Source of the DNA: Alphaproteobacteria bacterium
Lineage (GTDB): Bacteria > Pseudomonadota > Alphaproteobacteria > UBA8366 > Aestuariispiraceae
Direction of reading: 5' to 3'
Length of the DNA stretch: 64,000 nucleotides
NCBI GenBank assembly: GCA_033344895.1
Contig: JAWPMN010000001.1
Coordinates: forward strand, 620,001 to 684,000
The translations under genes and the position numbers were made by a program. This document shows positions 1-64,000 of the stretch, one piece after another (the first letter of the stretch is position 1; each line of letters starts with the position of its first letter). The notes below the pieces were generated by a model that saw only the letters and a list, made by a program, of their open reading frames with translations, searched no databases and was not told the origin of the DNA.

Positions 1-1
1 C

Positions 2-295
2 ATTGTCGAGAAGACCGCCGACGAGCATGATCGGGAACTGGCCGAGACCCTGTTCCTGACCCACTATGTCGGTCAGGTCATTGCCCGCGGCGGGTTCGAG
101 CGCACGGAGATCGACACGGTTTCGTTCGGATTCCTGATGGACGCGGTGGACAGCGTGCGCCACGACACGCGCCTGTTCGAGGAGGTCTGCCGTTTCAATT
201 CCTACTGTGAAGAAGTCGTCCGCCGCTTTGATCGCAGCGAACGGGACGTCAAGAAACGGTTGCTGAATCTGACGCCTGCGCCGGAATCCGACTGA
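2..295 (+). CDS. C-terminal 97 residues of an unidentified protein (partial at window start)
   Basis: An open frame enters from the left edge and stops with TGA at 293-295, so only the C-terminus is visible. It reads as a mostly helical, charged protein, for example HDRELAETLFLTHYVGQ and later NSYCEEVVRRFDRSERDVKKRL. No family motif was recognised and no transmembrane segment is present. Codon use and GC look like the rest of the window. Function is unknown; the upstream part would be needed to classify it. Confidence 0.6.
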   Translation: MVEKTADEHDRELAETLFLTHYVGQVIARGGFERTEIDTVSFGFLMDAVDSVRHDTRLFEEVCRFNSYCEEVVRRFDRSERDVKKRLLNLTPAPESD

Positions 296-396
296 CACGC
301 CGGGAACTTTTTCGGCCCTTTTTGCATCTTCTCTTCGGAATACCCGTGGACCGGCCGGTGCCGGTTCGAAGGTTCAAGCCGTGATGAGAGGACGCA

Positions 397-855
397 ATGA
401 CCAGCATGAATCACGCGATGGCCAATCTTCCCCCGGCCCCGACCGGAGCCGATTGGAAAGCCCTGTTGATCGCGGGCGCCCTGGCGCTCGCCACCCTGCC
501 CGCACTCCTCACCGCCGATCCTGCCACAGCCTATCCGTGGCAGCCCCATCACGTTGCGGGAATGGAATCCGCCGGCAGCCTCGTCACCGCGCAGAGCGGG
601 GAAGAGATCAGCGACGAAACCCTGAAATCCTTCAAGACCGCCAAGACAACGGTCATGGCCATCAAGGACGAATGGCAGAACCGCGTCGAGCGGGGCGAAG
701 TCGACGCCGAGGATGAGTCCGCACAGGACATTGTGCGCATTCAGATGACCGCCGCGATCGAACAGAACGGCCTGAGCGTCGACACCTACAATCGCATCGA
801 CACCGCGCTGAAATCCGACGCCCTGCTGCGTCAGCGCTATCAGGACCTTCCGTAG
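397..855 (+). CDS. DUF4168 domain protein, probably secreted or membrane anchored
   Basis: A 152-residue protein. After a polar N-terminus, a hydrophobic segment near residues 25-40 (ALLIAGALALATLPALL) looks like a late signal peptide or membrane anchor. The remainder fits the DUF4168 pattern: an initial helix with KTAKTTVMAIKDEWQ, then the characteristic NGLSVDTYNRI and a final DALLRQRYQ. The biochemical role of the family is unknown; members are usually exported. A purine-rich GAGAGGACGC stretch lies just upstream of the ATG and supports this start. The gene ends 10 bases before the stop of the convergent amidase gene. Confidence 0.7.
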   Translation: MTSMNHAMANLPPAPTGADWKALLIAGALALATLPALLTADPATAYPWQPHHVAGMESAGSLVTAQSGEEISDETLKSFKTAKTTVMAIKDEWQNRVERGEVDAEDESAQDIVRIQMTAAIEQNGLSVDTYNRIDTALKSDALLRQRYQDLP

Positions 856-865
856 CGCCGGCCGG

Positions 866-2275
866 TTATTCCGCCACGGGTGCGGCGACGACCGGCCGGT
901 CCACGGGGGGATTGCGGGCCCAGACCTGAAGGCCGCGTTCGACCGCCTCCGCCGCCTCCAGCACCTTGCGGTCGCTGCCGGGCGGACCGACGATCTGCAG
1001 CCCGACGGGCAGGCCCGCTTCGGTAAAGCCACCGGGTACCGAAACGGTCGGCAGGTCCAGCGCCGGACTGATATAGACCGTGCCCCAGTCATAGGCATCA
1101 TGGTCCGTTTCTTCCGGTCGAAAGGCGGTGCCGCTGGTCGTCGGCCAGCAGATCAGGTCATAGCGCGTGAAGAATTCCGCCAGGATGTGCCAGGCCTTGA
1201 CCCGCGCCGCATAGGCCCGCTCCATTTCAAAGCCCGTCATGTGACGCGACTGGGCGACCAGATCCAGGATGTCGTGCCCCAGTTCCAGCCCGTATTCGTC
1301 AACCGCCCAGCCGGCATATTCGGCGGCGCAGAGCGCCCGGAAGACCGGCTGACTGCGCGCCATGAAGGCGACATTCGGGTCGTCCTCCGCCACGGCGGCG
1401 CCGGCATCCGAAAGTGCATCGGCGCAGGGTGCCAGCGCCCGGGTCACCGCCGGGTCGATGGTGAAGGCGGCGGAGCCGACCGAAAAGGCGATCCGCATGC
1501 CGGACAGGTTCCCCGTCAATGGCGCATCGAACTCTTCCGGGCCGAAGGGCGGCGCGATGGGGCTGCGCGGATCGGGTCCGGACACTACCGACAGCATCAG
1601 GCGCAGATCGTCGACCCGCCTTGCCATCGGCCCCATGACATGCAGCCGGTCGAAAGGGGCGACGCTGGGCACTTTCGGCACGACGCCGGTCGACGGGCGA
1701 TACCCCGCGACATTGCACCAGGATGCCGGAATGCGGGTCGATCCGCCCAGGTCGGTTCCGTCCGCCAGCGGCACGAGGTCCAGCGCCAGCGCCGCGCCGG
1801 CCCCGCCCGAACTGGAGCCCGCCGTCCGATCCAGCGCGTAGGGATTGCGCGTCCGTCCCCACAGGGCGTTGTCGGTATCGGCCCCGAAGGCGAATTCCGG
1901 CATATTGGTCTTGCCCACGACGATGGCGCCGGCGGCTTTCATGCGCTGGACATGCAGGCTGTCCGATTCCGGCCAGTTGTCGCGCAGCGCCTTGGCACCA
2001 TAGGTCGTGCGAAAACCGGCGACATCGAAATTGTCCTTGATCGCGACAGGCACGCCGAACAGCGCCCCCTGCGCCCGCCCATCGGCGCGGTCCCGGTCCG
2101 CCGATTCGGCGGCACGCATCGCGGCATCGAGATCCGATTGAATGATCGCGTTGACCCGCCCGTTCAACCGGCCGATCCGATCCGTGAAGGCGGCCATGAC
2201 CTCGGCACAGGTCAGCGCGCCGGATCGCATCCGCGCCGCCAATTCCGATGCCGACAACCGGGTGATGCTGTTCAT
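866..2275 (-). CDS. Amidase, amidase-signature family
   Basis: 469 residues from the ATG at 2275. A longer in-frame start at 2338 exists, but the residues it adds do not resemble the family. It carries the Ser-cisSer-Lys machinery: Lys80 in VAIKDNFDVAG, the glycine and serine rich GSSSGGAG with the cis-Ser near 155, and the nucleophile Ser179 in DLGGSTRIPA. Members hydrolyse carboxamides such as aryl amides, indoleacetamide or amino-acid amides. The substrate cannot be read from sequence. It is a cytoplasmic enzyme without a signal peptide. It is divergent from the eutB-like gene, so a shared role in catabolism of an amide or amino-acid derivative is possible but unproven. The GatA subunit is unlikely because no gatB or gatC is nearby. 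Confidence 0.85.
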   Translation of the reverse strand: MNSITRLSASELAARMRSGALTCAEVMAAFTDRIGRLNGRVNAIIQSDLDAAMRAAESADRDRADGRAQGALFGVPVAIKDNFDVAGFRTTYGAKALRDNWPESDSLHVQRMKAAGAIVVGKTNMPEFAFGADTDNALWGRTRNPYALDRTAGSSSGGAGAALALDLVPLADGTDLGGSTRIPASWCNVAGYRPSTGVVPKVPSVAPFDRLHVMGPMARRVDDLRLMLSVVSGPDPRSPIAPPFGPEEFDAPLTGNLSGMRIAFSVGSAAFTIDPAVTRALAPCADALSDAGAAVAEDDPNVAFMARSQPVFRALCAAEYAGWAVDEYGLELGHDILDLVAQSRHMTGFEMERAYAARVKAWHILAEFFTRYDLICWPTTSGTAFRPEETDHDAYDWGTVYISPALDLPTVSVPGGFTEAGLPVGLQIVGPPGSDRKVLEAAEAVERGLQVWARNPPVDRPVVAAPVAE

Positions 2276-2402
2276 TTCTGTCGTTCCGCCCCCAAAATCT
2301 GACCGCTGCGCAGTATCACCGAAACCGAATGGCGGCAATTGCCGAAAAGACCCGCCGGTTATCTTGTTCGAACCGGTGGTGCGTGCTTATTCTGCGCGCA
2401 CC

Positions 2403-3404
2403 ATGACAGATGCACACATTCCCTTGTCCGCCATCGAGGCAGCGCACGAGAAAATTCGTCCGCATGTGCTTCGCACGCCCCTGGTCCCGGCCTTTCCCCT
2501 GTCCGACTCGGTCGGCGGAGAAATCCGGTTGAAACTGGAGTTCCTGCAGGCGACCGGTGCCTTCAAACTGCGCGGTGCGACCAATGCGATCTTGTCGCTC
2601 AGCGACGCGGATCGTGCCCGGGGCGTCGTTACCTGCTCCACGGGCAATCACGGGCGCGGGGTCGCCTATGCCGCGCACCTCCTCGGGGTGCGGGCGGTGG
2701 TCTGCATGTCGGAGCTGGTGCCGCAGGTGAAGGTGGACGGCATCAAGCGCTTCGGCGGCGAAGTCCGCATCGGCGGCAAGAGCCAGGACGAGGCCGAAGT
2801 CGAGGCCATGCGCCTGATGCGCGAAGAAGGCATGATCTATATCTCGCCCTTCGACCACGCGCATGTCATTGCCGGCCAGGGCACGATCGGCCTGGAACTG
2901 GTCGAGGACTGGGCCGAGATGGATACGGTCGTCGTGCCCTTGTCCGGCGGCGGTCTGCTGGCCGGAATTGCCTCGGCGGTGAAGGCCAGGCGCCCGTCGA
3001 CGCGCCTGATCGGCGTCACAATGGAACGCGGCCCGGCAATGTATGACAGCCTGCGCGCCGGCAAGCCGGTTGAGGTCGTCGAGGAACCGACCCTTGCGGA
3101 CTCGCTCGGCGGCGGTATTGGACTGGACAATGCCCATACCTTTGCCATGGTCCGCGACCTCGTCGACGAGACGGTTCTCGTCAGCGAAACGGAGATCGCG
3201 GCGGCGATGCGGGGGCTGTATCGCGATCAGCAGATCGTCTGCGAAGGCGGTGCCGCGGTCGGCGTGGCCGCCCTCATGTCCGGCAAGATCGACGCGAAGA
3301 ACCGGCACACCGCCGTCATCGTCAGCGGCCGCAATGTCGACATGGATATCTTTACCCGGATCGTGAACGGCGAAGACGTCGATCTGGCCAGGGAACGCTC
3401 CTGA
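2403..3404 (+). CDS. eutB: PLP-dependent dehydratase, EutB-like (threonine dehydratase family)
   Basis: 333 residues, a fold-type II PLP enzyme. The Schiff-base lysine is Lys55 in GAFKLRGA, the substrate loop is STGNHGRG, and the phosphate-binding loop is SGGGLLAG. The protein lacks the regulatory ACT domain of biosynthetic IlvA. Blocks such as CMSELVP, AGQGTIGLELVED and TLADSLGGGIGLDN match the hydroxyectoine-utilisation dehydratase EutB. BhcB of the beta-hydroxyaspartate cycle is a close relative and an alternative. The start is the ATG at 2403. The EutC-like gene begins 11 bases after its stop, as in ectoine catabolic clusters. The other ectoine genes (eutA, eutD, eutE, doeCD) are absent here, so the substrate could be another 3-hydroxy amino acid. 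Confidence 0.82.
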   Translation: MTDAHIPLSAIEAAHEKIRPHVLRTPLVPAFPLSDSVGGEIRLKLEFLQATGAFKLRGATNAILSLSDADRARGVVTCSTGNHGRGVAYAAHLLGVRAVVCMSELVPQVKVDGIKRFGGEVRIGGKSQDEAEVEAMRLMREEGMIYISPFDHAHVIAGQGTIGLELVEDWAEMDTVVVPLSGGGLLAGIASAVKARRPSTRLIGVTMERGPAMYDSLRAGKPVEVVEEPTLADSLGGGIGLDNAHTFAMVRDLVDETVLVSETEIAAAMRGLYRDQQIVCEGGAAVGVAALMSGKIDAKNRHTAVIVSGRNVDMDIFTRIVNGEDVDLARERS

Positions 3405-3415
3405 AGGGGACCGAC

Positions 3416-4408
3416 ATGCAAGAAATCCTGATCCTGAACGAAAACGAACTGCGCCAGGCGATCACGCTGGACATGACGGCGGTCGATCTGGTCGCCGAGG
3501 CCTTCGCGAAACTGTCCGACGGTTCGGTCATCATGCCGCCGATCCTGCGCATGGACATGGAGGACAGAAACGGAGAGGTCGACGTGAAGACCGCCTATGT
3601 CCCGGGACTGGACGGCTTTGCTATCAAGGTCAGCCCGGGTTTCTTCGACAACCCGAAAAAGGGTCTGTCGACGACCAGCGGGCTCATGGTCGTGCATGAT
3701 GCCAAGACCGGCTTCGTGCAGGCGGTCCTGCTGGACAACGGCTATCTGACAGATGTGCGCACCGCAGCCGCCGGTGCGGTCGCCGCGCGATGCCTGTCCG
3801 TCAAGAACGCCAGCCGCGCCGCGGTCATCGGGACCGGGCTGCAGGCACGATTGCAGATCCAGGCGCTGACCCTGGTCCGGCCGATCGAAACCGTAACCGT
3901 CTGGGGCCGGGACCCCGAAAAGGCCGCCGCCTGCGCGCAGGATATCGAATGGTCGACTTCCCTGAAGACCAGGATTGCCGGTTCTGTGGAGGAGGCCCTG
4001 GCCGACGCGCAGATTGCCGTGACGACGACCCCCAGCCGCACACCGCTGATCGACGAGTCGATGCTGCATCCCGGCCTGCATATCACCGCCATGGGGTCGG
4101 ATGCGGAGCATAAGAACGAGCTGGCCCCGAACGTCATTGCCGAGGCCGATCTCTTCGTTTGCGACAAGCATGAACAATCCGCGCGGCTGGGCGAACTGCA
4201 CCATGCCGTGGGCGCCGGTGTCGTGCCGGAAGACATGCCGGTCACGGAACTGGGCCATGTTGTCGCCGGCACCCATCCGGGACGTCAGAGCGACGATGCC
4301 GTGACCGTCTGCGACCTGACCGGAACCGGCGCGCAGGACACGGCGATCGCCACCTATGCCCTGTCCGTCGCTCTGGAAAACAGCTTCGGTACCCGCATCA
4401 CCAACTGA
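3416..4408 (+). CDS. eutC: Ornithine cyclodeaminase family protein, EutC-like
   Basis: 330 residues. It has the mu-crystallin/ornithine cyclodeaminase layout: an N-terminal substrate domain with AIKVSPGFFDNP, the signature LLDNGYLTDVRTAAAGA, and a Rossmann domain starting AVIGTGLQARLQIQA. In hydroxyectoine degradation this protein follows EutB. In the beta-hydroxyaspartate cycle its relative BhcD reduces iminosuccinate to aspartate. The pair here could therefore dehydrate a hydroxy amino acid and reduce the imine product before it hydrolyses; this is inference. An RBS-like AAGGGG precedes the ATG, and spacing to the dehydratase is 11 bases, so the two are almost certainly co-transcribed. Confidence 0.82.
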   Translation: MQEILILNENELRQAITLDMTAVDLVAEAFAKLSDGSVIMPPILRMDMEDRNGEVDVKTAYVPGLDGFAIKVSPGFFDNPKKGLSTTSGLMVVHDAKTGFVQAVLLDNGYLTDVRTAAAGAVAARCLSVKNASRAAVIGTGLQARLQIQALTLVRPIETVTVWGRDPEKAAACAQDIEWSTSLKTRIAGSVEEALADAQIAVTTTPSRTPLIDESMLHPGLHITAMGSDAEHKNELAPNVIAEADLFVCDKHEQSARLGELHHAVGAGVVPEDMPVTELGHVVAGTHPGRQSDDAVTVCDLTGTGAQDTAIATYALSVALENSFGTRITN

Positions 4409-4486
4409 ACCAGCCGGCCCCGCGCCTTTCTCGCCACGGCTTGTGCCGCGGACGATGTGAATTTCGTCCGCCAATTCCGCATGCAG

Positions 4487-4511
4487 GTGTGGACATATTT
4501 ATAATTCACAC
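4487..4511 (+). promoter_or_regulatory. Imperfect GTGTG/TTCACAC dyad overlapping the promoter
   Basis: GTGTGGA at 4487-4493 and TTCACAC at 4505-4511 form an inverted repeat with one mismatch. TTCACAC is the same sequence found in the arms of the perfect palindrome 22 bases downstream. It covers the -35 element and half of the spacer, which is a plausible repressor or activator half of a two-site operator. Confidence 0.45.
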
Positions 4512-4518
4512 TTATATT
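4490..4518 (+). promoter_or_regulatory. Promoter of the siroheme/sulfite reductase operon
   Basis: TGGACA at 4490-4495 and TATATT at 4513-4518 are separated by exactly 17 bases in an AT-rich island that contrasts with the GC-rich surroundings. This fits a sigma-70 type promoter about 65 bases before the CysG-like start. A perfect TATAAT also occurs at 4500-4505. Identification is by eye only. Confidence 0.55.
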
Positions 4519-4532
4519 ACGTCTAAATGATT

Positions 4533-4556
4533 TTTCACACATTTAATTGTGTGAAA
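4533..4556 (+). promoter_or_regulatory. 24-bp perfect palindrome, candidate operator of the siroheme operon
   Basis: TTTCACACA at 4533-4541 and its exact reverse complement TGTGTGAAA at 4548-4556 flank the six-base centre TTTAAT. It lies about 15-38 bases downstream of the predicted -10 element and 27 bases before the first start codon, a position typical of repressor binding. No regulator gene is adjacent, so the cognate protein is unknown; a regulator of sulfur assimilation is the natural guess. Confidence 0.65.
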
Positions 4557-4582
4557 TCGGCAAGCGAGGCGAGAGCAATATC

Positions 4583-5557
4583 ATGGACGTGTTTCCGTCC
4601 TTCTGGCGTCTGGAGAACAGAAGCGTGATCGTGGTCGGCGGCGCCGATGCGGCGATCCGCAAACTGCGCCTGCTCGCCCGAACGCCGGCCCGCCTCACCG
4701 TATTCTCCGACCACCCGGCGGCGGAAATCGCCGCCCTGGAGCGAAACGGGCGTATCGTCCTGAACCGACGCACCCTGACCGTGGCCGACATCGACGATGA
4801 CGCCGCCTTTGCGGTCGTCGCCACAGAGGATGATGCTGTCGCCGAAGACGCTGTCACCCTGTTGCGCGCGGCCCGTGTCCCGGTGAACGCCGTCGATCGG
4901 ACCGAACTCTGCGATTTCCTGATCCCGTCCATCGTCGACCGCAACCCGGTCGTGATCGGGATCGCAACCGGGGGCGCCGCGCCGATCCTGGCCCGGAATG
5001 TCCGTGAGACGCTGGAAGCGATCCTGCCCGCGCGCCTGGGCAATCTGGCCGCCTTCGCCCGGCGTTTCCGGGGTGCGGTCTCTGCAACACTGGGTGACGG
5101 CAAGGCCCGCAAGGCCTTCTGGGAAAGCTTCTTCGCCGGGCCGGTTGCCCAGCAGGTACTGGACGGTGACGAGGCCGCGGCCAATGACGCCATGCTGACG
5201 GTCCTGAACCGGCGCGCGGCCGCCGAACGCCCGGCTGGCAGCGTGACACTGATCGAAGTCGATGCGGTCGAGACGGACCTGCTCAGCCTACGCGCGCTGC
5301 GGCGGATGCAGCGCGCCGACATCGTGCTGCATCGCCCCGACGCCGCCCCGGCGCTGATGGAACTGACTCGCCGCGACGCGGACCGTGCCGAATGGACCCG
5401 CGCCGACAGCGTCCTTGACCTTGCGGCCCGTCATGCCGGCGTCGGCCTGTCCGTGGTCGTTCTGGGCCCGCCCGGCAGCCTGCCCGAAACCCGTTACGAA
5501 ACCCTGCGCCATGGCGCGGCCCCGGATGCCCGTCCGGCCGCCCTGGCCGCCGTCTGA
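4583..5557 (+). CDS. cysG: Siroheme synthase-like protein: precorrin-2 dehydrogenase/ferrochelatase with a remnant methyltransferase segment
   Basis: 324 residues from the ATG at 4583. Residues 1-200 match the N-terminal half of CysG (Met8p-like): a Rossmann start SVIVVGGADAAIRKLRLL, the catalytic Asp region VNAVDRTELCDF, then LIPSIVDRNPVVIGIATGGAAPILAR and a dimerisation helix. This part oxidises precorrin-2 and inserts iron. From about residue 220 there is only a short echo of the uroporphyrinogen methyltransferase domain (DLLSLRALRRMQRADIVLHR), lacking the usual GxGPGDPxLLT loop. SUMT activity is therefore not expected here and must come from elsewhere in the genome. It is the first gene of the cysI operon and supplies siroheme for it. 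Confidence 0.85.
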   Translation: MDVFPSFWRLENRSVIVVGGADAAIRKLRLLARTPARLTVFSDHPAAEIAALERNGRIVLNRRTLTVADIDDDAAFAVVATEDDAVAEDAVTLLRAARVPVNAVDRTELCDFLIPSIVDRNPVVIGIATGGAAPILARNVRETLEAILPARLGNLAAFARRFRGAVSATLGDGKARKAFWESFFAGPVAQQVLDGDEAAANDAMLTVLNRRAAAERPAGSVTLIEVDAVETDLLSLRALRRMQRADIVLHRPDAAPALMELTRRDADRAEWTRADSVLDLAARHAGVGLSVVVLGPPGSLPETRYETLRHGAAPDARPAALAAV

Positions 5558-5577
5558 GCCATCGGAGGAATTCGGCG

Positions 5578-5898
5578 ATGAGCCTGAAAGCCCTGAAAGC
5601 CAACCGCCTGTCCGACGGCGAAGCCGTCTGGCTGACCGATGCCGGCGGCTGGTCCGACCGCGTCTCCGCCGCCCGGACCGAAGGCGATGCCGACGGCCAT
5701 GCCGCGTTGGAGAAGATCGGTGCCCAGGCCACGGCCGACGCCCTGGTCGTCGATGCCGAACTGATCGACGTCGAAATCCGGGACGGCGCGCCGGTCCCGA
5801 CCAAACTGAAGGAGCGCATTCGTGCGCTGGGGCCGACCGTGCGCCTCGATCTCGGCAAGCAGGCCGAGCCGAAATCCCGTCTGCAAGAGGTTGCGTAA
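5578..5898 (+). CDS. DUF2849 domain-containing protein
   Basis: 106 residues, cytoplasmic, no membrane segment. It opens with MSLKALKANRLSDGEAVWLTD, the typical start of DUF2849, a small alphaproteobacterial family nearly always found directly before the sulfite/nitrite reductase gene. Its function is not established; a role in siroheme or iron-sulfur handling for CysI is an inference from gene order. It lies 20 bases after the siroheme gene (GGAGGA just before the ATG) and 3 bases before cysI, so it belongs to the same transcript. Confidence 0.8.
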   Translation: MSLKALKANRLSDGEAVWLTDAGGWSDRVSAARTEGDADGHAALEKIGAQATADALVVDAELIDVEIRDGAPVPTKLKERIRALGPTVRLDLGKQAEPKSRLQEVA

Positions 5899-5901
5899 GC
5901 C

Positions 5902-7572
5902 ATGTACCGTTACGACGAATTCGACGCTCAGCTGGTCCAGGAACGGGTCGCCCAGTTCCGCGGTCAGGTCGCCCGCCGGGTCGCCGGCGAACTGACCGAA
6001 GACGAATTCAAGCCGCTGCGCCTGATGAACGGCCTCTATCTGCAGATTCATGCCTATATGCTGCGCGTCGCCATTCCCTATGGCACGTTCAATGCCACGC
6101 AGATGCGCAAGCTGGCCCATATCGCGCGGGTCTACGACAAGGGCTACGGCCATTTCACCACGCGCCAGAACATTCAGTACAACTGGATCACGCTGGACCA
6201 GACCCCGGACATCCTGGAGGAACTGGCCACTGTCGAGATGCACGCCATCCAGACCTCGGGCAACTGCATTCGGAACACGACCGCCGACCCCTATGCCGGC
6301 GCCGCCGTGGACGAGCATGAAGACCCGCGCATCTGGGCGGAAATCATCCGGCAGTGGTCCAGCTTCCACCCGGAATTCAGCTTCCTGCCGCGCAAGTTCA
6401 AGATCGCCGTGACCGGTGCCGAGAACGACCGTGCCGCCGTGCGCGTGCACGATATCGGCCTGGTCATTGTGCGCAACGATGCGGGCGAAGTCGGCTTCAA
6501 GGTGATGGTCGGCGGCGGTCAGGGCCGCACCCCGATGATCGCAAAGACGATCCGGGAATTCGTGCCGAAGGACAATCTGCTGTCCTATCTGGAGGCCGTG
6601 CTGCGCGTCTACAACATGCTCGGCCGCCGCGACAACAAGTACAAGGCACGGATCAAGATCCTGGTCCACGAAGTCGGCGTCGAGGAAGTGACCCGCCTGG
6701 TCGAGGCCGAGTGGGAAGCGATGAAGAAGGAAACCTCTGTCGACCTGCCGGCCGAGGAGCGCGACCGCATTGCCGCCTATTTCGCGCCGCCCGCCTTCGA
6801 GACGCTGGCCGACACCGACACCGGCTTCGAAGCCCGCAAGTTCGAGGACCGCGACTTCCGTCACTGGGTGCGTACCAATGTGAAGCCGCACCGTCAGCCA
6901 GGCTATGCCATCGTCGACATCTCGCTCAAGCCGACCGGCGGCATTCCCGGCGACATCACCGCCGACCAGATGGACGCGGTCGCGGATATCGCCGATGCCT
7001 ATGCCGTCGACAGCGAAATCCGCGCGACCTATCAGCAGAACCTGGTTCTGCCGCATGTCCGCCTGCAGGACCTGCCCGCCGTCTATGACCGTCTGGTCGC
7101 GGCCGATCTAGCAACCGGCAATATCGGTCTGGCCGGCGACATCATCGCCTGCCCCGGGCTGGACTACTGCAACCTGGCCAACGCCCGGTCGATCCCGGTT
7201 TCCCAGGCAATCTCCGAACGGTTCGCGGACCTGAACCGCCAGTACGATATCGGCCCGCTGGAGATCAAGATTTCCGGCTGCATCAATGCCTGCGGCCATC
7301 ACCATGTCGGCCATATCGGCATTCTGGGCGTCGACCGGAAGGGCGAGGAGCATTACCAGCTCACGCTGGGCGGGCGCGCCGACGATGCCGCCGCCATCGG
7401 CAAGATCACCGGCCCCGGCTTCAGCGCCGACGGCATTGTCGACGCGGTGGAAACCGTCGTCGAAACCTATCTGACGCTGCGCCGCGATCCCGCGGAACGC
7501 TTCATCGACACGCTTGAACGCCTGGGACCCCAGCCGTTCAAGGAGCGCCTGTACGGCGCCAAGGCCGCCTGA
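5902..7572 (+). CDS. cysI: Nitrite/sulfite reductase hemoprotein (siroheme, 4Fe-4S)
   Basis: 556 residues, the usual length of the alphaproteobacterial CysI/NirA-like enzyme. It contains two ferredoxin-like half domains and two siroheme domains. TTRQNIQYNW binds siroheme, and the 4Fe-4S cluster ligands are Cys417 and Cys423 (CPGLDYC) plus Cys460 and Cys464 (CINAC). It catalyses six-electron reduction of sulfite to sulfide, or of nitrite to ammonium. Operon context with DUF2849 and DUF934 favours assimilatory sulfite reduction. The electron donor is not encoded nearby. The start at 5902 is only 3 bases after the preceding stop, consistent with translational coupling. Confidence 0.92.
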   Translation: MYRYDEFDAQLVQERVAQFRGQVARRVAGELTEDEFKPLRLMNGLYLQIHAYMLRVAIPYGTFNATQMRKLAHIARVYDKGYGHFTTRQNIQYNWITLDQTPDILEELATVEMHAIQTSGNCIRNTTADPYAGAAVDEHEDPRIWAEIIRQWSSFHPEFSFLPRKFKIAVTGAENDRAAVRVHDIGLVIVRNDAGEVGFKVMVGGGQGRTPMIAKTIREFVPKDNLLSYLEAVLRVYNMLGRRDNKYKARIKILVHEVGVEEVTRLVEAEWEAMKKETSVDLPAEERDRIAAYFAPPAFETLADTDTGFEARKFEDRDFRHWVRTNVKPHRQPGYAIVDISLKPTGGIPGDITADQMDAVADIADAYAVDSEIRATYQQNLVLPHVRLQDLPAVYDRLVAADLATGNIGLAGDIIACPGLDYCNLANARSIPVSQAISERFADLNRQYDIGPLEIKISGCINACGHHHVGHIGILGVDRKGEEHYQLTLGGRADDAAAIGKITGPGFSADGIVDAVETVVETYLTLRRDPAERFIDTLERLGPQPFKERLYGAKAA

Positions 7573-7591
7573 CCGGAAGGAGACCCCAGAC

Positions 7592-8104
7592 ATGGCTCTT
7601 ATCAAGAACGGTACCCAGGTTTCGGATCAGTGGATCACCGCCGACGACGATACGCCGGTGCAGGCCGACATTCCGACCATCGTCAGCTACAAGCGCTTCC
7701 TGGAAGAACGCGAAACCCTGGTGCGCAGCCGTGCCGAACTGGGCGTGAAAGTGGCCCCGGGCGAGGATGTCACCGCGCTGGAACGCGATCTGCCACGCCT
7801 TCAGGTCATCGCCCTGGACTTCCCCAAATTCACCGATGGCCGGTCTTACAGCGCCGCCCGCATTCTGCGCCAGCGCCTCGGCTTCGAGGGCGAAATCCGC
7901 GCCACGGGCGAGGTTCTGCGGGATCAGTACCTGTTCATGCAGCGTGCCGGCTTCGACAGTTTCGAGGTCAGGGACGGCGTCGAGGCCCGGCAGTGGCTGG
8001 ATGCGGTGCGGGAATTCTCGCACTATTACCAGCCTGCCCCGAACGGCACATCCGCCGTCTGGGCCCTGCGCCATGCCGGACTGGCCGCTGCGGCGGCGGA
8101 GTGA
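7592..8104 (+). CDS. DUF934 domain-containing protein
   Basis: 170 residues from the ATG at 7592, preceded by GGAAGGAGA. The body contains LQVIALDFPKFTDGRSYSAARILRQRLGFEGEIRATGEVLRDQ (given here only as landmarks DFPKFTDGRSYS and RATGEVLRDQ), diagnostic of DUF934. The family accompanies cysI and cysH in sulfate assimilation operons across proteobacteria; biochemical function is unproven. The expected phosphoadenylylsulfate reductase gene cysH is not next to it in this genome. It is the last gene of the operon; the copper operon promoter starts about 40 bases downstream. Confidence 0.85.
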   Translation: MALIKNGTQVSDQWITADDDTPVQADIPTIVSYKRFLEERETLVRSRAELGVKVAPGEDVTALERDLPRLQVIALDFPKFTDGRSYSAARILRQRLGFEGEIRATGEVLRDQYLFMQRAGFDSFEVRDGVEARQWLDAVREFSHYYQPAPNGTSAVWALRHAGLAAAAAE

Positions 8105-8141
8105 ATTTGGCCACGACGCCGCCGGTGCAGCAGGACATCTC

Positions 8142-8172
8142 TTGACCGCGAACCGGTTAGCCGCAATATAGT
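8142..8172 (+). promoter_or_regulatory. MerR/CueR-type promoter with 19-base spacer upstream of the copper operon
   Basis: TTGACC at 8142-8147 and TATAGT at 8167-8172 are separated by 19 bases, the lengthened spacing that MerR-family activators such as CueR correct by DNA distortion. The spacer contains the palindrome AACCGGTT at 8151-8158. The first ATG at 8177 is only four bases after the -10 element, suggesting a leaderless transcript. No merR-like gene is in the window. Confidence 0.5.
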
Positions 8173-8176
8173 CGGC

Positions 8177-8521
8177 ATGGCATTCGCGCTGAAACGAGCC
8201 CTTTCGGTATTCCTGGCTATCGGCATGGTAACGCTGGTGCTTGCGGACGTTACGATCGCAAGTGCCGACCTCCATGACGATCACGCCATGTCAGGAGCCT
8301 CTTCCCCGATCACATCGATTGATGCTTCAGCGGTGGATGCTCATTGCGCCGGCCATGGCATGGCCTGTCTGATTTCTGCCAGCCATTGCAATTCAACCGC
8401 CCTTCAGGACCTCGTTTTCCTTTCGGAGCCGGCCGAGATCGGCGGGGCGGAGTATCACGACGCGGGCGAGCGCCTGCATGGCTACGCGCCCGGGACAGAC
8501 AGCCCCCCTCCAAGAGTTTGA
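8177..8521 (+). CDS. Small secreted protein leading the copper operon, function unknown
   Basis: 114 residues. Residues 1-30 form a signal peptide (KRALSVFLAIGMVTLVLA, then an ASA-like cleavage site). The mature part is short and polar with His (HDDHAMS, HCAGHGMACL), Met and three Cys residues, which is compatible with metal binding. It resembles the short exported proteins that often precede copper oxidase genes, but no named domain was recognised. No Shine-Dalgarno sequence precedes the ATG, and the predicted -10 element ends four bases upstream. Alternatively, translation could begin at the internal Met17, but that would lose the positively charged start of the signal peptide. Confidence 0.6.
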   Translation: MAFALKRALSVFLAIGMVTLVLADVTIASADLHDDHAMSGASSPITSIDASAVDAHCAGHGMACLISASHCNSTALQDLVFLSEPAEIGGAEYHDAGERLHGYAPGTDSPPPRV

Positions 8522-8589
8522 TTCGCGTTTCCCAAGGCGGAACTCCGGTTCCGCACCACGAACACGATTCAAATCTATGGAGTCTCGAT

Positions 8590-9147
8590 ATGACGTTCTC
8601 TGTGAAAAATTCCGTCTCGGCCGTCTTTGCTTTCGGTCTGAGTGCTTCGCTTGCCCTCGCCTCCGCCTTTGCGGCCGGTGAACATGGCGGCGGCCATGGT
8701 CATGGCGCCAAGATCGGTCAACCGGGGGACCCGTCCGCCGTGTCACGTACCATCGAAGTCAACATGGGCGACAACTTCTACGAACCCGAGGAAATCGAGG
8801 TCAAGGAAGGGGAAACCGTTCGTTTCGTCGTCACCAACAAGGGCGAATTCGTGCACGAGTTCAACATTGCGACGGCGGAAATGCACAAGGCCCATCAGCC
8901 CGAAATGATGATGATGATGGAGCACGGCGTGCTGGAAGGCGACCGGATCAACTGGGAAGCTGCCAAGGCCATGCAGGAGTCCATGGGCCACGGCATGCAT
9001 GAGGAACCGAACAGTATCCTTCTGGAACCGGGACAGACCGCTGAGATCGTATGGCAGTTTCCGGATCATGCCGAACTGGAATTCGCCTGCAATGTGCCCG
9101 GCCATTACGGCGCGGGCATGGTCGGACCGATCAAGCTGTCGCATTGA
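8590..9147 (+). CDS. Periplasmic cupredoxin domain protein (copper-binding, plastocyanin/azurin-like)
   Basis: 185 residues from the ATG at 8590. An N-terminal signal peptide of about 28 residues ends in ASAFAAG and is followed by a His-rich stretch GEHGGGHGHGAK. The cupredoxin fold carries the type-1 copper ligands His89 (FVHEFN), Cys167, His172 and Met177 (CNVPGHYGAGM). A Met-rich loop MMMMM near residue 105 and the HGMH near 136 could load copper. It likely binds or delivers Cu in the periplasm alongside the multicopper oxidase encoded 33 bases downstream. A start further upstream would remove the signal peptide from the N-terminus. Confidence 0.88.
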   Translation: MTFSVKNSVSAVFAFGLSASLALASAFAAGEHGGGHGHGAKIGQPGDPSAVSRTIEVNMGDNFYEPEEIEVKEGETVRFVVTNKGEFVHEFNIATAEMHKAHQPEMMMMMEHGVLEGDRINWEAAKAMQESMGHGMHEEPNSILLEPGQTAEIVWQFPDHAELEFACNVPGHYGAGMVGPIKLSH

Positions 9148-9180
9148 TCGGGCCCACGGAGCAGAATCGGAAACTCTGAA

Positions 9181-10893
9181 ATGACTCTGAAAACCGCGAT
9201 CCGGGCGCTTGCGCTCGGATCCGGCCTGATCGCGCTGCCATGGGGTGGCGTGACGGCCGGAGAATATGACCTGACGGTCGATCGCGTTACGATCGACACC
9301 GGATCCTTCACCCGCAGCGGCATCGGCTACAACGGCGCCTCGCCCGGCCCTGTCCTGCGTTTCAAGGAAGGCGAAGAGGTTACGATCAACGTGACCAACA
9401 ATCTGGATGAGCCGACTTCGATTCATTGGCATGGCCTGATCCTGCCCTATGAGCAGGACGGCGTGCCCGGCATCAGCTATGACGGTATCGCCCCCGGTGA
9501 AACCTTCACCTACCGGTTTCCCATCGTTCAGGCCGGGACCTACTGGTTCCACAGCCACACGGACTTTCAGGAGCCAGACGGCGCCTATGGGGCGATCGTC
9601 ATCGAACCGGAAGGCCGTGAACCATTCCGGTTCGACCGTGAATATGTGGTTCAACTGACCGACGCCCATCCGCATTCCGGCCATCGGATCATGCGAAATC
9701 TGAAGATGATGCCGGACTATTATAACCGGCAGCAGCGGACCTTCCTGGACTTCCTGTCAGACAGCGAGAAGGAAGGCATGCAATCGGCCCTGGCGGACCG
9801 TGCCGCCTGGGGCGACATGCGCATGATGCCGACCGATATCGAGGACCTGCAGGGATACGATCCGCTGATCAATGGCAGGAGCGCCAGCCAGAACTGGACC
9901 GGACTTTTCGAACCCGGCGAAAGGGTGCGGCTGCGGTTCGTCAACTCATCCGCGATGACCTATTTCGATATCCGCATTCCCGGCCTGGAAATGACGGTCG
10001 TACAGGCGGACGGCAACAATGTTCAGCCTGTCAGCGTCGACGAGTTCCGGATTGCAGTGGCGGAAACCTATGACGTCATTGTGAAGCCGACCGACGATCG
10101 CGCCTATACGATCTTTGCTGAATCAATGGGGCGTACCGCCTATGCACGGGGCACCCTTGCCCCGCGCGAAGGCATGGCCGGTCCCGTGCCGGACCTGCGC
10201 CAGCCTCCGCTGCTGACCATGGCGGATATGGGCATGGCGCATGACGGCATGGATCACGCGGCCATGGGGCACGGGGCCCCGGCCGCCGGGACCCATACCA
10301 TGGCGGACGGCACCGTTATGCAAGGTATGGCACACGGCAGCATGGAAGGCATGGACCACAGCGCCCATGCCGGCATGCAGGGCTCTGCCGCCGATCCGTT
10401 CTATGCACCGGGCAGCGGTCTGACCCCACGGGCGGCCAATGACGGAAAATTCCTGTCCTATGCCGACCTGAAAGCCCAGAAACCACTATACAAGGACCGC
10501 GAGGCGACCCGGGAAATCGAGATCCGTCTGACCGGCAATATGGAGCGCTATATCTGGTCTCTGAACGGCGTGAAATACGATGACGCCGATCCGATCGTCC
10601 TGCAATACGGCGAACGTGTCCGCTTCAAGTTTGTCAACGAGACCATGATGACGCATCCGATGCATCTGCACGGCATGTGGTCGATCCTGGATAATGGCAA
10701 CGGCAAGTTCGACCCGATCAAGCATGTCGTCAGCGTGTCGCCCGGCACCACGGTCTACATGGAAACGGAGGTCGATGCGCCCGGCCAGTGGGCCTTCCAT
10801 TGTCACCTGTCCTACCACGCCGACAGCGGCATGTTCCGGAAGGTGATTGTCCAGGGCGGCCCGGTCGCCGACGCGTTGAAAAGTGAGGGCTGA
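9181..10893 (+). CDS. copA: Multicopper oxidase, CopA copper-resistance type
   Basis: 570 residues with a signal peptide ending near AGE at residue 27. Three cupredoxin domains are present. Copper ligands are visible: His82/His84 (HWH), His124/His126 (HSH), His492/His495/His497 (HPMHLH) and the type-1/trinuclear string His540-Cys541-His542 with His546 and Met551. A Met/His-rich insertion spans roughly residues 347-402, typical of CopA/CueO copper-binding regions. It oxidises Cu(I) and perhaps organic substrates in the periplasm. It lies 33 bases after the cupredoxin gene and 3 bases before copB. No twin-arginine motif is evident at the N-terminus, unlike many CopA proteins. Confidence 0.92.
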   Translation: MTLKTAIRALALGSGLIALPWGGVTAGEYDLTVDRVTIDTGSFTRSGIGYNGASPGPVLRFKEGEEVTINVTNNLDEPTSIHWHGLILPYEQDGVPGISYDGIAPGETFTYRFPIVQAGTYWFHSHTDFQEPDGAYGAIVIEPEGREPFRFDREYVVQLTDAHPHSGHRIMRNLKMMPDYYNRQQRTFLDFLSDSEKEGMQSALADRAAWGDMRMMPTDIEDLQGYDPLINGRSASQNWTGLFEPGERVRLRFVNSSAMTYFDIRIPGLEMTVVQADGNNVQPVSVDEFRIAVAETYDVIVKPTDDRAYTIFAESMGRTAYARGTLAPREGMAGPVPDLRQPPLLTMADMGMAHDGMDHAAMGHGAPAAGTHTMADGTVMQGMAHGSMEGMDHSAHAGMQGSAADPFYAPGSGLTPRAANDGKFLSYADLKAQKPLYKDREATREIEIRLTGNMERYIWSLNGVKYDDADPIVLQYGERVRFKFVNETMMTHPMHLHGMWSILDNGNGKFDPIKHVVSVSPGTTVYMETEVDAPGQWAFHCHLSYHADSGMFRKVIVQGGPVADALKSEG

Positions 10894-10896
10894 GCG

Positions 10897-11595
10897 ATGA
10901 GGAAAACACTTGCCGCTTTGGCCGTCCTGTTCTCCGGCGCCACAACCACGGCACAGGCGGAACCCATCGTCTGGGGTGTCCAGGTGGAACAGTTGGAGCA
11001 TCGCCTCGGGGAAGCGGACGGCAATCTCCTGGCGTGGGACTTCGACGCATTCGTTGGGGACGACGATCTGAAATTCGTCTGGCGCAGCGAAGCAGAATAC
11101 GAAACCGGTCCAAGCCGCTTCGAGTCCCTTGAGAACCAGGCCCGGCTGCAGTTTCCGGTGTCGGACTTCTTCGACGGGGTCATGGGTATCCGGGTGGAAA
11201 ATCCGAAAAGCTATGACCGGGTCGACTTTGTCGCCGGCCTGCACGGCCTGACGAAACAGTGGTTCGAGGTCGATGCCGATCTGTTCCTGTCGGATCACCC
11301 TTCCGCCCGGTTCGAGGTCGAATATGAGGGGCTGATTACCAACAGGGTCACCCTGACGCCCAGTTTCGAAATGGACCTGCCCTTCACCGACGATTCCGAA
11401 AAGGATGTCGGTGCCTGGGGCGTGACAACGGAGATCGGTGCCCGGGTAAGCTATGATCTGGTCGACCGGCTGTTCTCTCCCTATGTCGGGGTTCACTACG
11501 AACGCAGCTTCGGCGAGACCGAGCGAATTCTCTCCAACGAAGGAGAGGCCAGCGAGTCGGTCTATCTGGTTACCGGGATGAAAGTCCTGTTCTGA
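10897..11595 (+). CDS. copB: Copper resistance outer membrane protein CopB
   Basis: 232 residues with a short signal peptide (MRKTLAALAVLFSGATTTAQA). The mature part shows alternating beta-strand pattern and CopB hallmarks: VQVEQLEHR at the start, FVWRSEAEYETG, VSDFFDGVMGIR, and the C-terminal LFSPYVGVHYERSFGET followed by a terminal aromatic residue, as expected of an outer membrane beta-barrel. CopB acts with CopA in copper sequestration or export. The Met-rich N-terminal extension found in many CopB proteins is missing, so this is the short form. It ends the operon, with a strong terminator 7 bases after the stop. Confidence 0.9.
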   Translation: MRKTLAALAVLFSGATTTAQAEPIVWGVQVEQLEHRLGEADGNLLAWDFDAFVGDDDLKFVWRSEAEYETGPSRFESLENQARLQFPVSDFFDGVMGIRVENPKSYDRVDFVAGLHGLTKQWFEVDADLFLSDHPSARFEVEYEGLITNRVTLTPSFEMDLPFTDDSEKDVGAWGVTTEIGARVSYDLVDRLFSPYVGVHYERSFGETERILSNEGEASESVYLVTGMKVLF

Positions 11596-11601
11596 CTCCA
11601 C

Positions 11602-11638
11602 GGGCGGGGCCGGCCGGGCGCCGGCTCCCGCCCATTTT
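11602..11638 (+). terminator. Rho-independent terminator of the copper operon
   Basis: GGGCGGG at 11602-11608 plus GCCGGC at 11609-11614 pair with GCCGGC at 11620-11625 and CCCGCCC at 11627-11633. The result is a 13-bp stem with one bulged T at 11626 and a five-base loop. The stem is followed by ATTTT at 11634-11638. The T run overlaps the stop codon of the convergent gene on the minus strand. Confidence 0.8.
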
Positions 11639-12363
11639 CATCTGACCCCGTCCCTTGCCCGTTCCAGCAGACGCCATGCGATCAGGAAGTTGAGGGCGAC
11701 GAACACCGGTACGACCAGGGTCGGTGCGAGCGCCATCGGAAACTGGAAGATCGCCGCCATCCCGGGCGCATCGGTGAACACCTGGACGGGACCGGGAAGC
11801 CCCATCTGCATCAGGATCAGCGCCGACGGGACAATGACGGCGGCACCACAGAGATGCCATGCCGCCAGACGCGGGCCGGTTACGCGCCGTTGCGCCACGC
11901 GCCGGGTCATCCACAGCGCGGAGAGCCCGAAGAGCAGATCCGGGATTCCGATCAGCAGGGCGAAGTAGAGCGTGAAATCGCCGTTCAGCCCCTTCATGAC
12001 GCCGCCGATCGCACAGATCCGCAGGCATTGCAGCGCGGTGTTCCAGTAATCGGGGACGCTGTCGATCAACGCCCGCATCCCGTCCCGCCCGGGCCCCGTC
12101 ATCAGGGGCAGAGAGAGCAGCAGGACCGGCGGCATCGTGATCCAGAACGGCGGCCAGGACGCCAGGAACCAGTCCTGTGCATAGACCCCGTCCCGGGCCA
12201 GAATGCCGCTGAAGACACCCCATCCCGCCAGAGCGGCCAGGATGGCAAAGCCGAAAAACGTGCCACGGCCACTCAACGCCCCGGATCGGCGGGCCCGGAT
12301 CAGAAGGAACGACAGGAAGACCGCCTGCGCGGCAAACAGAAAGGGCAGTGTGGAATTGCTCAT
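11638..12363 (-). CDS. Multi-pass membrane protein, function unknown
   Basis: 241 residues from the ATG at 12363. It is strongly hydrophobic with about six or seven membrane segments, for example FLFAAQAVFLSFLLI, FFGFAILAALAGWGVF, WITMPPVLLLSLPLM and a C-terminal LVVPVFVALNFLIAWRLL. No family signature was recognised. It begins 5 bases after the stop of the methyltransferase gene, so the two form a transcript probably repressed by the divergent TetR regulator. A transport or lipid-related role could go with the methyltransferase, but nothing in sequence proves it. Confidence 0.75.
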   Translation of the reverse strand: MSNSTLPFLFAAQAVFLSFLLIRARRSGALSGRGTFFGFAILAALAGWGVFSGILARDGVYAQDWFLASWPPFWITMPPVLLLSLPLMTGPGRDGMRALIDSVPDYWNTALQCLRICAIGGVMKGLNGDFTLYFALLIGIPDLLFGLSALWMTRRVAQRRVTGPRLAAWHLCGAAVIVPSALILMQMGLPGPVQVFTDAPGMAAIFQFPMALAPTLVVPVFVALNFLIAWRLLERARDGVR

Positions 12364-12368
12364 CCCCG

Positions 12369-13187
12369 TCAGGCCGCCCGGCAGAGGATCATGCCGACCC
12401 GCAACGCCCCGGAGGACAGATTGCGCAACAGGTTGGGCGCGATTTCGGCAAAGACGGGGCCAAGCACGAGATGAAGGCCAAGCGGCGGCGGACCACCCGC
12501 CTCCCGGATCTTGTTGATCGATTTCCTCATGAAGGCCGCCGCGGCGTCGGTATCGTCCGCGCCGTCGACGATCTCGAAACCGGCGACCCGCAGATCGATC
12601 TCCACAGCCTCCCGGTCGGCCAGATGGCTGTTCTCTTCGGTGTCCGACCACGGCATGGGATAGGCCGGATCGGGGCCGTCCCCGCGGAACATGTCATAGA
12701 CGATGAATGGCGCCCCCGGTTTCAGACGCCGCCGGATGGCATGGTAGAAGCCCTCCTTGTCGGCCACGTTCATCCCGACATGGATGGTCCAGGCGCCGTC
12801 ATAGTCGCCGTCGTGATGGGCAACGTCCCGGCACAGGAACTCCGTCTTGCCGGCGAGACCGACCCGGGCACTTAGCTCAATCGCGATTTCGCAATAGCTG
12901 CGGGAGAGGTCGAGGCCGGTGACATCATAGCCCTTGTGCCTTGCCAGCGCCCGGGCGGGCCCGCCAAGCCCGGCCCCGACATCCAGAAAACGCGCGCCCG
13001 CAGGCAGGTCCAGATGGTCCATCAGCATTTTCGTCGCCATCGGCCCGCGAATATGAAACTCGTCGACGGCCGCCAGGGCTTCCGGCGCACCGCCAGCGGC
13101 CTGCCATCCCGCCAGAACACGCTCCATCGCGCCCTGCTTTTCATAATGCGCCAGCATGCGGTCGCGGTTTGCCTGGTCAGCCGTCAT
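12369..13187 (-). CDS. SAM-dependent methyltransferase (UbiE/sarcosine methyltransferase-like)
   Basis: 272 residues from the ATG at 13187, chosen because GGAGAA lies five bases upstream; a start at 13217 would fall inside the operator palindrome. The SAM-binding core is standard: motif I FLDVGAGLGGPARALA, then VTGLDLS and a later GAPFIVYDMFRGDGPD. The N-terminal HYEKQGAMERVLAGW and the HIRGPMATKMLMDHL segment resemble dimethylglycine and sarcosine methyltransferases and relatives. The substrate is unknown. It is the first gene of a two-gene operon with a membrane protein, divergent from a TetR regulator. Confidence 0.85.
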   Translation of the reverse strand: MTADQANRDRMLAHYEKQGAMERVLAGWQAAGGAPEALAAVDEFHIRGPMATKMLMDHLDLPAGARFLDVGAGLGGPARALARHKGYDVTGLDLSRSYCEIAIELSARVGLAGKTEFLCRDVAHHDGDYDGAWTIHVGMNVADKEGFYHAIRRRLKPGAPFIVYDMFRGDGPDPAYPMPWSDTEENSHLADREAVEIDLRVAGFEIVDGADDTDAAAAFMRKSINKIREAGGPPPLGLHLVLGPVFAEIAPNLLRNLSSGALRVGMILCRAA

Positions 13188-13213
13188 TGCCTTCTCCGTT
13201 TGGATGATAATTG

Positions 13214-13233
13214 TCATCTATCTTTATAGATGA
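13214..13233 (+). promoter_or_regulatory. TetR operator candidate between methyltransferase and tetR
   Basis: TCATCTAT at 13214-13221 and its exact reverse complement ATAGATGA at 13226-13233 flank a four-base centre CTTT. It is the only strong dyad in the 74-base divergent gap, sits 27 bases from the methyltransferase start and 29 from the tetR start, and is AT-rich as expected for overlapping divergent promoters. It is the likely binding site of the adjacent TetR protein. Confidence 0.65.
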
Positions 13234-13261
13234 TATATGAAATCTAAACTGTCAAGTTGGA

Positions 13262-13837
13262 ATGGATGATCGCATGAGACGTTCGAAATCGGAGAAGGCA
13301 CAGAGCCGGGAAGAGATCGTGAATGCCGCGGCGCGCCTGTTCCGGGAGAAAGGCATCGGCGAGACCAGTGTATCCGACGTCATGGGTTCGGCGGGCCTGA
13401 CCCATGGCGGCTTCTATCGCCATTTCTCGTCCAAGGAAGACCTCGCCGCCACCGCGATCCGCGATGCTTTCCGGTCCGGCCTGCGCGTTTTCACGGAAGC
13501 CTCAGACGCCCCCGAGGAGGAGGCCCGCGCCTATGTCGACCAGTACCTCTCCCATGAGCATCTGACCGACCCCGGCGACGGATGCCCGATTCCGACCATG
13601 GCAGCGGAGGCGGGGCGGGGCCCCGATTCCTGGCGGGCGTCACTGGCAGCCGGGGCGGAAGAGGCGATCGCGAAGTTGTCCGTCGGCCTGCCCGGGGGAC
13701 GTCCCGCGGCGCTGGAGTTGCTCGCGCTTCTGGTTGGGACGGTTCTGCTGACCCGCGGTACCGGCGACACGCCTCTCGCCGGGGAAGTCCTCGACACCGG
13801 CCGCGCCGCTTCGGACCGATTGCTGTCGGGGGATTGA
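13262..13837 (+). CDS. TetR/AcrR family transcriptional regulator
   Basis: 191 residues. The N-terminal helix-turn-helix spans about residues 15-60: REEIVNAAARLFREKGIGETSVSDVM followed by the recognition segment THGGFYRHFSSKEDLAA (landmarks AARLFREKGIG and GGFYRHFSSKED). This is the TetR subgroup with GGFY instead of the more common GTLY and a C-terminal ligand pocket containing GCPIPTMAAEAGR. It is transcribed away from the methyltransferase and membrane protein genes and probably represses them and itself through the inverted repeat between them. No good Shine-Dalgarno is seen; Met5 is a possible alternative start. Confidence 0.88.
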   Translation: MDDRMRRSKSEKAQSREEIVNAAARLFREKGIGETSVSDVMGSAGLTHGGFYRHFSSKEDLAATAIRDAFRSGLRVFTEASDAPEEEARAYVDQYLSHEHLTDPGDGCPIPTMAAEAGRGPDSWRASLAAGAEEAIAKLSVGLPGGRPAALELLALLVGTVLLTRGTGDTPLAGEVLDTGRAASDRLLSGD

Positions 13838-13844
13838 GGCGCCG

Positions 13845-14147
13845 CTAGAGATAGTTGCGCCAGGTCCTCTTCTCCCTGGATTGGAAGAATTTCGAGTTTG
13901 AGAGGTAATTGTAGGCCTTGAACTCCGATACATAGACCAGGATGCCGAGTTCGATGTCGTAAAGAACGGCGCCTGCCCCGGACATCTCCGATTCAACGGA
14001 CTCGATCGTTGTCTCATTCGAGAACCGGTACGATATCGCCAATGCGGGTCGCGATCGATAGGTGGTCTTCCCATCCACGCGGGATTCAACCCGTAGACCA
14101 AGCTTGCCGATCCGCCCCATCTTCGGCTTCTCGACAAAAAAGGGCAT
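13845..14147 (-). CDS. Hypothetical protein with lower GC
   Basis: 100 residues, no signal peptide or membrane segment. It contains a beta-rich pattern (LGLRVESRVDGKTTYRSR, ALAISYRF, GAVLYDIELGILVYV) and a basic C-terminus SREKRTWRNYL. No family was recognised. The GC content is visibly lower than that of its neighbours. The purine-rich GGAG abuts the first ATG too closely; the internal ATG at 14120 (MGRIGK), with GAGAAG upstream, may be the true start. It could be a recent acquisition or a fragment of a larger gene. It lies between the tetR gene (7-base gap) and another hypothetical. Confidence 0.5.
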   Translation of the reverse strand: MPFFVEKPKMGRIGKLGLRVESRVDGKTTYRSRPALAISYRFSNETTIESVESEMSGAGAVLYDIELGILVYVSEFKAYNYLSNSKFFQSREKRTWRNYL

Positions 14148-14175
14148 CTCCGACCGAGAACTGACGGGAAATACC

Positions 14176-14667
14176 CTATTGCGGCATGCGGGTGACCGCG
14201 ACCCGGCCCAGAATGCCGAGCGCCCGGGTCGCGCGGGTGACGCCGTTCAGGTCGGAACGGCCAACGGATCGCGCCAGATGATGCTGCCAATCGGCAATGA
14301 TGTTGCGGGCCGATCCGGCATCGCCGACCGGATAGCCCTGCCCCTTCGGACCGCGCAGCAACAGGGTCTGTTCGCTGCGGTCAATGGCCCGGCCGGCCAG
14401 CATCAGTTCCGTCATGTCCGTCAGTTCGTTCGGCGTCAGGAACCGGGGATCGTAACGATCACCGACCATCAGATAGGTCGCCTCCAGACTGACCGATATC
14501 CGGTCGTCCCCAAGAGGCGGCGGTTCGGGCAGGCGCTTCTTTGCCGGTCGGCGATCCTTGCCCGGGGGTTGAGACCGCAGGATACGCGCACCGCGCGCCA
14601 GGACGCTGCCCGGACTTTCAGCCGAGTGGTCATCCCGCACCGGATCCAGAAAAGAGTTCAACTTCAT
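14176..14667 (-). CDS. Hypothetical protein, conserved-looking C-terminal half
   Basis: 163 residues. The first 55 are low-complexity and basic or proline rich (ARILRSQPPGKDRRPAKKR, LPEPPPLGDD) and look disordered. The second half (YDPRFLTPNELTDMTELMLAGRAI, SEQTLLLRGPKGQGYPV, NIIADWQHHLARS; landmarks only) looks structured and helical. Residues such as FLTPNELTDMTELML recall uncharacterised alphaproteobacterial proteins, but I cannot name a family. No membrane segment. Its closest neighbours do not suggest a pathway. Confidence 0.6.
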   Translation of the reverse strand: MKLNSFLDPVRDDHSAESPGSVLARGARILRSQPPGKDRRPAKKRLPEPPPLGDDRISVSLEATYLMVGDRYDPRFLTPNELTDMTELMLAGRAIDRSEQTLLLRGPKGQGYPVGDAGSARNIIADWQHHLARSVGRSDLNGVTRATRALGILGRVAVTRMPQ

Positions 14668-14757
14668 GCCTGCGACGCCTCCGTTTGGTTAACAAGCAAG
14701 AGACGTGCCATTGCAGAGCACCCGGAAAAGCGCCAAAAATCCGGGTTAATGAAAGCC

Positions 14758-15582
14758 TTAGCGTTCGAAGAACCGTTCCAGGCTGGCGAAGTCCATCGCA
14801 TCCTTGGCGAAACTGAATACGCCCTCCTCCCGGACCTCCCGCGCCGCCTTGACCAGACCGCCATAGACCAGCCTGGCGAAGGCCGACCCGACGCTGATCC
14901 GCGCCACCCCAGCCTCGGCCAGTTGCGACAGGGTGAAGAGCGCTCCCGGCATGCCCATCACCACATTGACGGGCACGGCGACCGATCGGCAGACGCGGTG
15001 GATTGACTCGAGGTCCCGCAAGCCGGGCGCGTAGACCACATCGGCGCCGGCCTTCTCAAAGGCCTGCAGGCGGCGGATGACCGCTTCCAGATCCTGTCCG
15101 CCCCACAGCAAGCTCTCGCAGCGCGCGGTCAGCATGAAATCCGGCGACAGGGCGCGCGCCGCCTCGACCGCAGCCGCCACCCGTTCGACTGCCAGACTCT
15201 CGTCGAAGATCGGGCTCTCCCGATCGCCGGTGTGATCCTCGATGGAGCAGCCGGCGAGCCCTGTCTCGACCGCCATACGAACGGTCTCAGCGACGCCTTC
15301 CGGGCTGTCGGCGAAACCTTTCTCCAGATCGGCGGAGACGGGCAGTGGCGTTGCGTCGACCAGCACCCTGCAATGATCCAGCGCCGTGTCACGCCCGATC
15401 GCGCCTTCGCATTCCCCCATCATGAAGGCCATGCCGGCGCTGGTCGTCGCCAGGGCCTCATAGCCAAGTCCCTGCAGAATCCGGGCGGACCCGACATCCC
15501 AGGGATTGGGAATCAGCAACGGCGTACCGCGCTTGTGGAGCGCCCGAAACTTCGCGCGTCTTTCTTCATGAATATCGCTCAT
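14758..15582 (-). CDS. Isocitrate lyase/PEP mutase family protein
   Basis: 274 residues, a TIM-barrel enzyme of the ICL/PEP mutase superfamily. Diagnostic pieces are LLIPNPWDVGSARIL near the N-terminus, ALATTSAGMAFMMG, the metal-binding PVSADLEKGF, CSIEDHTGD and FMLTARCESLL, plus the C-terminal RISVGSAFARL. Members cleave or form C-C or P-C bonds of 2-hydroxy acids (oxaloacetate, 2-methylisocitrate, carboxyphosphonate). This short form, often called 2-methylisocitrate lyase-like or PrpB-like, has no assigned substrate. Its ATG overlaps the stop of the upstream GNAT gene by four bases, making it the last gene of a four-gene operon facing a WYL regulator. Confidence 0.85.
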   Translation of the reverse strand: MSDIHEERRAKFRALHKRGTPLLIPNPWDVGSARILQGLGYEALATTSAGMAFMMGECEGAIGRDTALDHCRVLVDATPLPVSADLEKGFADSPEGVAETVRMAVETGLAGCSIEDHTGDRESPIFDESLAVERVAAAVEAARALSPDFMLTARCESLLWGGQDLEAVIRRLQAFEKAGADVVYAPGLRDLESIHRVCRSVAVPVNVVMGMPGALFTLSQLAEAGVARISVGSAFARLVYGGLVKAAREVREEGVFSFAKDAMDFASLERFFER

Positions 15583-16154
15583 GTCAGCATCCTTCGCATG
15601 ACGGGACGGGTTTCAGACGGTCTTGCCACTTCCTTGTATCCGGCGCGGCGAAAGGATTCCGCCAATCCGGTCCAGGCATAAACGGCGGGATAATTCGGCA
15701 CAGCCGGGTCGACGGGATACCCCTCCACCGCCGGGCCGCCGCGACGACGCACGAACTCCGCCGCCCCTTCCAGCAATGTCACGGACAGGCCCTGTCGGCG
15801 GTGCGACTTCGCGATGGTCAGGCAGGACACCGACCAGACCGCCAGATCGTCCAGCGGCTTGAACAGGCGCGAGCGGTCCAGATAGGGATAGGCGGGCCGG
15901 GGCGCGATGGCGCACCAGCCGACCGCCCTGTCCCCGTCGAAGGCCAGAATGCCCGGTGCATCCTGGTCGAACAGCGCCTTCATCGCATCCCGGTTGGCCT
16001 CGCCCTTCCCGGCATCGAAGCTTTTGCGGTCCAGCCGCCACAGCATGCACCAGCAGCCGCCGGCCCCGCCCTTCTTCGGGCCCATCAGGTCGACGAAGGC
16101 CTCCCAGACATCGGGGCCCGCGTCGCACAGCGTGATGCGTCCCGGCTCAGGCAT
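15579..16154 (-). CDS. GNAT family N-acetyltransferase
   Basis: 191 residues from the ATG at 16154, which overlaps the end of the preceding gene by eight bases. The acetyl-CoA binding core reads SVSCLTIAKSHRRQGLSVTLLEGA, a motif A of the R/Q-x-x-G-x type with RRQG (landmark). The N-terminus has a Cys- and Trp-rich stretch GGCWCMLWRL, and YPVDPAVPNYPAVYAWTG near the C-terminus is typical of this uncharacterised GNAT subgroup. The acceptor substrate is unknown. It is translationally coupled on both sides, so it very likely works with the NIF3-like and PEP-mutase-like partners. Confidence 0.85.
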   Translation of the reverse strand: MPEPGRITLCDAGPDVWEAFVDLMGPKKGGAGGCWCMLWRLDRKSFDAGKGEANRDAMKALFDQDAPGILAFDGDRAVGWCAIAPRPAYPYLDRSRLFKPLDDLAVWSVSCLTIAKSHRRQGLSVTLLEGAAEFVRRRGGPAVEGYPVDPAVPNYPAVYAWTGLAESFRRAGYKEVARPSETRPVMRRMLT

Positions 16155-16599
16155 CGGCCTTCTTCCAGTCGCCCGTCGTATTCCACCAGCGGTACGGATT
16201 GGCACTGTCGTCCAGCCCCTTGGATCGGCTGACCAGGGTGTCGTGAACCTTGATGACCGGTTCCTGATAGCTGTGTACCTGAAACACCGTTTCCACCACC
16301 TGCTGCAGCAGCCCCGGATCGGGGGCCATTTCGAAGCCGACCTCAACGACGCCCGGGCGCTCCCGCACCGCGGTTTCCGGCCCGGCCGCCGCCCCGGGGA
16401 GCGGGCGATACCGTTCCGTTCCGGTTGCGGTCACATAGGCATTGTTATCATAGGGACCCTGCATCAGGGGCGTGACGGAGGTCACATGCGCCATGATTCT
16501 GTCCACATCTTCTGCCGGGGCCTGGATCGTGACGGTCCAGAAGTGCCGCATTTCGACGGAACGGGTCTCGAATGCCGCAAGGGTGGACCGGTCAGTCAT
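16147..16599 (-). CDS. Stand-alone NIF3/YqfO insert-domain protein (CutA-like fold)
   Basis: 150 residues from the ATG at 16599. The pattern TVTIQAPAEDVDRIMAHV, MQGPYDNNAYVTATGTERYRPLPGA, then RPGVVEVGFEM and a closing VHSYQEPVIKVHDTL (landmarks) matches the PII/CutA-like insert domain of NIF3/YqfO proteins. That domain is sometimes annotated as structural toxin RtxA, a misleading label. As a free domain its ligand is unknown; metal or nucleotide binding is plausible. It overlaps the flanking genes by eight bases on each side (16592-16599 and 16147-16154), showing tight coupling within the WYL-associated operon. Confidence 0.72.
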   Translation of the reverse strand: MTDRSTLAAFETRSVEMRHFWTVTIQAPAEDVDRIMAHVTSVTPLMQGPYDNNAYVTATGTERYRPLPGAAAGPETAVRERPGVVEVGFEMAPDPGLLQQVVETVFQVHSYQEPVIKVHDTLVSRSKGLDDSANPYRWWNTTGDWKKADA

Positions 16600-16774
16600 A
16601 ACGAACCCCCGGCTGAAGCAGCTCGAACCCGACGATTTCGAACTCGTAGAGTCCGCTGCCATCCGGCTTCTCGGCGCGCGCCGTCAGAGTCCCGTCCTCG
16701 GCATAGAATACCGCATGGGCGGTGTGCAGGGCGCGGTAGCAATGGGTGCCGTCCGGATACAGATACTTGATCAT
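16592..16774 (-). CDS. Small 60-residue protein, first gene of the WYL-controlled operon
   Basis: 60 residues starting MIKYLYPDGTHCYRA, with GAGGAA about eight bases upstream. The sequence alternates beta-strand and turn (HAVFYAEDGTLTARA, GLYEFEIVGFELL) and looks like a small compact beta protein. No family was recognised. It overlaps the NIF3-like gene by eight bases and lies directly downstream of the palindromic divergent promoter, so its expression is likely the first target of the WYL regulator. Confidence 0.65.
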   Translation of the reverse strand: MIKYLYPDGTHCYRALHTAHAVFYAEDGTLTARAEKPDGSGLYEFEIVGFELLQPGVRYD

Positions 16775-16833
16775 CGTCTCATTCCTCGATTGTGTCGGTC
16801 GATCGTCAGGGACCACGCCAGAATATCGGAACG

Positions 16834-16857
16834 CTGCTGACAACAGGTTGTCAGCAG
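16834..16857 (+). promoter_or_regulatory. 24-bp perfect palindromic operator between the WYL regulator and its divergent operon
   Basis: CTGCTGACAAC at 16834-16844 and its exact reverse complement at 16847-16857 flank a two-base centre AG. A plus-strand -10 TATAGT lies at 16864-16869 and a minus-strand TATTCT at 16820-16825, both placing their -35 regions at the centre of the palindrome. One bound regulator dimer could therefore control both directions. Confidence 0.75.
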
Positions 16858-16891
16858 TCGTGGTATAGTCTGCGCGGAAAGGAGAGGACGG

Positions 16892-17572
16892 TTGAGCAAA
16901 TCCGGACGTCTGTTCGAAATCATCCAGATTCTGCGCGCGGCGGACCGGCCGATGACCGGTCAGGCCATCGCCGACATGCTGGAGGTCGCCAAACGCACCG
17001 TCTATCGCGACATCGCCGCGCTTCAGGCCATGCGCGTTCCGATCGAAGGTGAGGCCGGGATCGGCTACATCATGCGGCCCGGCTACGACCTGCCGCCGCT
17101 GATGTTCGATGCAGAGGAAATCGAAGCGATCGTCGTCGGACTGGCCATGCTGGGCCGCACCCGGGACAGCGGTCTGCTGACAGCCGCCGACCGGGCCGGG
17201 CGCAAGATCGCTTCGGCCGTCCCGAACCACGCCGCCCCCCTGGCGGACCGGACGCTCTACGCCTCTAGCTGGAATACGATTCCGGACTCGGAAACCGACA
17301 CGCGGTTCTTTCGCGAGGCGTTGCGGGACGAGGATCGACTGCACATCGACTATACGGATGCCGAAGGGGCCGCCAGCACCCGCACAATCCTGCCCCTTGG
17401 CATGATCTATTACATCGATGCCGTCGTCCTGGCGGCCTGGTGCGAGTTGCGCAACGACTTCCGCCATTTCCGCATCGACCGGATTGCCAGGGCGGAGCGC
17501 CTCAATACCCCGTTCCGCGACCGTGCCGCCGCTCTGCGTCGACAATGGCGCGAAACGGCGAACCTGCCGTAG
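16892..17572 (+). CDS. YafY-type transcriptional regulator (DeoR-like HTH plus WYL domain)
   Basis: 226 residues with a TTG start at 16892 preceded by AAGGAGAGG. The N-terminal winged helix spans residues 4-60 (LFEIIQILRAADRPMTGQAIADML, then the recognition helix VAKRTVYRDIAALQ). It continues with GIGYIMRPGYDLPPLMF and a WYL domain around residues 130-200 (DRLHIDYTDAEG, PLGMIYYIDAVVLAAWCELR, FRHFRIDRI; landmarks). WYL domains sense small ligands or nucleic acid. It is divergent from the small protein/NIF3-like/GNAT/PEP-mutase operon and presumably binds the perfect palindrome between them. Confidence 0.9.
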   Translation: MSKSGRLFEIIQILRAADRPMTGQAIADMLEVAKRTVYRDIAALQAMRVPIEGEAGIGYIMRPGYDLPPLMFDAEEIEAIVVGLAMLGRTRDSGLLTAADRAGRKIASAVPNHAAPLADRTLYASSWNTIPDSETDTRFFREALRDEDRLHIDYTDAEGAASTRTILPLGMIYYIDAVVLAAWCELRNDFRHFRIDRIARAERLNTPFRDRAAALRRQWRETANLP

Positions 17573-17611
17573 ACATCGCCTCTATCCGGGCGCAACAGAG
17601 GCCCGTAGCCG

Positions 17612-19042
17612 TTACAGCAACGACTTCACGGCGCTGGAATAGACGACGGTCCCTTCGGCGGCAAAGGCCTCATGGTTTCGTTCGATATCCGGCAGGCGAT
17701 AGAGATAGTTGACCATCATGCCGCAGGATTGCTCGAACCCCTTTGTCGAGGTATCGCCCAGCCAGTTGATCCGCTCGACCTGGGCGCCGTTGTGCAGATG
17801 GAAGCGCGCAACCGGATCCAGCGGCAGCTTGCCCCGCTTTTCCTGAACCAGATAACGCGCGCAAAGCCGCATCAGCGGCTCCTTCAGCGCGGACGAAAGG
17901 GCCGCGTTGCTGCTCCAGTCCGACGCGATCAGTTTCGGTATCTGTCCCTTGGAAACGGTCGCGCCGACCGCTTCCTTCAACTTTTTCCGGTCATCCGCTG
18001 TCAGGATGTTCGGTTTCCCTTCGGCAATGGCGCCTTCCAGCCAGGCCCGGAAGCCCGGTATCGGCGACAGGGTGGAGAAGGTCTTCAGATTCGGCAGATC
18101 GCGGCGCAGATCCTCAACCACGCGCTTGATCAGGAAATTGCCGAAACTGATCCCGCGCAACCCCTTCTGCGTGTTCGAAATCGAATAGAAGATCGCCGTG
18201 TTCGCCGCCGCCGGGTCTTCTGTCGGCGCGGCTTCGTCCAGCAGGCTCTGAACATTTCCGGCGATGCCGTTGACCAGCGCCACTTCCACGAAGATCAGCG
18301 GCTCCTCTGGCATGCGCGGATGGAAGAAGGCATAGAGCCGCCGGTCGGATTCCAGCCGGTTGCGCAAGTCCTGCCAGGACCGGATTTCGTGCACCGCCTC
18401 ATATTCGATCAGCTTCTCCAGAAGGGACGCCGGGGATTTCCAGGATATCGTGCGCATCTCCAGAAAGCCGATATCGAACCAGCTGACCAATAGCCCCTGC
18501 AGATCCGCGTCGAGCGGCTTGAGCGACGGTTCCTCCTTCAGGAAGGAAAGGATGTCCGCGCGCATGTCGACCAGAAACTTGACCCCTTGCGGCAGAGCGT
18601 TGAACTGGGTCAGCAACGCCATGCGCGGCGCGGTCAGGGCCGACCGCATTTCCCGTTCAGCCTTGTGGCGCGCGGCTTCGTCCCCGGCCTCCTGCCAGTG
18701 GCGCATGGCTTCGGCGACCTGCTCGGACTTGGTGCCGAACTCCTCCGCCAGCAGCAGCAGAAAACGGCGCCGACCGTCCCGGCTGAGCGACAGATACGCC
18801 TGCCCCAGTGCCGCCGCGCGCTGGCGCGCGGAGACCTCGCCGCCCTTGCCTTCCAGGCAGGCGACCATCTGCTTGCGAACCGTCGACAGATCCCGGTCGT
18901 TCAGGTCGGGTTTCAGCGCGCTGACACGCTCGGTCCCGGCAAGGTCGTCCCACACCTCGCGCAGGCTGGCCAGCGTCCGCGCGAAGAAGCCGCTCTCTTC
19001 CTTCACGGCGATCGTTGTCGTCATGGTCGTTCGCTCCGTCAT
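17612..19042 (-). CDS. Malonyl-CoA decarboxylase
   Basis: 476 residues if started at the ATG 19042 (AAGGA upstream). ATGs at 19057 and 19024 are alternatives, the latter having GGAG nine bases upstream. The N-terminal helical domain is followed by the acetyltransferase-like catalytic domain containing the Ser of FSTLSPIPGF and the His of ARFHLHNGA, the known catalytic pair of the family. KGLRGISFGNFLIKRVVEDL is another family landmark. It converts malonyl-CoA to acetyl-CoA and CO2, allowing malonate use or protecting enzymes from malonyl-CoA. The divergent family III CoA-transferase could supply or accept the CoA moiety. No mitochondrial or peroxisomal signal applies here. Confidence 0.93.
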   Translation of the reverse strand: MTERTTMTTTIAVKEESGFFARTLASLREVWDDLAGTERVSALKPDLNDRDLSTVRKQMVACLEGKGGEVSARQRAAALGQAYLSLSRDGRRRFLLLLAEEFGTKSEQVAEAMRHWQEAGDEAARHKAEREMRSALTAPRMALLTQFNALPQGVKFLVDMRADILSFLKEEPSLKPLDADLQGLLVSWFDIGFLEMRTISWKSPASLLEKLIEYEAVHEIRSWQDLRNRLESDRRLYAFFHPRMPEEPLIFVEVALVNGIAGNVQSLLDEAAPTEDPAAANTAIFYSISNTQKGLRGISFGNFLIKRVVEDLRRDLPNLKTFSTLSPIPGFRAWLEGAIAEGKPNILTADDRKKLKEAVGATVSKGQIPKLIASDWSSNAALSSALKEPLMRLCARYLVQEKRGKLPLDPVARFHLHNGAQVERINWLGDTSTKGFEQSCGMMVNYLYRLPDIERNHEAFAAEGTVVYSSAVKSLL

Positions 19043-19177
19043 CGGTCCTTGTTCCACACCCTATTGATATGGCCTGGAAAAGCCGGCTCACAACCGGCAT
19101 GTTGCGGTGCAGTTCAGTTTGCCGCAGGTCAGTTTGCAGCAGCCATCCCGGTTCGTGAAGGTTCGAGTCCGCCCGCC

Positions 19178-20347
19178 ATGAATGAAAGTCCAGAATCCGC
19201 CGGTCCACTATCCGGTCTGACCGTCATCGACATGACCCGCGTCCTCGCCGGTCCCTATTGCACCATGCTGCTGCGGGACCTGGGCGCGCGCGTCATCAAG
19301 GTGGAGGTACCGGAAACCGGTGACGATTCCCGCAGCTTCGGGCCGTTCATCGAGGGGGTTTCGGCCTATTTCCTGAGCCTCAATCGAGGCAAGGAGTCGA
19401 TTGCGCTGAACCTGAAGAACGAGCGCGACCGCGCGATCTTCGACGCCCTGATCCGCCAATCGGACGTTCTGGTCGAAAACTACCGCGCCGGTGCGATGGA
19501 GCGACTGGGCTACGGCTGGGACGCGCTGCAGGCGGCCAATCCCCGGCTGATCTACGCCGCGATCTCCGGATTCGGGCAGACCGGCCCCTACAAGTCCCGC
19601 CCGGCCTACGACATGGTCGTACAGGGCATGGGCGGCATCATGTCGGTCACCGGTCAACCGGACGGCCCGCCGACCCGCGTCGGCACTTCGGTCGGCGACC
19701 TGACCGCGGGGCTGTTCGCCCTGTCCGCGATCAACGCGGCTCTTTATCAGCGGGAACGTACCGGCCTGGGCCGGATGATCGATATCTCAATGCTGGACTG
19801 TCAGGTCGCCATTCTGGAGAACGCGATCGCACGCTACGCCGTCACCGGCCAGGCGCCGGGACCACTGGGCGCACGGCACCCTTCGATCACCCCGTTCGAG
19901 GCCTATGCCACCCAGGACGGCCACATCATTATCGCGGCCGGCAATGACAAGCTGTTCCGCATCCTTGCCGCCGCGCTCGACCGGCCGGACCTGGCGAACG
20001 ACCCGCGTTTCCTCGCCAACGCCCAGCGCGCGGCCCATGTCGAGGAATTGAAGGCAGAGCTGGAACGGACCCTGACCACCGCCCCGACCGCGCACTGGCT
20101 TGCCGTGCTGGACGACGCGGGCGTGCCGAACGGTCCGATCAACAATGTCGCCCAGGCGCTGAACGATCCGCAGATCCGGGCGCGCAACATGGTGGTCGAA
20201 ATGCATGACCCGGACGGACCGAACCTGACCATGGCGGGGAACCCGATCAAGATGTCCGGAATTGCCGATCCCGACCGGCGGCCACCGGCCCCGAAGCTTG
20301 ATGCCGACCGTGCCCGTATCCTGGCCGAACTGGGCATCGAGGATTAG
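19178..20347 (+). CDS. Family III CoA-transferase (CaiB/BaiF type)
   Basis: 389 residues from the ATG at 19178. The start is typical of the family: GLTVIDMTRVLAGPYCTMLLRDLGA, then KVEVPETGDDSR, and the aspartate region SMLDCQVAILEN carrying the expected catalytic Asp that forms the acyl-CoA intermediate. ENYRAGAMERLGYGWDAL and GVPNGPINN are further landmarks. It moves CoA between carboxylic acids; the acid pair is not predictable. Divergence from malonyl-CoA decarboxylase suggests a dicarboxylate such as malonate, as inference only. No Shine-Dalgarno is obvious. DUF1491 follows after 2 bases. Confidence 0.88.
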   Translation: MNESPESAGPLSGLTVIDMTRVLAGPYCTMLLRDLGARVIKVEVPETGDDSRSFGPFIEGVSAYFLSLNRGKESIALNLKNERDRAIFDALIRQSDVLVENYRAGAMERLGYGWDALQAANPRLIYAAISGFGQTGPYKSRPAYDMVVQGMGGIMSVTGQPDGPPTRVGTSVGDLTAGLFALSAINAALYQRERTGLGRMIDISMLDCQVAILENAIARYAVTGQAPGPLGARHPSITPFEAYATQDGHIIIAAGNDKLFRILAAALDRPDLANDPRFLANAQRAAHVEELKAELERTLTTAPTAHWLAVLDDAGVPNGPINNVAQALNDPQIRARNMVVEMHDPDGPNLTMAGNPIKMSGIADPDRRPPAPKLDADRARILAELGIED

Positions 20348-20349
20348 TC

Positions 20350-20685
20350 ATGTACGATCCGCGGCTGCCGACAAATCTCTGGGTTCAAGCCGGGCTGGCC
20401 CTGTGTTCCGGGCGCGGCGTACCGGCCGTCGTCTCGCACAAGGGCGACCCCCATACCGGCATCGTCCTGGTTCGGATCGCGACGCTGGACGGCCGGGTGC
20501 GACTGCTGACCCAGCAACGCGATCTGAGCGGCGACCTGAAATGGATCGACGCCCTGCCGTCCGACGCCGTCCCCCTGGAATCGGACGCTGACGAGTATAT
20601 CCGGCGCGCCCGGTCGCGGGACCCGGACCTGTGGATCATCGAGGTCGAAGACCGGACCGGAACGAACCCTTTCGATTCCGACTAG
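20350..20685 (+). CDS. DUF1491 family protein
   Basis: 111 residues. It contains the family landmarks LWVQAGLALCSGRGVPAVVSHKGD, GIVLVRIATLDG and a C-terminal DPDLWIIEVEDR (landmarks), with an alternating beta pattern and no membrane segment. DUF1491 is a conserved alphaproteobacterial family of unknown function. It starts 2 bases after the CoA-transferase stop and is probably co-transcribed, though the pairing may be fortuitous since DUF1491 genes occur in many contexts. Confidence 0.82.
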   Translation: MYDPRLPTNLWVQAGLALCSGRGVPAVVSHKGDPHTGIVLVRIATLDGRVRLLTQQRDLSGDLKWIDALPSDAVPLESDADEYIRRARSRDPDLWIIEVEDRTGTNPFDSD

Positions 20686-20769
20686 GGGCATGCGTTCGGA
20701 TTGTTACGTTTTCGTGATTTTCCAGATCAATCATGTTAGCGTCCCCCTCGGGAGGGCACCTTAGGCGGG

Positions 20770-21276
20770 GTGCTAAAAAAAGGGATGAAGGTGTCCAGCT
20801 TCAGAAGCGGGGACGAAGACGCGCTGGTGTCCAAAGACGCGTCGTCCCTGATCAGGGCCGGGGCGGCCTATTGGATGGAAAAATGCGACGGGCGGCGGAT
20901 GCCGCACCGTCGGGATATCGATCCGATCGTTTTCCGGCGTCTGCTGGGCAATGTGGTCCTGCTGGACGTGCTGCGCGATCCCCTGGATTTCGTCGAACGG
21001 ATCACCGGGGAAACCGTCCAGTACCACAACCACCGCAGCTATATGGGCATTCCCTGGCGGGAACTGCCGGAACGCGGGCCGGACAGCAAGATTTTCCAGT
21101 TCTTCGAATCCGTGGTCGAAAGCCATCTGCCGCGTTTCGACAGCGTTCCCTATGTCGGTCCGCACAAGCATTTCCTGCGGGTCGAGGTCCTGGCCTGTCC
21201 GCTGGCCGACGATACCGGCAACGTCTACAAGATCCTGACCTATGTCGATTACCGTCCGAGGGAGGATTCGATCTGA
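20770..21276 (+). CDS. PAS-domain (PAS_5) protein
   Basis: 168 residues if the GTG at 20770 is used; the ATG at 20785 (MKVSSF) is an alternative. The pattern AAYWMEKCDGRRMPHRRDIDPIVFRRLLGNVVLLDV followed by FVERITGETVQYHNHRSYMG (landmarks YWMEKCDGRRMP, RDIDPIVF) matches PAS_5, a soluble single-domain sensor family common in Rhodospirillales. The ligand and partner are unknown. GCACC at 20756-20760 can pair with GGTGC at 20769-20773, placing the GTG in a hairpin. No effector domain is fused. Confidence 0.75.
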   Translation: MLKKGMKVSSFRSGDEDALVSKDASSLIRAGAAYWMEKCDGRRMPHRRDIDPIVFRRLLGNVVLLDVLRDPLDFVERITGETVQYHNHRSYMGIPWRELPERGPDSKIFQFFESVVESHLPRFDSVPYVGPHKHFLRVEVLACPLADDTGNVYKILTYVDYRPREDSI

Positions 21277-21280
21277 TCCC

Positions 21281-21297
21281 ATTACCCGCCAGGTAAT
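21281..21297 (+). promoter_or_regulatory. Operator-like inverted repeat upstream of the DUF1330 gene
   Basis: ATTACC at 21281-21286 and GGTAAT at 21292-21297 form a perfect inverted repeat around CGCCA, followed by CGACCC. Nearly the same arrangement recurs at 22554-22570 in front of the membrane protein gene and the XRE gene, so the two sites probably bind the same regulator. Confidence 0.65.
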
Positions 21298-21366
21298 CGA
21301 CCCGGCATGCCCAGACGGCCATAACCTCCTTGTCGTTCAACGCAACAGATTCAGGAGGACAGAGCC

Positions 21367-21690
21367 ATGCCGACACTCGCCATCGCCGCCATCACCGACG
21401 TCAATTTCGGGAACGGGATCGTCGACTATCTGCGGCGGATCGACGACACGATGGAACCGTTCGGCGGCCGGTATCTGGTCCATGGCGGCCCGAAGGCGGT
21501 GCTGGAAGGTGACTGGCCGGGCGATGTCGTCATCCTGGAATTTCCTGACCGGACCAGCGCCGAAGACTGGTACGCGTCGGACGCCTATCGGGCCATCCGA
21601 CCGCTGCGCACCGAAAACTCCAAAGGCGACGTGATTCTGATCGACACGGTCGCGCCGGGACACCGGGGACCGGACATCCTGCCGGCTTGA
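21367..21690 (+). CDS. DUF1330 family protein
   Basis: 107 residues, a ferredoxin-like alpha/beta fold family of unknown function. Landmarks are the conserved YLRRIDDTMEPFGGRYLVHGG, LEGDWPGDVVILEFPD and AEDWYASDAYRAIRPLR (shortened here as GGRYLVHGG and DVVILEFPD). DUF1330 proteins are often induced by stress or sit beside detoxification genes. GGAGGACAGAG lies before the ATG. An inverted repeat 70 bases upstream matches one beside the XRE regulator encoded downstream on the other strand, suggesting direct control by that regulator. Confidence 0.85.
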   Translation: MPTLAIAAITDVNFGNGIVDYLRRIDDTMEPFGGRYLVHGGPKAVLEGDWPGDVVILEFPDRTSAEDWYASDAYRAIRPLRTENSKGDVILIDTVAPGHRGPDILPA

Positions 21691-21714
21691 ATTCTGTCGG
21701 CCTGACCGGGGAGA

Positions 21715-22518
21715 TCAGACGCGGGGCTGCAGGCGGCTCCGCGTCTCCTCATCCGCCGGATAGAACGCCTCCAGGATCAGTTCCGACAATGTCACCTCCA
21801 CTGCGGTACCAAATACCGTCGTCGTGCTGAAGAAGGACAGCACGCCCCGGTCGGTCTGCAGCACCATTGGCACCAGCACCGAATTGTCCGCCACCTGCAC
21901 CGGGGGGACCGTATCAGCCGCGCTGGAACCATCGCGATACGCCTCGATCTCCGCGATCAGGTCCGCGATTCCTGCATCCCCGGACAGGTCGTGCTGACGG
22001 CGCAGGCGTTCTAGGATATGCGCGGTCCAGACCGGCAGATTGACGATGCGGGGCGCCAGACCCTCGGGATGCAGGCTGAGACGCAGGACGTTGACCGGGG
22101 GTTCCAGCAGATGCGCCGCGACCCCGCCCAACAGGGCCCCGACGGCATCATTTGCCGCGACCATGGTCCAGTGCCGATCAACCGCCAGCGCCGGATAGGG
22201 CATATGTCCTTCCAGGATCAGGTTGATGGCGGCCCGTGCCTCCGCCAGGTCCGGATCGTCCAGCGATCGTTCGGCATAGGCGGGCGCGAAACCGGCGGCC
22301 AGCAGCAATGCATTCTGTTCGCGCAGCGGGACATCAAGATGGTCGCAGAGCCTCAAGACCATGTCCCGGGAAGGTCGGGACCGCCCGCTTTCCACAAAGC
22401 TGAGATGACGCTGCGAGATCTCCGCCTCGACAGCAAGCTTGAGCTGACTCATCCGGCGTCGTTCGCGCCAGGTCTTCAGCAGGTCGCCGAAATTCGGCGC
22501 AAGGTGTCGTGTTCTCAT
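21715..22518 (-). CDS. XRE family regulator with MmyB-like ligand-binding domain
   Basis: 267 residues from the ATG at 22518. A start at 22554 is possible but would overlap the operator. The N-terminal Cro/C1-type HTH reads FGDLLKTWRERRRMSQLKLAVEAEISQRHLSFVESGRSRPS (landmarks RRRMSQLKLA and SFVESGRSRPS). The C-terminal half, with VNVLRLSLHPEGLAPRIVN and LPVWTAHILERLRRQ (landmarks), matches the MmyB-like domain that binds fatty-acid-type ligands. It lies between two target-like genes, DUF1330 and a small membrane protein, both preceded by the same inverted repeat; the second repeat also lies upstream of its own gene. Confidence 0.87.
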   Translation of the reverse strand: MRTRHLAPNFGDLLKTWRERRRMSQLKLAVEAEISQRHLSFVESGRSRPSRDMVLRLCDHLDVPLREQNALLLAAGFAPAYAERSLDDPDLAEARAAINLILEGHMPYPALAVDRHWTMVAANDAVGALLGGVAAHLLEPPVNVLRLSLHPEGLAPRIVNLPVWTAHILERLRRQHDLSGDAGIADLIAEIEAYRDGSSAADTVPPVQVADNSVLVPMVLQTDRGVLSFFSTTTVFGTAVEVTLSELILEAFYPADEETRSRLQPRV

Positions 22519-22553
22519 GGCGTCAGAATATCCCTGCCGCAAATCCGCATCCA

Positions 22554-22570
22554 ATAACCTGACAGGTAAT
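22554..22570 (+). promoter_or_regulatory. Second operator-like inverted repeat, between the XRE gene and the membrane protein gene
   Basis: ATAACC at 22554-22559, spacer TGACA, and GGTAAT at 22565-22570, followed by CGACCC. It has one mismatch in the left arm relative to the 21281 site, with the same five-base spacing and same flanking bases. It lies 36 bases before the XRE ATG and 80 bases before the divergent membrane protein gene. Confidence 0.65.
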
Positions 22571-22649
22571 CGACCCAGCTACGGATATCGATCACCTTTC
22601 GCGCACCGGCCGTCAATCAATGGCCTCACGACTGCGAAAGGAGAGTCTC

Positions 22650-23060
22650 ATGTCGTTCCTGAACCATCCCAGCCTGCTGCGCCGAACCCTGCTGGCGGAC
22701 GCCGTGACCTGTGCGATCATGGGGGTCGTCCTGGCCGGCGCCTCGGGCCCGGTCGCGACGATGACCGGATTGCCGCAGGCACTGATCCTCTGGGTCGGCA
22801 TCGTGTTGCTGCCCATCGCGGGCTACAACGCCTTCATCGGATCGCGCGCCGAAACCCCGATCTGGGCGGTCTGGCTCCTGATCCTCGGCAATGCCGGCTG
22901 GGTCATTGCCAGCGTTGCATTGCTGCTCGTACTGGACAGCCTGACGCCGATCGGGATCGCCTTCGTCGCCGTTCAGGCGGCCGGCGTTCTGATCCTGACC
23001 GAACTGGAAATCATCGGCGTCCGCCGCCTGTCCCGTCAGTCCGGAATCGCGGCGGCGTGA
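22650..23060 (+). CDS. Small integral membrane protein (about four membrane segments)
   Basis: 136 residues from the ATG at 22650, with AAAGGAGAG at good spacing. Four hydrophobic segments are visible: LLADAVTCAIMGVVLAGA, ALILWVGIVLLPIAGYNAF, AVWLLILGNAGWVIASVALLLVL and IGIAFVAVQAAGVLILTEL (landmarks). No family signature was recognised, though it is similar in layout to small DoxX-like or uncharacterised four-helix proteins. The upstream inverted repeat shared with the DUF1330 gene suggests control by the adjacent XRE/MmyB regulator. Confidence 0.78.
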   Translation: MSFLNHPSLLRRTLLADAVTCAIMGVVLAGASGPVATMTGLPQALILWVGIVLLPIAGYNAFIGSRAETPIWAVWLLILGNAGWVIASVALLLVLDSLTPIGIAFVAVQAAGVLILTELEIIGVRRLSRQSGIAAA

Positions 23061-23067
23061 CCCCGTG

Positions 23068-24114
23068 TCAGCCCATCTTCCGCGCCAGCAGTCGAATGTC
23101 CCCCTCGCCGAACTTCTCTGCGGCATAGGGGTCGTCGCCGGTGACATCCAGGTCGGTGTCGAATCCGCCGATCAGTCGACGGTAGTCGCCGAAACCGATG
23201 GCATCGAGACGCGCCTTCAGGGCGGCAACCGATGTGGCGCGGTAGACGGCCTTCAGCCCGTCGCCCAGGTGATAGCGCTTGTTGATCGAGAAGCCGAGAT
23301 GCGCCAGATGCGCCTGCACCAGCGCCGCCGGTACGTCAGCCAGAATCTGAACCGAAACATGGAACAGGTCCCGTGCGATGGATCCTTCGCCTTCCGTATA
23401 GATCCAGGCGAAGCCGCCGGGCTTCAGCAGGCGGTGCATTTCGGTATAGGCGCGATCTTCGTCATCCAGATGGTGGAAGACACCGTTCTGGATCGCGGCG
23501 TCGAAACTCGCTGACTCTTCCGGCACGTCATAGACGGTCGCATGGATGAAGCGCAGTTTCGATTCCGGGACGCCCAATCGGTCCCGGGCGGCTTCGGCAT
23601 AGCGGATGCTTTCCTCACCGTAATCGACGCCGACCACCTCGGCCGCCCCGGCGTTCAGAATGGCATGGTCGAAATTGCCGTGGCCGCAGCCCATGTCCAC
23701 GACCCGCAGCCCGTCAAACACCCCCTTGTCCAGATCGTTGAAGCGTAGCCGGTCGTCGTAGCGGGCAATCCGTTCGCGATACTGATCGGCGTCGAACTGG
23801 GTCCAAAGCGACTGGAACAGGTCGTGATGCTCCTCCTCCATCGTCTGCTCGCGCGGGTCGACGTCCAGCGACAGTCCGCCGTCACAGAAAGCGATGGATC
23901 GCGCCGATTCCAGGCTGGCAATGGCCCGATCGACCAGATCGTGGGTCAGCTTGAACGGATGGTCCGGCAGGTTGCGATCCAGTTGCAGCGCTTCCCAGCC
24001 CATGTTCATGCGGATCAGGGCCTCGATCCGGGCCAGCGCCATGAACCGCGTGCGCGGCAGCTCTGCGGCCAGGCGCTTCAGTTCATCCAGGCGTTTCAGA
24101 TAGGTCTTTTCCAT
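23068..24114 (-). CDS. SAM-dependent methyltransferase
   Basis: 348 residues from the ATG at 24114, with AAAGGA nearby; a TTG at 24144 would overlap asnB. A helical N-terminal domain of about 130 residues precedes a class I methyltransferase core: motif I VVDMGCGHGNFDHAIL, VVGVDYGEESI, then IQNGVFHHLDDEDRAYTEM and LLKPGGFAWIYTEGEG (landmarks). The substrate is unknown. It begins 27 bases after the AsnB stop on the same strand, so the two are probably co-transcribed, which hints at modification of a glycan or peptide-like product. Confidence 0.85.
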   Translation of the reverse strand: MEKTYLKRLDELKRLAAELPRTRFMALARIEALIRMNMGWEALQLDRNLPDHPFKLTHDLVDRAIASLESARSIAFCDGGLSLDVDPREQTMEEEHHDLFQSLWTQFDADQYRERIARYDDRLRFNDLDKGVFDGLRVVDMGCGHGNFDHAILNAGAAEVVGVDYGEESIRYAEAARDRLGVPESKLRFIHATVYDVPEESASFDAAIQNGVFHHLDDEDRAYTEMHRLLKPGGFAWIYTEGEGSIARDLFHVSVQILADVPAALVQAHLAHLGFSINKRYHLGDGLKAVYRATSVAALKARLDAIGFGDYRRLIGGFDTDLDVTGDDPYAAEKFGEGDIRLLARKMG

Positions 24115-24140
24115 CGGATCGATCCTTTCACGTCCAACCG

Positions 24141-25973
24141 TCAATCCACGAATTCTTCGTAGAAAAGCCTGGCCGACACCAGGCAGAAGAGGAAATTGTC
24201 GCGCCCCCGGCTTTCGGTCTCCGGGTCAAGCAAGCGCCGTACCTTGTCGCGGTCCACCAGATCCCAGAATGCGCTCTGTGTCAGCAGACGCTCTCGCACC
24301 TGCCCGTCCCGGCGGTCCAGCAGCGAGGCGATCGGCGCGTTGAAACCGAGCTTCTGCGTCTTGTGCAGGATTTCCGTCGGCACCAGGCCCTCGCCCGCAC
24401 GACGCAGCAGGGCCTTGCTGAATCCACCCTGGATCAGGTGGCGCGATGGGACCCGGGCCATGAAATCCACCAGCCCGCGATCCAGATAGGCGGCGCGGTT
24501 TTCGATGGAATGATGCATATAGTGACTGTCATGGGCCCATGTCAGGACCGGTACGGATTCCGACATCAGCTCATTCAGCATTCGGCTGCGCAACAGGTCC
24601 GGACCGTAATCCGTCTCCGGAAATGTCTCACCGACCCGATGCCCGATCAGGTAATCCGCGACATCCGGCGCGTTCAGATGCAGGTGGCCCCGTTCCCCCG
24701 GCGCGTCGATGAAGGCGCGCGGATTCTGCAGCAGCGGATTGCGGACGTGGCGTCCGAAACTCTGACGCCATTCCGCGACCAGGGCGTCGAAATCGACCTC
24801 TGCCTCCGCTGCCCGCCCGGCCAGCCAGAACAGGTAATGGTCATAGTATCCGGCGAAGATTTCATCTGCGCCGTTGCCGTTGATCAGAACCTTGTAGCCT
24901 TCCGCCGCCACTGCCTCGGACAGGAACCCGTCCAGATACATGCCCAGCGACGGAACCGGCCCGTCATAGGCGCGGCTCATCACCGCGAGCCGGTCCAGGA
25001 ACCCGTCATGACTGACGCGCGTTTCATGCGCCGGAACGCCCAGCGACCGCTGCGCCGTCCGGATTGCGGCGCTTTCGTCATAGTCGCTGTCCTGCTCCAG
25101 CATCGAGAAGGTATGCAACTGCTGGCCGTGGCGGTGTACCGCGATGCCGGCCAGGACATTGCTGTCGATGCCGCCGCTGAGACTGATTGCGATCGGGACA
25201 TCGGCCCGCAGTCGGATGCGGATGGCGCGGTCGATCTCCGCCATGGCACCTTCGGCGGCCTCTTCCTGCGTCATCTCCATCGGCGTGAAGCCGGGCGTCC
25301 AGTAGGGCGCCGGTGCCGACAGACCGTCCCCGGACATCCGCGCGCAATGCCCGGAGGGAAACCGGCTCACGCCGTCGAAGAACGTTTCGGGACGGCGGAA
25401 AATGCGCCGATAGCCATGGGCGAGAAAATCCCCGACCGCCGCAGTCCGCACCGGAAACTGCCGCCCGGTCAGGGCTACCAGTTGTTTCACCTCGGACGCG
25501 AAGTAGAGGCCGTGATCTGTCTGATGGGTCAGCAGTGGCTTCTCGCCGAAACGATCCCGCGAGAGGAGGACAGTCCCGTCCGCCGGATCGGCAATGGCCA
25601 GCGCCCACATGCCTTCCAGCCGGTCGAAGGCAGCGTCGCCCCATTCAAGATAGGCCCGCAGCAGGACTTCGGTATCGCTGTCCGTCCGGAAGACATGCCC
25701 CAGCCCGATCAGCGTCTCGCGCAGCTCCAGGTAATTGTAGATCTCGCCATTGTAGATCATCACCCGCCCGTCGATTTCGAAGGGCTGAGCGGATCGGGGA
25801 TCGGGGTCGATGATGGCCAGACGGGTATGCAGCAACACGCAACGCCAGGGCCCGACATCCAACTCGCGCTGACCGGAATCGTCCGGTCCGCGCCGCGACA
25901 TGGTCGCGAGCGTCCGCGCGCACGCCCTCGCGTCCGGCGGGCTTCGTCCGATATAGCCGGCGATTCCGCACAT
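24141..25973 (-). CDS. asnB: Asparagine synthase (glutamine-hydrolysing), first AsnB paralogue
   Basis: 610 residues. The glutaminase domain starts with the catalytic Cys2 in MCGIAGYIG and has RGPDDSG, NGEIYNY and RDRFGEKPL. The synthetase domain has the ATP loop SLSGGIDSN and NGNGADEIFAGY (SGGxDS pyrophosphatase type). It transfers glutamine-derived ammonia to aspartate or to another carboxylate. A methyltransferase gene follows in the same direction, and a second AsnB is encoded 7 kb away next to glycosyltransferases. One of the two is therefore probably a specialised amidotransferase for surface polysaccharide or a small molecule rather than for asparagine supply. Confidence 0.9.
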   Translation of the reverse strand: MCGIAGYIGRSPPDARACARTLATMSRRGPDDSGQRELDVGPWRCVLLHTRLAIIDPDPRSAQPFEIDGRVMIYNGEIYNYLELRETLIGLGHVFRTDSDTEVLLRAYLEWGDAAFDRLEGMWALAIADPADGTVLLSRDRFGEKPLLTHQTDHGLYFASEVKQLVALTGRQFPVRTAAVGDFLAHGYRRIFRRPETFFDGVSRFPSGHCARMSGDGLSAPAPYWTPGFTPMEMTQEEAAEGAMAEIDRAIRIRLRADVPIAISLSGGIDSNVLAGIAVHRHGQQLHTFSMLEQDSDYDESAAIRTAQRSLGVPAHETRVSHDGFLDRLAVMSRAYDGPVPSLGMYLDGFLSEAVAAEGYKVLINGNGADEIFAGYYDHYLFWLAGRAAEAEVDFDALVAEWRQSFGRHVRNPLLQNPRAFIDAPGERGHLHLNAPDVADYLIGHRVGETFPETDYGPDLLRSRMLNELMSESVPVLTWAHDSHYMHHSIENRAAYLDRGLVDFMARVPSRHLIQGGFSKALLRRAGEGLVPTEILHKTQKLGFNAPIASLLDRRDGQVRERLLTQSAFWDLVDRDKVRRLLDPETESRGRDNFLFCLVSARLFYEEFVD

Positions 25974-26195
25974 CAGCGGGCGCCCGATTTCAGGTTGGCA
26001 TTGTCGATCACGATCCTCGGCCTTCTGGCGTTCGATACGATCCCTGCAGGGCCCCTTCTGGACCTTCCTTCAAGGCTTATACGCCGAAAATCGCGGGTCG
26101 CAAAGGGTTCCCGGCCGTAGCCGGGTCCGGAGACGGCAGGAAACGGGACCTGCCCGGGGACCATCGTCCCGGCCCGTCCCCCGCCGAAGACACCG

Positions 26196-26513
26196 TCAGG
26201 CGGAAGCGTCGCCCTCCGGGTAGAGCCGCCGGAATCCCTGACTGACGGCATCGACAACCTGAGGATCGCGATCGCGCCAGTAGCGCGGGTCGCGCATCAG
26301 GGTACGCAGTTCCGCTTCCGCCGCAGCGCGTTCCTTGGGATCGTCGTTTTCGGTCAGCGGTCCCAGCAGTTCCGCCATTTCCGGTCCGAACGCCTTGGTC
26401 AGGAGCAGCGCCGCACGCGGCGTGATGATATCGTCCAGTTCCTGAATTTCGGACGGTTCCAGCCCGCGCAGCCCGTCCGCGATCGTCTGAACCGTTTGAT
26501 TGCCGTTATACAT
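26196..26513 (-). CDS. Small phage-derived protein sharing a C-terminal motif with the scaffold-like protein
   Basis: 105 residues, acidic and helical (GLEPSEIQELDDIITPRAALLLTKAF). The C-terminus LRTLMRDPRYWRDRDPQ, then GFRRLYPEG, closely repeats the end of the neighbouring scaffold-like protein (LKRLMSDPRYWRDHDP, GFRHLYPG). The remainder is unrelated. In podovirus assembly the scaffold C-terminus contacts the capsid protein, so this may be a second scaffold-type partner or a remnant of gene duplication. It is the last gene of the phage-derived block; a capsid gene would be expected here and is missing. Confidence 0.65.
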   Translation of the reverse strand: MYNGNQTVQTIADGLRGLEPSEIQELDDIITPRAALLLTKAFGPEMAELLGPLTENDDPKERAAAEAELRTLMRDPRYWRDRDPQVVDAVSQGFRRLYPEGDASA

Positions 26514-26546
26514 GCCGTTTCGTTCCTTTCGGTTACGGTCACCGGA

Positions 26547-27248
26547 TCAGCCGGCTCCGGGATAGAGATGCCGGAACCCGCTCTCGACCCGGCGTGTCAG
26601 GGCCGGATCGTGATCTCGCCAATAGCGCGGGTCGCTCATCAGGCGTTTCAGGTCCGCCTCGGATATTGCCGTCTCGGCGCCGTCCCCGGCGGCCAGTCCC
26701 GGCTCGTCGCCGGACGACATCATGCGGTGCATGGCCATCACCCCGTCATAGGAACAACAGAGCGCGTCGAAGGCGTCCCCCGGCAAATTCCGGGATCCCC
26801 ACTTGCGAAGCTGGCGCCGGGTCTCCGCCCAGCGGTGCCGGCCGCCGAAATGTGCCTCCAGCCGGGCTGCATCCGTTGCGCCGCGCGCGGTCTGGGCCAC
26901 CTCCGCCATCAGCGGGGCCAACTTCTCCGCCGCGAGGTCATAGACAAGCTGCACCTGCTCCCCGGTGAATCCGGCCTGGTGCAGAACCGCCTCCAGTTCC
27001 GGATCCCGTTCCAGATATTCGTCCAGAATTTCGACCCGGTACTGTTCCGGCGTGTCCGGGACGCCCAGTGCCTTCAAGGCGGCCGCCCGGTCGAAGGGGG
27101 CGTCGGGATCGGGGACCGGACCACTGCCCAGCTTGCGCTCCAGTTCACGGTAGGATTTCAGCAGGCTCTCGACATTCAGGTCCCCGGTTTCGGGATCGGT
27201 GAATTTCGCCGGATAGGGGGCCGATTTCGCCTCGCATTTTTCACACAT
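26547..27248 (-). CDS. Phage capsid assembly (scaffold-like) protein, T7 gp9 type
   Basis: 233 residues from the ATG at 27248 (AAAGGA seven bases upstream). The N-terminus has a CxxC (MCEKCEAK), then TDPETGDLNVESLLKSYRELERKLG, the classic opening of podovirus scaffold proteins, followed by GVPDTPEQYRVEI. Long predicted helices occupy residues 60-160. The C-terminus carries the LMSDPRYWRDHDP motif and GFRHLYP. It lies directly after the Bbp19-like and connector genes in T7-like order. Scaffold proteins guide procapsid assembly, but with no capsid gene here it is probably part of a decayed or domesticated element. Confidence 0.75.
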   Translation of the reverse strand: MCEKCEAKSAPYPAKFTDPETGDLNVESLLKSYRELERKLGSGPVPDPDAPFDRAAALKALGVPDTPEQYRVEILDEYLERDPELEAVLHQAGFTGEQVQLVYDLAAEKLAPLMAEVAQTARGATDAARLEAHFGGRHRWAETRRQLRKWGSRNLPGDAFDALCCSYDGVMAMHRMMSSGDEPGLAAGDGAETAISEADLKRLMSDPRYWRDHDPALTRRVESGFRHLYPGAG

Positions 27249-27262
27249 GGTTGGGTCCTTTC

Positions 27263-27526
27263 TCATGGCGCGGCCCGACCGCGCGCAATCAGGGTTTCGA
27301 TCTGACGAACCAGACAGCGCTGGCCCTCCAGATGCCGGATCTCGGCAGCGCTTGCCGCGGGGCCGAGCGCCCGGTCCAGGGTCAACGCCCGCAAGTGGTT
27401 CAGGATCAGGTCACCGTCGGGGCCGGAAAAACCACGGGCAAACGCCTTGAGAATTTCCGGCGAAAGCGGAGCCGGCAGCGCGCTTCCGTGGTCCAGCGCG
27501 GCCCATCCCCCGGCATCATCCTGCAT
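27263..27526 (-). CDS. Bbp19-like phage protein
   Basis: 87 residues. The motif ILNHLRALTLDRALGP, then AAEIRHLEGQRCLVRQIETLI (landmarks) matches Bbp19, a short protein that sits between connector and scaffold genes in T7-like bordetella and alphaproteobacterial phages. It overlaps the connector gene by 11 bases and precedes the scaffold-like gene by 14, so the three are one transcription unit. Function in the virion is unknown. Confidence 0.7.
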   Translation of the reverse strand: MQDDAGGWAALDHGSALPAPLSPEILKAFARGFSGPDGDLILNHLRALTLDRALGPAASAAEIRHLEGQRCLVRQIETLIARGRAAP

Positions 27527-29156
27527 GATCGCCCCCGGGTGCTGCGGGTCCTGTCGGCGCAGCCTCCATCTGTGCCGCCATCGCCGGCCCTGTCATGGCG
27601 GAGAGCATGGCCATCGGGTCTGCGGCCCCCTGCGCGCCGGGTGCTGTCTGTTCGGCTCTCATTCGATCCAACTCCTCTTCTGTCCGCAGCAGGGTCTCGG
27701 GCACACGGAAGGCCTTCGCCAGCCAGCGCGCCGCCTGTTGCGGTTTGACGATTTGCGCGGCATCCGGCCCGAGGACGCCCAGTGTCTGAAACCATTGCAG
27801 CGCGGCCTGGGCCTCGGCATGGCGACGGTGCATGGCGATGGGCGACACAATCTGGAGATCGACGTCGTGGCCATCGACCGCGATGTCCGGAATTTCGCCG
27901 CGACGGCGCAGGATGGCGACGGCACGTCTGGCCAACGGGAACAGAAGTTCGGCCTGAAGCCGGCCATAGGTCGCACCCAGTTGCCGTTCCATTTCGGCGG
28001 ATCGTTCCAGAATCTCCGTCGCCGTCATGCGCGGCGCGTCGATCTGGCCGAGTCTGTCCGCCAGCAGGCTGGCACGAATACGCGCCCGCAGATCGTCCAG
28101 TACGAGGCCGGAGACGTCGAAACTGCCCGGCGCGGTCAGCGGGGTGAGACCGCTGGAGCCGACCGCCTTTGGAATAATGGTGCCGGGCAGCAGCTTCACC
28201 GTTGCGGGGTTCAGCACGCCATCATCGTCCGCCTGCCAGATTCCGGTGACGGCGATGGTCGCGTTTTTCAGCACCAGTTCGACAACCTTGTTGGCCGTCT
28301 TGATATCCGGCAGAGCCTTCATCACCGGGGACCGGCCGTAGGTTTCACCCGGAGCCTTGGTCCATCGAAAGTTAATGAAGGGCGAAACGTCAAATCGACC
28401 TTCGGACAGGCTTTCCGGTATCTGCGCCGCCTGCCCCGCACTGGGCTCCACCACGGCGCGATAGGCAAAGCCGCCATTGTCGGGGACCACCGCCTCGACG
28501 ACCGCCAGACGGGCCTCCCCCGCTTCGGACAGGACCGGATCCCGCGCCAGCGCCGCAGCAGCATGCGGAAAGCGCGCCGCCAGCGCCTCCCCGGAATACT
28601 CGTGCCGCCGAAAGGTCACGTCCAGCAAACCCGACGCGCCCTCCTCCAATACGGCCTCCCCCAGTGGCACCGCCGTAAATCGAAATGCAGCGGGCTCGCC
28701 CAACGGCGCCTCTTCGAACAGGAGGCATGCGGTCCCGGCCGTCACGAGATCCAGATAGCATTGGTGAATCTCCACTGCGAAGTTCGAACGGTCGAAATGG
28801 CTCTGAACCGTCGCCGCGACCTCTTCCAGCGGTGCCGCCAGCCGCTGGGCATCCTGTTCGGGAACCGCCGTTCCGGGGACAAATCCGAACCAGCGGGACC
28901 AGGGCGGCGTCAGTTCCGCCATCAGGCTGGCTGCCAGTTGGTCCACAGCTTCCGGCGCCGTGCCATCGAACAGGCGGTCAGTCTTTCTTTCGCCGGGAGG
29001 GCCACCGGACAGGGCGCCATCCCGTTGCGGCATCGCGAACTCGTAGCAGTCCCGCCAGTGATCCTCCCATACGACGCGACGCCGTCTTGCCCGTTCGAAG
29101 CGCCGCAGCAAGGCCTCCGGGCCGCCGCTCTGCGCTTCAGGCTGGGACACGCTCAT
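27516..29156 (-). CDS. Phage head-to-tail connector (portal) protein, T7 gp8 type
   Basis: 546 residues, the normal length of the T7-like connector. Landmarks include the N-terminal LLRRFERARRRRVVWEDHWRDCYEFAMP, the FDGTAPEAVDQLAASLMAELTPPWSRWFGF segment, FRRHEYSGEALAARF and a C-terminal proline and alanine rich tail. The protein forms the dodecameric portal through which DNA enters the capsid. No internal stop or frameshift is visible, so the gene is intact although terminase, capsid and tail genes are absent nearby. Its ATG overlaps the stop of the small upstream gene by four bases. Confidence 0.88.
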   Translation of the reverse strand: MSVSQPEAQSGGPEALLRRFERARRRRVVWEDHWRDCYEFAMPQRDGALSGGPPGERKTDRLFDGTAPEAVDQLAASLMAELTPPWSRWFGFVPGTAVPEQDAQRLAAPLEEVAATVQSHFDRSNFAVEIHQCYLDLVTAGTACLLFEEAPLGEPAAFRFTAVPLGEAVLEEGASGLLDVTFRRHEYSGEALAARFPHAAAALARDPVLSEAGEARLAVVEAVVPDNGGFAYRAVVEPSAGQAAQIPESLSEGRFDVSPFINFRWTKAPGETYGRSPVMKALPDIKTANKVVELVLKNATIAVTGIWQADDDGVLNPATVKLLPGTIIPKAVGSSGLTPLTAPGSFDVSGLVLDDLRARIRASLLADRLGQIDAPRMTATEILERSAEMERQLGATYGRLQAELLFPLARRAVAILRRRGEIPDIAVDGHDVDLQIVSPIAMHRRHAEAQAALQWFQTLGVLGPDAAQIVKPQQAARWLAKAFRVPETLLRTEEELDRMRAEQTAPGAQGAADPMAMLSAMTGPAMAAQMEAAPTGPAAPGGDHAG

Positions 29157-29362
29157 TCACCCAGCCGGGTCTTGCCGGCGTCCGGTGTCCCGCCGGCACG
29201 GGTAAGGACGCCGCGGAAGCCGGTTTCGATCGTACCAGTTCGCCCGCGACGGCGCCGCTCGAGGGCTTCAATCCGATTGTCGCGCTTGCCCTCCTCCGGG
29301 TCCTTGACCGGCGGCAGGGGAGGCGGCGGAGGCGGAGACGGCGAACTGAACATGCCCGACAT
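29153..29362 (-). CDS. Small proline-rich phage-associated protein
   Basis: 69 residues from the ATG at 29362 (AAGGAG seven bases upstream). It contains a polyproline stretch SPSPPPPPPLPPVKDP, then a basic DNRIEALERRRRGRTGTIETGFRG segment (landmarks RRRRGRTGTI). Similar short proteins precede the connector gene in alphaproteobacterial T7-like prophages and are often annotated hypothetical. The gene overlaps the connector start by four bases. An alternative ATG nine codons upstream at 29389 would add MKKEQKEKN but lies within the Shine-Dalgarno region. Confidence 0.6.
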   Translation of the reverse strand: MSGMFSSPSPPPPPPLPPVKDPEEGKRDNRIEALERRRRGRTGTIETGFRGVLTRAGGTPDAGKTRLGE

Positions 29363-29489
29363 ATTTTTCTCCTTTTGTTCCTTTTTCATTCAACGAGGAT
29401 CGAAACCGAGACCTTGGCTTCAGAAAACGATGCATTCCGACTTGCAGCGGAGGAAGTGAGACATCTTATAGCTGCAAATCATCTTGTTG

Positions 29490-29882
29490 TCAATTTGTTC
29501 TTTTTAAGAGTCGATACAGCTGATACGGCGTCCAAATCCGCGGATCGTCAATTCCCAGCGTCCGCTTTGCGACTTCGACACAGGTCAGAGGCAGCGGCCG
29601 GAAACGGGAAACGGAAACCGGGCGGGTCATCGTCACCTGACAACGGTAGCCCAGATCGTGCAGGACTATCAGATACTCGGCCAAGCCCTGAGGGTCCAGA
29701 ACCGCATAGGAAATCCGACCGATCAGACTGTCGATCGCAATCCAGTAGGGCGACACCTCGACCAGGATGAGGCAATGCCGAAACCGCCGCTTCAGCAGGC
29801 GGAGCGGGCTGAACGCAGCCTGATCTGTATAAGCGACAATCGCAGGCCGCTTCCGGTCGGACGCAGATTTGATTTTATTCAT
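29490..29882 (-). CDS. Hypothetical protein in the phage-derived block
   Basis: 130 residues, no membrane segment or signal peptide. The body has alternating strands (HCLILVEVSPYWIAIDSL, YAVLDPQGLAEYLIVLHDLGYRCQVTM; landmarks) and a helical C-terminus (DPRIWTPYQLYRLLKR). No family was recognised. Its ATG overlaps the stop of the upstream gene by four bases, placing it in the same operon. GC content is somewhat lower near its 5 prime end. A role as an early or accessory phage protein is likely, but nothing specific can be shown. Confidence 0.6.
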   Translation of the reverse strand: MNKIKSASDRKRPAIVAYTDQAAFSPLRLLKRRFRHCLILVEVSPYWIAIDSLIGRISYAVLDPQGLAEYLIVLHDLGYRCQVTMTRPVSVSRFRPLPLTCVEVAKRTLGIDDPRIWTPYQLYRLLKRTN

Positions 29883-30298
29883 GTTATGTTCTTTTTCATG
29901 CTGACGCTTTCCCGATGCATTTCCGAATGACGGGGCAGAACGATTCCCTTCCGAATCAGGGGACCGGCAAGCTTGTCCAGTGCACTGTGCCAGAAGGGCT
30001 CATGATGGGCTTCCTCAGAATCCCGCGGATCCGGCGGGCGATCCATGGCGCCGAAGGCACACAGGGCATGCATCTCATATCCGTCCAGAACCTTCTGGCG
30101 GCGCAACCGCGATGCCAGGGCGACGAGATCCCGCGGTTCACAGGGCCGCTGAACAACAGCCCGATCCGCGGAAAGCTGCGCGCCCTCAGCCGCAATCCTC
30201 ATCGATCTGGCCGCCCATAACCATGCCTCCTCCGGCGAATCGAACGCCGTCCCGAAGACAACATGGGTCGGCCGCGGCACATAACGCTTTCGCGCCAT
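29879..30298 (-). CDS. Hypothetical protein, first gene of the phage-derived block
   Basis: 139 residues, preceded by AAGGAGG. It contains FDSPEEAWLWAARSMRIA, RPCEPRDLVALASRLRRQKVL, a PPDPRDSEEAHHEPFW segment and a terminal LIRKGIVLPR (landmarks). This pattern (EAWLW, RPCEP, RPPDPR, KGIV) recalls an uncharacterised family found beside T7-like morphogenesis genes and in other alphaproteobacterial prophages. No catalytic motif was recognised. It starts the minus-strand operon just downstream of an AT-rich intergenic region. Confidence 0.62.
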   Translation of the reverse strand: MARKRYVPRPTHVVFGTAFDSPEEAWLWAARSMRIAAEGAQLSADRAVVQRPCEPRDLVALASRLRRQKVLDGYEMHALCAFGAMDRPPDPRDSEEAHHEPFWHSALDKLAGPLIRKGIVLPRHSEMHRESVSMKKNIT

Positions 30299-30625
30299 CC
30301 GTATCCTCCTTGCGAGTTCGGTTAATCGATTGTCGGGCAGGTGGATACAACGTATGAGATAAGTTGATTTCGGTCAACCCACCCGATCACATTTGTTTTA
30401 TTTTCGTTCTTATAATGCGTGCCTCCCGTCGAACGCCGAAGACTAATTGGGCGGCATCCGTCGGCACAACCGGATTTCGATCTTTCTATGTTCCACCCTT
30501 CCGGATAAACTATCAGGAGAACAAACTTTGTACCGTCTATGTTTACGGTCGCATTCGCACGTCGGTGGCGGCACTTGAATCGGCGGACGGCCTTATGACC
30601 CGCATACGGACCGGGAACCCATGTC
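30299..30625. other. 327-base non-coding gap between the phage block and the S24 regulator
   Basis: The gap is AT-rich compared with its surroundings and holds no convincing gene. A perfect -10 like TATAAT is at 30411-30416 on the plus strand, and a dyad GTTGA (30363-30367) with TCAAC (30374-30378) lies between the divergent genes. It probably contains promoters for both the phage-derived operon and the S24 protein, and possibly the operator of that protein. Confidence 0.5.
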
Positions 30626-31252
30626 ATGAAACCAGACGACATTTGGCGTGGAATCGACAGGCTGGCGGCCGATCAGGGGATCACCCCGGCGCGCCTGGCG
30701 AAATATGCCGGGTTGGACCAGTCGGTGTTCAGCGCCGGACGCCGCCGCAACGCCAAGGGCGACCTGCGCTGGCCGGGACTGGAGAGCCTGGCACGCGTGT
30801 TCCGGGTCACCAACATCTCCCTCTCCGACTTCGTCGGTTACATGCACGCGGACCCTGCCAGCCGGTCGGCCTTCCGGATTCCCGTTCTGCCGATCGACAA
30901 GGCGGCGCGGAACGAACACTACGACGAGGATGGCTTCCCGACCGGTGGCGGATGGGATCGGATGGAGTTTCCGGATGTGCAGGACCGGCGCTGTTTTGCA
31001 CTGAAGATCGATTCCGACGATCACCTGCCGATTTACCGGCCAGGTGACATTCTGATCTGTGCCCCGGGAATGAGCCTGCGGCGCGGCGACCGGATCGTAT
31101 ACCGGCGTGGCGAGATGGGTCTTTCCATTGCTGCCCTGGTCCGCCAAACTCCCTTCCGGGTCGATCTGGCATCGCTTGACGGGACGGAGACGGACACTTT
31201 CCCGGCCCAGGAAATCTCCTGGATCACGCGCATCGCCTGGGCCCGGCAGTAA
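30626..31252 (+). CDS. S24/LexA-like transcriptional regulator with degenerate peptidase site
   Basis: 208 residues. An N-terminal HTH of the C1 type (GITPARLAKYAGLDQSVFSAGRR, GLESLARVFRV; landmarks) is joined to an S24 peptidase-like domain with YRPGDILICAP and RRGDRIVYRRGEMG. In active members a Ser sits three residues before the Pro of the SMxP motif. Here the aligned positions read D132-H-L-P, and the later catalytic Lys position reads Ala in LSIAALVRQ. Self-cleavage is therefore not expected. It may bind DNA as a non-inducible repressor. It is divergent from the phage-derived block, suggesting silencing of that block, though similar proteins also occur as ordinary chromosomal regulators. 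Confidence 0.8.
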   Translation: MKPDDIWRGIDRLAADQGITPARLAKYAGLDQSVFSAGRRRNAKGDLRWPGLESLARVFRVTNISLSDFVGYMHADPASRSAFRIPVLPIDKAARNEHYDEDGFPTGGGWDRMEFPDVQDRRCFALKIDSDDHLPIYRPGDILICAPGMSLRRGDRIVYRRGEMGLSIAALVRQTPFRVDLASLDGTETDTFPAQEISWITRIAWARQ

Positions 31253-31304
31253 TCTGAAATTCGCCCATCCGCGCGGGCCTTCGCTAACAGACAGGAAACT
31301 GGAA

Positions 31305-32150
31305 ATGAGCAGCGCAATTACCTATGTCGACGGCCAATGGGTCGACGCCAACGCCCCGCTATGGAGCTCTGTCTCCCACGGCGTCTGGCTTTCCTCCATG
31401 GTGTTCGACGGCGCCCGCGCGTTCGAAGGCGTGACCCCGGATCTCGACCTGCATTGTCAGCGCACGATCAATTCCGCCAATGCGCTGGGGCTGCGGGCGA
31501 CCAAGACCGCGGCTGAAATCGAAGAGATCGCCCGCGAAGGCATGAAGAAGTTCGCCTCCGACGAGGCGCTGTACATCCGCCCGCTGTTCTGGGCCGATGA
31601 CGGTTTCGTCGCGCCGAACCCGGATTCGACGCGTTTTGCCCTGACCCTGACGCCGATGGCGATGCCGGGAACCGGCGGGTTCTCCGCCTGCCTGTCGACT
31701 CGCCGCCGGCCGATGCCGGATGCCGCGCCGACCGATGCCAAGGCCTCCTGCCTGTATCCCAATGCCGGCCGGGCGCTGCTGGAAGCCCGCGGTCGCGGAT
31801 TCGACAACTGCGTCATGCTGGATCCGATGGGCAATGTCGCGGAGTTCGCAACCGCAAACCTGTTCATCGCCAAGGACGGCGTGATCAAGACTCCGGCGAT
31901 CAACGGCAGTTTCCTGAACGGCATTACCCGGCAGCGCGTGATGAAACTTCTGCGCGACCGGGGCGAGACCGTCGTCGAATGCCGGCTGACCGCCGATGAC
32001 GTCTATCACGCGGATGAAATCTTCAATACCGGGAATTACGGCAAGGTCATGCCGGTCATTCGCTATGAGGACCGCGACCTGCAGCCCGGACCGAAGTTCA
32101 ACCTGGCGCGCGAGCTCTACTGGGAATTCTCGCACGGCAAGGCCAGCTAG
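31305..32150 (+). CDS. ilvE: Branched-chain amino acid aminotransferase-like protein (PLP fold type IV)
   Basis: 281 residues from the ATG at 31305, with GGAAACTGGA just upstream. Landmarks of the class IV aminotransferases: YVDGQWV, SHGVWLSSMVFDGARAFEG near the N-terminus, the PLP lysine region DAKASCLYPNAGRALLEA, and GNVAEFATANLFI followed by NGITRQRVM. These enzymes interconvert branched-chain amino acids and 2-oxo acids; a few relatives act on D-amino acids or aminodeoxychorismate. The length is slightly short for IlvE but usual for the alphaproteobacterial type. It is convergent with pyrC, with only six bases between stops. Confidence 0.83.
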   Translation: MSSAITYVDGQWVDANAPLWSSVSHGVWLSSMVFDGARAFEGVTPDLDLHCQRTINSANALGLRATKTAAEIEEIAREGMKKFASDEALYIRPLFWADDGFVAPNPDSTRFALTLTPMAMPGTGGFSACLSTRRRPMPDAAPTDAKASCLYPNAGRALLEARGRGFDNCVMLDPMGNVAEFATANLFIAKDGVIKTPAINGSFLNGITRQRVMKLLRDRGETVVECRLTADDVYHADEIFNTGNYGKVMPVIRYEDRDLQPGPKFNLARELYWEFSHGKAS

Positions 32151-32156
32151 GCGTCG

Positions 32157-33197
32157 TCAGGCGGCGACGGTCCAGTCCAGGCTTTCCCCGGCGTGGTAGG
32201 GGCGGATCGTTTCCGTCCCCGCCGTCAGGCTGTCCGCGATGGTCACGCCGGATTTCTTCAATGTGATGCGGTCCTCGTTCACCGGCAGGCCATAGAAGCG
32301 CGGGCCGTTCAGGCTGGCAAAAGCTTCCAGCCGATCGAGTACACCTTCCGCTTCGAACACCCCGGCATAGACTGAAAGCGCCGAGGCGACGTTGTAGATT
32401 CCGGCGCAGCCGCAGGCCGATTCCTTCGCATGGACCGGATGTGGCGCCGAGTCCGTTCCCAGGAAGAAACGCGGGTTACCGCCGACCGCTGCGGCACGCA
32501 CGGCCAGACGGTGTTCCTCGCGCTTGGCGATGGGCAGGCAGTAGAGATGCGGCCGAATTCCGCCCCGGAACATGTCGGTCCGATTGATCTCCAGATGATG
32601 CGGCGTGATGGTCGCTGCCAGATTGTCGCCGCCGGTCGGCACGAATTCCGCCGCCTGCCGCGTCGTGATGTGTTCCAGTACGATCTTCAGGTCCGGCTGG
32701 CGTTCCATCAGCGGCTTCAGGACCCGCTCGATGAACACTTCCTCGCGGTCGAAGATGTCGATCTCCGGATCGGTGACCTCACCATGGACGAGCAAGGGCA
32801 TGCCGATCTCAGCCATCCGCGCCAGTACCGCATCGACCTTGCGGATGTCCCGGACACCGGCGTCCGAGTTCGTCGTGGCCCCGGCCGGGTAGAGCTTCAC
32901 CGCCGTCAGAATGCCCGCCTCGTGGCCTGCCGCCAGATCGTCAGGGTCCGTGCTTTCCGTCAGATAGGCCGTCATCAGTGGCTGAAAGGACGACCCTTCC
33001 GGCAGCGTCGCCAGAATCCGCTCACGATAGGCGGACGCGTGTTCCGCCCGGGTAACCGGCGGCACGAGATTCGGCATCACGATGGCCCGGGCATAGACCG
33101 CGGCCGTTTCCGGAACGACCGCACGCATGACCGCCCCGTCGCGAAAATGAATGTGCCAGTCATCCGGCCGGATCAGGGTCAATGTCGCGTCGCTCAT
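32157..33197 (-). CDS. pyrC: Dihydroorotase
   Basis: 346 residues from the ATG at 33197. Zinc ligands and the carboxylated lysine are visible: [48 protein letters not shown] and the catalytic Asp of FLGTDSAPH. Length and motifs match the class II homodimeric PyrC of E. coli. It converts carbamoyl aspartate to dihydroorotate in pyrimidine synthesis. The ATG overlaps the stop of the upstream AsnB gene by four bases (ATGA), so a housekeeping pyrimidine gene is translationally coupled to the surface-polysaccharide cluster, an unusual arrangement. Confidence 0.93.
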
Positions 33198-34963
33198 GCC
33201 GCCTCCAACGCTTCGTGTATCGATGCCTCCCGGATCGCCGCACCGCCGATCAGGGCCTTGTGCCACAGGGCATAGAACAGCAGCACCCAGGCCGCCTGCC
33301 CTTCGCGTTTCCTGGCCGCCGCCATGAACAGGGCTTCGACCCGGTCGGGACGGGCGATCTCCTGGATGCAGGCCTGCCGCGCCACCAGCGGTCCCAGCCG
33401 TGCCGCGTCCCCGGCAATCCAGGCGCCGACCGGCACGGTGAACCCACGCTTCGGTGCAAACGAATCGGCCTCGGGCAGGCGCTTGTTCAGCCATTGGCGC
33501 AACAGCCACTTGCCCCTGCCGTCCCGGATCTTGAGATCGTCCGGCAGGCGATAGGCGGCTTCCACCACGGCCGGATCCAGGAATGGTGTCCGACCTTCCA
33601 GCCCATGTGCCATCAGGCAACGGTCCAGCTTGACCAGCAGGTCGTTCGGCAGCCAATCCTCGCAATCCGTCGCCTGTGCACTCTGCAGGCGGTTCCGGCC
33701 CGCCTGACGGTCCAGGGCCTCACGCCCGGCGATGCTGTCCCGCCAGCCGTTCGGCGCATCGTGCAGCACGCCCAACCGGTCAAAGACACCGCGGCTGCGG
33801 ATTGCCTTGCCGCCCAGCCACCACGGGCGCTGTACAGACCGGTACCGGCCATAGCCGCCGAACAGCTCATCCCCGCCCTCGCCGCACAGCACGACCTTCA
33901 GGTCCTGGGCTGCACGCTCCGCCAGGGTCCAGCTGGGCAGCACCGCATAATCCGCCGTCGGGTCGTCGACGGCGGCAGCGATGCGCGGCAACAGGCGAAA
34001 GAAGTCCTCCCGCCCGAAAGTCACTTCCTCGTGCTGCGCACCGACCCGCTTTGCCAGCATGCGGGCATGCTCGCGCTCATCCTGAACGCTGGCATCATCG
34101 AACCCTGCGGTGAAGGCAATGACCGGCGTTTCGTTCAGTTCAGCCATCATGCTGAGGATGGCGCTGGAATCGATGCCACCGGACAGGAACAGGCCGTAGG
34201 GCACGTCCGAGCGCTGATGAACGCGCACGCTGTTTCGAAGCGCCGCATCAAGACGATCCAACGCGTCCTGTTCCGTGATCCTTTCCGGCCCACCGGGTGG
34301 CAGGGCCTGTCGCTGTCGTCGGGCCACGATACGTCCCTGACGGGCGACGAGTGTCTCGCCCGGCAGGACGCGGCGAACCCCGGCTATCGGCAGAAACCGG
34401 CCGCAGGAGAACTGAAGCTGCAGGAAGATGTCCCGCGCCGCCTCGTCCAGGGCGACATCCAGCAAACCGGTCCGCAACAGAACACCGGGTTCGGACGCGA
34501 AGATCAGGCCGACCTCGGTCTCGGCATAATAAAGCGGTTTGATGCCGAAGGGATCACGCGCCAGGATCAGGCTGCCGCCTTCGGTCGGATCATGTATCGC
34601 GATCGCGTACATGCCGCGCAATTCGTCAGCGAAGGCGTCCCCCATCTGACGATAGAGAAACAGCGCCGGTTCGCAGTCCGACCCGGTCTGGAACGGCGTC
34701 CCTTCCATCCTGGCCCGCAGTTCGACGTAGTTGTAGATCTCGCCATTCGCGACCAGCGCCGCGCCGTCCGGCTCGTAGAGCGGCTGATCGCCGGTCGTCA
34801 GATCAATGATCGCCAGTCGGGTCTGCAGCAGAACCGTGTCGCCGCCATGATGGCGTCCACTGCCGTCCGGACCGCGATGGCTCAACGCGTCCATCATCGC
34901 GTTCAGCGCCGCTTCCGGCGGGGCCGATCCGTCCCGCGTCATGATGCCGGCAATTCCGCACAT
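33194..34963 (-). CDS. asnB: Asparagine synthase-like amidotransferase, second AsnB paralogue
   Basis: 589 residues starting with the glutaminase nucleophile Cys2 (MCGIAGIM). It has [27 protein letters not shown], then the synthetase ATP loop [12 protein letters not shown] and [14 protein letters not shown]. It is close to XrtA-type and lipopolysaccharide-linked AsnB proteins that lie in polysaccharide loci, and it is followed upstream by a GT4 gene with a 3-base gap. The acceptor may be a sugar carboxylate rather than aspartate, but this is inference from context. All catalytic residues seen in AsnB appear intact. Confidence 0.88.
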
Positions 34964-34966
34964 GGC

Positions 34967-36016
34967 TCAGCCGCCGTTTCGCCGAATGGTGTCGAAGAAC
35001 TCCTGATAGGCCGCAACGACGGGTCCTTCTGAGAATCGCTCCGTGAAGACCTTGTGGCCGTTGCCCGCCAGGTCGAGGCCTAGGGATTTGTCCTCGATCA
35101 GACGATCCACCGCCTTGGCCAGGGCATCCGCATCGTCCACCGGCGCCAGCAGGCCCGACTTGCCGTCCTCGATCAGCTGGGTCGGCCCCTGCGACGCGGC
35201 GGCGACGACCGGCACGCCTTGCGCCCAGGCTTCCAGAACGATGTTGCCCAGCGGCTCATGACGGGAGGAACACAGGAAGATATCGGATGCCGCCAGCAGC
35301 GCCGGCGCATCGTCCCGCCAGCCCAGGAACCGCACCCTCTGCGATACACCGAGGCGCAATGCCTGATCCCTCAGCGCCGTCTCTTCCCTGCCGTCGCCCG
35401 CGATCCACAGATAGGCCTTCGGCACCCGCGACAGAACCTCCAGCGCCGTGTCGAATGCCTTGTTGGTATGCAGCCGCCCCAGACAGAGCATCAGCGGCGC
35501 ACCGTCCGGCGTATCCAATGCCGCCCTTTCGACCGGCGGCATGCGGCGGTCGTCGACGAAATTCGGTAGATACCAGGCCCGTTCCGCCGGCCAGCCCTCG
35601 CGCAGCAGGTATTCCCGGATATCCTCGGTATTGGCGACCAGATGGTCGCAACGCTTGTAGTTCTTCAGCTTGTAATAGCCGCCGAGGCGACCGACCACGG
35701 TCCAGTCCCCTTTCGGGGCAACCCGCGCCGCACGGTTCATCCAGACCAGCACGACATCCGGGTCGAAATCCCGGGCCAGCTTCTTCAACTCTTTCTTCGT
35801 CGTCAGATCGAACTTGCCGGAAAACGGCAGTTCGGTGACGGGCACACCGGCTTCCGTCAGTGTCGCCTTGCGCGCCGCATGGGTCCGGATCGCCGCCCGC
35901 TGGGGCGTGCCGGCACGCTGCAGGGCGCAGACCAGGCGCACAAAGAATGCCTCCGCACCGCCGGTCTCCGCGCCGGCCATGATCTGTAGAACCGAATGGT
36001 TCACCGTATCGCTCAT
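34967..36016 (-). CDS. Glycosyltransferase family 4
   Basis: 349 residues with the GT-B fold. The N-terminal domain starts VLQIMAGAETGGAEAFFVRLVCAL. The donor-binding C-terminal domain has LMLCLGRLHTNKAFDTALE, VRFLGWRDDAPALLAASDIFLCSSRHEPLGNIVLEAWAQGVPVVAA (landmarks SRHEPLGNIVLEAWA), the E-x7-E signature of GT4. It transfers a sugar from a nucleotide donor, most likely during core or exopolysaccharide assembly at the inner membrane. It sits directly between the asparagine synthase-like gene and the O-antigen-ligase-like gene with no gap to the latter. Confidence 0.9.
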   Translation of the reverse strand: MSDTVNHSVLQIMAGAETGGAEAFFVRLVCALQRAGTPQRAAIRTHAARKATLTEAGVPVTELPFSGKFDLTTKKELKKLARDFDPDVVLVWMNRAARVAPKGDWTVVGRLGGYYKLKNYKRCDHLVANTEDIREYLLREGWPAERAWYLPNFVDDRRMPPVERAALDTPDGAPLMLCLGRLHTNKAFDTALEVLSRVPKAYLWIAGDGREETALRDQALRLGVSQRVRFLGWRDDAPALLAASDIFLCSSRHEPLGNIVLEAWAQGVPVVAAASQGPTQLIEDGKSGLLAPVDDADALAKAVDRLIEDKSLGLDLAGNGHKVFTERFSEGPVVAAYQEFFDTIRRNGG

Positions 36017-37345
36017 CTAGTCACGCTTCTCGTCGGCGCCCGGTCGGGGCGGCCTGTCGTCACGGTCGACGCGGGCCTCGTCGATATCCCACTCGCCGTC
36101 CTCTTCGTCATCATCGTAATCGTCGTAATCTTCATCATCGTCGAAATGGTAGAGGTCGTCTTCCTCTTCTTCCTCTTCCGCCTCTCTGGCGGCATCGAAG
36201 ATGGACCCCAGGGATGCACCACCGGATGCCGCGACGGGAATGGCGCCCGCGATGCCAAGCGACGCGACCGCCAGGGCCGCGATCCACCAGGGCTGCCATA
36301 GACCGGGCCCGGAAACCGCCATGGCCAAAGCCGACCCGGCCAGACCGGCGGCGCTGGCACCGCGCCAGACGGAAACGTCCCTGGTGACGGCCCGCAGGAC
36401 GATCGTGACCGCAGCGCAGATTGCCAGAACGAGCCCGAGGGCACCGGTACCGATCAGCAGCTGCAAGGCAACATTTCGACCCGGCAGTTGCAGCATCTCC
36501 GGCACCGCGGTACCCGCCCCCGTTCCGTGAATCGGGGTGCCGGCCCAGACCGACAATGCGGCCGGCCAGGCGGCAAGATAGGGGTCGAGCTGTGCCGGAA
36601 GATCCATGCCCCCGGACCCGAAGACCGTCGCCAGGATGGCAGGACCGAAGCCGACCGTGAGGATACCGAAAACCAGAAGTGCCCGCGCCAGTATGGAGGA
36701 TGCATAGGCCAGAGCGAAGAAGACGACGCCGATCAGGGCAGCCCATAGGAACGTCTGATGTTCGGACAGGAAAATGGCGATCAGGGCCGCAACGATCCAG
36801 ATCAGCGCTTCCCGCCACGAATACCGAACCTCGAGCAGCGCCGCCATCGGCCAGATCATGACCGTCAGAAAGGCGACCAGCAGGGCGAACAGCCCCGGTC
36901 CTCCCGGTATCATCCGCCGCAGCAACCCGCCCGACGCCGCCTCGAACACGATCAGCCCTGCCACGACAGCGACTGTCAGAAGCGCCGGCCAGCTGGCTTC
37001 GATCCCGGGGCCGCGCGCCGCCAACAGAATGACACAGGGCACGGCAAACAGGACCGCCAGCAACAGCGGCAGGGCCGCGATCAGCGAAAATGCAGGATCG
37101 ACCGACCAGACGGCGCTGGCCGTTACATAGATGCCGAAGACCAGCGTAACCCAACCCGCCGCCCCCATGGCGCGGGGCAGGGTCGGGATCAGCCGAAACC
37201 GCAGCGCCAGGATTGTCACAATGCAGATCAGGGCCGCGAAAGCCACGGCCAGAGGGTGGATCAACGCGGCCAGAGAGGCCGCCGCAAGCACCAGGGCCGC
37301 GTCGACGAGACTGTCGGTCAATCTGGGATTCGCGGGTTCGGTCAT
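36017..37345 (-). CDS. O-antigen ligase/polymerase-like membrane protein with acidic C-terminal tail
   Basis: 442 residues from the ATG at 37345. About ten to twelve membrane segments are visible, with a large loop near residues 235-290 containing DPYLAAWPAALSVWAGTPIHGTGAGT, the WaaL/Wzy-like landmark region. The last 60 residues form a strongly acidic tail (EEEEEE, DDLYHFDDDEDYDDYDDDEEDGEWDIDE; landmarks) ending in an Arg/Asp mixture, which is unusual for the family. It probably ligates or polymerises surface glycan on the periplasmic side. Its stop is immediately adjacent to the GT4 start codon at 36016. Confidence 0.75.
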   Translation of the reverse strand: MTEPANPRLTDSLVDAALVLAAASLAALIHPLAVAFAALICIVTILALRFRLIPTLPRAMGAAGWVTLVFGIYVTASAVWSVDPAFSLIAALPLLLAVLFAVPCVILLAARGPGIEASWPALLTVAVVAGLIVFEAASGGLLRRMIPGGPGLFALLVAFLTVMIWPMAALLEVRYSWREALIWIVAALIAIFLSEHQTFLWAALIGVVFFALAYASSILARALLVFGILTVGFGPAILATVFGSGGMDLPAQLDPYLAAWPAALSVWAGTPIHGTGAGTAVPEMLQLPGRNVALQLLIGTGALGLVLAICAAVTIVLRAVTRDVSVWRGASAAGLAGSALAMAVSGPGLWQPWWIAALAVASLGIAGAIPVAASGGASLGSIFDAAREAEEEEEEDDLYHFDDDEDYDDYDDDEEDGEWDIDEARVDRDDRPPRPGADEKRD

Positions 37346-37492
37346 GCCGGCAGCGGCTCGGGAATCCGTTTCGGAAAGTCGATCATGAATGGATCTTTGT
37401 CGTTTGTGCTTACACCAGAGTCCGCCCCCGGGCAAATCGTACGGGCAATCGCATCTTTCCGCGCTGCGGAATCTTCGATATACGCAGCAACC

Positions 37493-38281
37493 ATGACCGA
37501 AGCCCGGGAAAATAGCGGCAAGACTTTGTCCTGCCTGGTCGTCGCCCGCAATGAGGAAGCGATGCTGCCCGCCTGTCTGGCGTCCCTGGATTTCGCCGAT
37601 CAACTGGTTGTCGTGCTCGACCGCACCACCGATGGATCGAAGGCCATTGCCGAGAAGGCGGGGGCCCTCGTGATCGAAGGTGCCTGGGAATCCGAAGGGG
37701 CGCGGCGCAATACCGGGATCGAGGCCTGTACCGGGGACTGGATCCTGGAGGTCGATGCCGACGAACGCGCGACGTCGGATGTCGCCCGGGAGGTACGGGC
37801 CCATATCCAGACCGCGCCGAACGGCCTCTATCTGATCCCGATCCGAAACGTTATCGACGGGCGGGAGGTCCGCCACGGCTGGGGCGCGTATAACGGCGCA
37901 GCCAGCGCACCGCGCCTGTTTTCCAGGGGCGACAAGGTCTGGGGGCCGGAGCGGGTCCATCCCTCCCTTCAGACCGGGCCGAAGCATGGCTCTCTGAAGC
38001 ACGGCCTGATCCATCTGGTCGACCGGAACATTTCCGACATGATCGACCGGATGAACCGCTACACCGACCTGATGGCGCAGGATGCGGTGGACAAGGGCAA
38101 GGTTCCCGGCCTCGGCGCGGCGCTGCGCCGCATCGTGTCCCGGGGCTGGAAGTCCTACATCGCCCGCAAGGGCTACAAGGAAGGCTATTACGGCATCGCC
38201 CTCGCCTTCTTCGCCGCGTCCTACAGCCTGCTGATTCATCTGAAGGCCCGGGAAATACAGGACCGCGAAAACCGGTCCTGA
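37493..38281 (+). CDS. Glycosyltransferase family 2 (WaaE/KdtX-like)
   Basis: 262 residues from the ATG at 37493. The GT-A fold starts LSCLVVARNEEAMLPACLASL. The nucleotide-sugar and metal site follows with ILEVDADERATSDVA (DxD-like DAD), then VRHGWGAYNGAASAPRLFSRG and a C-terminal basic region KSYIARKGYKEGYYG, close to lipopolysaccharide core glucosyltransferases of the WaaE/KdtX group. A start at 37389 is possible but would add a non-homologous segment. It is divergent from the O-antigen-ligase-like gene and 33 bases before the Hsp70-like gene. Confidence 0.88.
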   Translation: MTEARENSGKTLSCLVVARNEEAMLPACLASLDFADQLVVVLDRTTDGSKAIAEKAGALVIEGAWESEGARRNTGIEACTGDWILEVDADERATSDVAREVRAHIQTAPNGLYLIPIRNVIDGREVRHGWGAYNGAASAPRLFSRGDKVWGPERVHPSLQTGPKHGSLKHGLIHLVDRNISDMIDRMNRYTDLMAQDAVDKGKVPGLGAALRRIVSRGWKSYIARKGYKEGYYGIALAFFAASYSLLIHLKAREIQDRENRS

Positions 38282-38314
38282 CCGTCCCCCCGATTCACGA
38301 ACTGAAAGACCCCG

Positions 38315-39613
38315 ATGCGCACCACCGCTTTCGGCATTGATCTGGGCACGACGAATACCGTCGTGGTGAAATCCGCGGACGCGGACGCGCTGGAGGCCCT
38401 GCCGCTGGGCGACGGCGAGGATGCCCGCAAGACACATCCATCCGTAATCGCCTTCGAGCCCACCTATGATCGGGGGCCGATGGAACTGGCCATGGAGACC
38501 GGTGCCAGGGCCATTTCCCTTGCGGCCGCCCATCCGGAAGACTTCCGTTACGTCCAGTCCTTCAAGAGCCACGTCGCCAGCCCGGCCTTCGCCGGGACGA
38601 CGATCTTCGGGAGACGATTCGATCTCGCCGGTATCTTTGCCTGCTTCCTGCGCCGGTCCGGGATCGCCGACGCCATCCAAGCCGTCGACGGTCCGAAACG
38701 CATCGTTGTCGGGCGTCCTGTCGTGTTCTACGGCGACAAGCCGGATGAAGACCTGGCGCTGTCACGGTACCGTGACGGGTTCAGGGCGGCGGGAATCGAC
38801 GATTTCGAGTTCGTGCTGGAGCCGATCGGCGGCGCTTTCTCCTTCTTCCGGACGGTCCGCAGCAATGTCACCGTGCTGATCGCGGATTTCGGGGGCGGCA
38901 CGTCGGACTTCGTCATTGTCCGCTTCAGGCTGGCCGGGTCCCGCGTGAAGACCGAAGTCCTGTCCCATGCCGGGATCGGCATCGCGGGCGACACGTTCGA
39001 CGCCCGGATCATCGAAAACGCACTGGTTCGGCACTTCGGTTCCGAAACCCATTACCGCGAGAACGGCAAGCGCCTGCCGGTGCCGCGGTCCTATTACTCC
39101 GCCCTGGCCCGCTGGCACCAGATGACCCTGCTGCGCGCCCCAAAATACCTGCGCGAGCTGGACGATATCCGCCGCGCGTCGGAAGCACCGGAACAGATCG
39201 CACGGCTGATCTACGCCATCGACCACAACCAGGGTCTCGCAATTTCCCGGGCGGTCGCGGCGGCCAAGGCCAACCTATCGGACCGGGACAGCACGGATTT
39301 GACCCTGGATCTGGGCGAAATTCAGCTTTGCGAGACGATCACCCGAAGCGACTTCGAAACCTGGATCGCCCACGACGTGAAGCGCATCGCAGAACGCGTC
39401 GACGAGACGGTCATGAAATCCGGCTTGGCCGACAGCGATATCGACAAGGTCTTCCTGACCGGCGGCACATCCTTCGTACCGGCAATCAACGCACTGTTCA
39501 CCGACCGTTTCGGTCAGGACAAGGTCAGTGCCGGAGAGCGCTTCAGTTCCGTCGCCGAAGGACTGTCCCTGATCGGCCATGAAGACGACATCGCCTATTG
39601 GGCGACGGGCTGA
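38315..39613 (+). CDS. Hsp70 family protein, YegD-type chaperone
   Basis: 432 residues, only the actin-like ATPase part of Hsp70. Phosphate loops are clear: FGIDLGTTNTVVV at the start, LIADFGGGTSDFVIV near residue 190, and VFLTGGTSFVPAINALF near 390. The C-terminal substrate-binding domain of DnaK is missing, as in YegD. Function of YegD proteins is poorly known; some help fold envelope or secreted proteins. It lies 33 bases after a GT2 gene and ends 4 bases before the convergent GT9 stop, so it is embedded in the polysaccharide cluster. Confidence 0.85.
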   Translation: MRTTAFGIDLGTTNTVVVKSADADALEALPLGDGEDARKTHPSVIAFEPTYDRGPMELAMETGARAISLAAAHPEDFRYVQSFKSHVASPAFAGTTIFGRRFDLAGIFACFLRRSGIADAIQAVDGPKRIVVGRPVVFYGDKPDEDLALSRYRDGFRAAGIDDFEFVLEPIGGAFSFFRTVRSNVTVLIADFGGGTSDFVIVRFRLAGSRVKTEVLSHAGIGIAGDTFDARIIENALVRHFGSETHYRENGKRLPVPRSYYSALARWHQMTLLRAPKYLRELDDIRRASEAPEQIARLIYAIDHNQGLAISRAVAAAKANLSDRDSTDLTLDLGEIQLCETITRSDFETWIAHDVKRIAERVDETVMKSGLADSDIDKVFLTGGTSFVPAINALFTDRFGQDKVSAGERFSSVAEGLSLIGHEDDIAYWATG

Positions 39614-39617
39614 TGTC

Positions 39618-40580
39618 CTAGCGGCAGACTTGCTCGCCCAGAACCGACCGAACGCCGTTCAGAACGGTATCGACCGAAAGGCTGGTCATCAGGGAACCGA
39701 CCGTATGCCGGTCGTATCCCGGAAATCCGATCAGCTCCGCCATGGATTCCGGCGTTCTGACGGCGATGGCATTGCGGCCCCGCGGCGCATACAGCGCATC
39801 TTCGGACGGACCGAAAAGGCCGACCGTCGGCACGCCCACCGCCGCAGCCATGTGCATCAGCCCGGAATCGTTCCCGACATAAAGAGAGGCGCGATGCAGC
39901 ACCGACGCCGCGGTCAGTAGGTCGGCCTTGCCGACCAGGTCGATCCGCCGCTCCTTCGGGATCGCCCGCAATACCGGATTCGCCTGCAATCTTTCGTTCG
40001 GCCCCCCGAACACCGCCACCCGCGCCCCGGGCAGGCATCCATCCGGCGCCGTCACTGCCTCGATCAGATCGACAAACCGCTCGGCCGGCCAGATCTTTCC
40101 CTGCCAGTTCGCAGTCGGGCCGACGGCCAGAACCGGACCGCTTTCCGCGCCCAGCAGTTTCACAGCGTTTTCGTCATGCGGCGGATTCCACCACAGCTTC
40201 GGCAGCGGCGGATCCTCTTCGCGCCCGATCATCTGTCCCAGCAGATCCACCCGGTGGACCATGCCGGCCGCCTTCGGGACGGTCATTTTCTCACCGGCGC
40301 GAACCAACCCCAGAATCGCCGAACGGCGCAAATCGACGGCCACGTCCCACCGGGTCAGGCCAACCGCCCGCCACAAACGCCACCAATGCGCCTTGAAACG
40401 CGCCTTGCGCAGAACGATCACGCGCTCCAGGCCGGGGACCGCGCCGAACAGCGGCGCTGAGGCAGGACCGGCGGCGACGGTCACCCGGATGCCCGGGTCG
40501 CGGTCTATCAGATGCGATAGAAGGCCGGTCGACAGGACCGCATCGCCGATCCGGTTGGATGTGATGAAGAGCAGGCGCAT
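39618..40580 (-). CDS. Glycosyltransferase family 9 (heptosyltransferase-like)
   Basis: 320 residues, GT-B fold. N-terminal LLFITSNRIGDAVLSTGLLSHLIDR, then VGPTANWQGKIWPAERFVDLI, and the donor site YVGNDSGLMHMAAAVGVPTVGLFGPSEDALYAPRG (landmarks GNDSGLMHMAAA, LFGPSED) are typical of GT9 heptosyltransferases. It adds ADP-heptose or a related sugar to the lipid A core. It is transcribed away from ygfZ, and its stop faces the Hsp70-like gene, which belongs to the same functional cluster. Confidence 0.9.
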   Translation of the reverse strand: MRLLFITSNRIGDAVLSTGLLSHLIDRDPGIRVTVAAGPASAPLFGAVPGLERVIVLRKARFKAHWWRLWRAVGLTRWDVAVDLRRSAILGLVRAGEKMTVPKAAGMVHRVDLLGQMIGREEDPPLPKLWWNPPHDENAVKLLGAESGPVLAVGPTANWQGKIWPAERFVDLIEAVTAPDGCLPGARVAVFGGPNERLQANPVLRAIPKERRIDLVGKADLLTAASVLHRASLYVGNDSGLMHMAAAVGVPTVGLFGPSEDALYAPRGRNAIAVRTPESMAELIGFPGYDRHTVGSLMTSLSVDTVLNGVRSVLGEQVCR

Positions 40581-40715
40581 CGCGGACGGAATTCTTTCGG
40601 TACTTCAGCCGGGGCGAGGCGGTATAGCCTTAGGACCCCGTCTTGCCAACCGGCCTGCCGCCGCCTACGTGAGGAAGCGCAAAACGGAACCCGTCACACC
40701 GAGGATCGAACCTAC

Positions 40716-41597
40716 ATGCCCAGTTTCGTCCAGTTAACAGAACGCGGCCTGATCAGCCTGTCCGGATCGGATCGCGTTTCCTTTCTCCAGGGGCTCGTCA
40801 GCAACGACGTTACCCAGGCCGAATCGGGGCGGCCCGTCTGGTCGGCGCTGCTGTCGCCACAGGGCAAATACCGGCATGATTTCTTCATTCTGAAGGACCA
40901 GGACCGGCTGCTGCTGGATTGCGAGGGCGGTGACCGGATGATGGATCTGGGCAAGACTCTGCGCCGTTACGTTCTGCGGGCGGATGCGAAACTGGATATC
41001 GAAGGCGCCTGGTCGGTCTTTGCCGCCTGGAACATCGATCCGTCGGCCATCGGCCTGTCGGACGACCAACCGACTGTCGCGTTTGCCGACGGGCTCGCCT
41101 ATCTGGACCCGCGCCTGCCGGAAATGGGTATCCGGCTTCTCGCGCCGCAGCAGGCCGGGCGCGCCGCCCTGACGGCACTCGGCGCAAACGAAGTCGCCAA
41201 GACCGACTGGGACGCCCACAGAATTCCGCTGGGTGTGCCCGACGGCGCCCGCGACATGCAGCCGGACAAGGCGCTGTTGCTGGAAAACGGTTTCGCCGAA
41301 CTGCACGGCGTGGACTGGAAGAAGGGCTGTTACATGGGGCAGGAACTGACGGCCCGAACCAAGTATCGCGGCCTGGTCAAGAAACGCCTGATGCCGGTTC
41401 GGATCGAGGGTGACGCGCCGGAGGAAGGCAGCCAGATCACGTCAGAGGGCAAGGACGCCGGCACGCTCTACAGTATCGCAGGCCCGGTCGGTCTTGCCCT
41501 GCTGCGGGTCGATCCGGTCAAGAGAAAGGCGCCGCTGGAGGCCAGCGGCGCCCGTCTGGAACCTGCCATGCCGGACTGGCTCACCCTCGCGGAGTGA
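40716..41597 (+). CDS. ygfZ: Folate-binding protein YgfZ (iron-sulfur cluster protein maturation)
   Basis: 293 residues. The folate-binding GcvT-like domain has LISLSGSDRVSFLQGLVSNDV at the N-terminus, and the hallmark K-G-C-Y-x-G-Q-E motif appears as KKGCYMGQELTARTKYRG, containing the essential Cys. It helps assemble or repair certain Fe-S enzymes such as MiaB in a tetrahydrofolate-dependent way. The start at 40716 is supported by the fold beginning immediately. It is divergent from the GT9 gene and convergent with mdh, with 21 bases between stops. Confidence 0.92.
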   Translation: MPSFVQLTERGLISLSGSDRVSFLQGLVSNDVTQAESGRPVWSALLSPQGKYRHDFFILKDQDRLLLDCEGGDRMMDLGKTLRRYVLRADAKLDIEGAWSVFAAWNIDPSAIGLSDDQPTVAFADGLAYLDPRLPEMGIRLLAPQQAGRAALTALGANEVAKTDWDAHRIPLGVPDGARDMQPDKALLLENGFAELHGVDWKKGCYMGQELTARTKYRGLVKKRLMPVRIEGDAPEEGSQITSEGKDAGTLYSIAGPVGLALLRVDPVKRKAPLEASGARLEPAMPDWLTLAE

Positions 41598-41618
41598 GTC
41601 GTCCCGGCATCGAAGGGC

Positions 41619-42941
<1,323 letters not shown>

Positions 42942-43349
42942 ATGTATCGACATATAGCGGCAGCGATCGTTTCCATTCCTGCGATTGCGGGATTCAGCGG
43001 CGGTGCGCAAGCCGACTTCACGGTCTGCAACCAGACCTTCGACATGGTCTCCGTCGCCATCGGATATCATGATGGGGATGAATGGGTTTCCGAAGGATGG
43101 TGGAACCTGGACTACGACGAATGCGCCCAGGTGATTTCAGGGGATCTGTCCAACACCTATTACTATGTCCGGGGCGAAAGCCATGACGGCGTCACCTATT
43201 GGACCGACGATTACAATTTCTGTTACATCGACGAGGTCTTCACCATTTACGGTGACGAAAACTGTTCCGACCGCGGATACAAATCCGGCGGTTTCATGGA
43301 AATCGATACCGGCAACAAGCTCGACTACACGCTGGACCTGACCGACTAG
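42942..43349 (+). CDS. DUF1036 secreted protein
   Basis: 135 residues. A signal peptide (IAAAIVSIPAIAGFSGGAQA) of about 24 residues is followed by the DUF1036 pattern: FTVCNQTFDMVSVAIGYHDGDEWVSEGWWNL, DECAQVISGDLSNTYYYVRGE and NFCYIDEVFTIYGDENCSDRGYKSGGF (landmarks VCNQT, SEGWW, YYYV, FTIYG). Four conserved Cys probably form disulfides in the periplasm. The family is common in alphaproteobacteria and its function is unknown. It stands alone with its own promoter-like sequence. Confidence 0.85.
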   Translation: MYRHIAAAIVSIPAIAGFSGGAQADFTVCNQTFDMVSVAIGYHDGDEWVSEGWWNLDYDECAQVISGDLSNTYYYVRGESHDGVTYWTDDYNFCYIDEVFTIYGDENCSDRGYKSGGFMEIDTGNKLDYTLDLTD

Positions 43350-43431
43350 GCGTCCGGCATACGGGCTCGACGGACGGTCCGGGATCGGCTAGGGGAAGCG
43401 GCATGTGCCGCCCCGGAACCGGATTTTCCCG

Positions 43432-44019
43432 ATGATTCTCATCAGACGCCTGTATGACTGGACCCTGTCCCTGGCCGCGCACCGGCACGCCATCTGGTGG
43501 TTGGCGGCGGTGTCCTTCGTCGAAAGCTCGGTCTTTCCGATTCCGCCGGACGCGTTGTTGATCCCGATGATCCTTGCGGCGCGGGAGAAGGCGTTCCGCT
43601 ACGCGCTGGTCTGTACGATCGCCTCCGTTCTGGGTGGCCTCGCCGGATACGGCATCGGCTTCTTCCTGTTCGACACGGTCGGGCAGCCGCTAGTCGCCCT
43701 CTATGGCGCCCAGGATGCCCTGGCCGCGGTGCAATCGGATTTCGCGGATAACGGCTGGTGGATCGTGTTGGGCGGCGGCATGACGCCGTTCCCCTACAAG
43801 GTGGTCACGATCGCGTCCGGTGCCCTGTCGCTGGACCCGCTGGCCTTCACCGCCGCCTCGGTCATCGGACGCGGGGTGCGCTTTTTCCTGGTCGCGGCGC
43901 TGCTGTGGAAGTTCGGCGCGCCGATCCGCGATTTCATCGAAAAGCGGCTGGGCCTTGTGGTCGCAGTCGGGTTCATTCTCTTGATCGGCGGCTTCCTTCT
44001 GATCAAATACGTCGTATGA
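43432..44019 (+). CDS. YqaA/DedA family membrane protein
   Basis: 195 residues from the ATG at 43432; a GTG at 43405 with AGGGGAA upstream is an alternative and would add nine residues. Four to five membrane segments are visible, and FVESSVFPIPPDALLIPMILA plus GGGMTPFPYKVVTIASGAL are hallmarks of the DedA-like SNARE-associated family, YqaA subgroup. DedA proteins flip lipids or support membrane homeostasis and proton-motive force. Its stop overlaps the dsbB start by four bases, forming a tight dedA-dsbB-coq7 operon. Confidence 0.85.
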   Translation: MILIRRLYDWTLSLAAHRHAIWWLAAVSFVESSVFPIPPDALLIPMILAAREKAFRYALVCTIASVLGGLAGYGIGFFLFDTVGQPLVALYGAQDALAAVQSDFADNGWWIVLGGGMTPFPYKVVTIASGALSLDPLAFTAASVIGRGVRFFLVAALLWKFGAPIRDFIEKRLGLVVAVGFILLIGGFLLIKYVV

Positions 44020-44531
44020 ACGCTCTGCTCGCAAAATATCTGCCGCCGAAGCGGCTTCCGGCGGTTATCGCGGGCGTCAGCGCCGCCATACTCGCCACGG
44101 CCAATATCTTCGAACATGTTTTCGGCTATGTGCCGTGTCAGCTCTGCCTGTATCAGCGGCTGCCCTGGTGGGTCGCGCTGGGTCTGGGCTGTCTGGCGGC
44201 GCTGGTGATCAAGGCACGGCCGACCCTGGCCCTGCTGATCGCCATCACCGCACTGATCGCCGTGGCGGTCGGCGCCGGCATCGCAGGCTATCACGCCGGG
44301 GTCGAGTACCAGTTCTGGCCGGGCCCGTCGGGCTGCAGCGGCACGGCATCGCTAAGCGGCGATCTCTCCCAGGCCCTGTCAAAGGTGTCAGAGGGGCCGA
44401 CAGGACCGTCCTGCGACGAAGCGCCCTGGAGCCTTTTCGGCATATCCATGGCGGGCTATAATTTTCTCCTGTCGCTGGGGCTGGTCGCCTTGGGCGCGCT
44501 GGCGATTCGGGCCGCCGCGAGGAAATCATGA
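44016..44531 (+). CDS. dsbB: Disulfide bond formation protein DsbB
   Basis: 171 residues from the ATG at 44016. Four membrane segments are apparent. The redox pairs are CxxC in VPCQLCLYQRLPW after the first membrane segment, and Cys in GPSGCSGT with GPSCDEAPW in the periplasmic loop, the expected two pairs. DsbB reoxidises DsbA using ubiquinone. Quinone use gives a functional link with the ubiquinone hydroxylase encoded immediately downstream, whose start overlaps this stop by four bases. Confidence 0.88.
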   Translation: MNALLAKYLPPKRLPAVIAGVSAAILATANIFEHVFGYVPCQLCLYQRLPWWVALGLGCLAALVIKARPTLALLIAITALIAVAVGAGIAGYHAGVEYQFWPGPSGCSGTASLSGDLSQALSKVSEGPTGPSCDEAPWSLFGISMAGYNFLLSLGLVALGALAIRAAARKS

Positions 44532-45085
44532 GCCGGACACGCAAGGGACCGAAATATCTACCGGGCGACAGCACCGGCCCCCGCAGCCTCGTGTCCATGA
44601 TCCGCGTGGACCATGCCGGCGAGTTCGGGGCGAAACGCATCTATCAGGGACAGATCGCGGTTCTGGGCAAAGGGCCCAAGGGCGATATCCTGCGTCATAT
44701 GGCCGAACAGGAAGAGCGCCATCTGGCGAAATTCGAAGAGCTTGTCGCCGAACGCCGGGTGCGTCCGACCGCCCTGCAGCCGATCTGGCATGTCGCCGGC
44801 TTCGCCCTGGGTGCGGGCACGGCGCTGCTGGGCGAAAAGGCGGCAATGGCCTGCACCGTGGCCGTCGAGGAAGTCATCGACGAACACTATCGCGAACAGC
44901 AGGCCGCCCTGGATGACAGTGAAGCGGAGCTGCGCGACACGATCGAGGAATTCCGGCTGGAAGAGCTGGAACACCGGGATATCGGCCTGGATCACGGTGC
45001 CGAGCAGGCCCCCGCCTACCCGGTCCTGAGCGCCGCCATCAAGCGGGCTTCGAAACTCGCGATCTGGCTCAGCGAGCGGGTGTGA
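44528..45085 (+). CDS. coq7: Demethoxyubiquinone hydroxylase (Coq7/CAT5 family)
   Basis: 185 residues. Diiron ligands appear in the expected four-helix pattern: HAGEFGAKRIYQGQ, EQEERHLAKF, VEEVIDEHYREQ and EELEHRDIGLDHG, i.e. E, ExxH, E, ExxH. It hydroxylates the demethoxyubiquinone ring in ubiquinone synthesis. The first part of the protein is close to the alphaproteobacterial Coq7 type, which replaces UbiF. It is coupled to dsbB by a four-base overlap. Its 3 prime end overlaps the convergent oxidoreductase gene by 17 bases (45069-45085). Confidence 0.93.
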   Translation: MSRTRKGPKYLPGDSTGPRSLVSMIRVDHAGEFGAKRIYQGQIAVLGKGPKGDILRHMAEQEERHLAKFEELVAERRVRPTALQPIWHVAGFALGAGTALLGEKAAMACTVAVEEVIDEHYREQQAALDDSEAELRDTIEEFRLEELEHRDIGLDHGAEQAPAYPVLSAAIKRASKLAIWLSERV

Positions 45086-46397
45086 CCCGGCCGCGTTCAC
45101 TGCGGTCCTGAAAATTCTTCCACATCACCGCCAGACCGGCGATCGGCCGCATCGCCCCATGAAACGGAATCGGGCGCGGCGCGGTCACCGGCACGGGCAG
45201 ATCCCGCGCGGATGTACCGGTCAGCCAGTCCGCCAGGACCGGCCCCATGGCGCCGGTCAGCGCCACACCCCTGCCGTTCCAGCCCAGCGCCGCGTGAAGA
45301 CCCGGCGCGGCCTCCAGAAAACGCGGCAGGTGATCCGGCGTGATCGCCACGCGCCCGTTCCAGGCAAATTCCAGCGGCTCCTCCGCAAGATGAGGGAACA
45401 ACTCCCGCAGCCGCTGGCGCGACAGGTCGAAGGCCGGGTCGGCGAGCGATCCGTTCAGGGCGCCGCGCGCGCCCAGGACGAAACGTCCCGCCCGATCGAT
45501 GCGGTAGTAACTCAGAATTCGGCGGGTCTCCGACACGCCAAGCCCTTGCGCCGGCAAGGATTTCAGGACGTTGTCCGACAGTGGCCGGGTGGCGATCTGA
45601 TAGCTGTAGAAGGGGACGACAGACCGGACAATGGCCGGCATATAGCCCGTCAGATCGGAATATCCGTTGGTGCAGAGGAGGACCTTCGACGCCGTTACCG
45701 CCGCACCCGCTTCGGTTTCGACACGCCATCCCGCGGCTGTTTCGCGAATGGCCGTGACCGCGGTCGATCCATGCAGCGCGGCGCCGGCCCTGATTGCCGC
45801 GGCGGCCAGGCCCCGCGCATAGCTGAGCGGCTGCACCGTTCCGGCCCGACGGTCCAGATAGCCGCCGCGATACCAATCGGTTCCGGTCAGGGATGCCATT
45901 TCCGTCGCGGAGAGAAAGGCGACATCCGCGCCCCGTGCCGCCAAGCGATCCGCCTTGGCCTTCAGCCCGCCCAGGGCGCCGTCGCTGTGTGCCCCCTGCA
46001 CCCAGCCGCCGCGCGACGCATCACAATCGATGCCCAGCCGGTCGATCAGGACGAATGTCAGATCCGCAGCCTGATCGGTAAAGGCGATCAGCTTCTCCGC
46101 GGCATCCCGCCCGACAAGCCCGGTCAGCTCGGACAGTTCATGCTTGATCCCGGCGATGACCTGACCGCCATTCCGTCCGGATGCGCCGAAACCCGGCTCC
46201 TGCGCTTCCAGGAGGCAGACATCGGTCCCCCGCTCCGCCAGATGCAGGGCAGCCGACAGGCCTGCGAAACCGCCTCCGACGACGACGATATCGGCGTGCC
46301 GGTCCTCACGCAGCGGCGGGCAGTCCGGGGCTGCAATGGCGGTGGCCTCCCAGAGTGAGCGTGACAATCCGTTTTTATCCGTTTCGGAAAGATGCAT
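45069..46397 (-). CDS. FAD-dependent amine/amino acid oxidoreductase (DAO family, PuuB-like)
   Basis: 442 residues. FAD-binding motif VVVGGGFAGLSAALHLAERG near residue 37, followed by GFGASGRNGGQVIAGIKHE, the typical DAO/PuuB signature. LLCTNGYSDLTGYMPAIVRSVVPFYSYQIAT in the middle and the C-terminal GWNGRGVALTGAMGPVLADWL (landmarks) confirm the family. Substrates of close relatives are gamma-glutamylputrescine or other secondary amines; this one is unassigned. Its stop lies within the coq7 3 prime end, so the two genes converge and overlap. Confidence 0.88.
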   Translation of the reverse strand: MHLSETDKNGLSRSLWEATAIAAPDCPPLREDRHADIVVVGGGFAGLSAALHLAERGTDVCLLEAQEPGFGASGRNGGQVIAGIKHELSELTGLVGRDAAEKLIAFTDQAADLTFVLIDRLGIDCDASRGGWVQGAHSDGALGGLKAKADRLAARGADVAFLSATEMASLTGTDWYRGGYLDRRAGTVQPLSYARGLAAAAIRAGAALHGSTAVTAIRETAAGWRVETEAGAAVTASKVLLCTNGYSDLTGYMPAIVRSVVPFYSYQIATRPLSDNVLKSLPAQGLGVSETRRILSYYRIDRAGRFVLGARGALNGSLADPAFDLSRQRLRELFPHLAEEPLEFAWNGRVAITPDHLPRFLEAAPGLHAALGWNGRGVALTGAMGPVLADWLTGTSARDLPVPVTAPRPIPFHGAMRPIAGLAVMWKNFQDRSERGRVTPAR

Positions 46398-46445
46398 GGG
46401 TTCCTGCCCGTAGAATTGTGCCGGGCAGGATAGACACGATCGCGA

Positions 46446-47006
46446 TCAGGTTTCCAGTTCCGTGTCCCAGTACAGGTAGTCGCGCCAGCTCTCATGCAGG
46501 AAGTTGGGCGGGAAAGCCCGGCCGTTTTCCTGCAGTTCCCATGTCGATGGCTCGGCCGGGTCGCGGCGCAGCGGCATATGGGCCTGACGCGGGGTCCGGC
46601 CGCCCTTGGCCAGATTGCACGGACCACAGGCGGCCACGACATTCTCCCAGGAGGTGACGCCGCCCTGACTGCGCGGCACGACATGATCGAAGGTCAGGTC
46701 ATGCGCCGGAAAGGCATCGCCGCAATACTGGCAGACCAGTCGATCCCGCAGAAAGACATTGAACCGGGTGAAGGCGGGCCGTCGGGCCGGTGCGATATAC
46801 TCTTTCAGGGAAATGACACTGGGCAGCCGCAGGGAACAGGTCGGGGAATGAACCTCAAGCTCGTATTCCGAGATGACGTTCACGCGATCGGCCACAACGG
46901 CCTTGATGGCGTCCTGCCAGTTCCAGACCGACAGCGGAAAGTAACTGAGCGGACGAAAATCCGCGTTCAGTACCAGGGCCGGGCTATTGTCCAAGGCGGT
47001 CATCAT
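46446..47006 (-). CDS. HNH endonuclease
   Basis: 186 residues. N-terminal ALVLNADFRPLSYFPLSVWNWQDAIKAV, then the zinc/HNH nuclease: CQYCG, DHVVPRSQGGVTSWENVVAACGPCNLAKGG (CxxC pairs with the H-N-H residues). This is the widespread free-standing HNH family found near core genes, not a restriction enzyme linked to a methylase. Its biological role is unknown. Two adjacent ATGs begin the protein; GGAGAG precedes the first. A promoter and palindrome upstream (47061-47099) suggest specific control. Confidence 0.88.
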   Translation of the reverse strand: MMTALDNSPALVLNADFRPLSYFPLSVWNWQDAIKAVVADRVNVISEYELEVHSPTCSLRLPSVISLKEYIAPARRPAFTRFNVFLRDRLVCQYCGDAFPAHDLTFDHVVPRSQGGVTSWENVVAACGPCNLAKGGRTPRQAHMPLRRDPAEPSTWELQENGRAFPPNFLHESWRDYLYWDTELET

Positions 47007-47060
47007 GGCCGCTCTCCAAATCTCCCTTACCGGAACGATGGTTTCTACATCGCCTGACTC

Positions 47061-47089
47061 AATCTACCCATATTCTGTGATCGCCACAA
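47061..47089 (-). promoter_or_regulatory. Possible promoter of the HNH gene
   Basis: Reading the minus strand, TTGTGG (47089-47084) and TAGATT (47066-47061) are separated by 17 bases, about 55 bases before the HNH ATG. The evidence is by eye, and the -35 lies in the inverted repeat at 47084-47099. Confidence 0.35.
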
Positions 47090-47099
47090 CATTTTGTGG
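47084..47099 (-). promoter_or_regulatory. Inverted repeat overlapping the HNH promoter -35 region
   Basis: CCACAA at 47084-47089 and its reverse complement TTGTGG at 47094-47099 are separated by CATT. The site covers the predicted -35 of the HNH gene and is a plausible operator, though the regulator is unknown. Confidence 0.45.
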
Positions 47100-47229
47100 G
47101 CCGCGCCAGCTACTTATCATCTTGTTGTAACATCGCGGCATCGATCCCTTCCCGTCTAACCGGTTTCGATGACAGGATTATAACAGCACCCCGGTACTTT
47201 ATGCTGACTTTCACGCGCCCCGACCGTGA

Positions 47230-47931
47230 TCAGCCCTGATCCGGCGCGGCCTCGGCGTCCCCCTCGACCGGCGTATCGCCGAAAGCGCGCATCAGGAACT
47301 CGACACCCAGGCGCAATCCCGCCTCGTCGATGGAATGGGCCAGGCCCTTGCAGAAGGCGACCTCGACATCGAATCCGGCAATCTTCAGTGCCTCCCCGGA
47401 CATGCGGCTCATCTCCGCCGGCACGACCTCGTCATCCTCTCCATGGATCAGCAGGGTCGGCGGCCGGCAGGTCAGATCGTCGGCCAGCGCGCCCGGCGCG
47501 ATCAGCATGCCCGAATAGCCGAGCAACGCCGCGACCGGCTGATCCCGGCGGGTCAGATTGTGCAATGCTAGCATCGTGCCCTGGCTGAACCCGACCACCG
47601 CAACACGATCCGGCCCCAGTCCGAACCGCTTCATCTGATCGTCTAGAAAGGCGTCCAGCGCCGGCGAAACCTTCTTCACCCCGTTAAAAAGACTGTCGGT
47701 CTTCAGATCCTGCATCGAAAACCACTGCCGCCCGACCGGCGACAGGTCGCAGGGATAGGGTGCATCCGGCGCGACGAAATGGGCCTTCGGGAAAACCTGT
47801 GCCAGAATCGGCGCCAACGCGATCAGATCGTTTCCGTTCGCGCCCAGACCGTGCAGAAAGACGATCAGCCGGTCCGGTGTCTCCCCCGTTGCGGGAGCGT
47901 GTTCCGGGCCGGTGAGCGGTGCGTCGGTCAT
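47230..47931 (-). CDS. Carboxylesterase/phospholipase, dienelactone-hydrolase-like
   Basis: 233 residues from the ATG at 47931, with AGGAGG six bases upstream. Alpha/beta hydrolase with LIVFLHGLGANGNDLIAL, the nucleophile elbow VAVVGFSQGTML (GxSxG), Asp in LLIHGEDDEVVP and His in GLAHSIDEAG. This is the YpfH/carboxylesterase group related to acyl-protein thioesterases, acting on short esters. No signal peptide, so cytoplasmic. The C-terminus is acidic (VEGDAEAAPD). Confidence 0.9.
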   Translation of the reverse strand: MTDAPLTGPEHAPATGETPDRLIVFLHGLGANGNDLIALAPILAQVFPKAHFVAPDAPYPCDLSPVGRQWFSMQDLKTDSLFNGVKKVSPALDAFLDDQMKRFGLGPDRVAVVGFSQGTMLALHNLTRRDQPVAALLGYSGMLIAPGALADDLTCRPPTLLIHGEDDEVVPAEMSRMSGEALKIAGFDVEVAFCKGLAHSIDEAGLRLGVEFLMRAFGDTPVEGDAEAAPDQG

Positions 47932-48084
47932 GGTCTGCCTCCTGTCGTGAATGTCGCCCATCGAATTTTCCGTGGCAGCTTGGACGATCGCGGGGCGGCG
48001 TGCAAACGCCGTTGCCAGTCTTGTCCATACGCATCGCCGGGCCCACCTGTCAGCATCAACCGGGAATCAAAGGGTCCTTCCACC

Positions 48085-48774
48085 ATGACAGAAGCCACCA
48101 TCGTCGAGTTGCCGGTGCGGGATGCGTACGACCGGTGGGCGGAAAGCTATGATGCCTATGACAACCCCATGGTATTCGCGGCTCAGCGCATCCTGGAGCG
48201 GCACCGTGACCACTTCGCGCGACGGGATGTCGTCGAGTTCGGATGCGGAACCGGCCGCAACCTTGCCCTGTTCGCAGAGGCCGGGGCGAGCAGCATCATC
48301 GGCCTGGATCTGTCGGACGGCATGCTGGCCCAGGCCGCGGCCCGGGGCCGGGATTTCCGCCTCCTCCGCCACGACCTGACTTCCCCCGTTCCTCTGCCGG
48401 ACGGAAGCGCCGACTTGGCGGTATTCTGCCTCGTTCTGGAACATGTCGAGGACCCTGCGACGCCGCTTTCGGAAGCACGCCGGCTGCTGCGGCGGGGCGG
48501 GCGGATCATCGTCGTGGAAATTCACCCTGATCTGGCCAATGCGGGCATCGGGGCGCATTTTCGGGACGGCGATCAGGAGGTCCGCATACCGACCGTTCCC
48601 CACCGGTTTTCAGATCATCTCAGCGCCTTCGCCCGGGCCGGCCTGACCGTGGATTCCTGCCGCGAATGGTGTCCGCGCGATTTTGGCGACGCCCTGCCCG
48701 CCAAACTGACCAAACGCGGACCGGATCGGCCCCTGACGGTGGAGTTTCTGCTATCCGAACGGCCGTCCGTATGA
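48085..48774 (+). CDS. SAM-dependent methyltransferase (UbiE/BioC-like)
   Basis: 229 residues from the ATG at 48085. Motif I VVEFGCGTGRNLALFAEAGASSIIGLDLSDGML (landmark EFGCGTGRN), then the post-I Asp and AVFCLVLEHVEDPATPLSEARRLLRRGGRIIVVEIHP, a standard class I methyltransferase with the N-terminal DAYDRWAESYDAYDNP typical of BioC-like proteins. The substrate is unknown; no biotin genes are nearby. It stands alone between a carboxylesterase and a convergent DNA glycosylase. Confidence 0.87.
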   Translation: MTEATIVELPVRDAYDRWAESYDAYDNPMVFAAQRILERHRDHFARRDVVEFGCGTGRNLALFAEAGASSIIGLDLSDGMLAQAAARGRDFRLLRHDLTSPVPLPDGSADLAVFCLVLEHVEDPATPLSEARRLLRRGGRIIVVEIHPDLANAGIGAHFRDGDQEVRIPTVPHRFSDHLSAFARAGLTVDSCREWCPRDFGDALPAKLTKRGPDRPLTVEFLLSERPSV

Positions 48775-48821
48775 GCGGCGCAGGAGAAGCGCAGTAAGGG
48801 GAATGACCAAGCAGGGGGGCC

Positions 48822-49436
48822 TCAGCTTTGCGGCGCCCCGCGATAGTAGTGCCACAGGAAGACGGACATGGCGGTGCGCCAGGGCGACCATGATTCGGCA
48901 AGCGCGCGTGCCTGCTTTGCCGTCGGTCGGGTTTCCAGCCCTTTGAGCCGCCGCATCGCCTCCTGCAGGGCGATATCCTCCCCCGGAAACATGTCCTCCC
49001 GGCGCAATGCGAACATGCAGTAGATTTCCGCGCTCCATCGTCCGAACCCTTTCAGCGCGACAATGGCGGCGACCGCCTCGTCATCCGGCATTTCAGCCAC
49101 CGCCGTCAGGTTCAGGGACCCGTCGGCGATCGCCGTCGCGAGCCCACGCGCGTACACGATCTTCGGGCGCGACAGGCCGGCCCCCTTCAGATCCTCGTCG
49201 CTCAACGTCAGGAAGGATCGCGCGTCGCCATCGGGATACAGGGCATCCACGCGGGTCCGGATGGCAGTCGCGGCGTCGCGGGAAATCTGCTGCGAGATGA
49301 TGATGTTCATCAATGTCGCGAAACCGTGGTCGGTCAAACGCGGTTCCGGATAACCGACCAGCGACAGACCGTCCGCGACCTGCGGATCGCGTTCGGCAAC
49401 GGCGTCGAGATGACGGATGAGGGTGGGTTTGTCCAT
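48822..49436 (-). CDS. DNA-3-methyladenine glycosylase (AlkA/HhH-GPD family)
   Basis: 204 residues. The helix-hairpin-helix LKGFGRWSAEIYCMFAL is followed by the catalytic Asp of FPGEDIALQEAM, and IIISQQISRDAATAIRTRV lies near the start (landmarks). It is shorter than E. coli AlkA because it lacks the N-terminal beta domain, like many bacterial AlkA-type glycosylases. It removes alkylated purines in base excision repair. It is divergent from gluQRS with only 40 bases between starts. Confidence 0.9.
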   Translation of the reverse strand: MDKPTLIRHLDAVAERDPQVADGLSLVGYPEPRLTDHGFATLMNIIISQQISRDAATAIRTRVDALYPDGDARSFLTLSDEDLKGAGLSRPKIVYARGLATAIADGSLNLTAVAEMPDDEAVAAIVALKGFGRWSAEIYCMFALRREDMFPGEDIALQEAMRRLKGLETRPTAKQARALAESWSPWRTAMSVFLWHYYRGAPQS

Positions 49437-49476
49437 CCACTTGACTTACCCCGCACCGCCAAACTACGCCAGACGC

Positions 49477-50331
49477 ATGCAACCGGAAATTCGACAAGCG
49501 ACCCGTTTCGCGCCAAGCCCCAGCGGGCGACTTCATTTGGGTCATGCCCATTCCGCCCTGTTTGCCGCCCGCGAGGCAGCAGCGATTGGCGGCGTGTTCC
49601 TGCTGCGCATCGAAGACATCGATACAGGTCGCTGCCGTCCGGAATTCGAGACCGGCATTCTGGAAGATCTTTCCTGGCTGGGCCTGGAATGGCCGCAACC
49701 GGTGCTGCGCCAGTCCGACCGTTTTCCGCTCTATGACAAGTTCCTGCATGTTCTTGAGGAAGGCGGGCTGACCTATCCCTGCTTCTGCACACGCAAGGAG
49801 ATCCAGGCGGAGATTGATGCCGCACCCAGCGCACCGCACGGACCGGACGGCCCCCTGTATCCCGGGACCTGCAAGGACATGGACCCGACCGAGGCGCGAG
49901 ACCGGGTTGCAGCGGGTGAACCCCACGCGATCCGTATCCACATGGACCGCGCGGCGCGCATGGCTGGTCCATTGACCTTTATCGATATCGACAGGGGAAA
50001 GATCGCCGTGCAGCCGGGAAGCTGTGGCGATGTCGTGCTGGGGCGGAAGGACGTGCCGACCAGCTATCATCTTGCCGTGACGGTGGACGATGCCCTGCAG
50101 CATGTCTCACGGGTGACCCGTGGCGAGGACCTGCTGCATGCGACGCATATCCACCGTGTCCTCCAGACGCTGCTGGGATTTCCGGAGCCGGAATACCGGC
50201 ATCACGGATTACTGACCGACGATCAGGGCCGCCGTTTCGCCAAACGTGACAGGTCCCTGACCCTTCAGGCCATGCGCGAGGCCGGCCTGTCACCTGCCGA
50301 GGTCAGGGCACGGGCGGGCTTCCCAGATTGA
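49477..50331 (+). CDS. gluQRS: Glutamyl-Q tRNA(Asp) synthetase
   Basis: 284 residues from the ATG at 49477. It lacks the anticodon-binding domain of GluRS. The HIGH-like sequence is FAPSPSGRLHLGHAHSAL, the KMSKS-like region is RRFAKRDRSL, and the zinc-binding Cys pattern is CFCTRKE and YPGTCKD. It attaches glutamate to queuosine in tRNA(Asp). The start was chosen because residues before MQPEIRQ are not conserved. Its 3 prime end overlaps the convergent Nudix gene by 29 bases (50303-50331). Confidence 0.93.
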   Translation: MQPEIRQATRFAPSPSGRLHLGHAHSALFAAREAAAIGGVFLLRIEDIDTGRCRPEFETGILEDLSWLGLEWPQPVLRQSDRFPLYDKFLHVLEEGGLTYPCFCTRKEIQAEIDAAPSAPHGPDGPLYPGTCKDMDPTEARDRVAAGEPHAIRIHMDRAARMAGPLTFIDIDRGKIAVQPGSCGDVVLGRKDVPTSYHLAVTVDDALQHVSRVTRGEDLLHATHIHRVLQTLLGFPEPEYRHHGLLTDDQGRRFAKRDRSLTLQAMREAGLSPAEVRARAGFPD

Positions 50332-51169
50332 AACCGGCGCAAAGCGCGGCATAGTCCGGCTCCGTGTCCGGATCCAGCAACCCGTGCCGGATAAAGAAAT
50401 GGATCAGGACCGCGGCGCAATTGAACTTGAACCTGTCCGTATCGCGCACGATCGCCATCACCTCCTCGACCGGCATCAGATGAAACGCCGCGACCTCGCC
50501 ATCCGACGGGACCGGGATGAAATCCTCTGGCAGTTCCAGATCATAGAGGAACATTTCGTCCGGTTTGAGACCGTCGGTCGCCTCATGCCGGTAGCAGATC
50601 GCACCGACCGGCACCGCTCGGCGGGCCAGATCCGCGCCGATCGATGCCTCCTCGGCGCATTCCTTCACCAGATTGTCGAACAGCCCCATGCCTTCCGGCT
50701 GGCCGCCCGCGACCGTATTGTCCAGTTCGCCAGGATAGGTCGGCTTGTCGTGCGCCCGTTCCGCGATCCAAAGATGCAGCCCGTCCGCCCGCCGGACATA
50801 GCCGTTCACATGCAACCCCCAGGACCGTATGCCCAGCAATGCACAGGCGGCACGTTCGATTCCCATCAGTGGCTCGGCCCCGAATTTGGCGGCCACCGCA
50901 TATCGCTCCCCCCGCCAGGCCCGGATATGGCCGTCTGCGGCCAGATCCCTCAAGGCACCGTCCAGCGCCTCGGTCGCCGTGTCGTAATCGTTCAGCGTCA
51001 GGGCGAGATCGACCCGGCACTCCGCGACGGAAAACACAGCCGGGAAGCGGCCCAGCAGGTCGAGCTTATCCTCGCGCACCCAGCCGATCCGAGCGCCCCG
51101 CCCATAGAGCGGCTTGTAACGCGCCAAATCGGCATTGTTGCAGGCCGCAATCCTGTCCAGATACGCCAC
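50303..51169 (-). CDS. DUF4743/Nudix hydrolase
   Basis: 288 residues. The N-terminal DUF4743 domain (MAYLDRIAACNNADLARYKPL, VGWVREDKLDLL; landmarks) precedes a Nudix domain around residues 130-260, whose box reads GGQPEGMGLFDNLVKECAEEASIG, with Lys in place of the usual Arg of REUXEE. This architecture is shared with thiamine-pyrophosphokinase-related Nudix proteins. Substrate is likely a nucleoside diphosphate derivative such as oxidised thiamine diphosphate. It converges on and overlaps gluQRS. Confidence 0.87.
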   Translation of the reverse strand: MAYLDRIAACNNADLARYKPLYGRGARIGWVREDKLDLLGRFPAVFSVAECRVDLALTLNDYDTATEALDGALRDLAADGHIRAWRGERYAVAAKFGAEPLMGIERAACALLGIRSWGLHVNGYVRRADGLHLWIAERAHDKPTYPGELDNTVAGGQPEGMGLFDNLVKECAEEASIGADLARRAVPVGAICYRHEATDGLKPDEMFLYDLELPEDFIPVPSDGEVAAFHLMPVEEVMAIVRDTDRFKFNCAAVLIHFFIRHGLLDPDTEPDYAALCAGFNLGSPPVP

Positions 51170-51250
51170 TGTGGAACTGCGCTCCCTTTCAGACCAAGGC
51201 CTCTTGGGTCCAATCCGTTTGAGCCGAACCGCAAATGCCTGGAGGACCCG

Positions 51251-51577
51251 TCAGGCGGCGCGACCGGCGCTCTTGTCACAAACCAACACCGACCGGACAC
51301 CGACCGTCTGAGACAGGACCGCCGCCACGATATCCCGCCCCTGATCGTCCAGGCCGCTGACCTGCATGTCGATCAGCAATACGGGATCGCTGCCCTCCTC
51401 TCGCAGGGCATTGACCCGGTCGACGACCAGGCCGCGCTTTGCGACGGGCCCCAGGACCCGGGAAAGCATGCCCGGATCGGCATCGGCGGTCACGGAAAAA
51501 CAGGCCGTCTGAACGGTCGGAGAAACACGGGGCGACAGCCGGGGCTCTCGGCCCTCGGCACGCAACATCGTCAACAT
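51251..51577 (-). CDS. ACT domain protein
   Basis: 108 residues. The ACT fold is seen in ACFSVTADADPGMLSRVLGPVAKRGLVVDRVNAL, DPVLLIDMQVSGLDDQGRDIVAAVLSQTVGVRSVLVC (landmarks DPGMLSRV, GVRSVLVC), similar to the acetolactate synthase small subunit IlvN but far shorter. It may bind an amino acid and regulate a partner enzyme. No biosynthetic gene is adjacent. It is preceded by a GC-rich spacer and stands alone between the Nudix gene and the AEC transporter. Confidence 0.78.
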   Translation of the reverse strand: MLTMLRAEGREPRLSPRVSPTVQTACFSVTADADPGMLSRVLGPVAKRGLVVDRVNALREEGSDPVLLIDMQVSGLDDQGRDIVAAVLSQTVGVRSVLVCDKSAGRAA

Positions 51578-51741
51578 GGGAAACCTCTTCTCGATACGGG
51601 TAGCGGCAAACGCCCGGCACCCCCAGCCGCGTCAATCGCGGGGGGCCGGGTCCGTAATTCGCCCGATCACGATCGGGCGCCCGTATGAGAAGGTCGTGTT
51701 CATGGCCTGTTTATACGCCGGGCCCGCGCGCCGTGCAACGA

Positions 51742-52677
51742 CTACAGGCTAAACAGCCAGAGGATCACCCAGGAGGTGAACACCGACCCGACCGTGGCCA
51801 GGAAGATCGATGTCGTGGCCAGAGCTTGGGCGGTGCCGTAGCGTTGGGCGAAAAGATAGACCATCACGCCGGTCGGCTGGGCGGCGGTTATGACCGCGAT
51901 CTGCACCCAGACCGGATCCAGGTCGAAGATAAATGTTCCAGCAAGATAGACCAGTGCCGGAAAGATCGCGATCTTCAGCGACACCTGCGCCAGGGATTGA
52001 ACCACCCGACCCGCGACGCCATAGCGTTTCAGCGATGCGCCCAGCACGAACAGGGCGCAAGGCAGAACCGCCCCCTGGAAGGTTTCCGCGATCCGGGCAA
52101 CCGGGGTCGGCAGAATCAACCCCGCCAGATTGGCGGCCAGCCCGCAGCCGAGCCCGATCAGGATCGGATTTCGGACCAGGCCGAGCATGACCTGTGCCGG
52201 AACGCCGGCCAGTCCGTTCCCGGCGCTGCGGGCAAGTTCCAGCATGATCGTCGTGCCGGTGAACAGCATCAGGCCATGCACGGACAGGATCAGGAAGAAC
52301 GGCAGGGCCGCAGCCTCGCCATAGGCCAGAAGGATCAGCGGCAGGCCCAGCAGCACCGTATTGGAAAAGGCGCTGCCCATGCCGGTCAGGATCGCCCCCA
52401 TCGCATCCCGCCCGAACAGATACCGCCCCATCGCCATTCCCAGCCCGTAGACGGTAAAGGCCGGCAGGTAATAGGAGCCGAACAGGTCCCAGGGCATCCG
52501 ATCCGGCAGATCGGTCGTGGCGATTGTCCGGAACAGCATGAAGGGGACGGCGTAATTGAAGACAAAGTTCGACACGCCGGATTCCGCCGATTCGGTGAAC
52601 CAGCCCATGCGGGCGGCGGCATAGCCGATCGCGGCGATGCCGAAGACCGGCAGCAGAACGTTGACGACGATATCCAA
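51742..52677 (-). CDS. AEC family transporter (auxin efflux carrier-like)
   Basis: 311 residues from a TTG at 52677 (GAGGA about nine bases upstream), the usual length of AEC carriers; upstream ATG starts would add an unrelated Arg/Gly-rich segment. Ten membrane segments are predicted, including VLLPVFGIAAIGYAAARMGW, MLFRTIATTDLPDRMPWDLFGSYYLPAFTVYGLG and the conserved NTVLLGLPLILLAYGEAAA (landmarks). AEC carriers export organic acids such as malonate or malate. A functional link with malonyl-CoA decarboxylase elsewhere in the window is possible but speculative. Confidence 0.85.
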   Translation of the reverse strand: MDIVVNVLLPVFGIAAIGYAAARMGWFTESAESGVSNFVFNYAVPFMLFRTIATTDLPDRMPWDLFGSYYLPAFTVYGLGMAMGRYLFGRDAMGAILTGMGSAFSNTVLLGLPLILLAYGEAAALPFFLILSVHGLMLFTGTTIMLELARSAGNGLAGVPAQVMLGLVRNPILIGLGCGLAANLAGLILPTPVARIAETFQGAVLPCALFVLGASLKRYGVAGRVVQSLAQVSLKIAIFPALVYLAGTFIFDLDPVWVQIAVITAAQPTGVMVYLFAQRYGTAQALATTSIFLATVGSVFTSWVILWLFSL

Positions 52678-52814
52678 GGGCGGCAGTCCTCTAGGGGTTG
52701 CGCCCCTGATACCCCCTGCGCCGGTCGTCCGGCAAGCCCCACCCCTTGCGGTCGCGTCGCGCGCGTGCCATCTATCGGCCATAGGTGCTTGGCCTGACGA
52801 AGGAACGATCCGGC

Positions 52815-53108
52815 ATGGCGGACCTCTGGATTTTCGGGCGGAAACCCGCCGCCCTCGTGCGCCATCGGCATGGCGGTTTCAACGCCACCTTTCCCATGAA
52901 TGGCGATACGGTTGTCGAACAGGCAGGCCTGACCCTGGCCCGCGACGCGGCGCGCGAAAAGGCAGAGCGCGCGGAGGCCGAGCGTCCGCCGCGTGTCGAC
53001 GGTCGTGACGCCCAGAATGTGCTGTCCTTTCAGCCGCGCGCCAATCGCGGCACCCGCAATGCGCACAGCCCCCGCCATGGCGGCCGCCCGGCCCCGTTCC
53101 GGGACTGA
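52815..53108 (+). CDS. Small hypothetical protein upstream of mcd
   Basis: 97 residues from the ATG at 52815. Basic with Arg-rich stretches (RDAAREKAERAEAERPPRVDGRD and GTRNAHSPRHGGRPAPFRD; landmarks) and a more hydrophobic N-terminus MADLWIFGRKPAALVRH. No family recognised. AAGGAACG lies upstream. It ends 9 bases before mcd and could be translated with it, but the low complexity leaves doubt that it is a real protein. Confidence 0.5.
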   Translation: MADLWIFGRKPAALVRHRHGGFNATFPMNGDTVVEQAGLTLARDAAREKAERAEAERPPRVDGRDAQNVLSFQPRANRGTRNAHSPRHGGRPAPFRD

Positions 53109-53117
53109 CGCGCGACC

Positions 53118-54761
53118 GTGATTACCCCCGAAACCCGACAGACCGTCCTCTCCGGACTGGAAGCCCTCGCTACCGGCGCAATCGGGGCACTGCACGCCCA
53201 CTGCACCGATCCGGAAACGGGCAAGGTCGACGCGCTTCGCTTCGAACACGCCCAGCACCGTGCCCATGGCACCGCATGGCTGGTATCCCATATCGCCGGA
53301 CTGACCGCGCTGGATGCCTGGGCCGGCCGGCTGGAGGAGAGCGACCGCATGGGCCCGGTGGAGGCCGGAATCCTGCGGATCGGATTTGCGGAGTATCTTG
53401 CCCGTATCCTTTATGGCCTGCCGATGAGCCAGACCGAAATCGCCCGCCCCGCCGCGCTGGGTCTGGGCGATGCGGCGGCGGAAATCGCCGCGGACCCGGT
53501 GGTGCAGGCACTGATCGAGGATGCCGACCTTCCGGAGATCCGCGCCGCGACCGCCTTCGCCATCGCCCGGCACGGATTCAGCGACCCGGCGGACGATGAC
53601 GAAGACATCGTCATGATGCGCGATCAGTACCGTCGCTTCGCAGAGGCGGAAATCGCACCGCATTGTCACCAATGGCATCTGAAGGACGCGCTGATTCCGG
53701 ACGAAACCGTGGATCGCGTTGCCGAACTAGGTACCTTTGCCGTGACCATCCCGGAAGCCTATGGCGGGCTGGGTCTGTCGAAACGGGCCATGGTCGCGGT
53801 GACGGAGGAACTGTCTTCCTATCACCTGCCCACGGGGTCTCTGGCGACCCGGCCGGAGATCGCGGGCGAACTGATCGGACAGTCCGGCACGGAAGAGCAG
53901 AAGCAACGGTTTCTGCCGGGTATCGCGTCCGGCGCCATCCTGCCGACAGCGGTCTTCACGGAGCCGGATATCGGCTCGGACCTGGCGCATCTGTCCACCC
54001 GCGCCGTCCGCCGGGGGCCGGTCTATCAGGTTTCCGGGGCCAAGACCTGGATCACCCATGGCGGGCGCAGCGATCTGATGACGCTGCTGGTCCGGACCGA
54101 AGCAGGCAGCAAGGATCATCGCGGCGTCTCCATGCTGCTGGCGGAAAAGCCGCGCGGAACGGTTGCCGACCCCTTCCCAGCGGAGGGCATGCGCGGCGGG
54201 GAGATCCGCACGCTGGGTTATCGCGGAATGAAGGAATACGACATCGCCTTCGACAATTTCGAGGTGCCGGCGACGAACCTTCTGGGCGGCAGCGAAGGCG
54301 AAGGGTTCCGGCAGTTGATGGCGACGTTTGAATCCGCGCGCATCCAGACGGCAGCTCGCGCGGTCGGCGTGGCGCGCAATGCGCTGCGGCTCGCTATCGA
54401 CTACGCGACGACCCGCAAGCAGTTCGGAAAGCCGCTGATCTCCTTCCCCCGGATTTCGGACAAGATCGCGCTGATGGCGGCCGAGACCGAAATCGTCCGG
54501 CAACTGACTCGCTTCGCCGCGGTGTCGAAGGATACCGGACGGCGCTGCGACGTCGAGGCGGGCATGGCGAAGCTGGTCGCCGCGCGGGCGGCCTGGGCGG
54601 CGGCCGACGATGCGCTGCAAATTCACGGCGGGATCGGCTATGCCGAGGAAACCGAAATCTCCCGGGTCCTTGTAGATGCACGGATTCTGAACATATTCGA
54701 AGGGACCGGCGAAATTCAGGCCCAGGTCATCGCCCGCGGCCTGATGAGCCGCCGCAACTGA
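53118..54761 (+). CDS. mcd: (2S)-methylsuccinyl-CoA dehydrogenase, ethylmalonyl-CoA pathway
   Basis: 547 residues. An N-terminal extension of about 160 residues, characteristic of Mcd, precedes an ordinary acyl-CoA dehydrogenase of about 385 residues. Landmarks are ILPTAVFTEPDIGSD, VSGAKTWITHGGRSDLM, ESARIQTAARAVGVARNALRLAIDYATTRKQFGKPL and the C-terminal YAEETEISRVLVDARILNIFEGTGEIQ (landmarks). Mcd oxidises (2S)-methylsuccinyl-CoA to mesaconyl-CoA with electrons going to ETF. It implies the ethylmalonyl-CoA pathway for acetyl-CoA assimilation instead of a glyoxylate shunt. Other pathway genes are not in the window. Confidence 0.88.
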   Translation: MITPETRQTVLSGLEALATGAIGALHAHCTDPETGKVDALRFEHAQHRAHGTAWLVSHIAGLTALDAWAGRLEESDRMGPVEAGILRIGFAEYLARILYGLPMSQTEIARPAALGLGDAAAEIAADPVVQALIEDADLPEIRAATAFAIARHGFSDPADDDEDIVMMRDQYRRFAEAEIAPHCHQWHLKDALIPDETVDRVAELGTFAVTIPEAYGGLGLSKRAMVAVTEELSSYHLPTGSLATRPEIAGELIGQSGTEEQKQRFLPGIASGAILPTAVFTEPDIGSDLAHLSTRAVRRGPVYQVSGAKTWITHGGRSDLMTLLVRTEAGSKDHRGVSMLLAEKPRGTVADPFPAEGMRGGEIRTLGYRGMKEYDIAFDNFEVPATNLLGGSEGEGFRQLMATFESARIQTAARAVGVARNALRLAIDYATTRKQFGKPLISFPRISDKIALMAAETEIVRQLTRFAAVSKDTGRRCDVEAGMAKLVAARAAWAAADDALQIHGGIGYAEETEISRVLVDARILNIFEGTGEIQAQVIARGLMSRRN

Positions 54762-54771
54762 CAGGAGCCCC

Positions 54772-55584
54772 ATGCTACGCAAATCTGCCACGCCGTTTCT
54801 AACCGCCCTCGTTCTTGCCGGATCGTCGCTTTGGTCCGCGGCAGCGGCGGAACCGGTTCGGCTGGTGCCCTACACCGCCACCTACTCGCTGCATCTTCTG
54901 GAGACCCGGGTCGGCGACATCGCCGCCGTTGATGGCAGCATGGACATCTCGGTCATTCGCGGTTGCGAGGCCTGGACGTCGCAGAACCAGCTGACGATGA
55001 GCGGGGGCGCCATCGACAACCCGTCCATCGAGGTCGATGCCGAAAGTATGATCCGCGAGGACCTGGAAGGGCGCTGGATGGAGTTCGAATCCTCCGTTCG
55101 GGTCGGCGGCAACCTGCAGGAAGCGATCAGCGGACGCGCGGAGCTGGACGAGGATGGCCGCGGCACCGCAACCTTCAAGAAGCCGCGCGAGGTCAGCTTT
55201 CCTCTGCCGAAGGGAACGACCTTTCCGATCACCGCCGCGCGGGACGCGATCGACCGAATCTGGAACGACGGCGCCCGTCTTGTGAACTATCTGATGTTCG
55301 ATGGCGAATCCCCATCGCCGATGCGGGGCACCGACATTGTGGCCGGGACACCCGACCCGATCAGCCGATCACTCGACGATCCGGACAAGCTGGTTCAGGG
55401 CGACCTCCGCCGCATCGTCACGACCCTGTTCGAATTCTCCGATACGGATTCCGAGCCTCAGACCACCTATATCGTCGACATGCTGCCGAACGGCATCGCC
55501 TCCCGGCTGACGGTCGATATGGGCTTCATGGTCGTGGAGTCCCGCCTGATCGAAATCACCGCCGTCCCGGAGCCCAATTGCTGA
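54772..55584 (+). CDS. eipB: EipB/DUF1849 periplasmic protein
   Basis: 270 residues with a signal peptide ending near SAAAAEP. The DUF1849/EipB pattern is present: VPYTATYSLHLLETRVGDIAAVDGSMDISVIRGCEAW, SVRVGGNLQEAISGRAELDEDG, FPLPKGTTFPITAARDAID (landmarks), with conserved Cys in GCEAW and the terminal PNC that form a disulfide in the known structure. EipB is a beta-spiral periplasmic protein needed for envelope integrity in Brucella. It lies 10 bases after mcd and may be co-transcribed. An inverted repeat CCGTCCG/CGGACGG at 55596-55628 follows the stop. Confidence 0.88.
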   Translation: MLRKSATPFLTALVLAGSSLWSAAAAEPVRLVPYTATYSLHLLETRVGDIAAVDGSMDISVIRGCEAWTSQNQLTMSGGAIDNPSIEVDAESMIREDLEGRWMEFESSVRVGGNLQEAISGRAELDEDGRGTATFKKPREVSFPLPKGTTFPITAARDAIDRIWNDGARLVNYLMFDGESPSPMRGTDIVAGTPDPISRSLDDPDKLVQGDLRRIVTTLFEFSDTDSEPQTTYIVDMLPNGIASRLTVDMGFMVVESRLIEITAVPEPNC

Positions 55585-55668
55585 GCACAGCATTCCCGTC
55601 CGGCCGGCCGCTTGGCCTTGTCGGACGGACCGGCTAAAACCGGGGCACCGCAAAAGAAGGAAAGAACC

Positions 55669-57045
55669 ATGCAGTGTTTCGTCGCGCGCACCGACGATAC
55701 GACGCGCCGCCTCAGCGCCGTCGCCAAGGACGACTACGATCGCTGGCTGAAGGATCAGCCGGACCGGATTCGCGGCTGGCTGGACGGTATGGGCGTGAAG
55801 GCGAAGGCGGGCACGATCAGCCCCCTGCCGGACGACAATGGCGCCCCGACGGGATTTCTGCTGATCCTTGAGAAGGCCGACGACATCTGGTCCTGGGGTG
55901 CTGCCGCCGCCCGCCTGCCGGAGGGCCGTTATACCCTGGACCCCGTCCCCGCAGACAAGGATGCCGCCTATCGCGCCTGCCTGGGCTGGGCGCTCGGCAG
56001 TTACCAGTTCGATCGCTACAGAAAGCGCGAAGAGCCGGTGCGTGAACTTGTCTGGCCCGAGAATGCCGACCGCGGTGCCGTCATGGCCACCGCCGGGTCG
56101 ATCTATCTGACGCGCGATCTCGTCAACACGCCGGCGTCGGACATGGGCCCGGGCGAACTGGCCTCCGCCGCAAGCGCTTTGGCCCGTGACTTTGGCGGCG
56201 CCTGCGAGACGGTTGTCGGCGACGATCTGCTGCGCGAGAACTTCCCGATGATTCATGCCGTCGGCCGCGCCTCGTCACGTCCGCCGCGCCTGATCGACCT
56301 GCGCTGGGGCAAGCCGGCGCACCCGAAAGTGACACTGGTCGGCAAGGGCGTCTGCTTCGATACCGGCGGACTGGACCTGAAACCGTCCGGCGCCATGCTG
56401 ATGATGAAGAAGGATATGGGCGGTGCGGCCCAGGTGCTTGGCCTGGCGCGCATGATCATGGCCAGCAAATTGCCGGTCAATCTGCGCGTCCTGATCCCGG
56501 CCGTGGAGAACAGCGTTTCCGGCGATTCCTTCCGTCCCATGGACATCCTGTCGACCCGGAAGGGCCTCACCGTCGAAGTCGGCAATACAGATGCCGAGGG
56601 CAGGCTCGTCCTGGGGGATGCACTGACCCTGGCCTGCGAGGAGAAGCCGGAACTGCTGATCGATTTTGCCACCCTCACCGGTGCGGCACGGGTCGCGCTG
56701 GGCACCGACCTGCCGGCCCTGTTCACGAATTCCGATACCCTGGCCGACGATCTGACGGACGGCGCCAGGGCAACGCAGGACCCGGTCTGGCGTCTGCCGC
56801 TGCACCAACCCTATGCCAGCATGCTGGACAGCAAGATCGCCGATACGAACAACATTTCGACCGGTGGTTATGCCGGGGCGATCACGGCGGCACTGTTCCT
56901 TGAAAAGTTCGTCGAAAGCGGCATCGAATGGGCCCATTTCGACCTGATGAGTTGGAACGTCTCCTCAAAGCCCGGACGGCCTGAAGGCGGTGAAGCGCAG
57001 GGAATCCGCGCCGTATTCGAAGCGATTCGCGGCCGATTCGGGTAA
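55669..57045 (+). CDS. Leucyl aminopeptidase family protein (M17)
   Basis: 458 residues from the ATG at 55669, with AAGAAGGAAAG upstream. The M17 catalytic domain is clear: the signature NTDAEGRLVLGDAL and the metal site GKGVCFDTGGLDLKPSGAMLMMKKDMGGAA (landmarks VCFDTGGLD, MMKKDMGGA). The N-terminal domain is shorter than that of PepA. It cleaves N-terminal residues in the cytoplasm and may take part in glutathione turnover or regulation. It is followed by an AT-rich gap before the MarR gene. Confidence 0.9.
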   Translation: MQCFVARTDDTTRRLSAVAKDDYDRWLKDQPDRIRGWLDGMGVKAKAGTISPLPDDNGAPTGFLLILEKADDIWSWGAAAARLPEGRYTLDPVPADKDAAYRACLGWALGSYQFDRYRKREEPVRELVWPENADRGAVMATAGSIYLTRDLVNTPASDMGPGELASAASALARDFGGACETVVGDDLLRENFPMIHAVGRASSRPPRLIDLRWGKPAHPKVTLVGKGVCFDTGGLDLKPSGAMLMMKKDMGGAAQVLGLARMIMASKLPVNLRVLIPAVENSVSGDSFRPMDILSTRKGLTVEVGNTDAEGRLVLGDALTLACEEKPELLIDFATLTGAARVALGTDLPALFTNSDTLADDLTDGARATQDPVWRLPLHQPYASMLDSKIADTNNISTGGYAGAITAALFLEKFVESGIEWAHFDLMSWNVSSKPGRPEGGEAQGIRAVFEAIRGRFG

Positions 57046-57146
57046 CGCCGACGTCAAAAGTTCAAAAATTTGCAGCCTATTTTTCCCGCGCCATCGCTTG
57101 CCATCGGGCGCGAACCGGCCCATCTTGAATTTAATCGTTTCAGAAT

Positions 57147-57171
57147 CGTACCGAATCGGCGTACCGAATCG
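57147..57171 (+). promoter_or_regulatory. Tandem direct repeat upstream of the MarR gene
   Basis: CGTACCGAATCG occurs at 57147-57158 and again at 57160-57171, one base apart, about 30-55 bases before the MarR GTG start. It lies in an AT-richer gap with ATCGT/ACGAT-like flanks and may be a binding site of MarR itself or another regulator. Confidence 0.5.
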
Positions 57172-57202
57172 ATACGACATCAAACCAACTCGGAGAAGAG
57201 CC

Positions 57203-57574
57203 GTGAACGCGACACAAGCCCTGGACATCTGGCGCGGAGCCATCGTCGAGAGCGTGAGGCGCGACTCCCCGGATCTGAGCGCGCGACAAATGGCCGTGCT
57301 GACCACGGTCTATCTCAGCGCGTCGCCGCATACGGTGCGCGGCCTTGCCGAAACGCTTAATGTCGCCAAGCCGGCGGTGACCCGTGCCCTGGACCGTCTG
57401 TCGGATCTGGGCCTCGTCCGGCGCAAGCCCGACCCGAACGACCGCCGATCGGTCCTGATCCAGCGCACCGTCAAAGGTTCGGTCTTCCTGAGTGAGTTCG
57501 GCGAACTGATCGTGAAGGCCGCCGAGGAGACGGGGACGGCGGAAATCGAAACTTCGACCGCGCACGCTGCCTGA
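57203..57574 (+). CDS. MarR family transcriptional regulator
   Basis: 123 residues from the GTG at 57203, with GGAGAAGAG upstream. The wHTH core reads LSARQMAVLTTVYLSASPHTVRGLAETLNVAKPAVTRALDRLSDLGLVRRKPDPNDRRSVLIQ (landmarks AKPAVTRALDRLS and PNDRRS), a canonical MarR. The ligand and targets are unknown, but direct repeats lie upstream of its own gene. It converges on the GNAT gene with 8 bases between stops. Confidence 0.9.
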   Translation: MNATQALDIWRGAIVESVRRDSPDLSARQMAVLTTVYLSASPHTVRGLAETLNVAKPAVTRALDRLSDLGLVRRKPDPNDRRSVLIQRTVKGSVFLSEFGELIVKAAEETGTAEIETSTAHAA

Positions 57575-57582
57575 CCGAACAG

Positions 57583-58182
57583 TTAGTCGGCTTTCGCTTT
57601 AACGTGCAGCACCACCCTCTGGACGCTCGGGTCGGCACCATGTGCGGAGCGGCGGAATCCCAGATCGGCGCACATCGACAGCATCGGCTCGTTCTCGTTC
57701 AGCACATCGCCATAAACCAGAACGATGCCCCGTGACCGGGCGAAATCGATCAGGCATTTCATCAGCGCATATCCCAGCCCCTCCCCCTGGTGATCCCGGC
57801 GCAAGAGGATGGAGTATTCCGCCTGCATTCCGTCCGAATCCGAAATCAACCGCGCCACACCGATGATCGCCGCCGGATCGTCCGGATCGATCGCGACAAA
57901 GGCCATCTCGCGCGCATAGTCGATCTGCGACAGACGCGCCGCCAGCCGGTCCGGCAGATGCTTCATGGTATGCAGGAAACGAAACCGGACATCCTGGGCA
58001 TGCGAGCGCGCCACAAGGGTCTGCAACGCGCCCGCATCATCCGGACGGATGAGTCGGATTGCGATCCGGCGTCCATCCTGCAGGAGGACAGTCCCTTCCA
58101 GATGAAGTGGGTACGCCCCGCCCGTTCCGGCGAGTGCAGAGGGGGAAGGGTTGATCTGATAATCAAGACTGCAAACAGACAT
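57583..58182 (-). CDS. GNAT family N-acetyltransferase, Pat C-terminal-like
   Basis: 199 residues. A short N-terminal stretch precedes the acetyltransferase fold: RRIAIRLIRPDDAGALQTLVAR, AFVAIDPDDPAAIIGVARLI, then ILLRRDHQGEGLGYALMKCLIDFARSRGIVLVYGDVLNENEPMLSMCADLGF (landmarks RRDHQGEGLGYAL). The sequence resembles the C-terminal domain of the protein-lysine acetyltransferase Pat and stand-alone relatives. The acceptor is unknown. It begins the minus-strand group with the macrodomain and pyrophosphatase genes, though with a gap of 63 bases. Confidence 0.86.
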   Translation of the reverse strand: MSVCSLDYQINPSPSALAGTGGAYPLHLEGTVLLQDGRRIAIRLIRPDDAGALQTLVARSHAQDVRFRFLHTMKHLPDRLAARLSQIDYAREMAFVAIDPDDPAAIIGVARLISDSDGMQAEYSILLRRDHQGEGLGYALMKCLIDFARSRGIVLVYGDVLNENEPMLSMCADLGFRRSAHGADPSVQRVVLHVKAKAD

Positions 58183-58245
58183 GCGGCACCCACCGATATC
58201 AGTGTTTCCTGCCTACCGTCCGTGCGAGTCCGCCCTGAAATGTCT

Positions 58246-58794
58246 TTATGATTTTTGACTTTCAGCCTCGAGGGCTGATTCGTAAAGCGCCGCCGTCTGC
58301 TTATCGAAACAGCAGAACACCACGAGGTCGATCGCTTCCGTCATCGATAGATAGGAAGTCACCGCCTCGATGGCAATCGCCACCGCCCGTTCGGAGGGGA
58401 AACCATAGGCGCCGGTGGAAATGGCCGGGAAGGCCAGCGTTCGGACGCCGTTTTCTTCCGCCAGGGAGAGGCTGTTGCGATAGCAGGATGCCAGCAGTGC
58501 ATCCTCATCTTCCTCACCGCCCTGCCAGACTGGCCCGACGGTATGGATGATATGGCGCGCGGCCATTCGGAAACCCGGCGTGATACGGGCTTCGCCGGTT
58601 GGACATCCGCCCAGTTTCCGGCATTGCTCCAGCAGTTCCGGGCCTGCTGCCCGGTGGATCGCCCCGTCAACCCCGCCCCCGCCGAGGAGGCTTTCGTTCG
58701 CCGCATTCACGACCGCATCGACGGACAGGCGGGTGATATCGCCCTCCACCACGGTCATGCGCGAGTCGAACGGGGTCGACGGTACGTCCTGCAT
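58246..58794 (-). CDS. ymdB: Macrodomain O-acetyl-ADP-ribose deacetylase
   Basis: 182 residues. Macrodomain with the ADP-ribose loops: DAVVNAANESLLGGGGVDGAIHRAAG near residue 27, GEARITPGFRMAARHIIHTVGPVW, and AFPAISTGAYGFPSERA (landmarks NAANESLLGGGGVDGAI and ISTGAYGFP). It hydrolyses O-acetyl-ADP-ribose and can reverse protein mono-ADP-ribosylation. It sits 14 bases from the pyrophosphatase gene and is close to a GNAT gene, which fits an acetyl-transfer or deacetylation theme, though no sirtuin is in view. Confidence 0.9.
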   Translation of the reverse strand: MQDVPSTPFDSRMTVVEGDITRLSVDAVVNAANESLLGGGGVDGAIHRAAGPELLEQCRKLGGCPTGEARITPGFRMAARHIIHTVGPVWQGGEEDEDALLASCYRNSLSLAEENGVRTLAFPAISTGAYGFPSERAVAIAIEAVTSYLSMTEAIDLVVFCCFDKQTAALYESALEAESQKS

Positions 58795-58807
58795 TTCCTG
58801 CCCGGCG

Positions 58808-59350
58808 TTACTCCGCCGCTTTCCTGAGATTATGGGCCGCCATCGAATCCTCGATCAGCTTGGCCGCTTCGCCGGCTTCACCCCAGCGCGCGATCTTGGC
58901 CCATTTGTTCTTCTCCAGGTCCTTGTAGTGGGTGAAGAAGTGGGCGATCTGGTCGATCAGGATCTTCGGCAGGTCGCGATAGCTGGACACGTCCTCATAA
59001 TAGGAGTGCAGCTTGTCATGCGGAACGGCGATGATCTTCTCGTCCATGCCGCCTTCGTCTTCCATGATCATCACGCCGACGGGGCGGGACCGAACGATAG
59101 CCCCCGGGACAACCGGCACGCGGCCGACAACCAGCACATCGATAGGGTCGCCGTCACCGCACAGCGTATGCGGAATGAAGCCGTAATTCGCCGGGTAGAA
59201 CATGGCGGTATGCAGGAACCGGTCGACGTAAAGCGCGCCGGATTCCTTATCCAGCTCGTACTTCACCGGATCCGCGCCGATCGGCACCTCGATAATGACA
59301 TTAATGTCCCAAGGCGGATTCTCACCGACCGGAATGCTATCAACTCGCAT
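58808..59350 (-). CDS. ppa: Inorganic pyrophosphatase
   Basis: 180 residues from the ATG at 59350, with AAAGGAAA upstream; an upstream ATG at 59431 would add 27 unrelated residues. Family I motifs are MFYPANYGFIPHT, DGDPIDVLVVGR and MEDEGGMDEKIIAVP, with the conserved acidic residues for magnesium. It hydrolyses pyrophosphate to drive biosynthesis. The C-terminal AKIARWGEAGEAAKLIEDS is normal for bacterial enzymes. A promoter-like pair TTATTG/TATTAT lies upstream. Confidence 0.95.
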   Translation of the reverse strand: MRVDSIPVGENPPWDINVIIEVPIGADPVKYELDKESGALYVDRFLHTAMFYPANYGFIPHTLCGDGDPIDVLVVGRVPVVPGAIVRSRPVGVMIMEDEGGMDEKIIAVPHDKLHSYYEDVSSYRDLPKILIDQIAHFFTHYKDLEKNKWAKIARWGEAGEAAKLIEDSMAAHNLRKAAE

Positions 59351-59410
59351 AGGATTTCCTTTCGCCAGGGCGGCGGCACGATTGCGTGCCCAACTGTCTC
59401 GGCCATTCGT

Positions 59411-59439
59411 ATAATACCCTAATTGCTGCACCGCAATAA
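59411..59439 (-). promoter_or_regulatory. Possible ppa promoter
   Basis: Reading the minus strand, TTATTG (59439-59434) and TATTAT (59416-59411) are separated by 17 bases, 61 bases before the ppa ATG, in an AT-rich gap between ppa and the AmpG-like gene. Evidence is by eye. Confidence 0.35.
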
Positions 59440-59442
59440 GGG

Positions 59443-60993
59443 CTAATTCGTCGCATCAGTTCCTTCGCCGGAGGCGCGAAAGGCGGGGTGCCGTGCAACC
59501 CGAAGAACCAACGCACAGACCGGCAGACCGACAATCGCCGTGCCGATGAAGAACATCTCGTACCCGGCGGCGTCGACCATGGCGCCGGAATACCCGCCGA
59601 CGAGTTTCGGAACAAGTAACATTAATGAGCTTATCATGGCATATTGCATGGCCGTGAATCGAACGTCGGTCAGTGATGACAAAAATGCCACAAAGGCGGC
59701 CGATGCCAGACCGGCGCTGAGATTGTCGGCCGAAACCGCCATGGCGAGAAAGACCGTGTCCGCGCCGCGTGTCGCGAGAAACGCAAACAGGATGTTGGTC
59801 GCCGCGGAGAGAAGCGCCCCCAGAAACAGGATCCGAAAGACCCCGAACCGGATCGTCAGAATGCCGCCGACGAAACCGCCCAGAATTGTCACAACAAGGC
59901 CGAACAGCTTCGTGATCCGCCCGATCTCCTCCTTCTCGAAACCGAGATCGGTATAGAAGACATTCGCGACCACCCCCATCACGACATCGGCCATCCGATA
60001 CAGCGCAATCAGGCACAGCAGCGACACGGCGATGCCGCCGAACCGCCCGACAAAGTCGCGGAACGGTGAAACATAGCCGTCGATGACAAGGTCGCGCGGC
60101 GCGATGCGGGCGCGCATCCCGCCCCAACCGGCAAGTACAGCCGCGGCCACGGCAAGTCCCAGTTGAAGCGCGCCGCTCAGAAAACCGCCGACCGGTCCCA
60201 ACGCCGCGCTGAGCCCTTCCGACAGCGGCATCGCAAAGCGCGACCACGCACTGAACACCACCACGAAGGCCAGCACCGCGAGCAGAAACAACAGAAAGAA
60301 GCGCGCGTAATCGCCTGGACCGTGCTGCCCGTTGTCAAGCCTCAGATCCGGTTCGCGGGCCAGCAGAGTGGTGATCACGCCCAGCCCCATTGTGGCCGCC
60401 ATCACGAGATAGGTTGCGCGCCAGGAAGCGTAGTCATAACCGTCGGGCGCACTGTCCAGCAGCCCGGCGATTTCCAGCGCGCCGGCGCCGGCCAGGATCA
60501 TGCCCACGCGATACCCGCCGATATAGGCGGCGGAGAGCATGGCCTGGATAGCGGGTTCGGCGATTTCAATCCGATAGGCATCGATGACGATGTCCTGCGT
60601 TGCGGCCGAAAAACCCAGCATCACCGCCCATAAGGCCATGATCACCGGTTGCTCGGCAGGATCTGTCAGCCCCATGCCGATGAGCGCCGCCGCGACGCTG
60701 ACCTGCGCCAGCAGCAGCCAGGACCGGCGCCGTCCCAGAACCGGCAGCGGGATGCGATCAACCAGCGGCGCCCAGACGAATTTGAAGCCATAGCCAAGTG
60801 CCGCCCAGCTGAAGAAGGTGACATCGGCACGCGGCACCCCGGCTTCGGTCAGCCAGATCGACAGGGTGGAGAAGATCAGCAGCAAGGGCAGTCCCGCGGA
60901 CATGCCCAGGAAGAAAAGCGTCAGCGTTCGCCGGTCCCACAGGGCGGCAATGGCGGCATGCCAGCGATGCGTTTCACTCGGCGTTTCGGACAC
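59443..60993 (-). CDS. AmpG-like muropeptide permease (MFS family)
   Basis: 516 residues with twelve or more membrane segments. Landmarks are FFLGMSAGLPLLLIFSTLSIWLTEAGV, WAALGYGFKFVWAPLVDRIPLPVLGRRRSWLLLAQ (landmarks FVWAPLVDR and LGRRRSW) and ATQDIVIDAYRIE, all typical of AmpG and its relatives, which import muropeptides (anhydro-GlcNAc-MurNAc peptides) for cell-wall recycling. It lies 92 bases from ppa with its own gap and is divergent from the DUF3572 gene. Confidence 0.87.
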   Translation of the reverse strand: MSETPSETHRWHAAIAALWDRRTLTLFFLGMSAGLPLLLIFSTLSIWLTEAGVPRADVTFFSWAALGYGFKFVWAPLVDRIPLPVLGRRRSWLLLAQVSVAAALIGMGLTDPAEQPVIMALWAVMLGFSAATQDIVIDAYRIEIAEPAIQAMLSAAYIGGYRVGMILAGAGALEIAGLLDSAPDGYDYASWRATYLVMAATMGLGVITTLLAREPDLRLDNGQHGPGDYARFFLLFLLAVLAFVVVFSAWSRFAMPLSEGLSAALGPVGGFLSGALQLGLAVAAAVLAGWGGMRARIAPRDLVIDGYVSPFRDFVGRFGGIAVSLLCLIALYRMADVVMGVVANVFYTDLGFEKEEIGRITKLFGLVVTILGGFVGGILTIRFGVFRILFLGALLSAATNILFAFLATRGADTVFLAMAVSADNLSAGLASAAFVAFLSSLTDVRFTAMQYAMISSLMLLVPKLVGGYSGAMVDAAGYEMFFIGTAIVGLPVCALVLRVARHPAFRASGEGTDATN

Positions 60994-61112
60994 CGATCCC
61001 CCTTTCCCAGCAAACCGGCGCGATTCCGGAGAACCGGATTGCGCCTGCCGTCACTATCGGACAGATTCGCGCCGACCCATCCAGGAAACGAGATCGACAG
61101 AGCGGGGGCAGA

Positions 61113-61385
61113 GTGAAGCAGGAACAGGCCGAAACCGTGGCATTGCAGGCGCTGGCCTATATCGCGGCGGATGAAGATCGGATGGATCGGTTCGTCGCGC
61201 TGTCGGGTCTGGGGCCCGACGATCTGAAAAGCCGGATCGCAGACCCGGCTTTTCTGGGGGGCGTTCTGGACCATCTGCTGGGGCACGAGCCCGATCTGAT
61301 GGCATTCGCCGAGGAAGCGGATATCGACCCCGTATCGGTGCAGCGCGCCCGCGCCGCCCTGCCCGGGGTCAATCCCGACTGGTGA
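61113..61385 (+). CDS. DUF3572 family protein
   Basis: 90 residues from the GTG at 61113 (GCGGGGG upstream). Helical pattern AETVALQALAYIAADEDRMDRFVALSGLGPDDLKSRIADPAFLGGVLDHLLGHEPDLMAFAEEA (landmarks FVALSGLGPDDL and FLGGVLDHLL) is the DUF3572 signature, an alphaproteobacterial family of unknown function. It is soluble with no signal. Its stop at 61385 directly abuts the stop of the convergent 62-residue gene at 61386. Confidence 0.85.
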   Translation: MKQEQAETVALQALAYIAADEDRMDRFVALSGLGPDDLKSRIADPAFLGGVLDHLLGHEPDLMAFAEEADIDPVSVQRARAALPGVNPDW

Positions 61386-61574
61386 TCAATCCTCGAAACG
61401 CAGGATCTTGGGCGCCTTGACGTCGCTGAGCCGGGCCAGCGCGCCGCCGGCAGCCAGGGTAAGGTCCCGTTCGCTGTCGTCGTTTTTTCCGTGGGCGTAT
61501 TCCGCCGCGCGCATCAGGCCGTTGGCCCATTCCGCCTGTATCGCCAGATAATTCCCGTAGTCCACTTCAATCAT
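61386..61574 (-). CDS. Small 62-residue hypothetical protein
   Basis: 62 residues beginning MIEVDYGNYLAIQAEWANGLMRAAEYAHG and ending RLSDVKAPKILRFED (landmarks). Helical and acidic; no family recognised. GGAGAACC lies upstream of the ATG. The gene abuts DUF3572 at the stop codon. Codon usage looks like the host, so I regard it as probably real but weakly supported. Confidence 0.55.
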   Translation of the reverse strand: MIEVDYGNYLAIQAEWANGLMRAAEYAHGKNDDSERDLTLAAGGALARLSDVKAPKILRFED

Positions 61575-61761
61575 CGTCCGGTTCTCCGTCGCGGACCGGC
61601 TTGTGCCGAGTCCATGTCATCACCGTGAAGAGAATGCACCACGCCGGCTGGAACCGCAGTGACGGCGGTCACTCGAAGTTAAGATTCTTTTTACCAATTT
61701 GCCGGACATCCCGCCCGAAGGCCGCTTGCCGCAGCCCGACAAAGCGGAATAACTAGCCGGC

Positions 61762-63123
61762 ATGACCGAACGCACCGTCGACAGCGCCCCGCCCGTCAAC
61801 TGGAACCGGCGGCTCCTGGCCCTGACCGGTCCGATTGTCGTTGCGAACCTTTCCGTGCCGCTGCCGGGCCTCGTCGACACCGCCGTCATGGGTCATCAGC
61901 CGGAAGCAGCCGGCCTCGCAGCGGTCGGTCTCGGGGCGATGATCTTCGCGACCCTCTTCTTCACCTTCGGCTTCCTGCGGATGAGCACGGTCGGGCTGAC
62001 CGCACAGGCGGACGGGGCCGGGAATGCCCGCGATGTTCGTGCGGTCCTGTATCGCGGCGGTGCGCTGGCCCTGATCATATCCGCCGCCCTGCTGCTGGCG
62101 CATCAGCCGCTGGGCCGCTTTGCCTTCGGCCTGACAGAGGCCGCCCCGAGGGTTATCGAACTGGGGCTGAACTACTACGACATCAGGGTCTGGGGCGCCC
62201 CGGCCGCCCTGTTGAACATGGCGATCCTGGGGTGGCTATTCGGTCTTGGCCACATGCGGGCGCCGGTCGTGCTTCAGGTCGTCACCAATCTGGTCAATGT
62301 CGCACTGGATTTCCTTTTCGTCTTCGGCTTCGACTGGGGCATTGAGGGCGTCGCCGCGGCGACCGTCGTCGCGGAATGGACCGGCGCGCTGCTGGGCCTC
62401 GCCATCGTGGCGCGGCGGCTACGCCCCTATGGCGGGCTGAGGCCGCCGCCGGGCGCACTCACCGACCTGAAGGGCATGCAGCGCATGCTGGGGGTCAATC
62501 GCGACATCTTCATTCGCACGCTATGTCTTCTGATCGCCTTCGCGCATTTCAAGTTCGAGGGCGCGACCCTGGGGACCACCGTCCTGGCCGCCAACATCGT
62601 GCTGCTGACCTTCCTGGATATCAGTTCCTACGGTCTGGACGCCTTTGCCAATGCCGCGGAGATCCTGGTTGGAAAGGCGGTCGGGCGGCGCGATGCCGCC
62701 GCATTTCGAAAGGTCGTGCGGCTGGCGCATCTCTGGGGGTTCGCCATCGCGGGGATCAGTTCCGTGATCTTCTATGTCGGCGGCGGCTGGATCGTCGGAT
62801 TGCTGACCGACCAGCCGGAGGTGCTGGACCAGGCCGACACATTCCTGATCTGGGCTGCGATCCTGCCACTGACCGCCGTCTGGGCCTTCGTCATCGACGG
62901 AATCTTCATCGGGGCGACCTGGTCCGCCGCCCTGCGAAACGGCATGATCGCCGCCATCGCAGTCTACTTCACCCTGCAATGGCTGCTGGTTCCGGCCTAC
63001 GGAAATGAGGGACTGTGGCTCGCCCTGCACATCTTCCTGGTGGCGCGGGGCATGACGCTCGGCGTGCAGTATCCGCGACTGGTCCGGCGGCTGGACGCTC
63101 AGGACGCCGGCATCTCGCGATAG
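61762..63123 (+). CDS. MATE family efflux transporter (DinF-like)
   Basis: 453 residues, twelve membrane segments. The start LLALTGPIVVANLSVPLPGLVDTAVMGHQPEAAGLAAVGLGAM is the first MATE repeat, and FVFGFDWGIEGVAAATVVAEW with the second-half ISSYGLDAFANAAEILVGKAVGRRD (landmarks) identify the DinF subgroup. It exports drugs or small metabolites by sodium or proton antiport. The preceding 187-base gap shows no gene. Its 3 prime end overlaps the convergent DUF2244 gene by 25 bases. Confidence 0.9.
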   Translation: MTERTVDSAPPVNWNRRLLALTGPIVVANLSVPLPGLVDTAVMGHQPEAAGLAAVGLGAMIFATLFFTFGFLRMSTVGLTAQADGAGNARDVRAVLYRGGALALIISAALLLAHQPLGRFAFGLTEAAPRVIELGLNYYDIRVWGAPAALLNMAILGWLFGLGHMRAPVVLQVVTNLVNVALDFLFVFGFDWGIEGVAAATVVAEWTGALLGLAIVARRLRPYGGLRPPPGALTDLKGMQRMLGVNRDIFIRTLCLLIAFAHFKFEGATLGTTVLAANIVLLTFLDISSYGLDAFANAAEILVGKAVGRRDAAAFRKVVRLAHLWGFAIAGISSVIFYVGGGWIVGLLTDQPEVLDQADTFLIWAAILPLTAVWAFVIDGIFIGATWSAALRNGMIAAIAVYFTLQWLLVPAYGNEGLWLALHIFLVARGMTLGVQYPRLVRRLDAQDAGISR

Positions 63124-63587
63124 CGGATCAACGCCTCCCGCAACGCCTGCGCCACCTCCAGTTTCTCGAAGGGCTGCAGGAAGGCGCCGATTTCCAGCTG
63201 CCGACCATGGCTGCGCAGGGTCAGCCGGCTGTCATGCCTTGGTGGATCGTCCATCTGAACCGATAGCCATGTAGGCTCGAACCGAACGGTTCCCCGCTTG
63301 CCGTTCGGCGCGACATGCGTGACCGCCAGCCCCTCCCGGGTGAGCCGCAGATGTTCGGACCGACGCCCCTCGCGGAAATTCATCTTGAAGCCGATATAGA
63401 CCAGCAGGATTTCCAGCCCGCAGAAGCCGGCAACCGGCCAGGCGCCGGCCAGAAAGAACCCGGTGCCGATCAGGAAGCCGCCACCGCCGACGGCCGCCAT
63501 GACCAGTAGAAATCCGCGCCGCCCCAGACTGCGATGAGGGCGCAGTGTGGCGTCAAACAGGACGGTGGATGTTTCGGCTTCCGGCAT
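63099..63587 (-). CDS. DUF2244 membrane protein
   Basis: 162 residues from the ATG at 63587; a GTG at 63614 is an alternative. Two membrane segments sit near residues 25-65 (FLLVMAAVGGGGFLIGTGFFL and AGFCGLEILLVYIGFKM). The second half has the DUF2244 pattern RSEHLRLTREGLAVTHV, RFEPTWLSVQMDD and LTLRSHGRQLEIGAFLQPFEKLEVAQAL (landmarks). The family is alphaproteobacterial, function unknown, and commonly lies next to nth as here. It converges with and overlaps the MATE gene. Confidence 0.83.
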   Translation of the reverse strand: MPEAETSTVLFDATLRPHRSLGRRGFLLVMAAVGGGGFLIGTGFFLAGAWPVAGFCGLEILLVYIGFKMNFREGRRSEHLRLTREGLAVTHVAPNGKRGTVRFEPTWLSVQMDDPPRHDSRLTLRSHGRQLEIGAFLQPFEKLEVAQALREALIRYREMPAS

Positions 63588-63708
63588 GCTGAAAATGTAC
63601 CGCAGCCACGACACAGGTAAAGCCCCGGCCCCGCGCTAAATGCTTTCACCGCGACGGCGCCTTCTTTAGGGTGACGCGGTCCGCCCGCCCCCAACCTGCC
63701 AGCCGACG

Positions 63709-64000
63709 ATGAAAAAAGCCGATATCGAAACCTTCTTCGCCCGCCTTCAGGCCGCCAATCCGGAGCCCAAGGGCGAGTTGAACTGGACCAATCCCTATAC
63801 GCTGCTGGTCGCGGTCGCCCTGTCGGCACAGGCGACCGATGTCGGCGTCAACAAGGCCACGGAAAAGCTGTTTCAGGAGGTCTCGACCCCTCAGGAGATG
63901 CTGGAACTGGGTGAGGAGGGGCTGAAGCAGCACATCAAGACGATCGGCCTCTATAATTCCAAAGCCAAGAATGTGATCAAGGCTGCGGAAATCCTGGTCC
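63709..64000 (+). CDS. nth: Endonuclease III (5 prime part, cut by the window end)
   Basis: The first 97 codons are visible from the ATG at 63709. MKKADIETFFARLQAANPEPKGELNW followed by LLVAVALSAQATDVGVNKATEKLF (landmark SAQATDVGVN) and the helix before LYNSKAKNVIKAAE are characteristic of Nth, the base-excision repair DNA glycosylase/AP lyase with a 4Fe-4S cluster. The helix-hairpin-helix, catalytic Lys and Cys cluster lie beyond the edge. DUF2244 is divergent from it, the usual neighbourhood. Confidence 0.93.
   Translation, partial: MKKADIETFFARLQAANPEPKGELNWTNPYTLLVAVALSAQATDVGVNKATEKLFQEVSTPQEMLELGEEGLKQHIKTIGLYNSKAKNVIKAAEILV

Follow-up and report, generated by a model that had tools for sequence, protein, structure and literature searches.

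A conserved putative operator-promoter with TTCACAC half-sites in front of a cysG–sulfite reductase operon

What reads the DNA in front of a cysG–sulfite reductase operon when one short half-site, TTCACAC, recurs there in two symmetrical arrangements? We analysed a 64-kb stretch of an alphaproteobacterial genome (hereafter, the window), and in particular its positions 4487-4556. An earlier note on this DNA had described a perfect 24-bp palindrome downstream of a TGGACA/TATATT promoter with a 17-base spacer, and a second GTGTG/TTCACAC dyad overlapping the −35; the coordinates of the palindrome were borne out by script and by reading, and the second dyad is present as well, in an everted arrangement (Table 1). 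The palindrome, TTTCACACATTTAATTGTGTGAAA, can be written as TTTCACACA-N6-TGTGTGAAA, its two 9-bp arms matching perfectly across a gap of 6 bases. In the everted dyad (site 1), GTGTGGA overlaps the −35 element and TTCACAC lies inside the promoter spacer; the palindrome (site 2) would follow a cysG transcription start that probably lies near 4525. The arms of the palindrome are 67% A+T and the next bases are TCGGCAAG; site 2 does not fit an intrinsic terminator, with its G+C-rich stem and subsequent T run. CRP and FNR recognize the consensus TGTGA-N6-TCACA, and the palindrome has the reversed polarity, TCACAC..GTGTGA.

Table 1. Positions of the promoter, the putative operator sites and the operon genes in the window, with the surveyed loci that carry a SAM-II-like core
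Feature	Position	Strand	Details
Site 1, everted dyad GTGTGGA-N11-TTCACAC	4487..4511	+	spans the −35 and the spacer; GTGTGGA 4487-4493, TTCACAC 4505-4511
Core promoter TGGACA-N17-TATATT	4490..4518	+	−35 TGGACA 4490-4495, −10 TATATT 4513-4518; 17-base spacer
Site 2, perfect inverted dyad TTTCACAC-N8-GTGTGAAA	4533..4556	.	roughly +8 to +31, counted from the inferred start of transcription
cysG-like siroheme synthase with its precorrin-2 dehydrogenase/ferrochelatase part and a degenerate remnant of the C-terminal methyltransferase	4583..5557	+	PF13241, PF10414; TIGR01470
DUF2849 protein	5578..5898	+	PF11011, 81.9 bits
Nitrite/sulfite reductase hemoprotein, inferred assimilatory sulfite reductase	5902..7572	+	PF01077, PF03460
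DUF934 protein, encoded at the end of the operon	7592..8104	+	PF06073, 133 bits
SAM-II-like core loci	upstream of operon		L110, L116, L142, L145, L156, L208, L209, L213, L221, L229, L232, L233, L256, L264

The hemoprotein gene gave no NCBIfam equivalog above its cut-off, and we infer that it encodes a sulfite reductase because of its setting between DUF2849 and DUF934 genes and because a cysH-like gene stands behind the operon in relatives, where it follows within the flank (by eye; the L259 protein is confirmed by Pfam). The protein start of cysG is taken as ATG 4583, in line with the starts of five genus orthologues; TTG 4547, offered as the start by a mechanical list of open reading frames, lies inside the palindrome and was set aside in favor of it. 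The C-terminal methyltransferase domain of CysG (5237-5554) looks eroded in all six members of the genus, the GAGPGDPDLLT-like motif of L010 being replaced, and no Pfam domain was found over this part of the window's protein. A second CysG-like protein, 35% identical, is encoded elsewhere in the same genome (G000) at C1:516963-517793 (L018), and the 260 bp before its gene contain no TTCACAC dyad.

The window's genome, G000, is a single 4.64-Mb contig, and its genus is represented by six genomes that include G000 itself and G013, Pacificispira spongiicola KN72. The promoter and the dyad are retained in all six, and also in two further genera, in G001 (Aestuariispira insulae) and G002. When these eight sequences are aligned, TGGACA, the ACAC of the spacer, TATAT and the ACAC/GTGT of the palindrome are invariant, and the palindrome's arms change mostly symmetrically, as in TTTCACAC/GTGTGAAA, AATCACAC/GTGTGATT and TTAACAC/GTGTTAA. 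The arms in G013, AACACAC/GTGTGTT, have only 6 bases between them, and consequently the spacing of the dyad is not fixed; among relatives, the gap between half-sites ranges from 4 to 10 bp. Loss of the palindrome from orthologous operons had been named beforehand as the finding that would speak against the proposal, and we found it kept at cysG in all six genomes of the genus and, across the family, in 8 of 14. Elsewhere in the family, G007 keeps the promoter half-sites with the palindrome missing, G003, G004, G005 and G008 show no clear copy of the dyad at cysG, and DUF2849 was not found in G006. At the level of the order, the full palindrome occurs within two mismatches in 3 of 43 genomes; G039 (L021) has a site with two mismatches. 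A separate inverted repeat at 4449-4470, CGGACGA-N8-TCGTCCG, contains TGTGAAT, has no T run behind it and is kept in G011, the sister genome within the genus; by eye it is absent from the other members of the genus. The record CP051228.1 (L189), titled 'Mesoflavibacter sp. isolate ih5', carries the sequence of G011, which the genome search placed in the genus of the window. Mesoflavibacter is a Bacteroidetes name, and the record is probably mislabelled.

The shared half-site had been attributed to a dedicated regulator of sulfur assimilation, with a search of the genome and its relatives for the palindrome at other sulfur promoters as the proposed check. That proposal stood, with one amendment: half-sites in relaxed or everted form precede cysH and, in some genomes, cysD, but the exact palindrome is unique in G000 and is not repeated at those promoters. 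An exact whole-genome scan for GTGTGGAN{8,13}TCACAC returned two places in G000 and two in G011, in both cases cysG and cysH. G013 also has two, one at cysH and the other in GC-rich sequence within a 792-nt open frame; the reversed control returned none in these three genomes. The elements before cysH are GTGTGGA-N9-ATCACAC in G000 and G011 and GTGTGGA-N9-TTCACAC in G013, with looser everted forms in G009, G010 and G012; the cysH half-sites lie at the inferred −50 to −30 and overlap the inferred −35. By eye, no clear dyad precedes cysH in Aestuariispira or G002. An inverted dyad precedes cysD in three of the six genus members (TTTACAC-N7-GTGTGGA in G000, TTCACAC-N7-GTGTGGA in G011 and CAACAC-N6-GTGTTG in G010), and no clear one was seen by eye before cysD in G009, G012 and G013, nor in G002, G004, G007 and G008. 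Aestuariispira has a cysD dyad, AATAACAC-N8-GTGTTTAT, that matches TAACAC-N8-GTGTTA before its own cysG, so that AACAC-N8-GTGTT precedes both genes.

Scans with looser patterns set the bounds of this putative regulon. TCACACN{6,9}GTGTG occurs at three places in G011 (cysG, cysD and the start of a 218-residue frame) and at six in G000, five of them within long open frames, and its reversed control at one place in each genome. The cysD dyad of G011 sits inside a 1305-nt stop-to-stop frame of the opposite strand, where a divergent reading frame begins. The third G011 place (L327, ~1500-1520), TCACAC-TTAAAA-AGTGTG, opens a 218-residue frame that has no Pfam match and follows an alaS-like gene; among the matches listed, it has no counterpart in G000. 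For TTCACAC-N8-GTGTGAA with two mismatches there was no excess over the reversed control in six genomes (2-6 forward and 2-8 control sites per genome), and any regulon must therefore be limited in size or have degenerate sites. A site with one mismatch at G000:240998 was rejected as an operator, lying by eye within a ferredoxin-reductase-like coding frame, as were four other matches to the looser pattern that fall inside long open frames. Judged by the motifs at these promoters, the idea of a regulon under a dedicated sulfur-assimilation regulator is supported.

We surveyed 140 regions upstream of the operon from many alphaproteobacteria, G000 not among them. Of the 131 DUF2849-bearing genomes 40 supplied sequence, as did 20 of the 30 order-level ones. 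Contig ends truncate several of the stretches, most severely L100 and L113, and a script estimated where the operon starts from gene calls, crudely so for loci marked '?'. ACAC-N6-10-GTGT was found in 17 of the 140 regions, which are not independent because some genomes appear twice (for example L118/L214, L104/L201 and L106/L194), against a shuffled mean of 0.6 and a maximum of 3 of 140 in 30 shuffles. Eight of the 17 dyad loci come from the genus, Aestuariispira (counted twice) or G002, and Kiloniella and Roseospira also contribute. Records named Pelagibius or close to it (L195, L200, L205, L206, L218, L219) show, by eye, TGGACAA with TCACCCTA..GTGAA at about the same distance.

A different element takes the same place in part of the survey. 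A SAM-II-like core, ATTTGA..GCTAAA, precedes cysG or DUF2849 in 14 of the 140 regions (Table 1), and the ACAC/GTGT dyad is in none of these 14; L213 has a single TTCACAC. At nine of the loci (L142, L208, L110, L116, L145, L156, L209, L229 and L264) the best SAM_alpha score per locus was 26.4 to 42.5 bits, two of the nine passing the gathering score of 36. Two neighboring copies occur in L142, L116 and L110, and two copies about 1.1 kb apart in L264. Other lineages have elements similar to the SAM-II and SAM_alpha riboswitches (RF01726, RF00521) in front of this operon, but they are RNA elements, they do not coincide with the dyad, and positions 4300-4700 of the window have no match to RF00521 or RF01726 at E up to 5. 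The available part of a paper on Sinorhizobium SAM-II treats metA and metZ and there makes no mention of cysG, cysI or siroheme (PMC9373788). Either the dyad or the SAM-II-like core is found on the operon, depending on lineage, which suggests a possible natural swap of protein and RNA feedback; the operon may thus be a natural case in which protein-based and RNA-based feedback replace one another on one pathway. Cobalamin riboswitches also occur within 5 kb of cysG, at L117 4510-4706 (−) and L214 318-539 (+), in G002 and Aestuariispira.

We propose, with a probability of roughly 70%, that 4487-4556 serves the cysG-DUF2849-sulfite reductase-DUF934 operon as its operator and promoter and that a predicted homodimeric repressor of sulfate assimilation acts there at TTCACAC half-sites. 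The motif is common to other sulfur-assimilation promoters of the genus, and the element is therefore most likely the docking site of a candidate sulfur-sensing repressor. The homodimeric DNA-binding protein would recognize TTCACAC half-sites and the variants TCCACAC, TTTACAC, ATCACAC and AACAC, and would occupy site 1, over the −35/−10 region, and site 2, just past the transcription start. Under sulfur sufficiency, the bound protein would block RNA polymerase at both sites; when sulfur is short it would leave the DNA, and cysG-sulfite reductase, cysH and cysDN would be made together. Binding of a protein at the half-sites is itself a prediction. Repression is suggested by the position of the half-sites over the core promoter, and, as the −35, the spacer and the earliest transcribed positions all fall under them, steric repression would explain the arrangement most simply; sulfur status is the presumed signal because of the genes targeted. 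The varying spacing means that the candidate protein must tolerate different arrangements, as Lrp and LysR proteins are known to do, and a gap that ranges from 4 to 10 bp is unusual and counts against one rigid dimer.

The element appears to be a genuine and conserved operator that belongs to a sulfate-assimilation regulon, ordinary in kind and new in detail; our literature search found no published description of it and no named regulator that fits. A broader proposal falls slightly short of an even chance: that a new sulfur-status repressor in Rhodospirillales and their kin acts on cysG-sulfite reductase, cysH and cysDN through inverted and everted TTCACAC half-sites with elastic spacing, and that evolution has swapped it, on this operon in other lineages, with a riboswitch of the SAM-II type. 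The putative operator is useful because it is directly testable: DNA of known sequence could serve as bait, and three promoters as targets, in isolating the sulfate-assimilation regulator of this group.

Two explanations dispense with a DNA-binding protein. The palindrome might be a chance product of an AT-rich promoter, and indeed a perfect 9-bp inverted repeat with a spacer of at most 8 arose in 33 of 5000 dinucleotide shuffles of 4409-4582. By itself the palindrome is only mildly unusual for AT-rich DNA; the improbable part is the cluster of identical half-sites, since at least four half-sites of TTCACAC/GTGTGAA/GTGTGGA appeared in none of 5000 such shuffles. TTCACAC has four copies in the window, counting both strands, and three of them are in the 4487-4556 region. 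With up to three mismatches allowed, the palindrome has one site in the window (0 of 100 shuffles) and one in the whole of G000. Conservation across three genera and the restriction of the everted dyad in G000 to two places, cysG and cysH, further argue against chance, which we regard as extremely improbable. (Other strong inverted repeats of the window lie at 16834-16857 and 61226-61254, one with 11-bp arms and a spacer of 2, the other terminator-like with 10-bp arms.) The palindrome might instead act as a hairpin in the 5′ mRNA, controlling stability or translation, with no protein site at all. It falls in the presumed 5′ untranslated region, and the 24-mer can form an eight-pair stem (−10.3 kcal/mol, z −5.0; nine pairs in a longer context). 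This stem persists although its letters change and its loop varies in length, as an RNA hairpin would allow. However, every perfect palindrome folds likewise, no Rfam family was found above cut-off, and the ACAC/GTGT letters are conserved beyond what pairing alone would need. The same half-site also recurs within the spacer of the promoter and, upstream of cysH, in the inferred −50 to −30 region, both presumably untranscribed, and because these half-sites should lie outside the transcript we favor a protein and consider a hairpin function quite unlikely.

For the binding protein that we favor, several candidates were weighed. That the regulator is not encoded nearby, as the earlier note held, agrees with what we see: by eye, no regulator gene was recognized beside cysG, cysH or cysD in G000, and the nearest one in the first 14 kb of the window, over which open reading frames were read, is a TetR gene at 13262-13837. 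Nor is one adjacent, by eye, to cysH or cysD in G001 and G002; in G002, cysH has a GntR/MocR-like gene some 5 kb away. No regulator of the TTCACAC operator was found by these searches. One candidate is a CyuR/DecR-like protein of the Lrp/AsnC family, a cysteine sensor encoded at G000:C1:3393755-3394204. Proteins of the Lrp type are able to occupy numerous sites at loose spacing, and clear orthologues of this one at 44-49% identity, judged by that identity rather than by a tree, are present in 11 of 14 family genomes. Related genes stand divergent from the operon, about 66-235 bp away, at 7 of the 140 surveyed loci, with an eighth 2.4 kb away, and the intergenic region of L101 holds TGTGGAAAAATATTCTACA, a TGTGGA..TTCTACA element somewhat like the everted dyad. 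Yet the dyad is not always accompanied by an orthologue: the best-scoring Lrp proteins of the dyad-bearing G001 and G002 are only 34% and 30% identical (G006, at 35%, is the third family genome lacking a clear one). Most DecR-adjacent loci, moreover, show by eye GAAATAT..TTTC-like elements without TTCACAC, and the candidate's own promoter lacks TTCACAC. The E. coli CyuR sites, so far as the available text describes them, are alike in being imperfect palindromes, about 23 bp long, within a promoter connected with cysteine, but their consensus, GAAwAAATTGTxGxxATTTsyCC, differs in having no TTCACAC/GTGTGAA arms (PMC11408624), and none of its arms could be seen by eye at 4487-4556. The motif and the two dyad-bearing genomes without a clear orthologue disfavor a DecR-like binder, which we hold to be very unlikely.

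The Rrf2 family has five matches in G000, and the three of these loci that were read contain none of four half-site words; in G009 and G010 (L290, L291) the start codon of one Rrf2 gene does coincide with a GTGTGAA, which we take to be coding sequence. No Rrf2 or LysR protein could be linked to the operator. SqrR, a relative of the sulfane-sulfur repressors SoxR and sHdrR, binds ATTC-N8-GAAT, which is absent from the operator region. In Hyphomicrobium, SoxR and sHdrR (ArsR family) resemble the predicted protein as alphaproteobacterial repressors of sulfur genes whose loss changes cysDN transcripts; according to the portion of the report available, these transcripts go down, not up, without SoxR/sHdrR, and direct repression therefore does not fit (PMC12423496). 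More plausible than a DecR-like protein, though still unlikely, is a LysR-type regulator, CysB-like or LsrB-like, acting as an activator or dual regulator. The CysB protein of enteric bacteria uses half-sites in convergent and divergent arrangement, and its regulon is likewise made of separate sulfate-assimilation promoters with loosely conserved inverted and everted half-sites; it differs in its letters, and here the sites cover the core promoter and the inferred transcript start. The LysR box is T-N11-A, with odd symmetry; the inverted dyad at site 2 is, by reading, even-centered, which may speak against such a protein. The available part of a study of Agrobacterium reports that loss of the LysR proteins LsrB and OxyR alters a peroxide response that includes cysI, cysN, cysD and cysH (PMC11975290). 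By eye, the upstream regions of the loci taken as LysR-adjacent show other letters. A LysR-like protein cluster does recur, again by eye, in the operon flanks at 16 of the 140 loci, as in L222, where a LysR-like gene, GcvA-like by eye, occupies 3801-4739 (−) and belongs to this cluster found in other alphaproteobacterial operon flanks.
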